This document shows positions 1-39,041 of a DNA stretch of 39,041 nt, one piece after another. The position numbers were made by a program, and so were the translations under genes. Source of the stretch: a virus; the IMG/VR virus record IMGVR_UViG_3300036715_001154, positions 1 to 39,041 of that record; one strand, given 5' to 3'. The notes under the pieces were generated by a model. The model did no database searches, had not been told where the DNA came from, and saw nothing but the letters and a program-made list of their open reading frames with translations. The first letter of the stretch is position 1. Every line of letters starts with the position of its first letter.

Positions 1-398
1 GCTTGCAGTTCCGGGTAGCGTGAAGTCATGGCCTTCAGCAGCGCACCGTGCGGGTCTGGGGGAATGTCAGGAGATGGCGGGCCACCACCCAGTTCATCCG
101 GCGGGCTAGTACCAGCCACGCCATTCTGGGTGTTCATGTAGTCCTTCAACCCTGCAGCCAGCCCAATCTGCCGCTTGTCGGCCAACTGCGCTTGCTTTTC
201 CGTGATGCCTTGATCCGCCTTCGCGTTGAAGTACATCTGGCCCATTTTCGCAAGCGCCTGTCCAATGCCATTGCTCGTCCCCACCACAGGCGTCTGCATG
301 GCCTGCTGCTGCATGACCGCCAGCAGCTTCTGCCGACGAAGCAGGGCGTCTTGTTCGGCTTGGTAGTCGAAATTGTCAGAAGGTGCATGCATTGGCAT
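1..398 (-). CDS. Virion protein, N-terminal part (cut by left window edge)
   Basis: The minus-strand frame opens with ATG at 398 (a second in-frame ATG lies at 392) and stays open for 132 codons to the window edge. The start is 9 nt after the TAA of the upstream 867-aa gene, with a weak AAGG Shine-Dalgarno. The visible part is hydrophilic and rich in Gln, Ala and Lys, with likely helices (LLAVMQQQAM, KAQLADKR-like stretches), then a Gly/Pro-rich stretch near residues 97-116. This helical, Gln-rich N-terminus followed by a flexible linker is typical of podovirus internal virion or ejection proteins downstream of tail genes. I infer it is the N-terminus of the same protein whose C-terminus runs from 39041 to 38205. 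A direct join of the two ends is out of frame, so this is not proven. Confidence 0.6.
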   Translation of the reverse strand, partial: MPMHAPSDNFDYQAEQDALLRRQKLLAVMQQQAMQTPVVGTSNGIGQALAKMGQMYFNAKADQGITEKQAQLADKRQIGLAAGLKDYMNTQNGVAGTSPPDELGGGPPSPDIPPDPHGALLKAMTSRYPELQ

Positions 399-407
399 TT
401 GTAAGCC

Positions 408-3011
408 TTAAAGGGTGCCGAGGTAAGCGCCGCCAAGACTGCCCAAGCCACCGAGCAGTGCGTTATAGCCTGACATTTGACTTTGGTAAGCCGCCATGCC
501 GTAGTTCGCTTGAGCAGTCGCCGCATCGAACAATGGAGCAGGTTGTGCTCCGCTGGTGTAGTAGTTGCTGACGGTCGGCGAAGTGATCTGCGTGCCTGCG
601 CGAAGGGCGTTCAATTCGTTCAGCGGCATGTTGTACATCTGCAACTGCTGGTTCATGTCCTGCTGCGAGGCTTGATTATCGAAGGTCGCAGCAGCCAGAC
701 CTTGTTGGTACAAGGCCGCAGCATTAGAGTTGTCCATCGTCGCCGAGGTCAAGTCCTGGTTGTAGTTGGCCGTGGCGGCTTGATTGAGGGCTTGATCGGC
801 GGAGGTGGCCTGATCGAAGTTATGCGTGAGGTTCGCGTTATTCAAGTTCGTCCCGGCCATCGTTTGGTCGAACTCAGTATTAGCATTGGCGTTGGTGGTG
901 TTCGCCTGCGTGAGGTTCTGGTTATAGACGTTGGTGGCGTTCTGGTTGAGCGTGTTGGTCGCTGTCAGGTTTTGCCCGTAATCCGTCGTCAAGTTGGCAT
1001 TGTTGAGGTTCGTGCCAGTCAAGTTCTGGTTGAACGCTGTGTCCGCGCTGCTGTTCGCCATCTGCGCTGCAGTCAGGTTTTGCCCGTAGTTCGCAGTTGC
1101 ATTAGCGTTGGTGGTGTTCGCCGCGGTTAAGTTCTGCCCATAGTTCGCTGCGGCGTTGGCATTGTTCAGATTGGTGGTCGCCAAGGTCTGATCGAAGTTA
1201 GCCGTGGTGTTGGCGTTCGCCATCTGAGCAGCAGTGAGGTTCTGCCCATAGTTGGCGGTCAAGTTCGAGTTGTTGTAGGCAATGCCGGCCTGCTGCTGCG
1301 CGTAATTAGTGTTCGCGTTGGCGTTGGCGATGTTGGTGTTGGTGACACCTTGCCCGAACAGCGCCGCCTGGTTCTGATTGGCGATGTTGGTCGCGTTTAG
1401 ACCTTGCTGATAATTCGCATCAACCTGATGGTTTTGCAAGTTGGCGTTAGTGATTGCCGCGTCTAGTTTAGCTTTAGCTGCTGTGTCATGTACGCCTGCA
1501 CTCGAAAGGGCTTGCCCAAAGGCGTTCTGAGCGTTCTGGTTGTGCAGGTTTGCCCCTGCCATCCCCTGCGCGTACAGAGCTGCTTGGTTCTGGTTGTAAA
1601 CGGTGTTGACGTCCTTGGCCTGGTTGAAGTTCTGCTGGTTTGCGCCAAGGTAGAAGTTGCCCGCGTTCAGGGCGGTGTTGTTGTTGGCCTGGATCGCTGC
1701 ATTACCGGCATTGAAGGCATTGAGGTCGAATTGCGAGCGATCCAGGCCGAAAGTGTTGTTTGCCGTTTGGCCGGCTTGTGCGAAGGTTCCGCGACCTTGT
1801 GCCTGCGCGAACTGCTGGTTCTGCAACGCCGCCAAGAGCTGGGTCTGCCGCGACTCTTCCTGTCCGCCAGTGAGCACAGCTTGCATCAGCGCATCATTGT
1901 GGGAGCGATTGAGCGCGTCCATCTGCTGGTTGTAGGCCGCTGTTCCGACCTCAACCCCACTGTTAAGCAGTTGCGTGCGCATTTGCTGCGCTTGAAGCTC
2001 GAACTGCGGTTGCAGGCGACTCATGATCGCCGCTTCCACAGCAGGCCGAGTGGAGCTGTCCACTACTGGCACATTGCCAGCATCACCGAAGGTTGTGTCA
2101 ACTTGACCGGGGTTGAAGCTGCCGGTCGGGGCGTTGGTGTTGGAGTGCTGGAGCTGTGCCAAGTACGCGTTTATGTTGGCGTAGGGGCCTGCTTGAAGGT
2201 TGGCAAAGTTGGAAGTATTCGGAGCGTCAACGAACTGCCCTGCGGTGCTTGCAACACCACCGGCGAAGCCATCAGCAATAACCCCCTTGGAGTAGCCACT
2301 GGCAGGCCCAGGTCCACCGACGAAGTTAGAAGTTCCGGGGCCACCGATCAAACTTGCAGGACCAGCGGCAGAGGCATAATTGACAGCCCCTGGCGCTCCG
2401 GTGTAGGAAGCTGCTGCAGGGCCAGAAGTATAGTTAACAGCCCCCGGTGCGCTGACATAACCCGCAGCCCCGGGAGCGGCGGTGTGCTGGACAGCGCCTG
2501 GCGCCGAGGAGTAATTTACAGCTCCGGGAGCGGCTGTGTAGGTAGCAGCATTTGGAGTGCCAACATGAGTCGCAGCATCCGGCGCGCTGTTGTAGTTGAC
2601 AGCCCCTGGCATCGCCGTGTAGCCAACGGCTGCCGGCGCACCGACAAAGGTCGAACCAGCCGGAGCATACTCGGTGGGGTGCGCTGTGGACTGGAACGGC
2701 GTCGAGAGCTGCGTCCCGACAGCATTCAGTTGAGCCTGCCCGGTTTGCAGCAGACTGTTAGTGATGTTCTGCGTCGCGTCCAGCGTCTGCTGCGACGCCG
2801 GAGACAGGTTGGTCGTCTGTGTGTAGTCGCCGACTTGCGGGTTGGCCGGGTCCGCTCCAGCTCGCAACGTGTAGCTGATGTCACCGTAAGGGCCAACTTG
2901 GTTGACCCGATTCATCGCATTGTTTGCGACTGCGGTATCGAGGCTGGCCTGCCCCTGTGCAGTGGCAGCTGCCGCGTAATCAGGCGGTGGTGGGGCGCTG
3001 GGCTTTGACAA
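408..3011 (-). CDS. 867-aa repeat-containing virion/tail protein, TTG start
   Basis: This is an 867-aa protein opening MSKPSAPPPPDYAAAA, an opening seen in phage proteins annotated as tail or tail-fibre-domain proteins. The start codon is TTG at 3011, supported by a strong AAGGAG seven bases upstream; no ATG fits the N-terminus. Residues ~117-233 are 13 tandem 9-residue units of the form P-G-A-V-N-Y-x-S-A. Residues ~320-400 are a Gln-rich helical segment. Residues ~531-782 are 14 tandem 18-residue units built on A-N-Y-G-Q-N-L-T. The C-terminus ends in a Gly-rich segment (GGLGSLGGAYLG). No signal peptide or enzyme motif is visible. It overlaps the acetyltransferase gene by 32 nt in the late operon, between tail and ejection-protein genes. 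The role is inferred as an extended virion component, possibly an ejected or tail-associated rod. Confidence 0.75.
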   Translation of the reverse strand: MSKPSAPPPPDYAAAATAQGQASLDTAVANNAMNRVNQVGPYGDISYTLRAGADPANPQVGDYTQTTNLSPASQQTLDATQNITNSLLQTGQAQLNAVGTQLSTPFQSTAHPTEYAPAGSTFVGAPAAVGYTAMPGAVNYNSAPDAATHVGTPNAATYTAAPGAVNYSSAPGAVQHTAAPGAAGYVSAPGAVNYTSGPAAASYTGAPGAVNYASAAGPASLIGGPGTSNFVGGPGPASGYSKGVIADGFAGGVASTAGQFVDAPNTSNFANLQAGPYANINAYLAQLQHSNTNAPTGSFNPGQVDTTFGDAGNVPVVDSSTRPAVEAAIMSRLQPQFELQAQQMRTQLLNSGVEVGTAAYNQQMDALNRSHNDALMQAVLTGGQEESRQTQLLAALQNQQFAQAQGRGTFAQAGQTANNTFGLDRSQFDLNAFNAGNAAIQANNNTALNAGNFYLGANQQNFNQAKDVNTVYNQNQAALYAQGMAGANLHNQNAQNAFGQALSSAGVHDTAAKAKLDAAITNANLQNHQVDANYQQGLNATNIANQNQAALFGQGVTNTNIANANANTNYAQQQAGIAYNNSNLTANYGQNLTAAQMANANTTANFDQTLATTNLNNANAAANYGQNLTAANTTNANATANYGQNLTAAQMANSSADTAFNQNLTGTNLNNANLTTDYGQNLTATNTLNQNATNVYNQNLTQANTTNANANTEFDQTMAGTNLNNANLTHNFDQATSADQALNQAATANYNQDLTSATMDNSNAAALYQQGLAAATFDNQASQQDMNQQLQMYNMPLNELNALRAGTQITSPTVSNYYTSGAQPAPLFDAATAQANYGMAAYQSQMSGYNALLGGLGSLGGAYLGTL
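666..1421 (-). repeat. 14 x 54-bp coding repeat (18-residue units)
   Basis: Fourteen contiguous 18-residue units run from about residue 531 to 782. The consensus is A-N-Y-G-Q-N-L-T-A-x-N-x-x-N-A-N-A-T, with an aromatic (Y/F) at position 3, Q at position 5 and N near positions 11 and 14. There are no gaps across 756 nt. Eighteen residues equal exactly five turns of an alpha helix, so each unit would present the same face. Confidence 0.92.
2313..2663 (-). repeat. 13 x 27-bp coding repeat (9-residue units)
   Basis: Within the 867-aa protein, 13 consecutive 9-residue units follow each other with no insertions: PAGSTFVGA, PAAVGYTAM, PGAVNYNSA, PDAATHVGT, PNAATYTAA, PGAVNYSSA and so on to PGTSNFVGG. 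Proline begins 12 of the 13 units, an aromatic or His usually stands at position 6 and a small residue at position 9. The fixed period suggests a Pro-rich extended or beta-turn rod. Confidence 0.9.
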
Positions 3012-3447
3012 GACTTGACTCCTTCACACTCAGACTAAGCCAACGGCACTTTTCGCGGGTCATACTATAGACCAGCAAGGCACCATCGGGATGGGCTTCG
3101 TTGAGGGTCGCCTCAAGCTCAAAACCAACGTGTTCATCAAACCGCTTTGCAGCGGAGTTCCCGGACCCTACGAGTCCGAGGATTTTCTTCACACCAAGCT
3201 GGTTGAAGGGATAATCGAAGGTGACGGCTAGTAACGCCTTGCTCACCCAATTCGCGCCAGGGAGAGCTGCAACGTGCATCTGCACACTGGCCCCATTCCA
3301 CGAATCGAACAGAATCCCTGCAATCAACCTACCATCACTGTCAACCACGCCGAAAGTGCTGCCGCGGCCTGGGATCCATTTTGCCCCCTGCTGTGCCAGC
3401 ACCCATTGACCTACGAGGTCATCGGCACCAAGGAGAATTTTCGTCAC
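2980..3447 (-). CDS. GNAT-family N-acetyltransferase
   Basis: This 155-aa protein has the layout of a single GNAT domain. A central beta strand (LIAGILFDSW) is followed by QMHVAAL and a helix (SKALLAVTFDYPFNQLG). The C-terminal signature V-G-S-G-N-S-A-A-K-R-F-D-E-H-V-G-F at residues ~93-109 matches the acetyl-CoA-contacting asparagine/helix and the G-F turn of GNAT enzymes. The start is GTG at 3447, whose GTGA overlaps the TGA of the stabilization-like gene, so the two are translationally coupled. Such acetyltransferases recur in the tail-gene block of podoviruses; the substrate is not known and the sequence does not reveal it. It could modify a virion protein or a host protein. Confidence 0.85.
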   Translation of the reverse strand: MTKILLGADDLVGQWVLAQQGAKWIPGRGSTFGVVDSDGRLIAGILFDSWNGASVQMHVAALPGANWVSKALLAVTFDYPFNQLGVKKILGLVGSGNSAAKRFDEHVGFELEATLNEAHPDGALLVYSMTREKCRWLSLSVKESSLVKAQRPTTA

Positions 3448-5009
3448 CCCTGTATCGCTCCGACTTCGTAAACGTAATCAATTGACGACCATTGCATCGT
3501 AACGTCCTTGCCCATCACGCGCAAGCGTAGAGCTAGGACATAGCCTTCTTTGCATGATACAGTGCGCCAATCTTGGTTGGTCTTGGGAAGGGAGGCCCAC
3601 AAAGACCCGTTCCAGAGAGCAGTCCCCCACAGTGATACCGGGTTGCCACTGAATACCGGAGCGTCGTAAGTGAGGTTGTCTTCGAAGTCCACATCAACTT
3701 CAGTATTGATGGCAATGCTGCCCTGAGTTTGAGCGACCAACCGTAGCAGCTGCAACTGTTTGGTGTAGCTCCGCGGGCTGAGGTAGATCGGGGCAATCTT
3801 GCAGTAGGCAGTGATTGGCAAGCCGAAGTCGTTCTGGCCGACCCAAGCCTTGCAGATGCGGCTGCCAACCCCCATGTAAAGGTCGTCGCCCATCAGCTCG
3901 AAGCAAGTCGCATCCCAGCCAGTGAAGCGGCACCAGGCTTGAGTCACCAAATTCATGACATACTGATGGCTGCTGTCGAAACTCACCAGCGGGATGTTGA
4001 CGATGAGCAGGTTGTCAGCAGGACTGACGATGGTCTGCCAGCCGGTGTTTGCGCCATAAACGGTTGTGGCATCGGCGAAGGCCTGATTGATGGTAGAACT
4101 GACCGTGCCCTCGGGCTTTACCTGCCCCAAGTTCAAGGCCTTCGACAGCGACCACAGGCCAGTCGTGGACAGGTAAAGCAAGTCCCCACCGAACTTGGTT
4201 AGGCAAGTTGAGCCAAGGGGTGTACCGAGGTCATACACCCCTTGAAGCGCCCAGGTGCCGCTGATGCTTGGGTCGATGCCCTTATAGACGGCAACTTGCC
4301 CCTCGCTAGTCACAAACACTGTATAGTCGTCAGAGCCAGTGCCGCCATCAAAGGTCCAGTTCCCCATCGCAATCAGTGAACCGCCCTTGTTGAACAGGGC
4401 GCCCAAGGGGAAAGCGCTTACACTACCCAAGATCTGATCTACCGGCAGGTAGTAGAAGATCATCGAGTTCTTTTGGATAAAGTACAGTGCGCGCTTGAAG
4501 CTGTTGATGAAGCTGATGGTGTTGGTTTGGAGGAAGTTCGCGCTGCCACTGATCGCGAGCTGATCGACGATGCTCCATACAGTCCCGTTGAAGTACTGCG
4601 CCGAGTCCACACCGTTGACACTGATCAGAAACGATCCGCCGGTAGTGTTGAAGTTGACGTGTTTGCACAAGCCACTAGTTAGCGGGCTGGCCAAAGCCCC
4701 AAGTGCTCCTGTTGCAGTCACATCGTAGATGCCACCGTCTAGACACGCGAAGAGCTTGCTGCCGTTAGTCCCACGCCATGCCATCAAGTGCTTCGGGCGA
4801 GTGGGAAGGCCTGTTACCCAGTCAATCGCGCCCTTCCGTATGTCCACTGTTTTGGCGGTCGGGAAGAAGTTGTCCAACTGCAGCGCATACTGCGGCGCCA
4901 TTGAAGCTTGCGGATCGCGAGTATTCCAGCCACCGATTGGCGCTGGGCAGCTAATGTCACGACTGATTGGCCCCTTGGAGGCGAGCTTATTCTTTGCAGG
5001 AAAGCGCAT
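3444..5009 (-). CDS. Virion structural protein, phage stabilization (P22 gp10-like) type
   Basis: This 521-aa protein opens with A-P-I-G-G-W-N-T-R-D-P, then a Pro/aromatic stretch L-D-N-F-F-P and R-K-G, the N-terminal signature of a common podovirus tail-machine protein. The rest is beta-rich with recurring W/G/F spacing (for example YDVTATGALGA, GNWTFDGGTG, YLSTTGLWSL), suggesting a beta-propeller-like fold. P22 gp10, which extends and seals the tail tube, is the nearest functional analogue by gene order (it follows the adaptor). A strong AAGGAG lies five bases before ATG 5009. I infer it is the tail nozzle or head-completion factor; family membership is more secure than the exact role. Confidence 0.7.
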   Translation of the reverse strand: MRFPAKNKLASKGPISRDISCPAPIGGWNTRDPQASMAPQYALQLDNFFPTAKTVDIRKGAIDWVTGLPTRPKHLMAWRGTNGSKLFACLDGGIYDVTATGALGALASPLTSGLCKHVNFNTTGGSFLISVNGVDSAQYFNGTVWSIVDQLAISGSANFLQTNTISFINSFKRALYFIQKNSMIFYYLPVDQILGSVSAFPLGALFNKGGSLIAMGNWTFDGGTGSDDYTVFVTSEGQVAVYKGIDPSISGTWALQGVYDLGTPLGSTCLTKFGGDLLYLSTTGLWSLSKALNLGQVKPEGTVSSTINQAFADATTVYGANTGWQTIVSPADNLLIVNIPLVSFDSSHQYVMNLVTQAWCRFTGWDATCFELMGDDLYMGVGSRICKAWVGQNDFGLPITAYCKIAPIYLSPRSYTKQLQLLRLVAQTQGSIAINTEVDVDFEDNLTYDAPVFSGNPVSLWGTALWNGSLWASLPKTNQDWRTVSCKEGYVLALRLRVMGKDVTMQWSSIDYVYEVGAIQG

Positions 5010-5018
5010 TGCGGCTCC

Positions 5019-5738
5019 TTATGGCAACGGCCAAGAGCCAGGCGACACCACCACCCCTGGCTGCATACGGTCGCTGGTGCCGTCAAGGCGAGCGACTTCT
5101 GGGGCGTTGTCACGATTAAGCTTGCTCGCGATCATGCGCTCGTAAGCGGTGAAAGCCTCGGCGTACTCGAATCCTTTGGCCGCTGGCCACGCCCAGCTGA
5201 GGTAAGCCAAGGGCAAATCATCGCCCATAATGCTGTAGTCAGTATCGGCGGTCCAGAATTTCTTGAGGGTGCCACCAGCATCCTTCACGAACCAAGAGCT
5301 GAAATACTCGAAGGCCAAGATGTGACCAGCCGTTGGAGCTGGGTTCATCAACAGATTGCCGTTGCGCAGCCGAAAGCGGTACAGCGGACCAGTGAAGTTG
5401 AGGGCTTTGCGGGTTTGCCATTCGCTCGGGCTGACACCACCGGCCAAAGGCAAGCGCAAGGTACGGTCATAGACGGTTTCGAGCAGTATCCCCTCAAAGC
5501 CACTTGGCGCGATGGTGTCAATAGAACCCTGATTTTCGGCGGCAAGCATCGTCCAAAGAGCCTCCACCGAATTAGCCTGAAAAGCCTTACGAGTGATCAG
5601 GTCGCGGTTGAAGGCCTGAAGCAAACCCACGATCTGCACGATCTGACGATCGGAGCTGCTGAGAGCTGCCGAGGGGACAGGAAGGCCACGCTCTGCCGCG
5701 AACGATTGAACAATCTGAATCAGGGTTTGCGTGGCCAT
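5019..5738 (-). CDS. Head-to-tail adaptor-like protein
   Basis: This 239-aa protein begins with helical MATQTLIQIVQSFAAERG and contains D-R-Q-I-V-Q-I-V-G-L-L-Q-A-F-N-R-D-L near residue 30, then a beta-rich middle with RFRLRNGNLLMNPAP. The profile is that of phage adaptor proteins (P22 gp4 / SU10-type) that bind the portal ring underside. ATG 5738 is preceded by AAAGGA at five bases. It sits between a conserved phage protein and the stabilization-like gene, with 9-nt gaps on both sides. The role is assigned from family and synteny, with no catalytic motifs visible. Confidence 0.7.
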   Translation of the reverse strand: MATQTLIQIVQSFAAERGLPVPSAALSSSDRQIVQIVGLLQAFNRDLITRKAFQANSVEALWTMLAAENQGSIDTIAPSGFEGILLETVYDRTLRLPLAGGVSPSEWQTRKALNFTGPLYRFRLRNGNLLMNPAPTAGHILAFEYFSSWFVKDAGGTLKKFWTADTDYSIMGDDLPLAYLSWAWPAAKGFEYAEAFTAYERMIASKLNRDNAPEVARLDGTSDRMQPGVVVSPGSWPLP

Positions 5739-5747
5739 ACAGATCCT

Positions 5748-6368
5748 TTAAGCAGTAGCAGTTGCCTTAGTGGCTTTCGGCGAGAGTGCGGCGATTTGAG
5801 CTTGCAACTCGGTGTTGCGCTTGAGCAGGTCCGCGTTCGTCTCGGTTAGCTGACGACTGGAAACTTCCAGCGCTGTCATGCGCTCTGCAAGCTTCGATCC
5901 GTCGGACCCAGCCGTATCCAGCCAGGCCTTTGCCTTGTCCTTCAGCGTTCGACCGCCCATGCCCAGGCGCCTGATCAGCTCTTCGTTGGCCGCGGCGAGG
6001 TCTTCCACCGTGCGCACCTTCAACAGCAGCAAGTTCTCGACCTGCGCCGGCGTCAACAGGGGCCAGTTGCGAACACTGGTGCCCGTTTCGGGGATGTCTC
6101 TGCCCTCTTCCCAGGCTTTGTAGGCTTCCTTGTAGGCTTTCACCCAGGTCGGCAGCATCCGCTCTTGCTTTACAGCTTCGTCGAGCTGCGGAAACCACTC
6201 ATCCACACGACGCTCCAGCCGATCCTTGGACCCATGCGGCGTCACCAGTGCATAGTGCACATCCTTCATGACTGCTTGGCCTGCCTTGATGGTAGCCTCG
6301 CGGTCTTCTTCGGCCTTCGCTACGAACGAAACATAAGGCGGTCGCGCCTCTTGTTGACTGAGGGACAT
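5748..6368 (-). CDS. Conserved phage protein of unknown function with C-terminal coiled coil
   Basis: This 206-aa protein has a conserved-looking core (P-P-Y-V-S-F near residue 10, then V-H-Y-A-L-V-T-P-H-G-S-K-D at ~37-49). A region with N-G/T-S-V-R-N-W-P-L-L-T-P-A-Q-V and G-M-G-G-R-T-L-K-D-K-A follows, resembling a helix-hairpin-helix-like element. The last ~50 residues form a Leu/Gln/Ala coiled coil ending in a Lys/Thr/Ala tail. I know this family from many podovirus and siphovirus genomes as an uncharacterised protein near the head genes. It is the first gene downstream of the intrinsic terminator at 6387-6428, so it may be transcribed at a lower level than the capsid genes. GGAG lies six bases before ATG. 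Confidence 0.75.
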   Translation of the reverse strand: MSLSQQEARPPYVSFVAKAEEDREATIKAGQAVMKDVHYALVTPHGSKDRLERRVDEWFPQLDEAVKQERMLPTWVKAYKEAYKAWEEGRDIPETGTSVRNWPLLTPAQVENLLLLKVRTVEDLAAANEELIRRLGMGGRTLKDKAKAWLDTAGSDGSKLAERMTALEVSSRQLTETNADLLKRNTELQAQIAALSPKATKATATA

Positions 6369-6386
6369 TCAAATCTCCAGGTTGAT

Positions 6387-6428
6387 AAAAAAACGCCTCA
6401 CCCGGCAGGAACATAACCGGGTGAGGCG
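6387..6428 (-). terminator. Intrinsic terminator inside the late operon
   Basis: Read on the minus strand, a perfect 12-bp stem (arms 6417-6428 and 6394-6405, CGCCTCACCCGG against its complement) encloses an 11-nt loop and is followed at once by seven T residues (6393-6387). It lies after the 46-aa gene and before the 206-aa gene. It would let the capsid genes be expressed above the downstream tail genes through partial read-through. Confidence 0.9.
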
Positions 6429-6442
6429 ACCTTTGGCCCTTG

Positions 6443-6583
6443 TCAGGCCGTCGGGTTCGGGGACGCTGCAGGTGGGGGCAGCGTGTAAGCCTCGGCGACG
6501 GCCTTGGCCCAGTCTTCCGCGTCGGGGTTGCTGTTGACAGTAGCAATGGCCAAGGCCAGAGCTTGAACTTCCTCTTTAGTCAT
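6443..6583 (-). CDS. Small acidic protein (46 aa), unknown function
   Basis: A short ORF with ATG at 6583 and TGA at 6443. AAGGAC stands seven bases upstream and the preceding gene stops only 9 nt away. The product opens MTKEEVQALALAIATV, then N-P-D-A-E-D-W and a helical A-K-A-V-A-E-A-Y, and ends in a Pro/Ala tail. It fills the only gap between the decoration-like gene and the terminator. I do not recognise it. Its place next to the capsid genes suggests a minor head component or assembly factor. Confidence 0.65.
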   Translation of the reverse strand: MTKEEVQALALAIATVNSNPDAEDWAKAVAEAYTLPPPAASPNPTA

Positions 6584-6592
6584 GATGAGTCC

Positions 6593-7336
6593 TTAGGTGA
6601 TGGCGCCCTGAGCGAACGGCCGGTTCAGGTGTGCGACGTTGTAGAAGATCGTCGCGTTGTTGTAGGTGCAGGTGATGTTGCCTGTCACTGCGGCACTGTT
6701 CGCGACGCTCACGCTGATCGTGCGGCCGTCTGCGGAAATGCTGGTGAGGATGGCTGCTGCCCCCACACCAGTGCCGCTCATGTAGCCGCCGACAATGAAG
6801 CCGTTGCTATCCACCACCGTGAAGAACTTGTCACCGGAGTTACCCTGCACAGAAGCCTTCACCACGGTCGTCGTCGCAGCTGCGGCAATACGCGCGTTGA
6901 CGATCTGCTTGCCGGCGGCGAGGGCACCGCCTTGACCAGCCGCCGCGATGGAGAAGGTCGTGTCCGCAGCCACCGAGGCATTGCAGTTGACCGGCACCAG
7001 ACCGCTGACGCAGAACCAGCCGAACTGTGTGTCCGCCAAGGCCAGCATCGCCACACAGACTGGACGGCCCATGATGGTGACGTTGGTAACTTCAAGCGCC
7101 ACAATGTCCCACTGCTTGGTCGTCGCGTTAAAGACTGGCGCGAACTGGCACAGGCCGAACTGGCGGATCGCGCCCGAGGCCTTCGCGTACAGGAACTCAC
7201 CGGCACCCCACCAGGGGTCGTAGGCGCCGACGATTTCGCCGCTGGACATACCATTACGTTGAGTAGTGTCAGCAACACCACCCCCATAGGGCAGGATTTG
7301 AGCTGCGCCGACGTCAGCATTCAAGAGAGCATACAT
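6593..7336 (-). CDS. Virion protein, possible capsid decoration protein
   Basis: This 247-aa protein starts at the ATG at 7336 (MYALLNADVGAAQILPYGGG). The frame is open to a TTG at 7375, but that would place a hairpin at the start, so I prefer the ATG. The sequence is beta-rich, Ala/Gly/Thr/Val-heavy and has few charged residues. An immunoglobulin-like or beta-sandwich C-terminal half contains S-G-T-G-V-G-A and D-G-R-T-I-S-V-S-V. It follows the major capsid gene directly, where podoviruses often carry a decoration or cement protein. Function is inferred from position and composition, not from a recognised motif. Confidence 0.55.
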   Translation of the reverse strand: MYALLNADVGAAQILPYGGGVADTTQRNGMSSGEIVGAYDPWWGAGEFLYAKASGAIRQFGLCQFAPVFNATTKQWDIVALEVTNVTIMGRPVCVAMLALADTQFGWFCVSGLVPVNCNASVAADTTFSIAAAGQGGALAAGKQIVNARIAAAATTTVVKASVQGNSGDKFFTVVDSNGFIVGGYMSGTGVGAAAILTSISADGRTISVSVANSAAVTGNITCTYNNATIFYNVAHLNRPFAQGAIT

Positions 7337-7372
7337 GATGTGTTTCCAGTATAAAAGAGTGTTTTGGGGTCG

Positions 7373-7390
7373 CAATACCCGAGGGTATTG
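7373..7390 (-). other. Hairpin between capsid gene and next gene
   Basis: CAATACC and GGTATTG form a perfect 7-bp stem around a 4-nt loop just after the major capsid stop. There is no following T-run, so it is more likely an mRNA processing or 3'-stability element, or a weak pause site, than a strong terminator. Confidence 0.5.
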
Positions 7391-7398
7391 GGAGCATG

Positions 7399-8376
7399 TT
7401 ACGCCTTCTGGACGCCTTGCAGATTGCGGTTGCTGCAGACAATGTTGCCCATCCAGAGGATTGGCACCACAGCCGCATCTTGGTTGTAAGGCTTCATCTC
7501 GTCCATCACCACCAGGTCGGCGTCGCTGTGGACCACCAGCTCGATGTAGTCCGTATTCAGGAAGTACGCGTGGTTGGTCGGGATGCCAGAACCGCCGTCG
7601 TAGATCACGTCAGCGGTCTTGTACTTCAGCGACTGGAAGCCGCCTTCCGCCTGATCCGAGCTGGTGTAGCGCTTGATGCTGACCTGCCCGTTCTCGTAGA
7701 ACGTGAAGTAGTTAGTGTCGCAGATGATCAGGTCCGGCTGGTCGTCACCGCGGGTCTGGGCGAGCCACAGGGGCAGCCACAGGCTTTCCATGATGCCGGC
7801 TGTGGCACTGGGGACGATCGCGCCGCCGCCTTGCAGGGGAGCCGCCGCCGACTGCACCTGGTTCTTCCAGAAGGGCCACACCGCCGAGTCGATGCCGCCA
7901 ACAGTTCCCGTGCCGGTATCGGCAACGATTGACTGCAGCCCACCGATCTGGTTGGGCAGCGTACCATCGCTGTAAATGTCGGAGGAGAAGTTGTTCTTGA
8001 ACGTGCGCATGGCATTCTTGATCCTGGCCTTCACCAGGTTGATGATGCGGTTTTCGCCGCTGTTCGTGCGCAGATCGAGGCCGCTGGCCACCACGTTCAG
8101 CGCGATTTGACGCCACTGGAACTCAGCCGCCGTGATCACGTCGCTGGCGGTGATGTTCAGCGTGTCGTAGCCGCTGTATCGCTGATAGGTGTTGTTCTGC
8201 GCGTAGTCCAGCGGCGCCACGATGGACAGCCCGCCGTCTTCGCTGCGCTTCATCCCCTTGTCCATCATGCGCTTCAGCAGCGCATTGTTCTTGGAGACGT
8301 TGTCCTTGACCTCTTTCGAGTGGTTGCGGAACGTCGTGCTTACGAGTTCCGTGAAAGTTGCATTGGGAGATGCCAT
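7399..8376 (-). CDS. Major capsid protein
   Basis: This 325-aa protein is the shell subunit, expected to have the HK97 fold. It carries features of a well-known phage capsid family: an N-terminal helix (TFTELVSTTFRNHSKEVKDN), K-N-N-A-L-L, D-G-G-L-S-I-V-A-P-L-D-Y, Y-Q-R-Y-S-G-Y-D-T-L-N-I, and N-R-I-I-N-L-V-K-A-R-I-K-N-A. The peptide T-L-P-N-Q-I-G-G-L-Q and a C-terminal Y-N-Q-D-A region follow. No long N-terminal delta domain is present, consistent with a separate scaffold gene just upstream. GGAG stands eight bases before ATG 8376. It is followed by a hairpin and the decoration-like gene. Confidence 0.93.
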   Translation of the reverse strand: MASPNATFTELVSTTFRNHSKEVKDNVSKNNALLKRMMDKGMKRSEDGGLSIVAPLDYAQNNTYQRYSGYDTLNITASDVITAAEFQWRQIALNVVASGLDLRTNSGENRIINLVKARIKNAMRTFKNNFSSDIYSDGTLPNQIGGLQSIVADTGTGTVGGIDSAVWPFWKNQVQSAAAPLQGGGAIVPSATAGIMESLWLPLWLAQTRGDDQPDLIICDTNYFTFYENGQVSIKRYTSSDQAEGGFQSLKYKTADVIYDGGSGIPTNHAYFLNTDYIELVVHSDADLVVMDEMKPYNQDAAVVPILWMGNIVCSNRNLQGVQKA

Positions 8377-8404
8377 GAGAAAACTCCAAAGTTAAAAAAC
8401 CGAA

Positions 8405-9466
8405 TCAACCGCGAGAGTTGATGACTGCCATCGTCTCCCGCAAGGTATCGTCGATGCTTCCAACTGGAGCGGTCGCGCTTCCACGTTTCTGCGTCGTCCG
8501 AACATTAGCCCCGGTGGCCTTACGAGCGGCAGCGGCGGCTGCTTCAGCGGCGGTCCGTTGAGCTTCGAGGCGCTGGTTGGCAAGCTTGTCGGCTTCCTTT
8601 GCCCGCGCTATCGGGTTCATCCAGATCGCTTTTTCGTAAGCGTCTTCCAGTGTCCCGCAGACTCCTTGTTCAATGAGGCGCGTCATGTCAGACGCAACAT
8701 CGTTGAAGTGGACATTCTTCGGGTCAGCAGCAAAACTAGAGATCTGCTTACTGAGGTTTGTAGTAACCTCAGCAACGCGCTGTTGGTTCTGCTGCGCTAA
8801 TTGGGATTGTAGGGTTTGGACCGTTGAGGTCAAGTTGGCGACTGCTGGATCCACATAAGGGGCGTTGGCAGGATCTACTGCCCGGATGATTTCATCCAGT
8901 GGGATGCGGTAGTCGTTCAGCATCTTGACCATCAGCCCGATCTTCTGTGGCTGAGAGCCGAGGGCAAGCGTGTGATGGGCCTGCATGAGGCTGCCAACCT
9001 GCTGGGCAGGGTCGATCTTGAACTGTTGGAGGAGCGGCAGGAACTGCTGCATCGCACCGTGCATGCGGGAGCCGAAGTTGGCAGCGCCCTTGTACTGCTC
9101 AAGTCCACGGAACATATCCTCTTCACGCTTGTGGATTTCCGCCTGTACTTGCGGAGGCAGTGTGGCGTAGAGCGCGGAGGCTTCTGAGCGCCAAGTTTTC
9201 GGCGGCGCGGTGGTGTCGGCAGGACCAGGAGTGGGGGCAGCACTGATTGCAGGCGCAGCTGTAGTCGCGGAGGCCGCTGGGGCTGTGGTTGGTGCGGGAG
9301 ATGCGAACCTGCCCGTAGCATCACGAACGGCTTCAGTCGTTGGCTCGGGCTTGACCGGCTCTGCGTCCTGATTACTGTCCGCGTTAAACCCCAGGCCTGA
9401 GCTGATTTCACTCAGTGCGTTGGGAATGTCAACGGCTGTTCCGCCTTGTTCCTCGTCGATTCGCAT
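8405..9466 (-). CDS. Capsid assembly scaffolding protein
   Basis: A 353-aa, highly hydrophilic protein. Residues ~40-95 are a disordered Ala/Pro/Thr linker. Residues ~95-290 are helical with P-P-Q-V-Q-A-E-I-H-K-R-E-E-D-M and a Gln-rich coiled coil (VQTLQSQLAQQNQQRVAE). A C-terminal Ala/Lys-rich helix comes next, and the protein ends T-L-R-E-T-M-A-V-I-N-S-R. The composition, coiled coil and position immediately before the capsid gene identify a scaffold that fills the procapsid and leaves before packaging. ATG 9466 is preceded by GAGGAAC. Confidence 0.85.
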   Translation of the reverse strand: MRIDEEQGGTAVDIPNALSEISSGLGFNADSNQDAEPVKPEPTTEAVRDATGRFASPAPTTAPAASATTAAPAISAAPTPGPADTTAPPKTWRSEASALYATLPPQVQAEIHKREEDMFRGLEQYKGAANFGSRMHGAMQQFLPLLQQFKIDPAQQVGSLMQAHHTLALGSQPQKIGLMVKMLNDYRIPLDEIIRAVDPANAPYVDPAVANLTSTVQTLQSQLAQQNQQRVAEVTTNLSKQISSFAADPKNVHFNDVASDMTRLIEQGVCGTLEDAYEKAIWMNPIARAKEADKLANQRLEAQRTAAEAAAAAARKATGANVRTTQKRGSATAPVGSIDDTLRETMAVINSRG

Positions 9467-9476
9467 GATGTTCCTC

Positions 9477-9887
9477 TTAGTGTCGTAAATAACTAACCGA
9501 CGCTCCTGCGTCCAGTTCCTTTGCGAGCTGCTCCCGCTTGACGGTCGGCATTCTCATCACCGTTTGCGCGGCCGTTTCCGCAACTCTTTCAAGGAATTGC
9601 TCGTCGTCCGCCTCTTTTCTTCTTTGAAACTGCGCGGTCTCGCCAGGTTCGAGTAGACGACAACCAAGGCGCGCAAGGTTCTCCTTGTGGGCTTTTCTAC
9701 CAGTGATTGGGCGGCCAGTAACTGGGCAGTCGTAAGTCTCATAGTCGCCTTGGACCATAGGAGCACGAAGGATGCGTTGCATCGGATGCCCTTCACCGCA
9801 GGCCACCAGATGGTCGCGTTCAGCGATCTTGCTGAAAACGTCCATGTAGGCGTTGCAGGATGGGCAGTGGTAGGTGTAGAGCGGCAT
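9477..9887 (-). CDS. FmdB-like zinc-ribbon protein
   Basis: This 136-aa protein begins M-P-L-Y-T-Y-H-C-P-S-C, the signature of the FmdB zinc-ribbon family, with C8 and C11. A second half-site C30-G-E-G-H34 could supply the other zinc ligands. The rest is charged and helical (Q-F-Q-R-R-K-E-A-D-D-E). The start ATG at 9887 shares one base with the TAA of the portal gene, so it is probably translated by reinitiation. In many podoviruses a similar small zinc protein sits between portal and scaffold; its function is not established. Confidence 0.75.
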   Translation of the reverse strand: MPLYTYHCPSCNAYMDVFSKIAERDHLVACGEGHPMQRILRAPMVQGDYETYDCPVTGRPITGRKAHKENLARLGCRLLEPGETAQFQRRKEADDEQFLERVAETAAQTVMRMPTVKREQLAKELDAGASVSYLRH

Positions 9888-12088
9888 TAGCTTCGGACCC
9901 CTGATCGAGCGGCCGCAGGAGGCTGCGGTGGCATCATGGCAAGTTGCAGTTGCTGCTGGTGTTGCGCCGTTGAGAGTGCGCCCTTTTGGCGAAGCTCCTG
10001 CATCTTCATCTTGTGTTCTTCTGAGCGGAACATCAGCTCCATCTCCTTGACCTGCTTTTCGAGGTCAGCCATGCCCTTGGCCTGGGACATTGTAGCTTGC
10101 AGAGCCGCCATTTCCAGCTGGAATTTCTGATCGGCCTGCTTCTGGTCAGCCTCCGACTTTTTCTGTGCAAGCTCACCTTGCATTTGCATCAGCTGCTGCT
10201 TGCCCATGTTCGGATCTTGCGGCGGCGGAGGCTCCTTCATCTCCTTGAAGGCGTCTTCCACTTCGTCTCCCATGCGGTACTTACGGACCACCGTGATCAG
10301 GATGGCTTGCGCGGCCTTGAAAGGCATCGTGCCGTTTTCAATCAGTGGGCCGATGCCGGTGAGGAACTGGCTCAGGGCTGTGAGCAGCTCGGTAATATCC
10401 TCCTTGTCTTCGGTGGCTTCTGCATCAACTGTCGAATTGGTTTCAATGTCGATGCGGAAGTTACGCTGGAGGTCGTCCTTGAGCAAGCTGAGGATTTCCT
10501 CCCAGGTGGGTGCACCAATGATCTGGGCGATGCCGGGGGGAAGTTGTGGGGCGGCTGGCGGTTGTGGGGGCTGCCCAGGCTGTGGAGGCGGAACTTGCTG
10601 CGGTTGGGCTGCGGCTTGCTGTTGCAGCACTTGCGCTTGCTGTTGCGCCGTGGCTTTCTCTTCCTGCGTCGGAAAGGGCATCCCAGTCATCTTCTTGATG
10701 GTATCCTGCGAGAGTTTGCTCACCGCCATTTCCAGCATCAGCCGCAGCGAGTCGCAACAGTATCCGGCGACCTCCTTCTGCATCCGCTTGAGACGCAGCG
10801 TGCCCCATTGGTTTTTGAGCTGTTGCGCCCCCAGGGTTTCGCTGGCCTGCGAGCTGCCACGCATTATGTCGGCCATGCCGGTCAGCTCGAAGATGATGGT
10901 TTTGATCTGCTCGCGCTGGGTGTAGAGCTGCTGCAATGCCGCGACAAGGTCCGTGAGGGGCAGCATCCACACCGCATCGGAAGCCGTTTGGCCTTGGCCG
11001 AAGAGCGCGCTCATGTTCTCTGCCGGCAGCATGGTGTTGTCTTCCGACTCCAGCAGCTTTTTGAGGTCGGCAATGTCAGTAGAGTAGAAGCCCCGAACCT
11101 TCAGTGCCTTGACAATCGACTGGATGCGACGGCTGACGGTGTTCAGCTCTTCGGCTTGCGATTTGTAGAGCTTGTATAGCGTGACTGGGGTCAGCCCACT
11201 GAGGGTCGCGAACAGCCGCAACGGCCGCGGACTCGGGAAGAACCCTTGCAGTTCCAGCGGGTCGTCCACAGTCTTTAGTGGAGAGTCCTTGAAGCCGGGG
11301 GCAACGAAGATGACCTTTTTGGTCTGCTTATCCCAGATTTCCCACACGCAGGCGAGCTTGACACCAGACGATTGCTTGTCCCGGTTGCGCTGCACTATGT
11401 CGGAGGATGTACCGGAGCTGTCTTCACTGGCATCACCAAGGGGAACCTTTGCGCCCAGCGTTTGGAAGTTGTCTTCAAGTTCTTCCTTCGTCATATTGTG
11501 CTGGTAGGCAATCCAAGGAACCTGCTTCCAGCTCCTACCGTAACCATGCAGCATCATGTTCCAAGGGATGTCCTCGCCGCAGATGATTTCGTCGGAGACC
11601 TTCGGTGGTAGCGGCTGCTCACCTTCCGCCGGTTCTGCAGCTTCCTCGATGGCGGCATCGTATCTGTAGCGAGCCAAGCCGCGCCCAGGGACAAGCGCGG
11701 ACAAGACCACGCCTTTCATCTGCTCGTCGAAGGTCGGGTATTCAGGATTGCCGGTGTCCAGTAGGAATTCGAGGAGCTTTTGCCCGACACGACTAGCAGC
11801 GATTGCCAGGGCATCCTCGGACTTGAAGCGGGTGCGGACCTGTGGACGCGGGACGGTGTTGTACAGCGCCGGCGAGAGGGTTTCGGTGTTGCTGTAGAGG
11901 ATGTTGTAGGGGGTGCCTTCTTCAGCGTCCGCCTCATAGAGCTTTACCGCGCTTTCCGCGGTCTTACGCCAGCCCTTTTCGCGCTTTTCGGCCTTGGCGA
12001 GTTCTCCGAGCCAGCCCGAGACAACATCCTGCGGGCTTTTCGCCGCCGGCGAGGGGTTGTTGGATTCAGTCGGTTTGTTGGTCGCCAT
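9887..12088 (-). CDS. Portal protein
   Basis: This 733-aa protein is the dodecameric DNA gate at the capsid vertex, the size of P22-type portals. Evidence includes the N-terminal helical region with W-R-K-T-A-E-S-A-V-K-L-Y and Y-N-I-L-Y-S-N-T-E-T-L. Further on are D-I-P-W-N-M-M-L-H-G-Y-G-R-S-W-K, M-A-D-I-M-R-G-S-S-Q-A-S-E-T-L-G-A-Q-Q and a helical stem/crown. The C-terminal ~200 residues are a Gln/Pro/Lys-rich extended coiled coil (including QQQAAAQPQQVPPPQP) that could form a barrel-like extension. It sits between TerL and the zinc-ribbon gene, as expected. ATG 12088 has GAAAG five bases upstream. Confidence 0.9.
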   Translation of the reverse strand: MATNKPTESNNPSPAAKSPQDVVSGWLGELAKAEKREKGWRKTAESAVKLYEADAEEGTPYNILYSNTETLSPALYNTVPRPQVRTRFKSEDALAIAASRVGQKLLEFLLDTGNPEYPTFDEQMKGVVLSALVPGRGLARYRYDAAIEEAAEPAEGEQPLPPKVSDEIICGEDIPWNMMLHGYGRSWKQVPWIAYQHNMTKEELEDNFQTLGAKVPLGDASEDSSGTSSDIVQRNRDKQSSGVKLACVWEIWDKQTKKVIFVAPGFKDSPLKTVDDPLELQGFFPSPRPLRLFATLSGLTPVTLYKLYKSQAEELNTVSRRIQSIVKALKVRGFYSTDIADLKKLLESEDNTMLPAENMSALFGQGQTASDAVWMLPLTDLVAALQQLYTQREQIKTIIFELTGMADIMRGSSQASETLGAQQLKNQWGTLRLKRMQKEVAGYCCDSLRLMLEMAVSKLSQDTIKKMTGMPFPTQEEKATAQQQAQVLQQQAAAQPQQVPPPQPGQPPQPPAAPQLPPGIAQIIGAPTWEEILSLLKDDLQRNFRIDIETNSTVDAEATEDKEDITELLTALSQFLTGIGPLIENGTMPFKAAQAILITVVRKYRMGDEVEDAFKEMKEPPPPQDPNMGKQQLMQMQGELAQKKSEADQKQADQKFQLEMAALQATMSQAKGMADLEKQVKEMELMFRSEEHKMKMQELRQKGALSTAQHQQQLQLAMMPPQPPAAARSGVRS

Positions 12089-12096
12089 TGCAGCTT

Positions 12097-13572
12097 TCAG
12101 TTATCCTCCAGCGCTTTGCGACGGCTGGTAAGTCGGACTATGAGTTCGTTGATAGTCGTTTCCTGCGGATTTTTTGGCAAGCCAGAGCCTTGCGGCTCGA
12201 CAGCCCGCGGAAGCCAGGGCCTGCTCATGCAAGCGTATCGGGTTTCGTCGTAAGCGTGATCTTCTGCCTCTGTGTCCACATCCTCAGGATCGTCTTCGTC
12301 ATGCTGTAGCACAGGTATTGTGCGGATGGAGTCTTCGCAGCAGTCAAGAAAGTACAGCATGGGCCGCCCTCCGACCCCAACCAGTCGCTGACGAACTGCT
12401 TCAGCTCCCGCCTTTCGCTTGTTGTCAGCACGACGCCACGTGCAACCAGCAATGGACATACTTTCCGCAATACTTGGACCACCGTCTCTGATGAAGATAC
12501 TCGGGTCAGCCACACCGTAGCGGATTCGTTCAAGGAGTTCTCGTTCACGGATTCCTCTGGCGACGTCAGTCGCAATCATCTTGACACCCTTGTTGGGGCC
12601 TTCAGCACCGTACCACTCGCGGTATTTGAGCATCGCCCCGGAAGGCAGGCCCCAGGTGCCGTCGCTCAGCACATACCAGCCGCAGCTGAACGGTTTGGCT
12701 GACCCCCAGTCGAAGGCCCGGAACTTTAGGGCTTCACGGTTGTGGAAGAACTTGGGCAGCCAGTCCCGCTCGGACAGGATGTGGACTTCAGGATCCCATT
12801 CATCGAAGAAGGCTCCATCAATGATGTCCCAATTACCTTTGAGCCAGGCTTCGACCAACGCCGCAGAGCCTGACTGGCGCAGCCGCAAGATGTAGGTTGG
12901 GTCGTTTCTCATGATCAGGGCGTTGTCCCCGATCTTCGACGGGATGAAGACCCGCGAGAGGCTGACGATTGTCTTGACCCCTTCAAACTCGATCTCTGTT
13001 TCCTCTGTGATCAGCCGGAATCCAGCAGCATCTGGCAGGATATAGCGAGCCTTTACCCAGTTATGCCCCGGACCACCTGGATTACCTGTAAGACGCATGC
13101 CAACAGGCACACCAGCGCCACTCCGTAGAGTAGCACGTAAGCGATTAATAGGGCTAGGGCTGGGGAAGTTAGTAAGCTCTTCCACATAGATGCGAGTGTA
13201 GTTGTGACCTTGATATTCTTCAGCATCGGAGTCTCTTTCAAGGTAGGCGAACTTCAGGCGTGCGCCGTTTTTCATGGTCCAGGTTTTTTGCTGCTCGTTG
13301 TAGCGAGCGCCGAGCTTCGGGAAGATTTGTTTGGTGCGGGCGATGACCTCTGCCAGCTGGACGAGCTTGCGGCGGAAGAAGATTCCGATAGCGTTTTCGG
13401 CGTAGAGGCTGGAGTGCTGCAGCCAGTCGCCGATGGAACCCTCAGTCTTCCCACCACCTCGTGCTCCACCGAAGAAGACCTCGAAGACTGGGCACTCCAG
13501 CAGTGCGGTTTGCGGCCCAGGCTGGGGCTGCCAGACTACCTGCTGGCTGGCGGTGGCGGCGAGAAAGGTCAC
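12097..13572 (-). CDS. terL: Terminase large subunit
   Basis: The 491-aa packaging motor joins an N-terminal ATPase to a C-terminal RNase H-like nuclease. Walker A is G-G-A-R-G-G-G-K-T at residues 35-43 and Walker B is R-I-Y-V-E-E-L at 127-133. The coupling motif is L-T-G-N-P at 161-165. Nuclease acidic residues are visible at A-F-D288-W-G-S, the A-D-P-S-I-F segment near 354, and D-H-A-Y-D-E-T-R-Y near 449. The start is GTG at 13572, whose GTGA overlaps the TGA of the small zinc-protein gene. It lies directly upstream of the portal, as in most tailed phages. The packaging strategy (cos, pac or terminal repeats) cannot be read from the sequence alone. Confidence 0.95.
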   Translation of the reverse strand: MTFLAATASQQVVWQPQPGPQTALLECPVFEVFFGGARGGGKTEGSIGDWLQHSSLYAENAIGIFFRRKLVQLAEVIARTKQIFPKLGARYNEQQKTWTMKNGARLKFAYLERDSDAEEYQGHNYTRIYVEELTNFPSPSPINRLRATLRSGAGVPVGMRLTGNPGGPGHNWVKARYILPDAAGFRLITEETEIEFEGVKTIVSLSRVFIPSKIGDNALIMRNDPTYILRLRQSGSAALVEAWLKGNWDIIDGAFFDEWDPEVHILSERDWLPKFFHNREALKFRAFDWGSAKPFSCGWYVLSDGTWGLPSGAMLKYREWYGAEGPNKGVKMIATDVARGIRERELLERIRYGVADPSIFIRDGGPSIAESMSIAGCTWRRADNKRKAGAEAVRQRLVGVGGRPMLYFLDCCEDSIRTIPVLQHDEDDPEDVDTEAEDHAYDETRYACMSRPWLPRAVEPQGSGLPKNPQETTINELIVRLTSRRKALEDN

Positions 13573-13790
13573 AAGGCAACAGGCTCAGGCTCAGGCTCAG
13601 GCTGCACCATAGCCGCGCATTGTACCAGCGGAAAGGTCACCCGGAACCGGACCTTGAAGGAGCAGCAGTTTTTGTTGAGGCAGTAGTAGGTCGCCGAGCG
13701 GTACTGGCGCACGGGACCGTCATCGCGAAGGTGAAACGGAACGTGTCCGCAATCGTTGCAGATTACTGTTGCTTGCAGAAAAAATGCCAT
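13569..13790 (-). CDS. Small zinc-binding protein between terS and terL
   Basis: This 73-aa protein has C11-x-x-C14 (I-C-N-D-C-G-H-V) and C37-x4-C42 (Y-Y-C-L-N-K-N-C-C), a treble-clef or ribbon-type zinc site of the kind found in Ogr/Delta-like transcription activators and in small phage zinc proteins. R-Y/H-R-S-A-T-Y-Y-C resembles the conserved core of those families. The C-terminus is a P-E-P-E-P-E-P tail encoded by a short 6-bp DNA repeat (about 13580-13605). It might act as a late-gene activator or as a packaging accessory; the context (terS-zinc-terL) favours packaging or late control, but this is an inference. Confidence 0.65.
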   Translation of the reverse strand: MAFFLQATVICNDCGHVPFHLRDDGPVRQYRSATYYCLNKNCCSFKVRFRVTFPLVQCAAMVQPEPEPEPVAL

Positions 13791-13791
13791 G

Positions 13792-14364
13792 TTAGACCCC
13801 TGCTACTAAGTTTGCCAAGTCCGGCGCCGCCTTCAGCACCGCATCTTCAACTGTCTCTGTCTGCATACCATCAGCTCCGAGTCGTTGTGCCAGCGGCGCC
13901 CGTTCAGAGTGTTTGGAGGCCCAGTCCGAGTCGCTCGACGCTTGTTGCGGGAGAGCGACGACGAAGTTGGTCTGGACGTTGACGTTGGCAGTTCGTGCGC
14001 CGTAGCCAAGAGCTTTAACCGACAGATCAGCGACCTTCAGCGCGAAGTCGGCATTGCTGCTCAGTTCAAGCTTGTCGTGCAGGAGTTCCAGGCTCCGGTT
14101 GGCTAACGTGTTGAGCCGCTCGTCAATGCTGGACAAGATTGTGGGGTCCACCAGCTCTGTTCGTCTCACGGCCAACCGGGCCTGGAAAGCGTCACTGTTG
14201 ATGATTCTGCTGACCCAGCCCACCGAATAGCCGAAATAGACCGCGATTGCGTTCTGACTGACCCTAGGGTTTTGGATCAGGTGGTCGATCATGGCGTCGT
14301 GCGAATACTTGACGCGCTCGGGACCACCTGCGATGTTGGCAGCGGTTTTCAGTGGTGCGTTCAT
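13792..14364 (-). CDS. terS: Terminase small subunit
   Basis: I place the start at ATG 14364 (190 aa), with GGAGA nine bases upstream. The frame stays open to 14604, but that extension is Pro-rich, lacks a good ribosome site and looks untranslated. Residues ~15-55 form a DNA-binding helix-turn-helix (N-P-R-V-S-Q-N-A-I-A-V-Y-F-G-Y-S-V-G-W-V-S-R-I-I). A helical oligomerisation region follows (L-N-T-L-A-N-R-S-L-E-L-L-H-D-K-L-E-L). It would recognise viral DNA and load TerL. It is the first gene of the late operon, transcribed leftwards from the divergent region. Confidence 0.85.
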   Translation of the reverse strand: MNAPLKTAANIAGGPERVKYSHDAMIDHLIQNPRVSQNAIAVYFGYSVGWVSRIINSDAFQARLAVRRTELVDPTILSSIDERLNTLANRSLELLHDKLELSSNADFALKVADLSVKALGYGARTANVNVQTNFVVALPQQASSDSDWASKHSERAPLAQRLGADGMQTETVEDAVLKAAPDLANLVAGV

Positions 14365-14402
14365 AGCGTCAGGTCTCCGACTAGGGTTCAATGGCCACCA
14401 TT

Positions 14403-14429
14403 TTGATCCAGCCGTGGGGGGAGGATCAA
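14403..14429. promoter_or_regulatory. Inverted repeat in terS leader
   Basis: A perfect 7-bp inverted repeat, TTGATCC and GGATCAA, separated by 13 bp and ending 39 bp upstream of the terS start. It could be an operator or an mRNA hairpin in the late leader; no protein candidate can be assigned. Confidence 0.4.
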
Positions 14430-14706
14430 GCGGAAACCTGAAAGCTCTAGCAGAAGGGGGTGGGGGCTTAAGCGAGAAGGCAGGCAGGGGCAGCAGGAAG
14501 GGAAAGAATTTGGGGCCTCGCGCATCCAGTCGCAATGCGCGTAAAGGCCCAATCCTGGCGCCCCCCACTGCCGCTTGACCGGGTGGGGTCCGTTGGCCAG
14601 GCACAACACGCCAGTGGCGAGAAAACTACAGCCGCGCCTGGATGTCGCTGGTCGGCAACCCTAGAGGGCGCAGCCTGAGAGAAGTGTAACTGATGGAAAC
14701 AATGGG

Positions 14707-14735
14707 TTGACAACCGGTGGACCATACCCTAGTAT
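14707..14735 (+). promoter_or_regulatory. Sigma70-type early promoter
   Basis: Consensus -35 TTGACA (14707-14712), an ideal 17-bp spacer, and -10 TAGTAT (14730-14735, 4/6). Transcription would start near 14742, about 37 nt before the first early gene. Confidence 0.8.
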
Positions 14736-14778
14736 CACAGTCCCAACGTTACTAATTTGAAATGAAAGGCTAACCATC

Positions 14779-14979
14779 ATGACTGATCAAACCATCAAAA
14801 CCGTGCAAGGTTTCTTTGGAGAGGAGACTGTGACGAAAGAAGAGTTTGCTAACCAGTGGATGGCACAGGTGGTGCAATTTTGGAACATAGCAACGGTCGG
14901 AGCTGACGCAGAGACCATTGATACCATGATGCTCGAAGTACGCCGCATGGCCGAGGCAAAATGGGATGCCATGAAATAG
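14779..14979 (+). CDS. Small early protein (66 aa), unknown function
   Basis: The first gene on the early side. ATG 14779 follows AAAGG by about ten bases and lies just downstream of the sigma70 promoter. The product is a charged helical protein opening MTDQTIKTVQGFFGEETVTK, with a central Q-W-M-A-Q-V-V-Q-F-W-N and a C-terminal helix rich in Met, Ala and Glu. No motif is recognised. A 7-bp hairpin (CATTGCC/GGCAATG, 14988-15011) follows the stop codon without a T-run. First-expressed phage genes often encode host-takeover proteins; that is only a positional guess. Confidence 0.7.
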   Translation: MTDQTIKTVQGFFGEETVTKEEFANQWMAQVVQFWNIATVGADAETIDTMMLEVRRMAEAKWDAMK

Positions 14980-15061
14980 CCAACTCTCATTGCCTAGCGT
15001 GCTGGGCAATGGGGGCAGAGCAATTTCGCACTGTCCACGTTCAATTCACATCGAGGAAATC

Positions 15062-15682
15062 ATGAGCAATACTACGACGCCCAAGGCAGCAAAAACCAAG
15101 GTCATTCCCACTATCTCGGCTGACATTGACGAGGGGATGACAACCCTCACGATCGCCTTCAGCGACGGCACTAAGCTGGAGGTGAAGGTCGATGACCTCA
15201 CCCCAGAGATTCAGGCCTATGCCATGTTTCATGGCCTGAAGCAGAAGCTCGTCGATGCAGGGGCAATTACCCATAGCAAAGAAACCGGACGGTCGGCCAC
15301 GTTGGCCGACAAGAAGAACGCCGTGACTGAGATTTTCAAGCGTATCACCGGACCCGAGGGGAGCTGGAACAAGGTCCGCGAGGGCGCGAGCGCCTCGGGT
15401 GGCCTGCTGCTCAGGGCATTGTGCGAGGTTTACCCGAGCAAGACGGTGGAGCAACTCCGCGAGTGGCTCAAGAGCAAAACTGACGACCAGAAGGCGGCAC
15501 TGAGGGTTTGCCCTGAGGTCGCCGCCATCATCGCACGGCTGAAGCTGGGAGCCGCGAAGGGCGCCCCCGACACAGACGCCATGCTGGCCGAACTGGACGA
15601 CAAGGGCAAGGGTGAGGGTGAGGGTGAGGGCGACGACAAGGGCGACGACAAGGGCAAGGGCGACGACGGAGCGACGGAGTAG
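15062..15682 (+). CDS. Early protein, paralogue A, with acidic low-complexity tail
   Basis: The start is ATG 15062 (206 aa) behind GAGGAAATC; an upstream in-frame extension to 14990 lacks a ribosome site. The N-terminal half contains a beta hairpin (T-T-L-T-I-A-F-S-D-G-T-K-L-E-V) followed by H-G-L-K-Q-K-L. The C-terminal half is helical (L-L-L-R-A-L-C-E-V-Y, then K-A-A-L-R-V) and ends with P-D-T-D-A-M-L-A-E-L-D-D. A Gly/Glu/Asp/Lys tail encoded by short DNA repeats completes the protein. The protein at 17458-18225 shares this whole plan. The family is common in phages of Pseudomonadota and uncharacterised. Confidence 0.8.
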   Translation: MSNTTTPKAAKTKVIPTISADIDEGMTTLTIAFSDGTKLEVKVDDLTPEIQAYAMFHGLKQKLVDAGAITHSKETGRSATLADKKNAVTEIFKRITGPEGSWNKVREGASASGGLLLRALCEVYPSKTVEQLREWLKSKTDDQKAALRVCPEVAAIIARLKLGAAKGAPDTDAMLAELDDKGKGEGEGEGDDKGDDKGKGDDGATE

Positions 15683-15684
15683 TC

Positions 15685-15894
15685 ATGGCGAACCTCAAGC
15701 TAACAACCGTCAAGGTTGTCGTGCGCGAGGTTCCCGTCGAATCCCTCACCATCGAGGAGCGGCGGGAGCTGATCAAACGCTACTGCACCATCCATGAGAT
15801 TCGACGGGCCATCAACACCCAGCTATTTCCAATCGACTATCTAATGGACATGGCAGTACGCCGAGCTAACGCGCCACCCATTGATGAACTCTGA
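15685..15894 (+). CDS. Small early protein (69 aa), unknown function
   Basis: ATG 15685 lies two bases after the previous stop codon and has GGAG upstream inside that gene, indicating coupling. The product is basic and helical (I-E-E-R-R-E-L-I-K-R-Y, then I-D-Y-L-M-D-M-A-V-R-R) with a beta-like N-terminus (L-K-L-T-T-V-K-V-V-V-R-E-V). No family is recognised. It is the last gene before an intrinsic terminator. Confidence 0.7.
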   Translation: MANLKLTTVKVVVREVPVESLTIEERRELIKRYCTIHEIRRAINTQLFPIDYLMDMAVRRANAPPIDEL

Positions 15895-15916
15895 GCTAAC
15901 CCGCTCAACCCACAAG

Positions 15917-15939
15917 CCCGCCACCGTGCGGGTTTTTTT
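15917..15939 (+). terminator. Intrinsic terminator of the first early operon
   Basis: A 5-bp GC stem (CCCGC/GCGGG) with a 6-nt loop followed by seven T residues (15933-15939), 22 bp after the stop codon at 15894. It closes the 14779-15894 transcription unit. Confidence 0.8.
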
Positions 15940-16292
15940 ACGCCTCCAATACGCCTGGATATTCCACCGCCTAAACCGACCTCCACCCCCTCTCAAAATG
16001 CCCGGCGAGGGGTCAAATCGGCCGTTTGAGCCGCCGTGCGGCGTTTCCGCACCTACCCTACCAGCTTTCGCTCCAACGCCGCCACGGCCCGTTAAACTCG
16101 TATCTTGAAGTGTCAAAAGTATCTAGGGCGTGCTCTGGCAGTTCTTGAGCGTATTCAACAGTTCCACGGTTTGTGTTACCCCCGGGGTCCATGCACCAAA
16201 ATGGGGGGGATATTCTAGGGGTGTAAACTTTTTTTTTAAGGAGAAACCCTACCCCTCCCAATCCCATTGCCGCAGACCCCTAGGGTGACATA

Positions 16293-16330
16293 AACCGTCG
16301 AACCGTTGGATAACGTTAGAAACCGTTAGA
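16293..16330 (+). repeat. Four 10-bp phased repeats (AACCGTTAGA type)
   Basis: Consecutive units AACCGTCG, AACCGTTGGA, TAACGTTAGA and AACCGTTAGA follow one another at one helical turn each. All bound proteins would sit on the same DNA face. The array ends 26 bp before the -35 element at 16357. Confidence 0.65.
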
Positions 16331-16356
16331 ACACTCCACAGATACAAGGTCGGAGG

Positions 16357-16385
16357 TTGACAGCTTAGAAACTCCCGCGCAACAT
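16357..16385 (+). promoter_or_regulatory. Probable activated promoter (perfect -35, poor -10)
   Basis: TTGACA at 16357-16362, a 17-bp spacer, then CAACAT at 16380-16385 (only 3/6 to the -10 consensus). With the phased repeat array directly upstream, this fits a promoter needing an activator. It would serve the gene at 16454. Confidence 0.45.
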
Positions 16386-16453
16386 CGAACAACTCCCACA
16401 AACAATGGGAGCGCTTATAGTCGGAGCCACGATCAACCACCCGCAGGAACCCA

Positions 16454-16873
16454 ATGACAACCACCAACACCCTCTTACAAGAAGCCTGGATCAAAGCCGC
16501 TGCGAAGCCAGGCGGTGCTCGCATCGAGTGCGGTACGAAGCAAGCAGCGCAACAGTTCCGACTGCGACTCTATCGAGCCGTTGCCGAGGTTCGCAAAGAC
16601 CCGAGCAGCGACCCACGCTTGGCCGAGGCGGTTTCGGCGGTGAATGTGAGCTTCGATCCCCAGGACAGATCTGTTCTATGGCTGCGTCGTGGGGTTGAGA
16701 ACGCGCTCATGCAGCAACTGGCCGAGCAACTCGATATTAAGACCGACGAGCTGGAAGACTCCGAAACCAGGGCAATGCGCGAAAGCAGCGAGCGGCTGCT
16801 CAAGAACCTAGAACAACAAACCGAAGGCTACGAACAGCCCCCCGAACCCACGAAGCGCACGAAGTACTACTAA
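16454..16873 (+). CDS. Early protein (139 aa), unknown function
   Basis: ATG 16454 follows AGGAA by five bases. The N-terminal part (residues ~20-75) looks like a small alpha/beta domain: G-A-R-I-E-C-G-T-K-Q-A-A-Q-Q-F-R-L-R-L-Y-R is reminiscent of basic DNA-contacting segments, followed by V-S-F-D-P-Q-D-R-S-V-L-W-L-R. The C-terminal third is an acidic coiled coil (LMQQLAEQLDIKTDELE) and a Pro/Lys tail ending T-K-Y-Y. I do not recognise a family. It begins the second early transcription unit. Confidence 0.7.
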   Translation: MTTTNTLLQEAWIKAAAKPGGARIECGTKQAAQQFRLRLYRAVAEVRKDPSSDPRLAEAVSAVNVSFDPQDRSVLWLRRGVENALMQQLAEQLDIKTDELEDSETRAMRESSERLLKNLEQQTEGYEQPPEPTKRTKYY

Positions 16874-16874
16874 C

Positions 16875-17000
16875 ATGAACCTCCTGCACCACGATAACAA
16901 GCGCCTCGCTTGCCTGCTGAAGGTTAGCGCCGACAAATGCCAGGCTTACTACACCGATTTAGTGGTGGCGGAGCTGGTCAAACGGGAGCAGCGAGTATGA
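16875..17000 (+). CDS. Very small early protein (41 aa), unknown function
   Basis: ATG 16875 follows the previous stop by one base and the TGA (16998-17000) overlaps the next gene's ATG. The ORF is thus bounded tightly on both sides, which supports it. The product opens MNLLHHDNKRLACLLKVS and contains K-C-Q-A-Y-Y-T-D-L-V-V-A-E-L, likely one helix. It has no own Shine-Dalgarno and would rely on coupling. Confidence 0.55.
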   Translation: MNLLHHDNKRLACLLKVSADKCQAYYTDLVVAELVKREQRV

Positions 17001-17326
17001 GCCTTGACGACGCCCGCAACATTGATGCTTATCCAGTAGCGTTTCACACCGCCTTGCGACTAGCGCTTAACGGCGACAGGGTCGTGATGATGGAAGAGGA
17101 CGAGCACAAGCTGAAGAGCCTTCGGCGAAGCTTTCGGGCGTTCGCTGCGGTTGCTAAGTACAACCCGCGGTATCGCCAGGCGCTGCAAGGAAAGCGCATT
17201 TGCACCAAGCAAGGGGTTATAGATTCTAGCTTGGTGCTTATGGTGTTCATACAGCCCGAGCTGGACCGTCTTTCGGCTTATGACGTGAAGCGCCTACTCA
17301 ACCGCGCCAAACTATTGCCAAAGTAA
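16997..17326 (+). CDS. Early protein (109 aa), unknown function
   Basis: I choose ATG 16997 because ATGA overlaps the preceding TGA and GGGAG stands ten bases upstream; an upstream in-frame ATG at 16937 lacks a site. The product is basic with a helical centre (K-S-L-R-R-S-F-R-A-F-A-A-V-A-K-Y) and ends V-K-R-L-L-N-R-A-K-L-L-P-K. No known family is recognised. It is the last gene before the promoter at 17340. Confidence 0.65.
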   Translation: MSLDDARNIDAYPVAFHTALRLALNGDRVVMMEEDEHKLKSLRRSFRAFAAVAKYNPRYRQALQGKRICTKQGVIDSSLVLMVFIQPELDRLSAYDVKRLLNRAKLLPK

Positions 17327-17339
17327 TTGTCAAAATCAG

Positions 17340-17367
17340 TTGACAACCCACAGCAGGCTGCTACAAT
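17340..17367 (+). promoter_or_regulatory. Sigma70-type early promoter
   Basis: TTGACA (17340-17345), a 16-bp spacer, TACAAT (17362-17367), followed by AAAACC. The same TACAATAAAA(C/T)C block recurs at 21889 and 25647, so this is a phage promoter family read by host sigma70. Confidence 0.85.
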
Positions 17368-17393
17368 AAAACCTCGCCGCGCAATTCGAGCAA

Positions 17394-17443
17394 GTTGGCA
17401 AACCCTCGAAGCCCAGGCGATTACCTAAAGTGTTTGCCGCAAC
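17394..17443 (+). promoter_or_regulatory. Leader hairpin before paralogue B
   Basis: In the 5' leader, GTT-GGCAAAC (17394-17403) pairs with GTTTGCC-GC-AAC (17432-17443): 10 bp with a 2-nt bulge and a 28-nt loop. It ends only a few bases before the GGAAGGA ribosome site of the gene at 17458, so it could influence initiation or mRNA stability. Confidence 0.45.
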
Positions 17444-17457
17444 TGGAAGGAACTGCA

Positions 17458-18225
17458 ATGAGTGACAAGAAGTCGAAGGCCAAGGCCGAGCCATCGACCA
17501 GCAATAAGGCCAAGGCCAGCAAGGCGCTCAAGCCAGCGCAACAACTCCCCGTAACCCAGGTCAACGAACAAGCGCCGAGCGCTGCAGTTCCGACCACTAC
17601 CCAAAAGGAACCCAAAATGACTGAAGCCACCACTCCCGCCAAGGCGAAGAAGCCCGAGACCGTTGTCGAGACCGTCAAGATGCTGAACGGCACAATCTGC
17701 GAATTCGCCGGCAAGCGCAAGATGATCAAAAGTACCAGCATTGTCGATGGCAAGGTCGTCGTGACCCTGAACTTCCGCAACGGTGAGACCCGCATCTTCA
17801 CCGTGCCTGCCAACATGGTGCTGCAATTCGCTGGCCACGGCGCCGAGCAGAAGCTGGGAGACGAGACAGCCGGTGTTGAAGACATTGATGACGCGCTGTT
17901 GGCTGTCGATGACCTCATGGACCGCCTGAACAAGGGCGAGTGGGGCATTCGCCGCGAAGCCGGCGGCATGAGCGGGACGAGCGTGTTGATGAAGGCGCTC
18001 TGTGAGCTGTACAGCAAGCCCGTAGAGGCGATCAAGGCCTTCTTGTCTAACAAGACCCAGGCCGAGAAGCTCGCGCTGCGCAATAACGCGAAGGTCAAGT
18101 TGATCGTCGATCGCCTCGAGGCTGAGAAGGTCAGCAAGAAGGGTGCCGTCGATACGGACGCGCTGCTCGGCCAACTGGACGCGCTCGGCGCAGCGCCCAC
18201 AGAGGAACCCGCAACGACCGCTTAG
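17458..18225 (+). CDS. Early protein, paralogue B, with basic N-terminal extension
   Basis: The start is ATG 17458 (255 aa) behind GGAAGGA. An N-terminal Lys/Ala/Thr/Pro-rich extension (residues ~1-65) is probably disordered and looks able to bind nucleic acid or protein. Residues ~70-245 match the plan of the protein at 15062: a beta hairpin (V-V-V-T-L-N-F-R-N-G-E-T-R-I-F-T-V), F-A-G-H-G-A-E-Q-K-L-G-D, then V-L-M-K-A-L-C-E-L-Y. The segment K-L-A-L-R-N-N-A-K-V and the terminal V-D-T-D-A-L-L-G-Q-L-D complete the match. The role is unknown, but two copies with separate promoters argue for high early demand. Its stop codon sits in the loop of a 7-bp hairpin. Confidence 0.85.
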   Translation: MSDKKSKAKAEPSTSNKAKASKALKPAQQLPVTQVNEQAPSAAVPTTTQKEPKMTEATTPAKAKKPETVVETVKMLNGTICEFAGKRKMIKSTSIVDGKVVVTLNFRNGETRIFTVPANMVLQFAGHGAEQKLGDETAGVEDIDDALLAVDDLMDRLNKGEWGIRREAGGMSGTSVLMKALCELYSKPVEAIKAFLSNKTQAEKLALRNNAKVKLIVDRLEAEKVSKKGAVDTDALLGQLDALGAAPTEEPATTA

Positions 18226-18324
18226 GCGGTCGCCGGCACTCAGCTCCGCCGCAAGGCTTGAGCTGACGAGAACCCTGCGTAGTGGGGCCAACAGCCGATG
18301 GGGCGCCACTCCAAGCGGCTGTTG
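18215..18324 (+). ncRNA. Three consecutive perfect stem-loops after paralogue B
   Basis: Stem 1: CGACCGC/GCGGTCG (18215-18232, 4-nt loop made of the stop codon region). Stem 2: TCAGCTC/GAGCTGA (18240-18266). Stem 3: CAACAGCCG/CGGCTGTTG (18289-18324). They have perfect stems of 7, 7 and 9 bp, with no T-run after any. The stretch has no gene. It may be a structured 3' region, a processed small RNA, or protein-binding DNA sites; 'ncRNA' is tentative. Confidence 0.45.
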
Positions 18325-18340
18325 TGCTTGTGCGAGCGCC

Positions 18341-18467
18341 ACACAGTTTTGCTCAACAATAGCAATAACTTGAGGTTTTTGGCGGTGCAATACGGTATAA
18401 TATAGGAGTCGCAAAAATGCGGCACCGCGTATCAAGGCGCGCTAACCTTGTAAACTGGAGTGGCACT
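18341..18467 (+). promoter_or_regulatory. Promoter/leader element, copy 1
   Basis: About 127 bp shared with 19079-19209. It has a conserved box (AATAACTTGAGGTTTTTG), -10 TATAAT (18396-18401), then TATAGGAGTCGCAAAA. A hairpin CAAGG/CCTTG (18433-18450) comes next, and TAAACTGGAGTGGCA supplies the ribosome site of the gene at 18468. The TTGAGG is 20 bp from the -10, too far for a normal -35, so an activator may be needed. Confidence 0.7.
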
Positions 18468-18695
18468 ATGACGTTAATCGTCGCACCATCGCAGTTTGCG
18501 TCGAAAGCAAAACTGCAAGAGAACCTCAACTCACCAGAGGGCGTTTACATCGAAGACCCCTCAATGTTCGGTGTTAATCAGACTGGCCCGAGCAACGGCA
18601 AGCCGGTCGGCTGGTCCGAAGTTGTCACCAATCATCCCCTGCGCACGAAGTTCGCCAAACTCGAACGGACTGCCGACGGCTGGAAGGTGCGCTAA
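18468..18695 (+). CDS. Small early protein (75 aa), unknown function
   Basis: Two starts compete: ATG 18417, with AGGAG eight bases upstream, and ATG 18468, with GGAG seven bases upstream. I choose 18468 because the sister leader at 19079 keeps only the second site. The protein contains N-S-P-E-G-V-Y-I-E-D-P-S, then W-S-E-V-V-T-N-H-P-L-R-T-K-F-A-K-L-E-R, a pattern I associate with small uncharacterised phage proteins ending in a beta hairpin. It is followed one base later by the DUF4313-like gene. Confidence 0.7.
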   Translation: MTLIVAPSQFASKAKLQENLNSPEGVYIEDPSMFGVNQTGPSNGKPVGWSEVVTNHPLRTKFAKLERTADGWKVR

Positions 18696-18696
18696 C

Positions 18697-19026
18697 ATGA
18701 AGTACCTCGGCGCCTTCAAAAGCAAACGCTTCGGACTCGTTGAAGTCTGGTCCGGGCATTACGATGGGCCGCAAGGCCCCCTGGCCATCCAGCTCACCAG
18801 CGACGATGGCGAACCGCTCGCAACCCTGAGCGTCAACATGCACAAGCCGCATTGTTCGCAGGACTCGCGCGAGCTGCCACCAAACTGCTTCTACGCTAAG
18901 ACCTGGAGCGAGAACGAAGGCCTTGCGCGGGAGGCAATTGACTCCAGCTTCTTTCAACTCCGGCCCGACCTGCCCACGGCAGCCAGCGGCTACGTCACGG
19001 CTGAAGCCTGGGAGCTGCTTGAATGA
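18697..19026 (+). CDS. DUF4313-like phage protein
   Basis: ATG 18697 lies one base after the previous stop, with AAGGTG upstream. The 109-aa product opens M-K-Y-L-G-A-F-K-S-K-R-F-G-L-V-E-V-W, then G-P-Q-G-P-L-A-I-Q-L and E-P-L-A-T-L-S-V-N. K-T-W-S-E-N-E-G-L-A and a final aromatic strand complete it. This combination matches the DUF4313 family of small early phage proteins. Its function is not known; the compact beta fold has no catalytic motif. It is transcribed with the 75-aa gene from the leader at 18341. Confidence 0.75.
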   Translation: MKYLGAFKSKRFGLVEVWSGHYDGPQGPLAIQLTSDDGEPLATLSVNMHKPHCSQDSRELPPNCFYAKTWSENEGLAREAIDSSFFQLRPDLPTAASGYVTAEAWELLE

Positions 19027-19127
19027 CAACACCACAAAAACTCGAAACCGTAGCAGATGCGGAGATTGAACTGCGGCGCACAGTTCTGCTCGACAATGAC
19101 AATAACTTGAGGTTTTTGAGGGTGTAA
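19023..19127 (+). CDS. Tiny ORF (34 aa) overlapping leader copy 2
   Basis: The ATGA overlap (19023-19026) couples it to the previous stop, and it ends at TAA 19125-19127. The product opens MTTPQKLETVADAEIELRR and ends N-N-L-R-F-L-R-V. Its last 16 codons lie inside the duplicated leader block, and the matching part of copy 1 is open in the same frame (V-L-L-N-N-S-N-N-L-R-F-L). Either the duplication began inside this ORF, or the ORF is only what the promoter sequence happens to encode. Confidence 0.35.
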   Translation: MTTPQKLETVADAEIELRRTVLLDNDNNLRFLRV

Positions 19128-19209
19128 TACGATACAATATAGGAGTCGCAAAACCCGCGACAACGCGATACCAGGGCGCGAATCTCCTGGTAAACTGGAG
19201 TGGCAACAA
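19079..19209 (+). promoter_or_regulatory. Promoter/leader element, copy 2
   Basis: Second copy of the 18341 element. It has the same AATAACTTGAGGTTTTTG box, -10 TACAAT (19133-19138) and TATAGGAGTCGCAAAA. The hairpin is TACCAGG/CCTGGTA (7 bp, 19169-19192), and TAAACTGGAGTGGCA supplies the ribosome site for the gene at 19210. The inner five pairs vary from copy 1 (A:T replaced by C:G) while keeping the stem. Confidence 0.7.
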
Positions 19210-19425
19210 ATGGCTAAAATCACTGGATGGCGGCGGGTAATAGAGTCGCAACCCCCTCGCTTTGAGATTCTAAAAAAGCTCGAAGAGAACCTGAGCATGG
19301 AAGTGCTGGACCGCGTCACGCGCACTGCATACATGGTGCAGGCCGCGGACAAGGCAGAATACCAAACCATACTGGAAATGTCCCAAGATCGCTGGTTTCA
19401 GTTCAGCAGAAACATCGAGGGCTAA
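19210..19425 (+). CDS. Small early protein (71 aa), unknown function
   Basis: ATG 19210 is positioned behind the GGAG of leader copy 2. The product is a basic N-terminal segment (M-A-K-I-T-G-W-R-R-V) followed by a long charged helix (I-L-K-K-L-E-E-N-L-S-M-E-V-L-D-R-V-T). It ends R-W-F-Q-F-S-R-N-I-E-G. It bears no sequence resemblance to the 75-aa protein that follows leader copy 1, so the leader was duplicated without its gene. No family is recognised. Confidence 0.65.
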   Translation: MAKITGWRRVIESQPPRFEILKKLEENLSMEVLDRVTRTAYMVQAADKAEYQTILEMSQDRWFQFSRNIEG

Positions 19426-19426
19426 C

Positions 19427-19996
19427 ATGACCCAACAAGAATACAACCCTATGGCCCAACTCGAAGAGATGGAAGAGCCAGTGGAAGACCTCAATGAAGA
19501 GGTCGCCGTCGAGGCACTGATCGCCACCCTCAAAAGCACGGACAAGTCCGACCCCGACGACCTCTCAGAGCTGGATACCCTGCTCGAAGAGTCTATGGAG
19601 CAGCGGCGCTTCGCACAGGAAGCCCACAAAGCTCGCGAGCGTGTGCGCAGGGGCAACCAGTCCCCGGAAGAACGCGAGGCTGACCTTCAGCGCATACGCG
19701 ACTGGGCGGACAAGCACGAATGGGAGGCGATCGCTACGGCTGGAGTGTTCAACCGCTTCAACTGCGCCTGCGGCAACTCCAACACGGTGTTCGACTGCTT
19801 GATGATTGAAGAGCGCCACAAGACCGACAAGTTCGCCAAGCGCTGGATCAACCTCGAAGTCGAGCGCAGGACCACGCCGAGGGTTGGTGAGCCGCCGAAG
19901 GTCACCGTGGTCCGCGAGAAGCAAGTCTCCTCGTGCGACAAGTGCGCACATCCGAAGGGATGGCGCTTGGACGAAGCCGTTATATGGAAAGCCTAA
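19427..19996 (+). CDS. Early protein (189 aa) with probable zinc site
   Basis: ATG 19427 follows the previous stop by one base. Residues 1-60 are strongly acidic (E-E-M-E-E-P-V-E-D-L-N-E-E). Residues ~85-100 form a charged helix. The C-terminal part has C113-x-C115 (F-N-C-A-C-G-N-S-N) and C170-x-x-C173 (S-S-C-D-K-C-A-H-P), a plausible zinc site, with C124 between. The acidic N-terminus could mimic DNA or bind a basic partner. The family is unknown to me. The next gene starts 15 bp after its stop. Confidence 0.65.
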   Translation: MTQQEYNPMAQLEEMEEPVEDLNEEVAVEALIATLKSTDKSDPDDLSELDTLLEESMEQRRFAQEAHKARERVRRGNQSPEEREADLQRIRDWADKHEWEAIATAGVFNRFNCACGNSNTVFDCLMIEERHKTDKFAKRWINLEVERRTTPRVGEPPKVTVVREKQVSSCDKCAHPKGWRLDEAVIWKA

Positions 19997-20010
19997 CAAG
20001 GAACACTTCA

Positions 20011-20217
20011 ATGAACTGGATCCGCCTACTCAACCCCTTCCACCAGCCGTCCGAAGCCGAAGTGCTCGAAGGCGAGCTGCTACGCCACAATCGCGAAGCC
20101 GAGGCAGCCAAGGCTGCTATTCGGTCGAGCCGCTTTGCGCTGCACATGTCGAACGCCAGCATGGATGCCATAGCGGCTTGGCGCAAACTGGACCAATGCG
20201 AGGACTCGAAGCTATGA
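20011..20217 (+). CDS. Small coiled-coil protein (68 aa)
   Basis: I choose ATG 20011, eight bases after AAGGA. The product has an N-terminal aromatic/hydrophobic patch (M-N-W-I-R-L-L-N-P-F) followed by a Glu/Ala-rich helix (A-E-V-L-E-G-E-L-L-R-H-N-R-E-A-E-A-A). Short proteins of this plan are common in early regions of podoviruses. The TGA overlaps the next gene's ATG. Function unknown. Confidence 0.65.
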   Translation: MNWIRLLNPFHQPSEAEVLEGELLRHNREAEAAKAAIRSSRFALHMSNASMDAIAAWRKLDQCEDSKL

Positions 20218-20354
20218 AAAGCCGCTGGCGCATACCCGCTTTGCTTGCTGTAATCCTGATCCTCTGGATTGTGGCAAGCTCTCTCGACTACTACGAACTC
20301 AAACAACTGGAGGTTCCGAATGGGACGCCCTCTCAAAGTAATCCGACCCGTTAA
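20214..20354 (+). CDS. Small single-pass membrane protein (46 aa)
   Basis: ATGA overlap (20214-20217) with the previous stop. A basic start (M-K-S-R-W-R) is followed by one hydrophobic segment (I-P-A-L-L-A-V-I-L-I-L-W-I-V-A-S-S-L, residues ~7-24). A short polar C-terminus then ends in Pro/Ser/Asn. The topology would be N-in. It overlaps the start of the next gene by 35 nt. Its place in the early block argues against a lysis role and for a host-membrane or exclusion function, which is only a guess. Confidence 0.55.
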   Translation: MKSRWRIPALLAVILILWIVASSLDYYELKQLEVPNGTPSQSNPTR

Positions 20355-20544
20355 AAAGTCCATCTGCCTGCCCGAGACACTGGTGGCGAAGGTGGACCTG
20401 CTGCTGTGGAGCGCCCTAGAAGCCTGCATCCCGCGAGGCGCCTGGCAGAACTACATCGTGGCGCTGATTGAAGCGGATATGCAGGCCCGCGCACAACAGC
20501 CTACGGCAACCAAAGAACTCAAAGGCTGCAATGACTACAATTGA
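20320..20544 (+). CDS. Small putative DNA-binding protein (ribbon-helix-helix-like)
   Basis: ATG 20320 follows GGAGG by six bases. The 74-aa product opens M-G-R-P-L-K-V-I-R-P-V-K-K-S-I-C-L-P-E-T-L-V-A-K-V-D, where a basic strand precedes a helix as in ribbon-helix-helix regulators. It continues I-P-R-G-A-W-Q-N-Y-I-V-A-L-I-E. This is a common small phage family. If it is a dimeric RHH repressor, the inverted or phased repeats in this window are candidate sites; no direct link can be shown. It overlaps the helicase gene by 14 nt. Confidence 0.55.
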   Translation: MGRPLKVIRPVKKSICLPETLVAKVDLLLWSALEACIPRGAWQNYIVALIEADMQARAQQPTATKELKGCNDYN

Positions 20545-21847
20545 CTTAAGAGCCTCAGCAGCACCAGCGCCCAACCCGCACCTGGGCACCCTCAACGCCG
20601 ACCAGGAACAAGCCGTCGGCGCCATCCTCGCATGGATCGAGCAGCCAGGCGAACCCTACTTCGTTTTAAGGGGTAGCGCCGGCACCGGCAAGACCTTCTG
20701 CGTCAAGCACGTTGTCAGCCGCTTCAAGGGCCGTATTGTGTTCACAGCGCCGACCAACAAGGCTACCAAGGTTCTGCGGCAGTCCCTCACCACTGACGAC
20801 TACTCCCCACAATGTAAGACCATCTACTCGCTGCTAGGACTCCGGCTGGAAGCCAACGGCGAGGTCAAGGAGCTGCGCGGCCCGGACAAGGACGATGAGG
20901 TTGATCTTAGCACCTTCCGCTGTGTCGTGGTGGATGAAGGCTCGATGCTCAACCAGTACGTCCTGCAGTTCATTGCTAAAGCCGCAAAGATGCTGCGGGT
21001 TAAGTTTCTGTTCATGGGAGATGCGGCCCAGCTCCCGCCGGTGGGGGAAAGCACCAGTCCCATCTGGAAGCTGGAATGCCCTAGTGCGGAGCTGACCAAG
21101 GTCATGCGTCACGACAACCAAATCCTGGAGCTAGTCACTCGGATTCGGGCGAAGGTGGACCATCCGGCGCCGACGGTGAAGCTGGAGAACAACAACAACC
21201 AAGCCGAGGGCGTGTGGAAGCTCGATCGCGCCGCCTTCAACTGCGCCATCACTGAACAAGCTACACTATTCGCTGAACCAGACAACGCCAAGATCATCGC
21301 ATGGCGCAACATCACTGTGGACGCCTTCAATAGGATGGTTCGTCAGTGCCTGTTTGATGACGCCGCCAAGGCGAAGTGGCTCGCCACAGATCGAGTGCTG
21401 TTCACAGAGCCTGCCAAAGACCTTGACGACGAGCCGATGGCTTCCACTGACGACGAAGGCACCATCACCAGGGTGCTGACAGACTCACACCCGTTCTACA
21501 GCGAGTTCGCGGTCCACCGCCTGTCGATCACGCTGGATAGCGGCAAGCTCGCCACAGCTCTGGTATTGCACCCGCAGAGCCAAGCTGCCTACACCGCGCG
21601 TCTCGTACAACTTTCAGCGGAAGCCAAAGCGGCCAGCCGCAAGTGGAAGGCCTTCTGGGAGTTCCGCGAGGCGTTCCATCAGGTCCGGCACGGCTATGCT
21701 ATCACAGCCCATCGCAGCCAAGGCTCTACCTACAAAAGCGTCTTCGTGGATGTGCGGGATGTGCTGCTGAACCAGAACCGCCAAGAGGCATATCGGTGTT
21801 TGTATGTCGCATGCAGTCGCCCGAAAAAACGGTTGATCCTGACATAG
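20531..21847 (+). CDS. RecD/Dda-type SF1 DNA helicase
   Basis: This 438-aa ATP-dependent 5'-3' type helicase starts at ATG 20531 with AAAGG upstream. Walker A is G-S-A-G-T-G-K-T at 48-55. Motif Ia is T-A-P-T-N-K-A near 72, motif II is V-V-V-D-E-G-S at 132-138 and motif III is G-D-A-A-Q-L-P-P-V-G at 163-172. The C-terminal signature has G-Y-A-I-T-A-H-R-S-Q-G-S-T-Y (UvrD_C_2-type) and the final L-Y-V-A-C-S-R-P-K-K-R-L. Dda-like helicases help start phage replication and clear bound proteins. It ends just before the promoter at 21865. Confidence 0.9.
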   Translation: MTTIDLRASAAPAPNPHLGTLNADQEQAVGAILAWIEQPGEPYFVLRGSAGTGKTFCVKHVVSRFKGRIVFTAPTNKATKVLRQSLTTDDYSPQCKTIYSLLGLRLEANGEVKELRGPDKDDEVDLSTFRCVVVDEGSMLNQYVLQFIAKAAKMLRVKFLFMGDAAQLPPVGESTSPIWKLECPSAELTKVMRHDNQILELVTRIRAKVDHPAPTVKLENNNNQAEGVWKLDRAAFNCAITEQATLFAEPDNAKIIAWRNITVDAFNRMVRQCLFDDAAKAKWLATDRVLFTEPAKDLDDEPMASTDDEGTITRVLTDSHPFYSEFAVHRLSITLDSGKLATALVLHPQSQAAYTARLVQLSAEAKAASRKWKAFWEFREAFHQVRHGYAITAHRSQGSTYKSVFVDVRDVLLNQNRQEAYRCLYVACSRPKKRLILT

Positions 21848-21864
21848 AACTGTGGAGATTTTAG

Positions 21865-21894
21865 TTGACACGCTGACGCGCCCAACTCTACAAT
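21865..21894 (+). promoter_or_regulatory. Sigma70-type early promoter
   Basis: TTGACA (21865-21870), an 18-bp spacer, TACAAT (21889-21894), followed by AAAACC as in the promoters at 17340 and 25624. The expected start site (~21901) is within a few bases of the ATG at 21904. Confidence 0.85.
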
Positions 21895-21903
21895 AAAACC
21901 ATC

Positions 21904-22038
21904 ATGCAGCAAAACCGCAGGCTTGAAGCCAATCGTCCGAATGTCACAGGCAACTACCACTTCGCCTGTCCCTTCGACGTCCTATACCTTTCCATCGCAA
22001 TCGCAGGAATCTGCACTTACTGGAGCTACTTCAAATGA
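21904..22038 (+). CDS. Small membrane protein (44 aa), near-leaderless
   Basis: ATG 21904 is ten bases after the -10 box, so the mRNA would have almost no leader and no Shine-Dalgarno. The product has a polar N-terminus (M-Q-Q-N-R-R-L-E-A-N-R-P-N) and one hydrophobic segment (D-V-L-Y-L-S-I-A-I-A-G-I-C-T-Y-W, residues ~24-39). The TGA overlaps the next ATG (22035). The overlap supports it; the missing ribosome site argues for caution. No family is recognised. Confidence 0.5.
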   Translation: MQQNRRLEANRPNVTGNYHFACPFDVLYLSIAIAGICTYWSYFK

Positions 22039-22238
22039 TCAGCCCTGAAACCCAACAGCGTATTGACGAATTGCGGCAGAAAAGCCGCGACAATACCATC
22101 ACGCGGGAAGAGATGCGGGAAGCCTTGACGCTCATGCGCGGTGATCGCGTGCGGGCTGCGGCGACCAGCAAGACCTCGCGGGCCAAGAAACAACCAGTCA
22201 ACTCGGATAACCTGCTCTCCGAATTGGACAACCTTTAA
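22035..22238 (+). CDS. Small conserved phage protein (67 aa) with C-terminal LxELD motif
   Basis: ATG 22035 has GGAG nine bases upstream. The product opens M-I-S-P-E-T-Q-Q-R-I-D-E-L-R-Q-K, continues N-T-I-T-R-E-E-M-R-E-A-L-T-L-M-R-G-D-R-V and a Lys/Arg/Ala-rich segment, and ends N-S-D-N-L-L-S-E-L-D-N-L. This is a frequent, uncharacterised early phage protein. Its C-terminal motif resembles the ends of the two paralogues at 15062 and 17458, suggesting a shared partner. Confidence 0.75.
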   Translation: MISPETQQRIDELRQKSRDNTITREEMREALTLMRGDRVRAAATSKTSRAKKQPVNSDNLLSELDNL

Positions 22239-22269
22239 AGCAGCAGGAACTTGAAAAAGGAACAAGACA

Positions 22270-22611
22270 ATGGCACGCAAAACTACAGGCCCCATAGAGA
22301 TCCATATCTATCAAGTGGGGCTTAGCAACAACAAGCAGCCCCGTTGGTATCCTTCGACGGAGAAGTACATCGAAGGCTACCAGCCAGAGGGCTGGGCTTA
22401 TATTGGCCTTCAGCTCGTGGAAATCCCCTTGCCCGATGATTACGACCCTGTGCAGGTGACCATCAGCGCGCTGAAGGCCCAACAGGCCCAAGCCGAAAAA
22501 GACTTCCGAGAGGAAACCTCTACCCGCATGACGCAGATTAACAATCTCTTGGCGCTTGAGATGAGTCCAAGTTCAACAGTGGAGTTTGAAGATGACACAA
22601 TTCCTTTCTAA
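22270..22611 (+). CDS. Protein with SSB-like acidic C-terminal tip (113 aa)
   Basis: ATG 22270 follows AAGGAAC by eight bases. The N-terminal half is beta-rich (I-E-I-H-I-Y-Q-V-G, Y-I-G-L-Q-L-V-E-I) and too short for a full OB-fold SSB. The second half is a helical coil (A-Q-A-E-K-D-F-R-E-E) with Q-I-N-N-L-L-A-L-E. The last residues are V-E-F-E-D-D-T-I-P-F, nearly the D-F-D-D-D-I-P-F tip by which bacterial SSB binds RecQ, ExoI, PriA and Pol III chi. It overlaps the exonuclease gene by 20 nt. I infer it recruits SSB-binding partners; whether it also binds ssDNA is unknown. Confidence 0.7.
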   Translation: MARKTTGPIEIHIYQVGLSNNKQPRWYPSTEKYIEGYQPEGWAYIGLQLVEIPLPDDYDPVQVTISALKAQQAQAEKDFREETSTRMTQINNLLALEMSPSSTVEFEDDTIPF

Positions 22612-23710
22612 ACCCTTCTTCCCGCCAGTCATCGACGCTACCACTCTGGCGTCTTTCCGCTCCTGCCCGCAGAAGGCCTTTCGGTCCTACGTGCAGCACT
22701 GGAAGCCGCAGGCCGAGTCGGTCCACCTTGTCGCGGGAGGGGCCTTCGCCAAGGGGATTGAAGTTGCCCGCAGAGCCTTCTTCGAGGGCGTGCATGAAAC
22801 TCCGATAATCAACTACAATGCCGGCGTGCGCACGGTCGCCTGGGTTGAAGAGGCGGGCAACCCCGTCGGCGACAAAGCCACGGCCGAAGCCCTCGGCCTG
22901 CAGGCCCTCATCGCAAAGTACGGCGACTTCGAGTGCCCGCCAGACTCCGGGAAGTCGCTCACGCGTACCGCTGGCGCCCTGGAGTTCTACTATGAACAGT
23001 ACCCCTTCGGCGAAGACGGCATGGAACCCATCACGCTTGCCAGTGGCCGCAGGGGCATCGAGTTCAGCTTCGCTACCCCCATCGGCATCGACCACCCGCA
23101 GACCGGCGACCCGATCCTCTACGCTGGCAGGGCCGACTTGATCGCTAACTTCAGCAACGGCATTTACATTGTGGATGAAAAGACCACAAGCAGCCTCGGT
23201 CAGAGCTGGTCCCGTCAGTGGGAAATGCGCGGGCAGTTCACCGGGTATATGTGGGCTGCGGCGGAACAGGGGGTGCAAACCACTGGATGTATCGTGCGAG
23301 GGGTCAGCATTCTCAAGACCAAGTACGACACCATGCAGGTTCTAACCTACCGCACTCCCCACGAGATTGACTTGTGGCACAAGCAGACCCTGCGGGACAT
23401 TCACCGCATGATCGCCTGCTGGCGTGAAGGGTACTGGGACTACGCGCTGGATGGAGCCTGCACGGAGTACGGCGGCTGCAGTATGGTCCGGGTATGTAAG
23501 TCCCCGTCGCCGGAGGAATGGCTGCCGATGTACTTCGAGAAGCGGGTTTGGGATCCCCTAGGCCGTGTGGAGAAGACGCAAGAGGCGTGGGAAGCTGAGT
23601 GGGGGTATGAAGCGGTGCCAGCGCGCATGACCCAGGAACAGCGCAACGATGAGCGCCGAGAAGAGCTGGCCGCCGGCTTCGACAGCGCATCGGATAGTGT
23701 GGAAGAGTAA
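22592..23710 (+). CDS. Cas4/RecB-like PD-(D/E)XK exonuclease with probable Fe-S cluster
   Basis: The start is ATG 22592 (372 aa) with GGAG seven bases upstream; a TTG at 22586 is less likely. The nuclease core shows G-R-A-D182-L, I-V-D-E196-K197 and Q215-F-T-G-Y219. This matches the D...(D/E)xK...QxxxY layout of RecB/Cas4 nucleases. Four cysteines, C25 (F-R-S-C-P-Q-K) and C290, C296, C302, are placed as in Fe-S Cas4/AddB enzymes. The C-terminus is acidic. It lies with the SSB-tip protein, Sak4 and an ssDNA-binding candidate, so it probably resects ends in the phage recombination pathway. Confidence 0.85.
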   Translation: MTQFLSKPFFPPVIDATTLASFRSCPQKAFRSYVQHWKPQAESVHLVAGGAFAKGIEVARRAFFEGVHETPIINYNAGVRTVAWVEEAGNPVGDKATAEALGLQALIAKYGDFECPPDSGKSLTRTAGALEFYYEQYPFGEDGMEPITLASGRRGIEFSFATPIGIDHPQTGDPILYAGRADLIANFSNGIYIVDEKTTSSLGQSWSRQWEMRGQFTGYMWAAAEQGVQTTGCIVRGVSILKTKYDTMQVLTYRTPHEIDLWHKQTLRDIHRMIACWREGYWDYALDGACTEYGGCSMVRVCKSPSPEEWLPMYFEKRVWDPLGRVEKTQEAWEAEWGYEAVPARMTQEQRNDERREELAAGFDSASDSVEE

Positions 23711-23714
23711 ACTG

Positions 23715-24065
23715 ATGTCCCGCACGCAGCACTTCTTCATAGAAGGCCAGTACCTCGGAGAAGTGCTGCGTGAGCCACGGCTGGTGGAAGGGCAATTACT
23801 ACAGCCAAAGAGCTTGTTGTTCTACTGCGGGACTTGCGGCGACGTCTGGGCAAAGATGCCAGTTGATGGCTGCGAGTGGCTCGGCTATAGAATGTCTTGT
23901 CGTAAGCACGCTGATGCTTATGACAGCGCATTCGGCAGGCCCGGTGGGTCTATCATAATGAGCTGGGAAAGTGATTTGATCAGCACCTTTCCAGAGGGGG
24001 TGTTGAAGAGAGAGCTGAACCTCTGGCTTAACTATACGCAAGGAACCCGCGATGAAAACTTTTGA
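23715..24065 (+). CDS. Small zinc-finger-like protein (116 aa)
   Basis: I choose ATG 23715, four bases after the exonuclease stop; the ribosome site is weak, so coupling is likely. The product has C38-x-x-C41 (F-Y-C-G-T-C-G-D-V-W) and C62-x-x-H65 (S-C-R-K-H-A-D-A-Y), a plausible zinc ribbon. The N-terminus is beta-rich (Q-H-F-F-I-E-G-Q-Y-L). It overlaps the MazG gene by 14 nt. Function not recognised. Confidence 0.65.
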   Translation: MSRTQHFFIEGQYLGEVLREPRLVEGQLLQPKSLLFYCGTCGDVWAKMPVDGCEWLGYRMSCRKHADAYDSAFGRPGGSIIMSWESDLISTFPEGVLKRELNLWLNYTQGTRDENF

Positions 24066-24429
24066 GAACATTACTGATAGAGCTGGGCAGTACCAGGAAC
24101 TGGAGGTTCCGCTGGAGGGAGTCCTGACCATACTCTCCAGCATGCTTTGTCACGATATGGCGATGAATGGCTTCTGGGCGAGTAAGAACACCGGCGAGAA
24201 GATCGCACTGATGCACTCGGAACTGTCGGAGGCGCTGGAAGCCGACCGCAAGAAAATCCTGGCGGACGACAAGATCCCGGCGTTCAGCGGCATGGAAGCC
24301 GAGCTTGCCGATACGGTCATCCGTATCCTGGACTTCGCCGGATTTCATAAACTGCGCTTGAGCGAAGCCATCATCGCCAAGATTCTTTTCAACCTGAAGC
24401 GCCCGTATATGCACGGGAAGGGGTACTAA
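24052..24429 (+). CDS. MazG-like nucleotide pyrophosphohydrolase
   Basis: This 125-aa all-alpha NTP pyrophosphatase starts at ATG 24052 behind AAGGAAC. The metal-binding motif E57-x-x-E60 (H-S-E-L-S-E-A-L-E) and E84-x-x-D87 (E-A-E-L-A-D-T-V-I-R-I-L-D) is complete, so activity is expected. G-E-K-I-A-L-M matches the family helix before the motif. Phage MazG enzymes hydrolyse (d)NTPs or affect (p)ppGpp levels and so alter nucleotide supply during replication; the substrate here is unknown. It sits within the recombination block. Confidence 0.85.
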   Translation: MKTFENITDRAGQYQELEVPLEGVLTILSSMLCHDMAMNGFWASKNTGEKIALMHSELSEALEADRKKILADDKIPAFSGMEAELADTVIRILDFAGFHKLRLSEAIIAKILFNLKRPYMHGKGY

Positions 24430-24430
24430 C

Positions 24431-24748
24431 ATGATTGAACAAGCTAAGCACGCGAACAGACTATTTCTTTCTACAGGCCAAAAGTCAGCCAGCCCACCAC
24501 CTGTAGTGGAGAAAGAAATCCCACTTCAACTGCATACACTCGCAGCACATCTCGATCACCTTGACAAGGTTGTGAACACGCTGGAAGACCGCTTACTGCC
24601 TGTCAGTTCGCCACCGACCCCAGAAAACTCGGCGGCGGGTTGTTTGGGGTCATCAGTTCCGTTTGCGGCCTACTTGGAAACACAAGGCTACCGACTGCAG
24701 TCCCTGACAATTCGCCTTGTTGCGGCAACCAATCGCTTGGAGTTCTGA
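24431..24748 (+). CDS. Small coiled-coil protein (105 aa), unknown function
   Basis: ATG 24431 follows the previous stop by one base and has GGGAAGGGG upstream. The product has a helix near residues 28-58 (E-I-P-L-Q-L-H-T-L-A-A-H-L-D-H-L-D-K-V-V) and a Pro/Ser linker. A second helix ends L-T-I-R-L-V-A-A-T-N-R-L-E-F. Two helices joined by a Pro-rich linker are common in small phage early proteins. It stops two bases before the Sak4 start. No motif is recognised. Confidence 0.65.
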   Translation: MIEQAKHANRLFLSTGQKSASPPPVVEKEIPLQLHTLAAHLDHLDKVVNTLEDRLLPVSSPPTPENSAAGCLGSSVPFAAYLETQGYRLQSLTIRLVAATNRLEF

Positions 24749-24750
24749 TC

Positions 24751-25608
24751 ATGGCTGAGTTTGACAGAGTGAGCAAGCTCTCCGACGCCACCCTCCCCGG
24801 TGTTAATGTGCTGATCATGGGTCCAGCCGGCACAGGCAAGACGCACAGCCTCGGGACGCTGGTGGACTCGGGTATCGAGACCTTTGTCCTGGCGCTCGAA
24901 GCCGGACTCGAGTCCCTGTTCGGGTACTGGACGGACCGCGGCTTGCCAATCCCGCCCAACCTTCACTGGCACACCCTCAAGCAAGCTGAAGCGGGCTTTG
25001 CGACAATGATCGAGGATGCCAAGAAGATCAACACCATGTCGCTGGACACGCTGGCCAAGATGCAAGACCCCAACAAGGGCAAGCATAACCAGTTCATCAA
25101 GCTGCTTGAGTGCTTGAACGAATTCAAGGACGACCGGACTGGTCAGTCGTTCGGGCCTGTGGACAAGTGGGGACCGGAGCGTGCGCTGGCCATCGACGGC
25201 ATGACAGGCCTAGGCCGCTGCGCTATGTCGTTGGTGATTGGCGGCAAGCCTGTGCGCTCCCAAAGCGACTGGGGCATCGCCCAGGACACCCTGGAGAAGC
25301 TCCTGCGCATGCTCTGCGATGGGACGAAGTGTCATTTCGTGCTGCTGGCCCACGTGGAGCGCGAGACTGATCAAGTCCTAGGCGGGATCAAGATCGCGGT
25401 GAGCACTCTTGGCAAGGCCCTCGCTCCGAAGATTCCGTCCATGTTCAGTGACGTGATCTTCTGCGTCCGCAATGGCACCACTTGGCAGTGGGACACCAGC
25501 TCCGCCCAGGTGGATGTGAAAACCCGCAACCTGCCCATCAAGGCCGACAACCCGCAGACGTTCGCCACCATACTGGCGAAATGGAAGCAACGGGCTGGGG
25601 TTGCATAA
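24751..25608 (+). CDS. Sak4-type RecA-fold ATPase (recombination)
   Basis: This 285-aa P-loop ATPase starts at ATG 24751 with GGAG eight bases upstream. Walker A is G-P-A-G-T-G-K-T at 24-31, followed by S-L-G-T-L. A Walker B-like R-A-L-A-I-D-G-M-T-G-L lies near residue 146, and a later F-V-L-L-A-H-V-E-R-E segment resembles the RecA-fold sensor strand. Phage Sak4 proteins are reduced RecA-like single-strand annealing factors that work with a phage SSB. The next gene is an SSB candidate and the exonuclease is 1 kb upstream, supporting a complete recombination module. Confidence 0.8.
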   Translation: MAEFDRVSKLSDATLPGVNVLIMGPAGTGKTHSLGTLVDSGIETFVLALEAGLESLFGYWTDRGLPIPPNLHWHTLKQAEAGFATMIEDAKKINTMSLDTLAKMQDPNKGKHNQFIKLLECLNEFKDDRTGQSFGPVDKWGPERALAIDGMTGLGRCAMSLVIGGKPVRSQSDWGIAQDTLEKLLRMLCDGTKCHFVLLAHVERETDQVLGGIKIAVSTLGKALAPKIPSMFSDVIFCVRNGTTWQWDTSSAQVDVKTRNLPIKADNPQTFATILAKWKQRAGVA

Positions 25609-25623
25609 CTGTACCGAAAAGGA

Positions 25624-25652
25624 TTGACACTCACCATCACCTTCTCTACAAT
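25624..25652 (+). promoter_or_regulatory. Sigma70-type early promoter
   Basis: TTGACA (25624-25629), an ideal 17-bp spacer, TACAAT (25647-25652), then AAAATCC. It directly precedes the ssDNA-binding candidate gene, giving it its own supply. Confidence 0.88.
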
Positions 25653-25672
25653 AAAATCCTCCACCACAGTTC

Positions 25673-25707
25673 GCTGCCAGCGTGGACGCATGGAGTTTCA
25701 TGGCAGC
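25673..25707 (+). promoter_or_regulatory. Leader hairpin before the ssDNA-binding candidate
   Basis: GCTGCCA (25673-25679) and TGGCAGC (25701-25707) form a perfect 7-bp stem with a small GCG/CGC stem inside its loop. It lies in the ~95-nt leader 43 nt before ATG 25751 and may control mRNA life or translation. Confidence 0.45.
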
Positions 25708-25750
25708 CTTAGCAAGTTAGCAGTTTTCTTCAACTTTCGGAGTTTTTCAA

Positions 25751-26206
25751 ATGTCATCTTTCAATCCCGACCAGTTTCTCGATATGCAAGTCAGCGAGTC
25801 CAACGACACCAAGGTCATTCCGGTGCCGGCGGGTGAGTGGAACGCAGTCATCGAAGGCGTGAAGGTCCGCCCATGGCAAGCCAAGAACGATTCGTCGAAC
25901 GCAGGCCTGGCCCTGGACCTTCAGTGGGGCATCAGCGATCCGGCGGTCCTCGAAGCCGTGCAGCGTGACAAGGCTACTGTCAAGCAGGGCATCATGCTCG
26001 ACTTGACCGAAGGCGGCGGGCTGGATATGGGCAAGGGCAAGAACGTGTCGCTGGGTCGCTTGCGCGAAGCCATCGGCCTGAACGAACCCGGCAAGCCGTT
26101 CAGCTTCTCGATGCTCGTTGGTCGCATGGCCAAGGTCAACGTGACCCACCGTGTTGTCGGCGAGGATATCTTCGCTGATGTGAAGGGCGTGATCAAGTAC
26201 AGCTAA
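25751..26206 (+). CDS. Probable phage ssDNA-binding protein
   Basis: ATG 25751 has GGAG eight bases upstream. The 151-aa product opens F-N-P-D-Q-F-L-D-M-Q-V and has I-P-V-P-A-G-E-W-N-A-V-I-E-G-V-K-V-R-P-W-Q, then L-A-L-D-L-Q-W. It continues M-L-D-L-T-E-G-G-G-L-D-M-G-K-G-K-N-V-S-L-G-R-L-R-E-A. The beta-rich alternation suits an OB fold. This family often follows Sak4 or other annealing factors and is usually annotated as unknown or SSB. It lacks an acidic C-terminal tip (it ends V-I-K-Y-S), whereas the 113-aa protein upstream carries one. A terminator follows its stop. Confidence 0.65.
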   Translation: MSSFNPDQFLDMQVSESNDTKVIPVPAGEWNAVIEGVKVRPWQAKNDSSNAGLALDLQWGISDPAVLEAVQRDKATVKQGIMLDLTEGGGLDMGKGKNVSLGRLREAIGLNEPGKPFSFSMLVGRMAKVNVTHRVVGEDIFADVKGVIKYS

Positions 26207-26225
26207 CGCCTCCGGCTTAAACGCC

Positions 26226-26256
26226 AAGCGGCTCGCCTCTGGGGCCGCTTTTGTTT
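26226..26256 (+). terminator. Intrinsic terminator after the SSB candidate
   Basis: AAGCGGC (26226-26232) and GCCGCTT (26244-26250) form a 7-bp stem with an 11-nt loop. The T-rich tail TTTTGTTT (26249-26256) overlaps the end of the right arm. Confidence 0.75.
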
Positions 26257-26257
26257 A

Positions 26258-26364
26258 AGTCGTGGGGGTTGGAAGTTTCCGCTTGTTGCCTACCGAGGGC
26301 AGCTTCAACTCTCTCCCCTCCTCCTATGGAGCTGCTTTCGGGCGGACTTCCCCACGACTCTTTT
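26258..26364 (+). ncRNA. Large structured element, 30-bp stem
   Basis: The outer stem is AGTCGTGG, GGAAGT and CCGC (26258-26282, with 5- and 2-nt bulges) against GCGG, ACTTCC and CCACGACT (26342-26359). The inner 12-bp stem is 26293-26304 against 26330-26341 (two G-U pairs if RNA) and stacks directly on the outer stem on the 3' side. The loop is 25 nt and T4 follows at 26361-26364. It may be a structured RNA, a second terminator or a replication-related DNA hairpin. There is no ORF through it with a ribosome site. Confidence 0.55.
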
Positions 26365-26384
26365 ACAAGAAACTTGGAGTGGCG

Positions 26385-26504
26385 GTGAGCATTAAGACGA
26401 GGTCGGTAGAGACGTTGACTTGGGTGGGGGTAGGCAAACCCCTCCCGAGGGTGTTTCGACGCCATGTTGCCCCCATTCCGTCCATCGGCGCACCCCTCCC
26501 ATAG
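26385..26504 (+). CDS. Tentative small basic ORF (39 aa) after the large hairpin
   Basis: GTG 26385 has GGAG five bases upstream in a context (AAACTTGGAGTGGCG) resembling the AAACTGGAGTGGCA sites at 18457 and 19197. The product would open with the residues S-I-K-T-R-S-V-E-T-L-T-W-V after the initiator and end in a basic, Pro-rich R-R-H-V-A-P-I-P. The length is too short to be sure, and the bases around it show no other support. The rest of 26365-26541 shows nothing I can name. Confidence 0.25.
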   Translation: MSIKTRSVETLTWVGVGKPLPRVFRRHVAPIPSIGAPLP

Positions 26505-26541
26505 TAGTCCCCATTCCCAACCCCCCGGATCGGCATATTTT

Positions 26542-27885
26542 ATGACCCTAATACTTCCTCGGACTTCAATCAAGCTTTCCCCAGCACGACAGCGACAGGA
26601 ATTCGATCCCCAAAAGCTGGAGGAACTTCGCGCCAGCATTGAGCTGAACGGCTTGCTGCACGCGCCAGTGGTTCGTCGAACAGGCGAGGGCTTCACGCTT
26701 GTGGCGGGTGAGCGCAGGTTGAAAGCGATGGCTGATCTGGAAACTCTGGGCGTGCCCATTCGCTACAATGGCCAAGCGCTCGAACCTGGGATGGTAGCCG
26801 TGACCGACTTGGGCGAACTCTCAATACTTGAGGCTGAAGAGGCTGAACTTGATGAAAACCTCAAGCGAGCTGATCTTACGTGGCAAGAGCACTCCGCTGC
26901 TGTCGCTCGACTTCATGACCTACGAAGAGAGCAAGCCGTTCTCAAGGGAGCTGTACACACGGTTGCTGATACGGCGCGGGAAGTCTTGGCTACCGAGGAT
27001 GTATCAGGAAGTCCCGGCGAAAGCGTCCGCCGAGAGATATTGGTCAGCAAGCACCTCGACAACCCTGCCATCGCCAAAGCCAAAAGCGCAGACGAAGCCT
27101 TCAAAATTCTTCGCAAGGCTGAGGAAACCACCCGCAACGTCGCGCTTGCTGCAACAGTTGGTGCAACGTTCAACGCAGACAAACACACGCTGCTGAACCG
27201 GGATTGCCTGGCCTGGATGATGGAACCCCAGAATGCAGAAAGATTTGATGTTATTTGTACTGACCCTCCTTACGGCATGGGGGCTGATGGCTTCGGTGAC
27301 GGAGGGGGCAAACTCAGCGGCATCGAACACCGCTATGACGACTCTCCAGAAGCATGGGCCGCCCTCATGCAACCCTGGACCACCTGGTCCTACCGGGTCT
27401 GCAAGCCTCAAGCCCACGCCTACGTCTTCTGCGACATTGACAACTTCCACCAGCTCCGAGACTGGATGCGTGCCGCCGGATGGTATGTCTTCCGCACTCC
27501 GCTGATCGTCCACAAGCTCAACAGCGGGCGCGTTCCCTTGCCTGACCAAGGCCCGCGTCGTTGCTGGGAGGCGATCCTCTACGCTATCAAAGGAAAGAAA
27601 AATGTCACTCACATTTATCCTGATGTCATCCCCGTCGCAGGGGATGAGAATCTCACACACGGAGCACAAAAGCCAGTCGCCCTCTTCCAAAATCTTCTTC
27701 AACGGTCAGTTCTGCCCGGAGACGCGGTGCTGGACTGTTTCGCTGGAACTGGCCCGATCTTCGAAGCTGGGCACACTTTTAAGTGCTCTGTCACAGGCCT
27801 GGAACTTAACCCGGAATACTATGCGCTGAGCCTCCAGCGGATTCGGCAACTCAAAGCGCTGGAAGCGCCGGGGACACTGGCGTGA
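26542..27885 (+). CDS. ParB-like domain fused to DNA methyltransferase
   Basis: The start is ATG 26542 (447 aa); the upstream in-frame extension to 26464 is Pro/Ser-rich and has no site. Residues ~25-60 carry a ParB/Sulfiredoxin-type core (L-N-G-L-L-H-A-P-V-V-R-R, then F-T-L-V-A-G-E-R-R-L-K-A-M). The methyltransferase follows: T-D-P-P-Y at ~240-244 (motif IV) comes before F-A-G-T-G at ~400-404 (motif I). This is the beta-class order found in CcrM-like and N4-cytosine enzymes. L-E-L-N-P-E-Y near the end supports AdoMet binding. The product probably marks phage DNA against restriction, or switches gene timing; target sequence unknown. Confidence 0.88.
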   Translation: MTLILPRTSIKLSPARQRQEFDPQKLEELRASIELNGLLHAPVVRRTGEGFTLVAGERRLKAMADLETLGVPIRYNGQALEPGMVAVTDLGELSILEAEEAELDENLKRADLTWQEHSAAVARLHDLRREQAVLKGAVHTVADTAREVLATEDVSGSPGESVRREILVSKHLDNPAIAKAKSADEAFKILRKAEETTRNVALAATVGATFNADKHTLLNRDCLAWMMEPQNAERFDVICTDPPYGMGADGFGDGGGKLSGIEHRYDDSPEAWAALMQPWTTWSYRVCKPQAHAYVFCDIDNFHQLRDWMRAAGWYVFRTPLIVHKLNSGRVPLPDQGPRRCWEAILYAIKGKKNVTHIYPDVIPVAGDENLTHGAQKPVALFQNLLQRSVLPGDAVLDCFAGTGPIFEAGHTFKCSVTGLELNPEYYALSLQRIRQLKALEAPGTLA

Positions 27886-28088
27886 ACGTGGGACTGACAA
27901 GTCGGCGCTATAAGCAATGCGATAGCTGGGGGCCTAGGCCGTCCTGCCTCGACGCTGCCTACGAACGCCGCGCTGTCCACGACGGGCTTATTGCAAAGCC
28001 GCTCTGGCCAGAGAACAAGCTATACTTAGAACATATTGCAGGAGCCGAAAATGCCAACAATAAGGCCGGTGGGGCCATGCCCAGCTAA
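27882..28088 (+). CDS. Small protein (68 aa) between methyltransferase and polymerase
   Basis: GTG 27882 overlaps the methyltransferase stop (GTGA) with GGGGAC upstream, and the ORF runs 38 nt into the polymerase gene. The product has D-S-W-G-P-R-P-S-C-L-D-A-A-Y-E-R-R-A-V-H-D and P-L-W-P-E-N-K-L-Y-L-E-H-I, a pattern I have met in small phage proteins next to replication genes. The helical core and tight overlap favour a real gene. Function unknown. Confidence 0.55.
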   Translation: MNVGLTSRRYKQCDSWGPRPSCLDAAYERRAVHDGLIAKPLWPENKLYLEHIAGAENANNKAGGAMPS

Positions 28089-30432
28089 GATTATGATTGT
28101 TGGGGAATACCCCAGCATGAACGACGAGGCTGAAGGCGTGCCCTTTGCAGGGTGGACAGGGACGGAGTTCGGGAAGATGTTGTCGGAGGCGGGCATCCTG
28201 CGCGGAGCGTGTTTTCTCACAGCGGTCGTGCGAGTGCGACCGCCGGCCAACTCGCTGGACTCGTTCATCGCCAAGCGCAAGATGGACATTACACCGCAGC
28301 ACGCGGCTGTACGCGACAAGATGTGCCTGCCCCCGGTATGGGAAGGCATTGACCTGCTGAAGCGCGAGATTGAGATGTGCAGGCCGAACGTCATCATCGC
28401 CTGCGGGAATCTTGCGATGTGGGCGCTGACAGGCAACTGGGGGATTACGAGCTGGCGCGGCAGTGTCATGCAGACGGACCTCGACCTCGCGCTGCCCTAC
28501 AAGCCCAAGGTCGTCGCTGCCTACGCTCCGGGGATTGTCATGCGGCAGTGGAGCTGGCGGCAGATCCTAGTCCGGGACTTACGGCGGGCGGTCAAGGAGT
28601 CACTCAGCGTGGAGTATTTGCGCCCCCAATATCGCTTCGTATTGCGCCCCCAATACTCCACAGTCATCCAGTATTTGCACTTGCTCCTACGAGCGGTCGA
28701 AGCCAGGCCCACCAAGCTCGCTGTGGACATTGAGACCCGGGCTGGGCACATCGCCTGCATCGGCGTCGCCTGGAGCAAGCTTGAAGCCTTGTGCATTCCG
28801 CTGATGTGCGTCGAGCGCCCGGAAGGTTATTGGCCGTTAGATCAGGAAGTCGAGGTAAGCTTTTTACTCTACAAACTGCTCACCCATGCGAACGCTGTGG
28901 TCATAGGCCAGAACTTCTCATACGACGCGCAGTACTTTCACAGGTGGCTGTGCTTCATCCCTCGCCTTGTACGCGATACCATGATTGCGCAGCATTGCTG
29001 CTTCAGCAATATGCAAAAGAGCTTGGACTTCCTGAGTTCGATGTACTGCGAAAGCCATCTTTACTGGAAGGAAGACGGGAAGACCTGGGACGAGAAGACT
29101 GGAGAGGACCAGCTCTGGGAGTACAACTGCATGGACGCAGTTATCACCTACGAAGTAGATGAGGTCGAACAGAAAACAGTGGCGACTATGGGCCTGCAAG
29201 CGGTCCACGACTTCCAGCAGAAGCTCTTCTGGCCAGTGCTTCGCACCATGAACTACGGTATTCGAGTGGCTGCTGCCAAGCGTGGGGAGTTTGCCATGCG
29301 ACTCAGCGACGAAATAGCCGCCCGCGAACAGTGGCTAATCGACGTTATCGGCCATCCTCTGAATCCCGCCTCACCATTACAAATGCAGGAGCTTTTTTAT
29401 GGACAACTTGGTTTTAAGCCCATCATCAATCGCAAGTCTGGAACAGTTACTTGCGACGACGAAGCCCTTGGAAAACTTGCTGATCGCGAACCTCTCGTTC
29501 GACCTTTGGTCCGCAAGGTTCTTGAACTGCGAAGTCTCAACGTGTACCTTTCGACGTTTGTCAACGCGCCTCTTGACTCTGATGGACGTATCCGATGCTC
29601 TTTTAACATCGCTGGAACCGAAACTTACAGATTCAGCTCAAGCAAGAATGCATTCAGCAGTGGCCTCAATCTTCAAAATATACCACCTGGCGGTGAAACA
29701 GACGGAGGAGAACTACAGCTCCCTAACATTCGAGAACTTTTCATTCCAGACGCCGGCTGCGAGTTCTTCGACATTGACCTCAACAGCGCAGACCTCTCTA
29801 TTGTTGTCTGGGAAGCTGACGAGTCCGAAGCTAAAGCCATCCTCCAAAGCGGAGAAGACTTCTACTCCGTCGTCGGAAAAGAGTTCTACAAAGACCCGGG
29901 GTTCAGCAAGAAAGATCCCCGTAGAAACCGATTCTTCAAGCCGTTTTGCCACGGCACAAACTACCTTGGCACAGCAAAAGGTTTGGCCGAGCGGCTCGGC
30001 ATCAGCGTCCACGAAGCGGACCGCACGCAAAAATGGTACTTCGGGAAATTCCCAGGAATAAAACGCTGGCAAGAAGACATCAAGGATCAGGTTTACAAGC
30101 GCCGCATGGTGCAGAACGTGTTCGGCTATCGAACCTACTACTTCGATCGCATCGAGGGCACGATCTTCAATCAGGCGATTGCTTGGATTCCCCAGTCCAC
30201 CATCGCTTGCCTCATCAACCGCGCTTACGTCAACATCGACGCCAACCTACCGCAGGTCAAGGTTCTCCTACAGGTTCACGACTCGCTGGCCGGACAGTAC
30301 CCGATCGCCGGAGCCGAGGCCACTCGCAAGGCGATCCTGGCCAACGCCTCCATCACGCTGCCCTACAGCGATCCCTTGACAATCGGGGTTGGCTTGAAGA
30401 CCAGCACCTCTTCCTGGGGGGCCTGTGGCTAG
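28051..30432 (+). CDS. Uracil-DNA-glycosylase-like domain fused to family A DNA polymerase
   Basis: The start is ATG 28051 (793 aa) with GGAG seven bases upstream. Residues ~10-185 resemble a family 4/5 UDG (G18-E-Y-P-S, G-V-P-F-A-G-W-T-G, C-G-N-L-A-M-W-A-L). The H-P-S segment that normally completes the active site reads Y-A-P-G-I-V-M-R, so activity is doubtful. The 3'-5' exonuclease has D226-I-E228, N-F-S-Y-D-A and Y-x3-D (Y-N-C-M-D-A). Polymerase motif A is D574-I-D576-L, motif B is R-R-N-R-F-F-K-P-F-C-H-G-T-N-Y-L and motif C is V-H743-D744-S. This is the replicative polymerase. A short L-R-P-Q-Y unit is duplicated in the linker near 28614-28655. Confidence 0.93.
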   Translation: MPTIRPVGPCPAKIMIVGEYPSMNDEAEGVPFAGWTGTEFGKMLSEAGILRGACFLTAVVRVRPPANSLDSFIAKRKMDITPQHAAVRDKMCLPPVWEGIDLLKREIEMCRPNVIIACGNLAMWALTGNWGITSWRGSVMQTDLDLALPYKPKVVAAYAPGIVMRQWSWRQILVRDLRRAVKESLSVEYLRPQYRFVLRPQYSTVIQYLHLLLRAVEARPTKLAVDIETRAGHIACIGVAWSKLEALCIPLMCVERPEGYWPLDQEVEVSFLLYKLLTHANAVVIGQNFSYDAQYFHRWLCFIPRLVRDTMIAQHCCFSNMQKSLDFLSSMYCESHLYWKEDGKTWDEKTGEDQLWEYNCMDAVITYEVDEVEQKTVATMGLQAVHDFQQKLFWPVLRTMNYGIRVAAAKRGEFAMRLSDEIAAREQWLIDVIGHPLNPASPLQMQELFYGQLGFKPIINRKSGTVTCDDEALGKLADREPLVRPLVRKVLELRSLNVYLSTFVNAPLDSDGRIRCSFNIAGTETYRFSSSKNAFSSGLNLQNIPPGGETDGGELQLPNIRELFIPDAGCEFFDIDLNSADLSIVVWEADESEAKAILQSGEDFYSVVGKEFYKDPGFSKKDPRRNRFFKPFCHGTNYLGTAKGLAERLGISVHEADRTQKWYFGKFPGIKRWQEDIKDQVYKRRMVQNVFGYRTYYFDRIEGTIFNQAIAWIPQSTIACLINRAYVNIDANLPQVKVLLQVHDSLAGQYPIAGAEATRKAILANASITLPYSDPLTIGVGLKTSTSSWGACG

Positions 30433-31645
30433 ACACTATGACGACTGGCTCACCGCGTTCATGGACTACTCGAAGTATGGAGAAGCTCCGAAGCATATGT
30501 ACTTCTGGGCGGGAGTGTCTGCGATAGCGGGAGCGTTGCGCCGCAGGGTATGGATTGATCAGCGGTACTTTCGATGGTATCCGAACTTCTACATCTGCCT
30601 CGTTGCCCCTCCCGGCATCGTCAGCAAGTCCACAACTGCGGGTGTCGCGATGAACCTGTTGCGGCGAGTGCCGGGGGTGAAGTTCGGGCCGGATGTGGTG
30701 ACTTGGCCAGCGCTAGTCCAGGCGTTCGAGGAAGTCACGGAGATGTTTGAGCTTGATGGGGTTTACTACCCCATGTCGGCGCTGACGCTTGAGAGCAGCG
30801 AGTTCGGGAACTTGTTGGACCCACAGGACAAGCAGATGGTGGACTTGCTCGTCAGCCTGTGGGACGGCAAGGAGGGTGTTTTCAAGAAGTCCACTAAGAC
30901 CAACGGTTCCAACGCTGTCGAAAATCCTTGGATCAACATGATCGCCTGCACTACTCCGAGTTGGATCGCAGGCAACTTCCCGGAATACATGATTGGTGGG
31001 GGCTTCACTTCGCGGACCATCTTCGTTTATGCAGACACCAAAGCTAAATACATCGCCTACCCAGCCGACCATGTTCCCGACAACTTCAAGCTACAAGGAG
31101 ATATGCTGGTTGAAGACCTCACCCACATTTCCGCCAACGTCTGTGGGGAGTACAAGCTCTCGCCTGCTGCAACCGAGTGGGGTAATAACTGGTACAAGCG
31201 CCACTATTCCAAGCGAGCCATCAACCTAGACGCAGAGCGCTTTGGCGGCTACATCGCCCGGAAGCAAACCCACATCCACAAGCTCGCAATGGTGCTGGCT
31301 GCAAGCGCTGGGGATGCCATGCTGATCGAACCCGAGCACTTGTCGGTGGCTGATTCTATGGTGACTGACCTCGAGCCGGATATGCAGTTCGTGTTCAGCA
31401 AAGTCGGGCGCAACGACAGCAGCCAGTACGCCGAGAAGCTGGTCAACTTCATCGCAGAGCGTGGCAAGGTGCCGTATGGCGAAGCCTACCGTTATGTCCA
31501 CACTTACTTCCCTTCCATGCGGGATTTCGAGGATGTACTGGCAGGGTGTTGTAGGGCCGGCTACATCAAGACGATTCAGGAAGAAGGAAAGCCCTACCTT
31601 GCAGCAGGGCTTCCAATGCCGAAGAGTTCCAGCGCTTTGCAGTAG
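30425..31645 (+). CDS. DUF3987-type replication ATPase (helicase/primase-like)
   Basis: GTG 30425 overlaps the polymerase stop by eight bases and is preceded by a G-rich site, so the two are coupled. The 406-aa product shows W-A-G-V-S-A-I-A-G-A-L, then a degenerate P-loop A-P-P-G-I-V-S-K-S-T at ~61-70 (glycines replaced by A and S). It continues with V-D-L-L-V-S-L-W-D-G-K-E-G and F-T-S-R-T-I-F-V-Y, typical of the DUF3987 replicative-ATPase family. The C-terminal ~80 residues look like a winged helix. No zinc-ribbon primase or DnaB gene is seen, so this is the best replicative helicase candidate. It is the last early gene and meets the late operon tail-to-tail. Confidence 0.8.
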   Translation: MARHYDDWLTAFMDYSKYGEAPKHMYFWAGVSAIAGALRRRVWIDQRYFRWYPNFYICLVAPPGIVSKSTTAGVAMNLLRRVPGVKFGPDVVTWPALVQAFEEVTEMFELDGVYYPMSALTLESSEFGNLLDPQDKQMVDLLVSLWDGKEGVFKKSTKTNGSNAVENPWINMIACTTPSWIAGNFPEYMIGGGFTSRTIFVYADTKAKYIAYPADHVPDNFKLQGDMLVEDLTHISANVCGEYKLSPAATEWGNNWYKRHYSKRAINLDAERFGGYIARKQTHIHKLAMVLAASAGDAMLIEPEHLSVADSMVTDLEPDMQFVFSKVGRNDSSQYAEKLVNFIAERGKVPYGEAYRYVHTYFPSMRDFEDVLAGCCRAGYIKTIQEEGKPYLAAGLPMPKSSSALQ

Positions 31646-31653
31646 CCGGCGCG

Positions 31654-32157
31654 CTAGTACCCCGGACGCTGCATCCCGCCTTGACGGGCGGCGAGGGCAG
31701 CGGTCAGTGCTTGGATGGCCTGTGGGTTAGGCGGAGCACCAGCGCCCATTGAAGGCATACCAGCGCCCATCGGAGGAGCGCCCATCGGAGGAGCGCCCAT
31801 TGGGGGCAAACCCCCCTGAGCTTGCGGTGGCAACCCTCCCTGAGCTTGCGGTGGCAATGGTCCCCCCATTGGAGGCGCACTCATCGACGGAGCACCCATT
31901 GGAGGCGCACTCATCGGGGCTTGCGGCGGCAAACCAGCGGGTGGCATGCCTATCGGCGGTGCTCCCATTGGAGGTGCTCCCATTGGACGCTGCATCGGCG
32001 GTATCCCCATTGGACGCTGCATCGGCGGTGGGCCACCAAGTCCAGGCGGTGCCATGCCTCCCGGAACACCGCCCGCTTGCGGCGGCATCGGACGCAGGGG
32101 ACCGCCAGCGCCTGGAAGGCTCAGCGAGGGACGTTGCAAGAAGGAAGGCATTGGCAT
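31654..32157 (-). CDS. Proline/methionine/glycine-rich repeat protein (167 aa)
   Basis: ATG 32157 has AAGGAG seven bases upstream, the strongest ribosome site in the late operon. The N-terminal ~25 residues are hydrophobic/basic, then come runs of P-P-M-G-A, P-P-M-Q-R-P-M-G and Q-A-Q-G-G-L-P. The C-terminus is a short helix (A-I-Q-A-L-T-A-A-L-A-A-R) and G-G-M-Q-R-P-G-Y. The low-complexity middle suggests a disordered or collagen-like tether. It is the last late gene. No family is recognised; it could be a virion minor protein. Confidence 0.7.
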   Translation of the reverse strand: MPMPSFLQRPSLSLPGAGGPLRPMPPQAGGVPGGMAPPGLGGPPPMQRPMGIPPMQRPMGAPPMGAPPIGMPPAGLPPQAPMSAPPMGAPSMSAPPMGGPLPPQAQGGLPPQAQGGLPPMGAPPMGAPPMGAGMPSMGAGAPPNPQAIQALTAALAARQGGMQRPGY

Positions 32158-32167
32158 GGAAAACTCC

Positions 32168-32446
32168 TTAGGTTGCCGGAAGAACCAGCTGGGTTGGGAC
32201 GGGGACGGGGTCGGGCGGCGCTTCAACCACACCGGCGCTCTTGAGCGCAGCATAGCCAACGTGGACAGCGCGGGTCAGTTCAGTCGCAACCTCGGGCGAG
32301 GCCAGCGCTTGCTCCGCCGCCACGACCATGCTGACTGCGGCTTTCAAGCGACCAGCACCGCCGGTTGTGGGCAGAAGGGTAGCCGCCGCCTGGATCATTT
32401 GGGCAAGCAGTGGCCCGAATTGAATTAAAATCGAAAACCAGTTCAT
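32168..32446 (-). CDS. Small late protein (92 aa), unknown function
   Basis: ATG 32446 follows AGGAAC by eight bases. The product opens M-N-W-F-S-I-L-I-Q-F-G-P-L-L-A-Q-M-I-Q-A-A, an amphipathic or membrane-interacting helix, then an Ala/Val-rich helical middle and a Pro/Val tail ending V-L-P-A-T. It lies directly after the lipoprotein ORF in the lysis cassette, so a lysis accessory role is possible but unsupported by any motif. Confidence 0.6.
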   Translation of the reverse strand: MNWFSILIQFGPLLAQMIQAAATLLPTTGGAGRLKAAVSMVVAAEQALASPEVATELTRAVHVGYAALKSAGVVEAPPDPVPVPTQLVLPAT

Positions 32447-32465
32447 AGTAAGGGTTCCTCTGAGG

Positions 32466-32783
32466 TTACAGGTTCTTGCAGTCAAGGCCCACGGCGAACC
32501 CAATAACGTGTGCCCGAGAAGAGTCGTAGCGGTTAGGGTCCGTCTCCCTGTGGGCCGACAGGCTGTTGGGGGTTGACAAGCTTGCCCGCGCGCCACACTT
32601 TAATGGCTGCTGCGGCGTCGGGTGTGAGGCTTCCCAGCGATGAATCCAGTGGTCCTTGCTCTCCCGCAGATGGTCCCCCAGCCGTTCCACCGAAGGCGCC
32701 CACCTTATCGGTGGTGATAACTGTGAGCAGCCAGTTAACCAAAGCCAGCACACCGCCAGCAACAGCAACCGTGGTGGCATCAT
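32466..32783 (-). CDS. Rz1-like lipoprotein (candidate o-spanin) overlapping the holin gene
   Basis: Out of frame with the holin, this 105-aa ORF begins at ATG 32783 (in-frame alternatives: ATG 32780 and 32798) and ends at 32466, past the holin stop. The N-terminus is M-M-P-P-R-L-L-L-L-A-V-C-W-L-W-L-T-G-C: a signal peptide with lipobox L-T-G-C19. The mature part is charged with P-P-I-R-W and H-W-I-H-R-W and has no C-terminal membrane segment, so it fits an outer-membrane o-spanin. Two facts favour it: the lipobox, and that it fills an otherwise unused 86-nt gap, leaving 19 nt before the next start. No matching i-spanin is apparent. The start has a weak ribosome site. Confidence 0.6.
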   Translation of the reverse strand: MMPPRLLLLAVCWLWLTGCSQLSPPIRWAPSVERLGDHLRESKDHWIHRWEASHPTPQQPLKCGARASLSTPNSLSAHRETDPNRYDSSRAHVIGFAVGLDCKNL

Positions 32784-32946
32784 CCAGGTGCAGATCATAG
32801 CCAATCGACCTCATGAACAGGGCCGAAGCCCCAAATACACCAGCGAGTTGGTTGGCGGAGATTTGGCGCTTTTTCCACTTCGCAGGGTCCGCCACCACTC
32901 CACCAGCTTGCAGCACATTCCAGGCTGCCTTGAGGGTCTCGATCAT
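32533..32946 (-). CDS. Holin
   Basis: ATG 32946 has AGGAAC just upstream and overlaps the endolysin TGA. The 137-aa product has A-D-P-A-K-W-K-K-R-Q-I-S-A-N-Q-L-A near residue 20-36 and two likely membrane segments: ~34-49 (L-A-G-V-F-G-A-S-A-L-F-M) and ~57-78 (T-T-V-A-V-A-G-G-V-L-A-L-V-N-W-L-L-T-V-I-T). A Gly/Pro-rich cytoplasmic tail follows. The order endolysin-holin and the topology identify it as the lysis timer that opens the inner membrane. Part of its coding region is shared with the lipoprotein ORF on the same strand. Confidence 0.8.
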   Translation of the reverse strand: MIETLKAAWNVLQAGGVVADPAKWKKRQISANQLAGVFGASALFMRSIGYDLHLDDATTVAVAGGVLALVNWLLTVITTDKVGAFGGTAGGPSAGEQGPLDSSLGSLTPDAAAAIKVWRAGKLVNPQQPVGPQGDGP

Positions 32947-33359
32947 GCTAGGTTCCTCGCTGTTCGCAGTTGTGCAATTGTCCGCCCGCCGGTGAACTGA
33001 CAGTGTGCAAGCTCGGGAAAGCTTGTCCAGCGGCCCGCCCACTCCAACCCGCACTGCTCGGCGATCTTGCCACAGCGCTCGAAGAGCTTGTGGTCGTCCC
33101 ATGCGGGCTTGCCGTTGACCATCGGCACCCAATCGAAAGCACAGCGATAATTGTGGAAGCTCGAGCCGGGCTTGGCATTGGTCACTACCTTGCCAGGAGT
33201 TGTGCGACCCTGCGCGTAGAGCGCTGCCTGGCACTCGTCGTCCCGGAAGGTGCTGGTGATCAGAATCTCAATTCCCTGCTGCACGCAGGCTCGTTGAAAG
33301 TCCTGAGCCTTGTCCTGTACTTCCGGCAGAAGATCGGTTAGCTTGCGACTGTTAATCAC
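32943..33359 (-). CDS. Endolysin, M15-family (VanY-like) peptidase
   Basis: GTG 33359 overlaps the previous stop (GTGA) with AAGGA seven bases upstream, giving 138 aa; the open frame extends further but without a site. The Zn ligands of the M15/DD-carboxypeptidase fold are visible: H69 and D76 in S-F-H-N-Y-R-C-A-F-D-W and H119 in E-L-A-H-C-Q. S-T-F-R-D-D-E-C-Q-A-A-L-Y-A-Q-G-R matches the family N-terminal region. It would cut peptide crosslinks of peptidoglycan. There is no signal peptide, so a holin is needed for release. It is coupled to the holin gene downstream. Confidence 0.9.
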   Translation of the reverse strand: MINSRKLTDLLPEVQDKAQDFQRACVQQGIEILITSTFRDDECQAALYAQGRTTPGKVVTNAKPGSSFHNYRCAFDWVPMVNGKPAWDDHKLFERCGKIAEQCGLEWAGRWTSFPELAHCQFTGGRTIAQLRTARNLA

Positions 33360-33553
33360 GACCCAGTCCTTTGATGATACCCGTAAGCAGCCACCGCAAT
33401 CAGCACAACTATCATGAAGTCCCGCACCCGCTTCATCACACCTTGCCCGATATTTTGGTAGAACTGCTCGGTCCAACGCTTTTGCATCAGATCGACAATC
33501 GCCACCACATCAGCGTCTGTAAGGTTGCGGGAGGGACGGTGATCTTGCTCCAC
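33356..33553 (-). CDS. Small C-terminal-membrane protein (65 aa) before the endolysin
   Basis: GTG 33553 with CGGAG upstream. The N-terminal part is soluble and charged (N-L-T-D-A-D-V-V-A-I-V-D-L-M-Q-K-R-W-T-E-Q) and one membrane segment lies at residues ~45-60 (M-I-V-V-L-I-A-V-A-A-Y-G-Y). The TGA overlaps the endolysin start. Small proteins with this plan sit before endolysins in several podoviruses and may be a second holin, an antiholin or a lysis regulator; the sequence does not decide. Confidence 0.65.
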   Translation of the reverse strand: MEQDHRPSRNLTDADVVAIVDLMQKRWTEQFYQNIGQGVMKRVRDFMIVVLIAVAAYGYHQRTGS

Positions 33554-33563
33554 TGTAGCTCCG

Positions 33564-33890
33564 TTAGGCGAGGCGGCGAAGGGCTAGGCGGGTGAGTCGC
33601 TTGAGGACATTGCTGGCCTGTGCGAGGTTGGTGACGTTGGCCGTCCACCAGGCATCGAAAGCCGTGTTGTCCATCGCCCGCAGTTGCTGGATGGTAGCGT
33701 CCCCCTGAATCGTTTGATCGAGGGCGGCAAGCCGAGTCGGCTCTGGGTCAGTCAGGATCGCATTGATTTGTGCGATCAGCTGCACATCTGTCGATTCAGG
33801 GCTTACCATCACCGACTGCCCTGCGTCTCCCACGAAGCGCGTTTGATCGCTACTGCGAGTCCAGTTATGTCCGAGAATGTCAAGAGGCAT
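33564..33890 (-). CDS. Small late protein (108 aa), unknown function
   Basis: ATG 33890 is behind AGGAC. The product opens M-P-L-D-I-L-G-H-N-W-T-R-S and is helical from ~35 on (I-A-Q-I-N-A-I-L-T-D-P, then F-D-A-W-W-T-A-N-V-T-N-L-A-Q-A), ending L-T-R-L-A-L-R-R-L-A. It lies between the fibre and lysis genes. Small phage proteins here often act in tail-fibre assembly, but nothing in the sequence shows this. Confidence 0.65.
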   Translation of the reverse strand: MPLDILGHNWTRSSDQTRFVGDAGQSVMVSPESTDVQLIAQINAILTDPEPTRLAALDQTIQGDATIQQLRAMDNTAFDAWWTANVTNLAQASNVLKRLTRLALRRLA

Positions 33891-33899
33891 TTTTGAGTC

Positions 33900-34811
33900 C
33901 TACCAAGAAAGAACCACGACTAGTCCAAGAGCGCCATCGCCACCCTTGCCGGAAGCGAAGCCATTGTCAGACCCGCCACCGCCACCACCTCCGCCACCGT
34001 AAGCTCCCCCGGCTGCACCAGCACCGCCTGCGGCTCCAGACTTAGAATAGCCACCGCCACCACCAGAGCCGCCCAGCAGCATATATTTCGCCACGGAAGC
34101 GCCAACAGTTGCAGCTACCGGAGTAGCCGTAGTTCCCGCAGCACCGCCTAGGCGCGCCTGTAGCCAAGCTGTTAGTTGAGTACCTGCGGCTGAGGTAAGG
34201 TTCCCTCCACGGCCGCCATCGTAGCCAGTCGCGCCGCCCCCCAAGCCTCCACCGCCTCCTCCACCACCTGAAGCTCCGTAGCCCCCTTGTTGGTCTGTGC
34301 CTGTGTTTCCACCAGTGCGTGCGCCAGCTCCTCCTTGGGTGCCGTTGAAGAGGCTGGTTACGCTTGGCGACCCCAGGCCAAAAGTTTGTGCTGGCGCAGC
34401 CGGGTTTCCGATAACACCACCACTACCCCCAGGACCAGAGGCAAACTGACACCAGCTGCCGAAGGTGACATTCGCAGGGCTGGCGCCAATCGTACCGACT
34501 GTACTGTCAACTGCAATCGCGGGACCACCAGCAGCCGCAGCCGGAACCGTAACCGTTTCAGTTCCGCCCAAAGCTGAAGTTGCAAAGTCAAACCAGCCAA
34601 AAGCTCCACCGGAACCACCAGAGCCACCACTGCGGTCCGTGGCGCCAGCTTGCCGCGCACCAGATCCACCACCGCCACCATTCCCCAAGCCAAACACCCG
34701 CGTGTACAGCTTTCCCGTAGGCTTGCGCCAAGTTCCTGTAGTCAGGAAAAACTGTACATCCACAGAACCAGCGGGAAACTGCGGCAGTCCGATGTTGATG
34801 GAGGTGCTCAC
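33900..34811 (-). CDS. Glycine-rich tail fibre / adhesin-like protein
   Basis: GTG 34811 follows AAGGA by six bases. The 303-aa product opens with a beta-rich T-S-I-N-I-G-L-P-Q-F-P and V-Q-F-F-L-T-T-G-T-W-R-K-P. It then has many poly-glycine stretches (G-N-G-G-G-G-G-S-G, G-G-G-G-G-G-G-G-L-G-G, S-G-G-G-G-G-Y) and ends G-L-V-V-V-L-S-W. Poly-Gly stretches of this type form polyglycine-II sandwiches in host-range adhesins such as the S16 gp38 tip. It is the probable receptor-binding tip; receptor specificity would lie in the loops between the Gly runs. Confidence 0.7.
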   Translation of the reverse strand: MSTSINIGLPQFPAGSVDVQFFLTTGTWRKPTGKLYTRVFGLGNGGGGGSGARQAGATDRSGGSGGSGGAFGWFDFATSALGGTETVTVPAAAAGGPAIAVDSTVGTIGASPANVTFGSWCQFASGPGGSGGVIGNPAAPAQTFGLGSPSVTSLFNGTQGGAGARTGGNTGTDQQGGYGASGGGGGGGGLGGGATGYDGGRGGNLTSAAGTQLTAWLQARLGGAAGTTATPVAATVGASVAKYMLLGGSGGGGGYSKSGAAGGAGAAGGAYGGGGGGGGGSDNGFASGKGGDGALGLVVVLSW

Positions 34812-34820
34812 TGCGAGTCC

Positions 34821-35525
34821 TTAGTAGCGGGCCACCACAGCTTGCAACTTCACCGCGGCTGGCAGGGCGCTCGCAGCCGCCGCCATCCCAGCTACCAGCA
34901 TCGTGTTTACGCCGAGCTTGAGTTCAGTCTTGACCACGCTGCCGTCCATCGCGTTGTTGATGAAGCCAGTCGAAGCGATCGCCGCGGTGTTGCCTGCGTT
35001 GGCAGCGACTGTTGCCCGGAAGTGCTGGGACGTGCGGCAGATGCGGGTGCCTGCGGCCAACGGTGTGAGGTTGGCGAAGGGTGCGCCGTTGGAGACAAGT
35101 GTTAAGGCATTGACTGCCGTTACCACACCAATGATGCCATCGACTGCTGCGTTCGGGGCAAGGCCAAGTGGCGCAAAGGTCATGATTTCGTCGCCCACCA
35201 GGAAACCGTCGGTGATGAAGCTTCCGGCTGTGCGATTGAGCGTGTTGGTGACAGTGGTGGACATTACGCCGGTGTTGACAGCGTCTTGAGTCGTGGCGAT
35301 TCTGGCCATCCAAAGGGTAATGTCCTTGGCCACGGCGTCAGTGCTAGAACCTACCAAGTCCACTACCGTGCAGCCACCATAGTATGGGGGGAGCGTGCCA
35401 GTTGCCGCCGCAGCTGCATAGGCGTCCACCACCACTTTCGCGATGGTGCTGTTGGTGATCGTGAAGCTCGCCGGTGACGGAGTCTCGAAAACGGCGGGAG
35501 TGTTGGCATAAGCGGGTTGTGTCAT
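34821..35525 (-). CDS. Tail appendage protein, unknown fold
   Basis: ATG 35525 has GGAG six bases upstream and follows the previous stop by two bases. The 234-aa product is beta-rich and has few charged residues (F-T-I-T-N-S-T-I-A-K-V-V-V-D-A-Y, then V-T-N-T-L-N-R-T-A-G-S-F). It ends A-V-K-L-Q-A-V-V-A-R-Y. It lies between two appendage genes, so it is inferred to be part of the tail spike or fibre complex. No catalytic depolymerase motif is apparent. Confidence 0.6.
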   Translation of the reverse strand: MTQPAYANTPAVFETPSPASFTITNSTIAKVVVDAYAAAAATGTLPPYYGGCTVVDLVGSSTDAVAKDITLWMARIATTQDAVNTGVMSTTVTNTLNRTAGSFITDGFLVGDEIMTFAPLGLAPNAAVDGIIGVVTAVNALTLVSNGAPFANLTPLAAGTRICRTSQHFRATVAANAGNTAAIASTGFINNAMDGSVVKTELKLGVNTMLVAGMAAAASALPAAVKLQAVVARY

Positions 35526-35527
35526 TT

Positions 35528-35959
35528 TCAGGCTCCGAGGAAGTTCAAAATAGCCAGGCCTTGAATGCTCTGACTCTGGTTGGGGACGATGGTGTTGGCC
35601 CAGCGCTGCATGGCCACTTCAAGGTAGTTGCCGTTCACAACCTGGGTCGTGGCGGACTGGTCGGCAAGGTTCGGCACTCTTGGCGTGACCGGGGGCGCCG
35701 TAAAACCAGCGAGCCATTGCGCGTACTCGACCCACTGGCCGTTGGCGATGGCCTGCCCGACCCCGGTCGCCATGAAGCTGTTGAAGTTGATGTTGCCGGT
35801 CAGCGGAGCCTGTCCGTCGCGCACAACCGTCTGCCCAAGTCCCGCCAGAATGTCGTTGATGACGGCGTTGAAGTAATCGGCGTAGATCACCTGCCCGCTG
35901 ACTGCGGGATACTGAGGCGCTGGGAGGGCGTTGAAGACCCCTGATCCGTTGAAGGCCAT
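35528..35959 (-). CDS. Tail fibre N-terminal (attachment) protein
   Basis: ATG 35959 has AGGAC about nine bases upstream. The 143-aa product opens M-A-F-N-G-S-G-V-F-N-A-L and continues Y-P-A-V-S-G-Q-V-I-Y-A-D-Y-F-N-A-V-I-N-D-I-L-A-G-L, then V-V-R-D-G-Q-A-P-L-T-G-N-I-N-F-N-S. Sequences like this are typical of the conserved N-terminal part of podovirus tail fibres that dock onto the tail. The distal part is encoded by separate downstream genes, so the fibre seems split over several proteins. Confidence 0.65.
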   Translation of the reverse strand: MAFNGSGVFNALPAPQYPAVSGQVIYADYFNAVINDILAGLGQTVVRDGQAPLTGNINFNSFMATGVGQAIANGQWVEYAQWLAGFTAPPVTPRVPNLADQSATTQVVNGNYLEVAMQRWANTIVPNQSQSIQGLAILNFLGA

Positions 35960-35972
35960 AGTTTTGTTGTCC

Positions 35973-35990
35973 TAATACAGAATAGTATTA
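35973..35990 (-). other. Small hairpin between virion genes
   Basis: TAATAC/GTATTA form a perfect 6-bp AT-rich stem with a 6-nt loop in the leader of the 143-aa gene. There is no T-run. Probably a weak RNA structure or processing site. Confidence 0.35.
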
Positions 35991-36000
35991 CGCTTCTAAA

Positions 36001-38202
36001 TCATTGTCCAGCAGGCAGGTTACCGGGGGTCTGGGAGGCTGGCACTGTGCCCCAAAAGCTGTTCAGAATGGTGGCGGCTTTTTCACTCATGTAGGGGACT
36101 TTGCTCAGCTTCAGAAGAGTAGCGGCACCTTCAGGCGAGGACAGCAAACGGTCGAACTCGGTCCAGGTCTTCCCCATCGTGGCGTTCTCGATCATGTTGC
36201 CGACCTTGTTGAAGGGCCAGCCAGCCACCCGAACGACAGTCGCCACGGCGCTTCCACCCGCGATTGCGTTGGCTTCCCCAGAGGTCATGCCGCCAGCCTT
36301 TGAGGGCTGCGATGCCAGCCCACGACTGAGCTTGGCCAGGTTCTCCATGCCTCGCACAACTCCAGCCGTTTGGTCCGGCGTGAAGTCGTAGCTGCGAGCA
36401 ACTCCAGCAGCAATGTCGCGCATCCCCTGCATTTGGCGAGTAGTGGCAAACAGTGAACGGTACACGTCAGCTGCTTCCTTGCCGGTGTTGAGAGGCTTCC
36501 CGTCGATGACAGCAGGAGAGGCTTCGTCCAGACGTTGGCGAATGAAGGCTTTTGCAGCAGCCGGAAAGGCTTCTGGATCAGCGGCTTTCAAACCATTGGC
36601 CAAGTAAGGGATTGGGTTGACACTGGTTGGTAGAGCCGGGTCGCTGCCAGCTTTAAAGTACGCTTCCATCTTTGCCACCGAAGCTGGAATGTCCGGCAGC
36701 GCTCCACGAGGGGTTGCAAGTTGGCCGATCGGACCTTTCTTCATCGGATCAACAACATCATGACTGAGTTGTTCAAAAGTTTTGTTCGCGGCCAGAAGTG
36801 GTGCAGAATCGTTTGTAAGGATTGGGCGCAGTCCACCCACCAAGTACTTCGCTTGCCCAAAGCTTTCGGGGTCTGGCGGTGTGGTTGGTGTGCCCTTGAA
36901 TTTGCCAGCCGCTTGATTCAGTGCGGTTTTAACATCGAGAGCGTGCAGCGGCGTTTCGGCTGCTGCCGTTGCAGCACTGTTGGCCGCGGCAAGTTGCTCA
37001 CGTGCGGCTGCGCGAGCTGATCCACCGTCTGCACCCAGTACCAACATTCGTGCTTCTTGCACGGCGTTGTCAACATTGTTTCCCTTGCCAGAGAACACAC
37101 CGATGAGATACTGACCAGTGGCCTTTACATCCGGTGTAGTACCAGGTTGGCTGATGACCTCGTTGACCCTACTGATCAGGGCCTGCCGTGTGTCTTCACT
37201 CACTGGACCAGCGGCTTTGTACAGGGCATCCACAGCCTCGCCACGTTGTTTCTTGACGGCCTGCAGAGTGTCGGTGGCCGCTTGCTGTACGTTGTTTGCG
37301 GCAATCTCTCGGCTCCAAGTTGGCCCCGGCAAGTTCGACAGTGCATCATCAGCCGCCAGGCGGAACTGTGCGGGTTGACGCTGAAGGATGCCCTGTAGGT
37401 TCTGCCCCTGTGTGCGATTGGCAATTGTGTCCCTGATCACATTCATGTTGGGGGCTTCCACCCCGATCGCACGAAGCGCTTGTGCGAGGTCCATTTCCAC
37501 AGCAGGATTCACGGCTTTGGACTTCGCCATGAACGCAGCAGCTTCTTGTAGCTGCTTGTCGGTGATACCCATCACCGCGTCCTTGGCCACGGCAGCACTT
37601 TGTGGGCGGGCGGCTCCAACAATAGCAGAAGCCCCACCACCGGCAAGACCGCCTGCGAGTCCGCCCAGTACCCTGCCCCACCAAGAGTCATTAGTCAGCC
37701 GTCCGCCAATATCGGCGCCTTCACCAGCGACTCCTCCAGTGAACATCGCACGAGCCGCAGTTGCGCCAGTCTTCAAAGCACCCGGTGCACCAAGCCCCCC
37801 ACCAACGCCTTCAATTATCGACGCCACGTTCTTCTCAGTAGGGGTCGTGGGCTGCACCCCGAAGTTGGTCAAGCCTCCCGACATTCCCATTGGATTGTCC
37901 GGGAAGAGCTTGCTGTGAAGCGCTGCTACGGCTTTGGAAGCTGCCACAGGTGGAAGGATGTTGCTCATCCAGTCAGGCGTATTCCGGCCAACTGCCGCTG
38001 TCGCATCCACCGCAAGCGCAGGTAGGCTTGCAACACCACGCGCCAAGGCACTCCCGCCGAACTTCAAGTTGTCGCCCACGCGGCTCATGTAGCTCGGGTC
38101 TTGAGCCTGCCCGTTAATAGCGTGCAGTTGAGCCAGTTGCTCTGGCGAAGGATTGTCCGGCATACTGACCGGCGTTCCATCAGGCATTGTGACAATCGGC
38201 AT
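36001..38202 (-). CDS. Large internal virion (ejection) protein
   Basis: ATG 38202 follows the previous stop by two bases. The 733-aa product opens M-P-I-V-T-M-P-D-G-T-P-V-S-M-P-D-N-P-S-P-E-Q-L, a start common in phage internal or injected proteins. It then has a Gly/Ala-rich, membrane-active-looking stretch (~130-200: G-V-G-G-G-L-G-A-P, V-L-G-G-L-A-G-G-L-A-G-G). Long helices and an acidic/polar remainder follow, with no enzyme signature. Large Ala-rich proteins downstream of the tail-machine genes form the ejectosome in podoviruses. It may line the periplasmic channel; this is inference from size, composition and place. Confidence 0.75.
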   Translation of the reverse strand: MPIVTMPDGTPVSMPDNPSPEQLAQLHAINGQAQDPSYMSRVGDNLKFGGSALARGVASLPALAVDATAAVGRNTPDWMSNILPPVAASKAVAALHSKLFPDNPMGMSGGLTNFGVQPTTPTEKNVASIIEGVGGGLGAPGALKTGATAARAMFTGGVAGEGADIGGRLTNDSWWGRVLGGLAGGLAGGGASAIVGAARPQSAAVAKDAVMGITDKQLQEAAAFMAKSKAVNPAVEMDLAQALRAIGVEAPNMNVIRDTIANRTQGQNLQGILQRQPAQFRLAADDALSNLPGPTWSREIAANNVQQAATDTLQAVKKQRGEAVDALYKAAGPVSEDTRQALISRVNEVISQPGTTPDVKATGQYLIGVFSGKGNNVDNAVQEARMLVLGADGGSARAAAREQLAAANSAATAAAETPLHALDVKTALNQAAGKFKGTPTTPPDPESFGQAKYLVGGLRPILTNDSAPLLAANKTFEQLSHDVVDPMKKGPIGQLATPRGALPDIPASVAKMEAYFKAGSDPALPTSVNPIPYLANGLKAADPEAFPAAAKAFIRQRLDEASPAVIDGKPLNTGKEAADVYRSLFATTRQMQGMRDIAAGVARSYDFTPDQTAGVVRGMENLAKLSRGLASQPSKAGGMTSGEANAIAGGSAVATVVRVAGWPFNKVGNMIENATMGKTWTEFDRLLSSPEGAATLLKLSKVPYMSEKAATILNSFWGTVPASQTPGNLPAGQ

Positions 38203-38204
38203 GG

Positions 38205-39041
38205 CTACTTCTTAAACTGGTTGAGGTAGGCATCCAGCGGCATCGGAGCACCACCAGCGCCTGGCTGTGGAGCCGTTGGCTCGGTGTTGAACGTGCCCTT
38301 GTAGTTCGCCGTGCCAGCCGCATCATTCAGGTCAAACTTCTCCGGGTCCAGCCCATAGCTGAACGTCGGCATCGGGTACATCGTGGCCCCAGGCATTGCT
38401 CCCGGCTGGCTCGCTGCGCCTTCGTGCTGCTTGTTCGCCATCATCAAGGCGTTGTGAGCGCCGGCTTGTGCGATGCCAGCCAAGTGCGTTAGGGCTTGAG
38501 GCGTCCATTGCATCTTCCCGCTGGTAGCCATTTCGATGAAGGGCAGGTCGGCTTGGCTGACGGGAGCGACCTTTTTGGCGTTTTCCAGTACGTCGTGCAT
38601 GAGCAGACTGATCAGTTCTTGGGTCTTGGTGACGGCCACTCCGCTCTTAAAGCCGAGCTTCTCCCCAACTGCTGCAAGCCCGGTGATCGGCGCCGAAGCG
38701 AAACCTGTTTGCACCGCCGGGTCTTCCAGGATCTTGGTGATGCGTTGAGCGCGCTGGACGGTGGTAATGGCGTCCTGAGCAGCCTTGGCCGATTGCGCCA
38801 GCACATCAGGAGTCTTTTCGCCGAGGGCTTTGGTGGTCGCCAGCTCTCCGGCGTTGTTGACATTGACAGTTGTACCAACCGGGGCGAAGGTGGCTTTGGC
38901 CGTGGTCTTTTCGGTCTGCCCAATAACTGGTGTTTTGCCGTCTGCGCTAACCCCGATCTTGCCCACAGGGTTGAAGCTGTCCCGCAGGTCTGCCTGGACG
39001 GCTGAGGGGTTTGCCGGATCAACTACCTGATTGTTGACGAC
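38205..39041 (-). CDS. Virion protein, C-terminal part (cut by right window edge)
   Basis: The frame is open from 39041 to the TAG at 38205 (278 codons), with no start visible, so the N-terminus lies outside. The visible part has V-D-P-A-N-P-S-A-V near the edge, G-Q-T-E-K-T-T-A-K-A and a helical core (V-L-A-Q-S-A-K-A-A-Q-D-A-I, L-I-S-L-L-M-H-D-V-L-E-N-A). It ends with a Pro/Gly-rich tail, P-L-D-A-Y-L-N-Q-F-K-K. The A-I-T-T-V-Q-R-A-Q-R-I-T-K-I-L-E-D-P pattern is typical of internal virion proteins. The gene at 1-398 is probably its N-terminus in a circular molecule; a direct join would be out of frame by one base. Confidence 0.7.
   Translation of the reverse strand, partial: VVNNQVVDPANPSAVQADLRDSFNPVGKIGVSADGKTPVIGQTEKTTAKATFAPVGTTVNVNNAGELATTKALGEKTPDVLAQSAKAAQDAITTVQRAQRITKILEDPAVQTGFASAPITGLAAVGEKLGFKSGVAVTKTQELISLLMHDVLENAKKVAPVSQADLPFIEMATSGKMQWTPQALTHLAGIAQAGAHNALMMANKQHEGAASQPGAMPGATMYPMPTFSYGLDPEKFDLNDAAGTANYKGTFNTEPTAPQPGAGGAPMPLDAYLNQFKK

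Follow-up and report, generated by a model that had tools for sequence, protein, structure and literature searches.

A candidate anti-Shine-Dalgarno RNA in a phage lineage, with duplicated leaders as its probable targets

The window analyzed here is a 39-kb IMG/VR phage contig (IMGVR_UViG_3300036715_001154, 39,041 nucleotides) with terminase, portal, capsid, and DNA polymerase genes. It carries one promoter and leader twice, ahead of two genes that do not resemble each other, and this raises the question of what the repeated sequence is for.

The duplicated promoter/leader block

The block occurs as two copies of about 130 bp (18341-18467 and 19079-19209), each containing a box, a -10 element, TATAGGAGTCGCAAAA (18401-18416 in copy 1, 19138-19153 in copy 2), a hairpin, and TAAACTGGAGTGGCA. 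Both copies match their description in the first-pass annotation, and the duplication is real. Identity between them is 86% over 81 nt; none of the differences falls in the box, start region, or Shine-Dalgarno (SD) stretch, and TAAACTGGAGTGGCA is identical in both leaders. Exact matches to the 18-base box, AATAACTTGAGGTTTTTG, are confined in the window to 18364-18381 and 19101-19118 (chance 0.01). The elements of the block and the genes behind it are the following.

18363..18381, + strand: promoter box, copy 1, CAATAACTTGAGGTTTTTG, which includes an ACTTG element
18396..18401, + strand: -10 element TATAAT, copy 1
18433..18450, + strand: SD-proximal leader hairpin, copy 1, CAAGG (18433-18437) with CCTTG (18446-18450), 8-nt loop
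18456..18464, + strand: extended SD TGGAGTGGC, copy 1, predicted target of the anti-SD loop
18468..18695, + strand: g184, 75 aa; its homologue is a predicted target in relatives L004 and L062
18697..19026, + strand: g187, 109 aa, start adjoining the g184 stop
19100..19118, + strand: promoter box, copy 2
19133..19138, + strand: -10 element TACAAT, copy 2
19169..19192, + strand: SD-proximal leader hairpin, copy 2, TACCAGG (19169-19175) with CCTGGTA (19186-19192), 10-nt loop with AAUCU
19196..19204, + strand: extended SD TGGAGTGGC, copy 2, predicted target of the anti-SD loop
19210..19425, + strand: g192, 71 aa, stop adjoining the g194 start
19427..19996, + strand: g194, conserved gene with a weak Lsr2-like PHROG match; its homologues are the commonest predicted targets in relatives

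Sequence comparison bears out the earlier statement that the two genes directly behind the copies (75 aa and 71 aa) are mutually unrelated. Neither protein has a Pfam or PHROG family match, and a scan with both as bait found no relatives; homologues of g184 were later located by synteny. Because the stop of g184 adjoins g187 and the stop of g192 adjoins the start of g194, the duplicated leaders probably control two two-gene operons, g184-g187 and g192-g194.

The best available -35 element in each copy is TTGAGG, 20 bp upstream of the -10, which confirms that no -35 stands at a normal distance. The sigma-70 arrangement (TTGACA-like -35, 16-18 bp, TATAAT-like -10) is thus absent from the window copies; it is present in 31 of 33 promoters from relatives, where the homologous promoters have TTGACA or TTGCAT at a distance of 17 bp from the -10, in most cases immediately preceded by ACTG or CTTG. 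The window copies retain ACTTG without a -35, and an activator acting on them is possible, if unproven. Four good TTGACA/TAnnAT promoters elsewhere in the window (14707, 17340, 21865, and 25624), three of them with CTACAATAAAA, lack ACTG/CTTG and therefore form a class different from the duplicated promoter. In relatives L065, L080, L012, and L007, long phage-specific palindromes run across the -10 region of the g194-operon promoter (GGGTCCAATTATG..TATAATTGGACCC in L080); these are likely operators of a phage repressor.

The same block was sought in related phages, as had been proposed. The exact block was not found among 34 relatives from a helicase scan, the box-plus-TATAGGAG pattern has no occurrence in IMG/VR, and a DNA similarity search of a phage collection with the window returned no match. 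Target leaders with an SD-proximal hairpin are present in the relatives.

A stem-loop complementary to the extended SD

The shared TAAACTGGAGTGGCA appears from its sequence to be more than an SD, a point the first-pass annotation overlooked: it is the predicted target of an anti-SD loop at 18305-18313. Directly upstream of the block, the 3' region of the conserved phage gene g174 is predicted to fold as a stem-loop and probably encodes an antisense RNA.

17617..18225, + strand: g174, conserved phage gene whose 3' region contains the anti-SD hairpin; a longer frame starts at 17458
18289..18324, + strand: predicted anti-SD stem-loop, arms CAACAGCCG (18289-18297) and CGGCTGTTG (18316-18324), loop ATGGGGCGCCACTCCAAG (18298-18315), supported by its fold and, in relatives, by where the loop lies and how the arms pair
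18305..18313, + strand: GCCACTCCA in the loop, exact reverse complement of the extended SD TGGAGTGGC of both leaders
26373..26384, + strand: CTTGGAGTGGCG, complementary without mismatch to loop bases 18304-18315 over 12 nt and lying shortly before the GTG of a 39-codon frame

The 9-bp stem-loop sits between the g174 stop (18225) and promoter copy 1. On the plus strand, the 9-mer TGGAGTGGC occurs at 26375 as well as at each of the two leader SDs (chance 0.6 per window, both strands). Three sites in the window are complementary to the loop: the two leaders and 26373-26384. The window hairpin has no U-tract terminator, its folding z-score is only -1.87 to -2.5, and the pairing energy of the loop with leader 1 is modestly better than that of shuffled loops, 2.8% of which do as well. 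Directly upstream of the third match, at 26258-26365, lies a long inverted repeat, GTCGTGGGG..CCCCACGAC around CTCCCCTCCTCC, followed by a T run; it may be another structured RNA.

The structure model of the g174 protein is of moderate quality (pLDDT 76.5), with one viral relative, and its comparison with the PDB gave no trustworthy match, the top hits (TM 0.17) being discarded. A g174 paralogue lies at 15044-15682 in the window (tblastn, 69 bits) and is followed by a terminator; in relatives, a g174 paralogue is itself a predicted target of the anti-SD loop.

Loops, SDs, and leader hairpins in related phages

The helicase scan yielded 34 phage loci and a g174 profile 80 more; 82 loci whose g174 3' regions are non-redundant were kept. 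For each phage we compared the 160 nt after g174 with the SD windows downstream in the same phage and recorded the longest complementary stretch, with the windows of other phages as control. The complement averaged 7.63 nt for own windows and 6.36 nt for swapped ones (82 loci; 0 of 20,000 permutations). Sixty hold-out loci, unused for discovery, gave 7.90 vs 6.44 nt (again 0 of 20,000), and one locus per motif family (n=12) gave 10.25 vs 6.72. The sense orientation of the same region has no excess (5.98 vs 5.97); an excess at first seen in this control was gone once windows overlapping the region were omitted. Inside the g174 coding sequence there is likewise no excess of complements to SDs. 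Targets of at least 8 nt number 68, spread over 38 loci with up to several in one phage; among them are 23 g194 homologues, 6 g174 paralogues, and 3 g184 homologues. Some of those counted are overlapping frames or chance matches, and gene starts were assigned by simple rules. No match of this length was found in 30 of the 82 loci, one of them L038, the g174 relative with the top score in the scan.

The complements are associated with hairpins. In 42 of 52 cases the best complement lies in an apical hairpin loop, compared with 18% of control positions, and the arms flanking it have a mean longest pairing run of 9.0 bp, compared with 5.6 bp for swapped flanks (0 of 20,000). Loops chosen by stem strength alone, with SDs ignored, match own targets over at least 7 nt in 108 cases, vs 47 after permutation (maximum 82). 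The hairpins of relatives have a mean folding z-score of -3.75, and a U-tract lies within 80 nt of the hairpin in 31 of 41 loci; no promoter belonging to the hairpin RNA itself was identified. The complement extends on average 4.0 nt outside the purine SD core. By eye, most relatives have a strong stem-loop downstream of g174, and the loop complements the SD of that phage's own following operon. The sequence differs by phage: CTGGAGACTAA in L004, GGAGGCGC in L011, GGGAGGCGAA in L014, CTGGAGGCTACCCA in L062, GGAGTTAGGA in L087, and GAGGCTCAA in many loci. In 12 phages the loop AATTGAGCCTC is near-invariant (TTGAGCCTC invariant) while the stems are unrelated between phages, each being internally complementary. 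At the level of sequence, base-pairing between loop and SD is strongly supported, as is the view that loop and SDs have changed together across dozens of related phages.

Three further features of these loci were recorded. In L004, L037, L039, and L045, the anti-SD stem has a conserved GTTAGTACTT motif at the end of its base, opposite a GTACGAA-like sequence, which suggests an internal-loop motif or a processing site. In L016, L028, L030, and L032, short palindromes (for example GGATTAC..GTAAT; AATCCGACCG..CGGTCGGATT) are dispersed across intergenic regions in both orientations, in the manner of repressor or stoperator sites; they were set aside as a separate feature. At 80-259 of L037 (MW202489.1), a 59-aa phage ORF is annotated as the class D beta-lactamase OXA-58, probably a misannotation, as it is far too short.

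The earlier case for RNA had been built on the SD-proximal leader hairpin, said to keep its stem while a base pair changes. The stem is indeed kept, as TACCAGG/CCTGGTA in copy 2, with one true compensatory pair between the copies, A-U to C-G. Taken alone, however, this pair, which is a single covariation event between two sequences, is weak evidence for RNA structure, because the leaders fold only about one standard deviation below shuffles (RNAfold z-scores of about -1 to -1.8 only) and copy 1 prefers another fold: in its minimum-energy structure, CGCG/CGCG and 5' GUCGCA/UGCGGC hairpins replace CAAGG/CCTTG. The difference in loop length, 8 vs 10 nt, argues against the hairpin as a DNA dyad. 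Selection on leader RNA structure is supported nevertheless, though the two copies contribute less to this than the relatives do. Of 71 target leaders, 35 have a strong hairpin no more than 20 nt 5' of the SD; among 894 other SDs the number is 161 (p 1e-8). An AAU-type loop is present in 23 of those 35 hairpins, compared with 12 of the 161 (p 6e-13). These p-values are somewhat optimistic, since the counts include a few near-identical phages and overlapping frames. Mean folding z-scores are -1.98 for target leaders in relatives and -0.39 for control leaders. In the annotated Microcystis phage Mel-JY34 (L120, 480-2060), which has a g174 homologue, the next leader has an AAU-loop hairpin, GGGCAATTTCGCGCC, but no clear anti-SD match by inspection.

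A small regulon, rival readings, and known systems

We consider it likely that a co-evolving phage anti-SD RNA, most probably acting in trans, represses the translation of a small regulon and that the duplicated leaders are its targets. The block is best read as a target module that combines a promoter, a structured leader, and an extended SD. The loop would pair with TGGAGTGGC, covering the SD of both leaders, and probably with the third site at 26373 as well, and this pairing would keep ribosomes off the target SDs. Accumulation of the g174 transcript, or of an RNA processed from it, would then shut down translation of the regulon, and the SD-proximal hairpin would probably hold the SD open for the loop or bind a protein. 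That the hairpin RNA exists as a transcript, that it acts in trans, that it is a repressor and not an activator, and what role the leader hairpin plays are all points that we infer from sequence patterns.

Complementarity to the SDs of several separate mRNAs, as expected of a trans-acting base-pairing sRNA, is found both in the 38 loci with targets of at least 8 nt and at the three sites in the window. Trans action is favored because there are several targets per phage, because some lie upstream, and because U-tracts so often follow the hairpin. The main rival, which we judge unlikely, is that the hairpin works only in cis, in read-through transcripts from g174, where it masks the SD of the operon that follows and leaves that operon to be translated only from its own promoter. 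In the window and in most relatives the hairpin stands after g174 and before the promoter of the first target, which agrees with such insulation, as does the missing U-tract in the window, which taken by itself fits trans action or cis insulation alike. Yet insulation does not account for targets that lie 1.6-4.4 kb upstream of the hairpin or several kb downstream, for the U-tracts of the relatives, or, in the window, for copy 2 at about 890 nt and the third site at 8 kb from the hairpin. It is very improbable that the leader is regulated by its own hairpin, as a thermosensor or protein site, and that the upstream complement is incidental; the AAU-type loops enriched in target leaders and the one compensatory pair would suit that reading, which can coexist with the anti-SD RNA, but the complement statistics are overwhelming across phages and independent of leader structure. 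Finally, the box could be the binding site of a repressor or activator, and the duplication might merely put two operons under one transcription factor; as a full account this is scarcely to be credited. In its favor, the box is identical in the copies, with an imperfect dyad (CAATAAC-N5-GTTTTTG) and no -35 at normal spacing, and relatives keep ACTG/CTTG beside the -35. Against it, L038 has GCAATAACTTGAG but lacks the other half of the dyad, on which ground the box as a DNA dyad was rejected, and the extended SD and loop complement are left unexplained. The reading could still be the transcriptional half of the main explanation.

The anti-SD RNA could also be part of something larger, a proposal we regard as tentative and rather doubtful. 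The phage lineage would have a private, fast-evolving SD code, in which a master anti-SD RNA in the g174 3' region matches a phage-specific extended SD on repeated promoter/leader modules, and a phage protein, possibly that of g174, would recognize a second RNA element, the SD-proximal hairpin with its AAU-type loop, and so unite both RNAs. That element also looks similar to many anti-SD loops on their 5' side.

A few cases of antisense control of phage translation are known, each with a single target and most of them in temperate phages. The natural variation of dozens of environmental phages, in which loop and SDs appear to change together, is in effect a compensatory-mutation experiment. 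Searches of the open-access literature turned up no phage family with anti-SD hairpins that co-evolve in this way, and the sequence patterns point to a family of phage RNAs, not described before, whose base-pairing controls translation. If this is true, it is a new RNA family absent from Rfam, the regulons of uncultured phages become predictable from sequence alone, and the family provides a set of orthogonal RNA/SD pairs.

Several known RNAs share parts of this arrangement. The alphaproteobacterial "cuckoo" sRNAs also have an SD complement in a hairpin loop, but theirs is a fixed CCUCC-type loop acting on host mRNAs, whereas the loop here is phage-specific and runs past the purine core by 4 nt on average. 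Like sRNAs derived from 3'UTRs, the hairpin lies just 3' of a coding gene, often with a U-tract; unlike them, it belongs to a phage genome, and the U-tract is missing from the window. The sar RNA of P22 and the OOP RNA of lambda are likewise small phage antisense RNAs that repress phage mRNA (PMC12197685). They pair with one neighboring or overlapping transcript, whereas here the hairpin loop matches the SDs of separate operons. The C4 antisense RNA of P1, P7, and P4 (RF01695) is similarly a phage-encoded structured RNA, whose loops in P1/P7 pair around the ribosome-binding site of the antirepressor mRNA (PMC12197685). Rfam gave no hit at gathering score in the window or in 24 relatives, the C4 covariance model included. 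In contrast to C4, the RNA proposed here has several predicted targets per phage, a position 3' of g174, and loop and SD sequences that change together between phages. C4 controls antirepressor synthesis and prophage immunity. The predicted targets here are g194, g184, and g174-paralogue genes; there is no sign of a role in prophage immunity, as a search of bacterial genome contigs confirmed no g174 homologue. The anti-SD RNA would thus work like C4, its nearest known counterpart in mechanism, while standing outside the C4 class because its model and gene context differ.

Follow-up and report, generated by a model that had tools for sequence, protein, structure and literature searches.

A small phage protein that is not an OB-fold SSB ends in the acidic tip of bacterial SSB, and its family bears this tip more often than chance would provide. 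In bacteria the SSB C-terminal tip (SSB-Ct) is a docking signal of central importance for maintaining the genome; in E. coli SSB it reads DDDIPF, and its partners include ExoI, RecQ, PriA and Pol III chi. We propose, with a probability of about 0.5, that the phage protein is a tip carrier that would dock in the SSB-Ct pockets of host proteins, either to recruit them or as a decoy. The window analyzed here is an entire virus record of 39,041 bases, which may or may not span a complete genome.

The tip carrier (113 aa) is encoded at 22270-22611 on the plus strand by an ORF that starts with ATG and has a ribosome-binding-like stretch, AAGGA, ~8 bases 5′ of it. As the sequence-only reading had claimed, its translation ends in V-E-F-E-D-D-T-I-P-F (22579-22608, plus strand; C-terminus TVEFEDDTIPF), an acidic tip closing on I/L-P-F with a free C-terminal Phe, as in bacterial SSB. 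A PD-(D/E)XK nuclease (exonuclease; 22592-23710; PF12705, E 5.4e-9; phrog_1218, E 4.1e-13) follows on the same strand, and its likely ATG at 22592 lies inside the tip codons in a different frame, so that the last codons of the tip carrier overlap the nuclease start. The cluster, also on the plus strand, begins upstream with a Dda-like SF1 helicase (20468-21847; phrog_325, 1.7e-89; PF13604, 1.4e-20), which is followed by a 67-aa protein (22035-22238), the tip carrier and the nuclease. Further downstream are a Sak4-like RecA-fold ssDNA annealing protein (24640-25608; phrog_124, 5.8e-23; PF13479, 4.1e-10), the coding start of which is probably the later ATG at 24751, and a predicted OB-fold protein (25751-26206).

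Several other genes of the window have notable features. The 67-aa protein has homologues in 155 of 166 related loci, most of which end in a conserved C-terminal DxLLxxL; 127 of the 155 have LL among their 12 final residues, and this end resembles another short motif for docking. Similar stretches, DTDAMLAELDD and DTDALLGQLDAL, are found near the C-termini of two more window proteins (14990-15682 and 17395-18225). A family A DNA polymerase (28036-30432; PF00476, 1.2e-42) carries an N-terminal uracil-DNA-glycosylase domain (PF03167, 1.7e-16), an N6/N4 DNA methyltransferase is fused to a ParB N-terminal domain (26464-27885), and the virion-gene half includes an 867-aa protein on the minus strand (408-3011) that consists mostly of degenerate repeats (APGAVNY..., NANxTxNYxQNL...).

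The body of the tip carrier does not resemble SSB. It matched no Pfam family above the cut-off, and PF00436 (bacterial SSB) had no match anywhere in the window record. The AF2 model (mean pLDDT 74) contains β-strands at residues 9-19, 22-28 and 42-53, a long helix at 60-97 and a disordered tail at 98-113; confidence is high in the helix (94-98) and low in the sheet region (49-69), and past residue 97 there is no secondary structure, with a pLDDT of ~66 in the last two blocks. The tip is thus preceded by a predicted flexible tail. The helix is amphipathic with a period of ~3.6 (p 0.02), a pattern compatible with self-association. Since neither profiles nor the model revealed an OB fold or an SSB family, the protein as modelled is not an OB-fold SSB and is composed of a sheet, one long helix and an unstructured tail, in agreement with the earlier claim.

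Direct homology searches with the 113-aa protein, by tblastn and peptide patterns against cultured-phage records and IMG/VR, returned no match, and searches with its relatives recovered only themselves. As the protein evolves too fast for direct homology, we collected relatives by synteny through the adjacent nuclease, which gave 166 distinct related viral loci, and grew a family profile from the ORFs upstream of the nuclease across these loci. The resulting family has 57 members, mostly located between helicase and nuclease, whose predicted architecture is a small β-sheet followed by a long, amphipathic helix and then a tail that is disordered; they are about 13-24% identical to the window protein in pairwise comparison. 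In four members an extra C-terminal domain of ~100 residues replaces the tip (L158:338-1039, L206:4797-5498, L143:1910-2641 and L017:2799-3431). The best library match was phrog_2479, a group of phage proteins with no recorded function: it is similar in size, and nine of 26 members matched it, the best at E 5.8e-11, whereas the match of the window protein is weak (E 0.0025). Profile matches in Pfam, NCBIfam and PDB were rejected as weak coiled-coil or chance similarities. Foldseek of the model against viral models found only uncharacterized phage proteins, and VIA-align gave Z under 5. phrog_2479 was not found in 369 genomes of one bacterial class and gave no prophage or host information, and none of the four MAG contigs from a genome contig scan encoded a tip protein.

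We defined a tip as an ORF end of [ILVM]P[FWY] with at least two acids in the six residues before it. By this definition, 14 of the 57 family members end in a tip, compared with 8 of the 12,443 other ORFs (Fisher 9e-29, a value to be taken as a guide only, since homologues lack independence and the ORFs were listed mechanically). The variants within the family are DDTIPF, FDDIPF, DDDIPF, DLDIPF, DDDLPF, DNDIPF, SDDIPF, DDLPF and DDSIPF. Shuffling the 20 C-terminal residues of all 57 members, over 5,000 trials, gave a mean of 0.02 tips and a maximum of 1; a null model based on internal positions predicted 0.006 tips in 57 members. The tip on this family is more than chance. The remaining 43 members lack it, several of them ending in decayed look-alikes (FEDVPA, SDDNTHF, PDDQDLI), and those of their records that were read whole contained no substitute tip-bearing protein, which argues that the tip is dispensable for many relatives.

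The tip comes and goes among relatives and is under selection. On a tree of the adjacent nucleases, which is a quick LG+G4 tree with some long branches, the tip needs 11 state changes, at least 9 of which are forced by well-supported branches. It is kept among members that are ~20% identical. In the close pair L253 and L254, the last three codons read ATT CCC TTC and ATA CCG TTT, so that I-P-F has changed throughout by synonymous substitution, and the last 25 codons contain eight synonymous changes, the stop among them, and one amino-acid change. Enrichment, retention across divergence, the state changes and the synonymous-only change of I-P-F together point to selection on the tip. An origin as an artefact of the nuclease-start overlap was ruled out, because seven tip genes (L092, L093, L103, L241, L253, L254 and L297) have no such overlap, their stop codons being separated from the start of the nuclease by hundreds to thousands of bases. 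The sequence-only reading had asked whether the tip is conserved in homologues, and the answer is divided: members that have diverged strongly retain it, but 43 of 57 are tipless. Its presence is conditional, and it has been gained or lost repeatedly.

Tips also occur on other proteins in these neighbourhoods. Small proteins of two unrelated types, encoded immediately upstream of the nuclease, end in SSB-like tips, one type in L126 (5232-5501) and L260 (2270-2596) and the other in L154 (1477-1752) and L184 (1215-1724). L140 encodes a true PF00436 SSB ending in DSDIPF ~2 kb upstream of the nuclease. Tips were not found on the potential phage partners themselves, with none among 99 Dda homologues and none among 152 Sak4 homologues.

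The likely ssDNA-coating protein of the window is the product of 25751-26206, for which AF2 gave an OB fold (pLDDT 89.6). Its nearest PDB structure is PrgE, the OB-fold DNA-binding protein of plasmid pCF10 (8s4t, Foldseek E 2.6e-5; 8s4s, Z 11.2 over 113 residues, 3.5 Å); the predicted folds are alike at 15% identity, and this likeness does not concern the tip protein. It is predicted to be an OB-fold ssDNA-binding protein, and 5 of 17 members of its family match DUF669 weakly. It ends in KGVIKYS, and no tip occurs among its 137 homologues, which upholds the earlier description of a tipless candidate. Canonical SSB was detected neither in the window nor in 28 of the 30 records that were searched; of the remaining two, one gave a sub-threshold SSB match. 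The earlier proposal that the phage splits ssDNA coating and partner recruitment between two proteins is therefore supported as anatomy, the OB-fold protein being tipless and the tip standing on the 22270 family, but the absence of the tip from 43 of 57 members means that it is not an essential half of the phage SSB system.

In the mechanism we propose, the small protein would display a DDTIPF-COOH docking peptide on a flexible tail, preceded by a long helix that probably oligomerizes, physically apart from the protein that coats phage ssDNA. The peptide may dock in the SSB-Ct pocket of host proteins of the ExoI, RecQ, PriA, RecO and Pol III chi class, and the docked partners would be either kept off host SSB or delivered to the recombination complex of the phage. 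If the protein does oligomerize, the display of several tips together would bind with greater avidity than one peptide. The theft of host SSB partners, which the sequence-only reading had raised, is plausible, and the sequence fits both decoy and recruitment. A host target is favoured over a phage partner because the tip is repeatedly gained and lost beside conserved phage partners: Sak4, Dda and the OB-fold protein span the whole set, and only a quarter of the family has the tip. It is also favoured because the rest of the tip carrier evolves very fast, and because the tips are closer to the bacterial SSB consensus DDDIPF than to the phage-specific NDYPPF of HK620.

The same peptide might instead serve phage recombination in trans, the carrier standing in for the missing tail of the 25751 protein and binding the phage Sak4, Dda or nuclease; its body would then contact the OB-fold protein and bring these partners to coated ssDNA. 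The tip is placed directly upstream of the nuclease, Sak4 adjoins the tipless OB-fold protein in the same cluster, and in HK620 both the binding of Sak4 to coated ssDNA and the stimulation of annealing depend on the last six residues of the SSB, NDYPPF (PMC5928155). This HK620 tail, which binds a phage protein, offers by analogy a working precedent that counts against host partners, as does the tipless majority of 43 in 57. A conserved phage partner, however, should require the tip constantly, whereas the tipless relatives also have Sak4, Dda, nuclease and OB-fold protein, and no other tip protein was present in the whole records read; moreover, the window Sak4 and OB-fold protein are not closely linked by sequence to those of HK620. 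We regard a phage target as possible yet rather doubtful.

Two further explanations do without a dedicated carrier. If the 22270 protein were a divergent ssDNA-binding protein of non-canonical fold, the tip would be its normal SSB tail, in keeping with its place in a replication-recombination cluster and with the tipped PF00436 SSB of L140. This is unlikely given the three strands and long helix, the failure of profiles and model to indicate an SSB family or OB fold, and the existence of a separate OB-fold candidate. Alternatively, the tip may be a sporadic linear motif of no important function, arising on an acidic disordered tail by chance drift or as a side-effect of the nuclease start. Its loss from most members, the decayed look-alikes and, in the window, the overlap of tip codons with the nuclease start would fit such an origin, but chance gives at most ~0.02 tips in 57 members against the 14 observed, many tips have no nuclease overlap, the last three codons of L253 and L254 change only synonymously, and tips recur on unrelated proteins. 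Drift is thus highly improbable and already largely refuted by the present results.

Host docking by the tip carrier, if correct, could extend to a whole class of phage proteins that mimic the SSB tip. These would be small, would not coat DNA, would have gained the tip repeatedly and convergently on unrelated scaffolds, and would seize or block host SSB-centred repair and replication proteins; we consider such a class only slightly short of an even chance. The tip motif itself is already known, but a dedicated non-SSB carrier appears new within the literature searched: we found no description in the open-access papers covered by the search. The SSB C-terminal tip is a studied antibacterial target (PMC5872125), and a natural phage protein that presents it without SSB would offer a probe or inhibitor of the SSB hub that needs no design, and would show phages to be capable of separating ssDNA coating from the recruitment of partners.

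The system resembles, and departs from, known arrangements. Like bacterial SSB-Ct, the 22270 protein has acids followed by I/L-P-F, a free C-terminal Phe and a flexible tail, but here the carrier is not an OB-fold protein and the tip is detached from the ssDNA coater. HK620 encodes, beside Sak4, a DUF669 SSB, HkaK, ending in NDYPPF (PMC5928155), an end that we confirmed by direct reading of the sequence. HK620 and the window have in common a Sak4 module with an ssDNA-binding protein of OB type, and both encode an SSB-like tip. The SSB of HK620 bears the tip itself, whereas in the window the OB-fold protein is tipless and DDTIPF stands on a separate protein. In the PriB-SSBc chimera, the SSB tail placed on PriB enhanced ssDNA binding by PriB and stimulated PriA (PMC8509808). 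This chimera likewise has the SSB tail on another protein but, unlike the 22270 protein, it is artificial, and PriB is an OB-fold protein.
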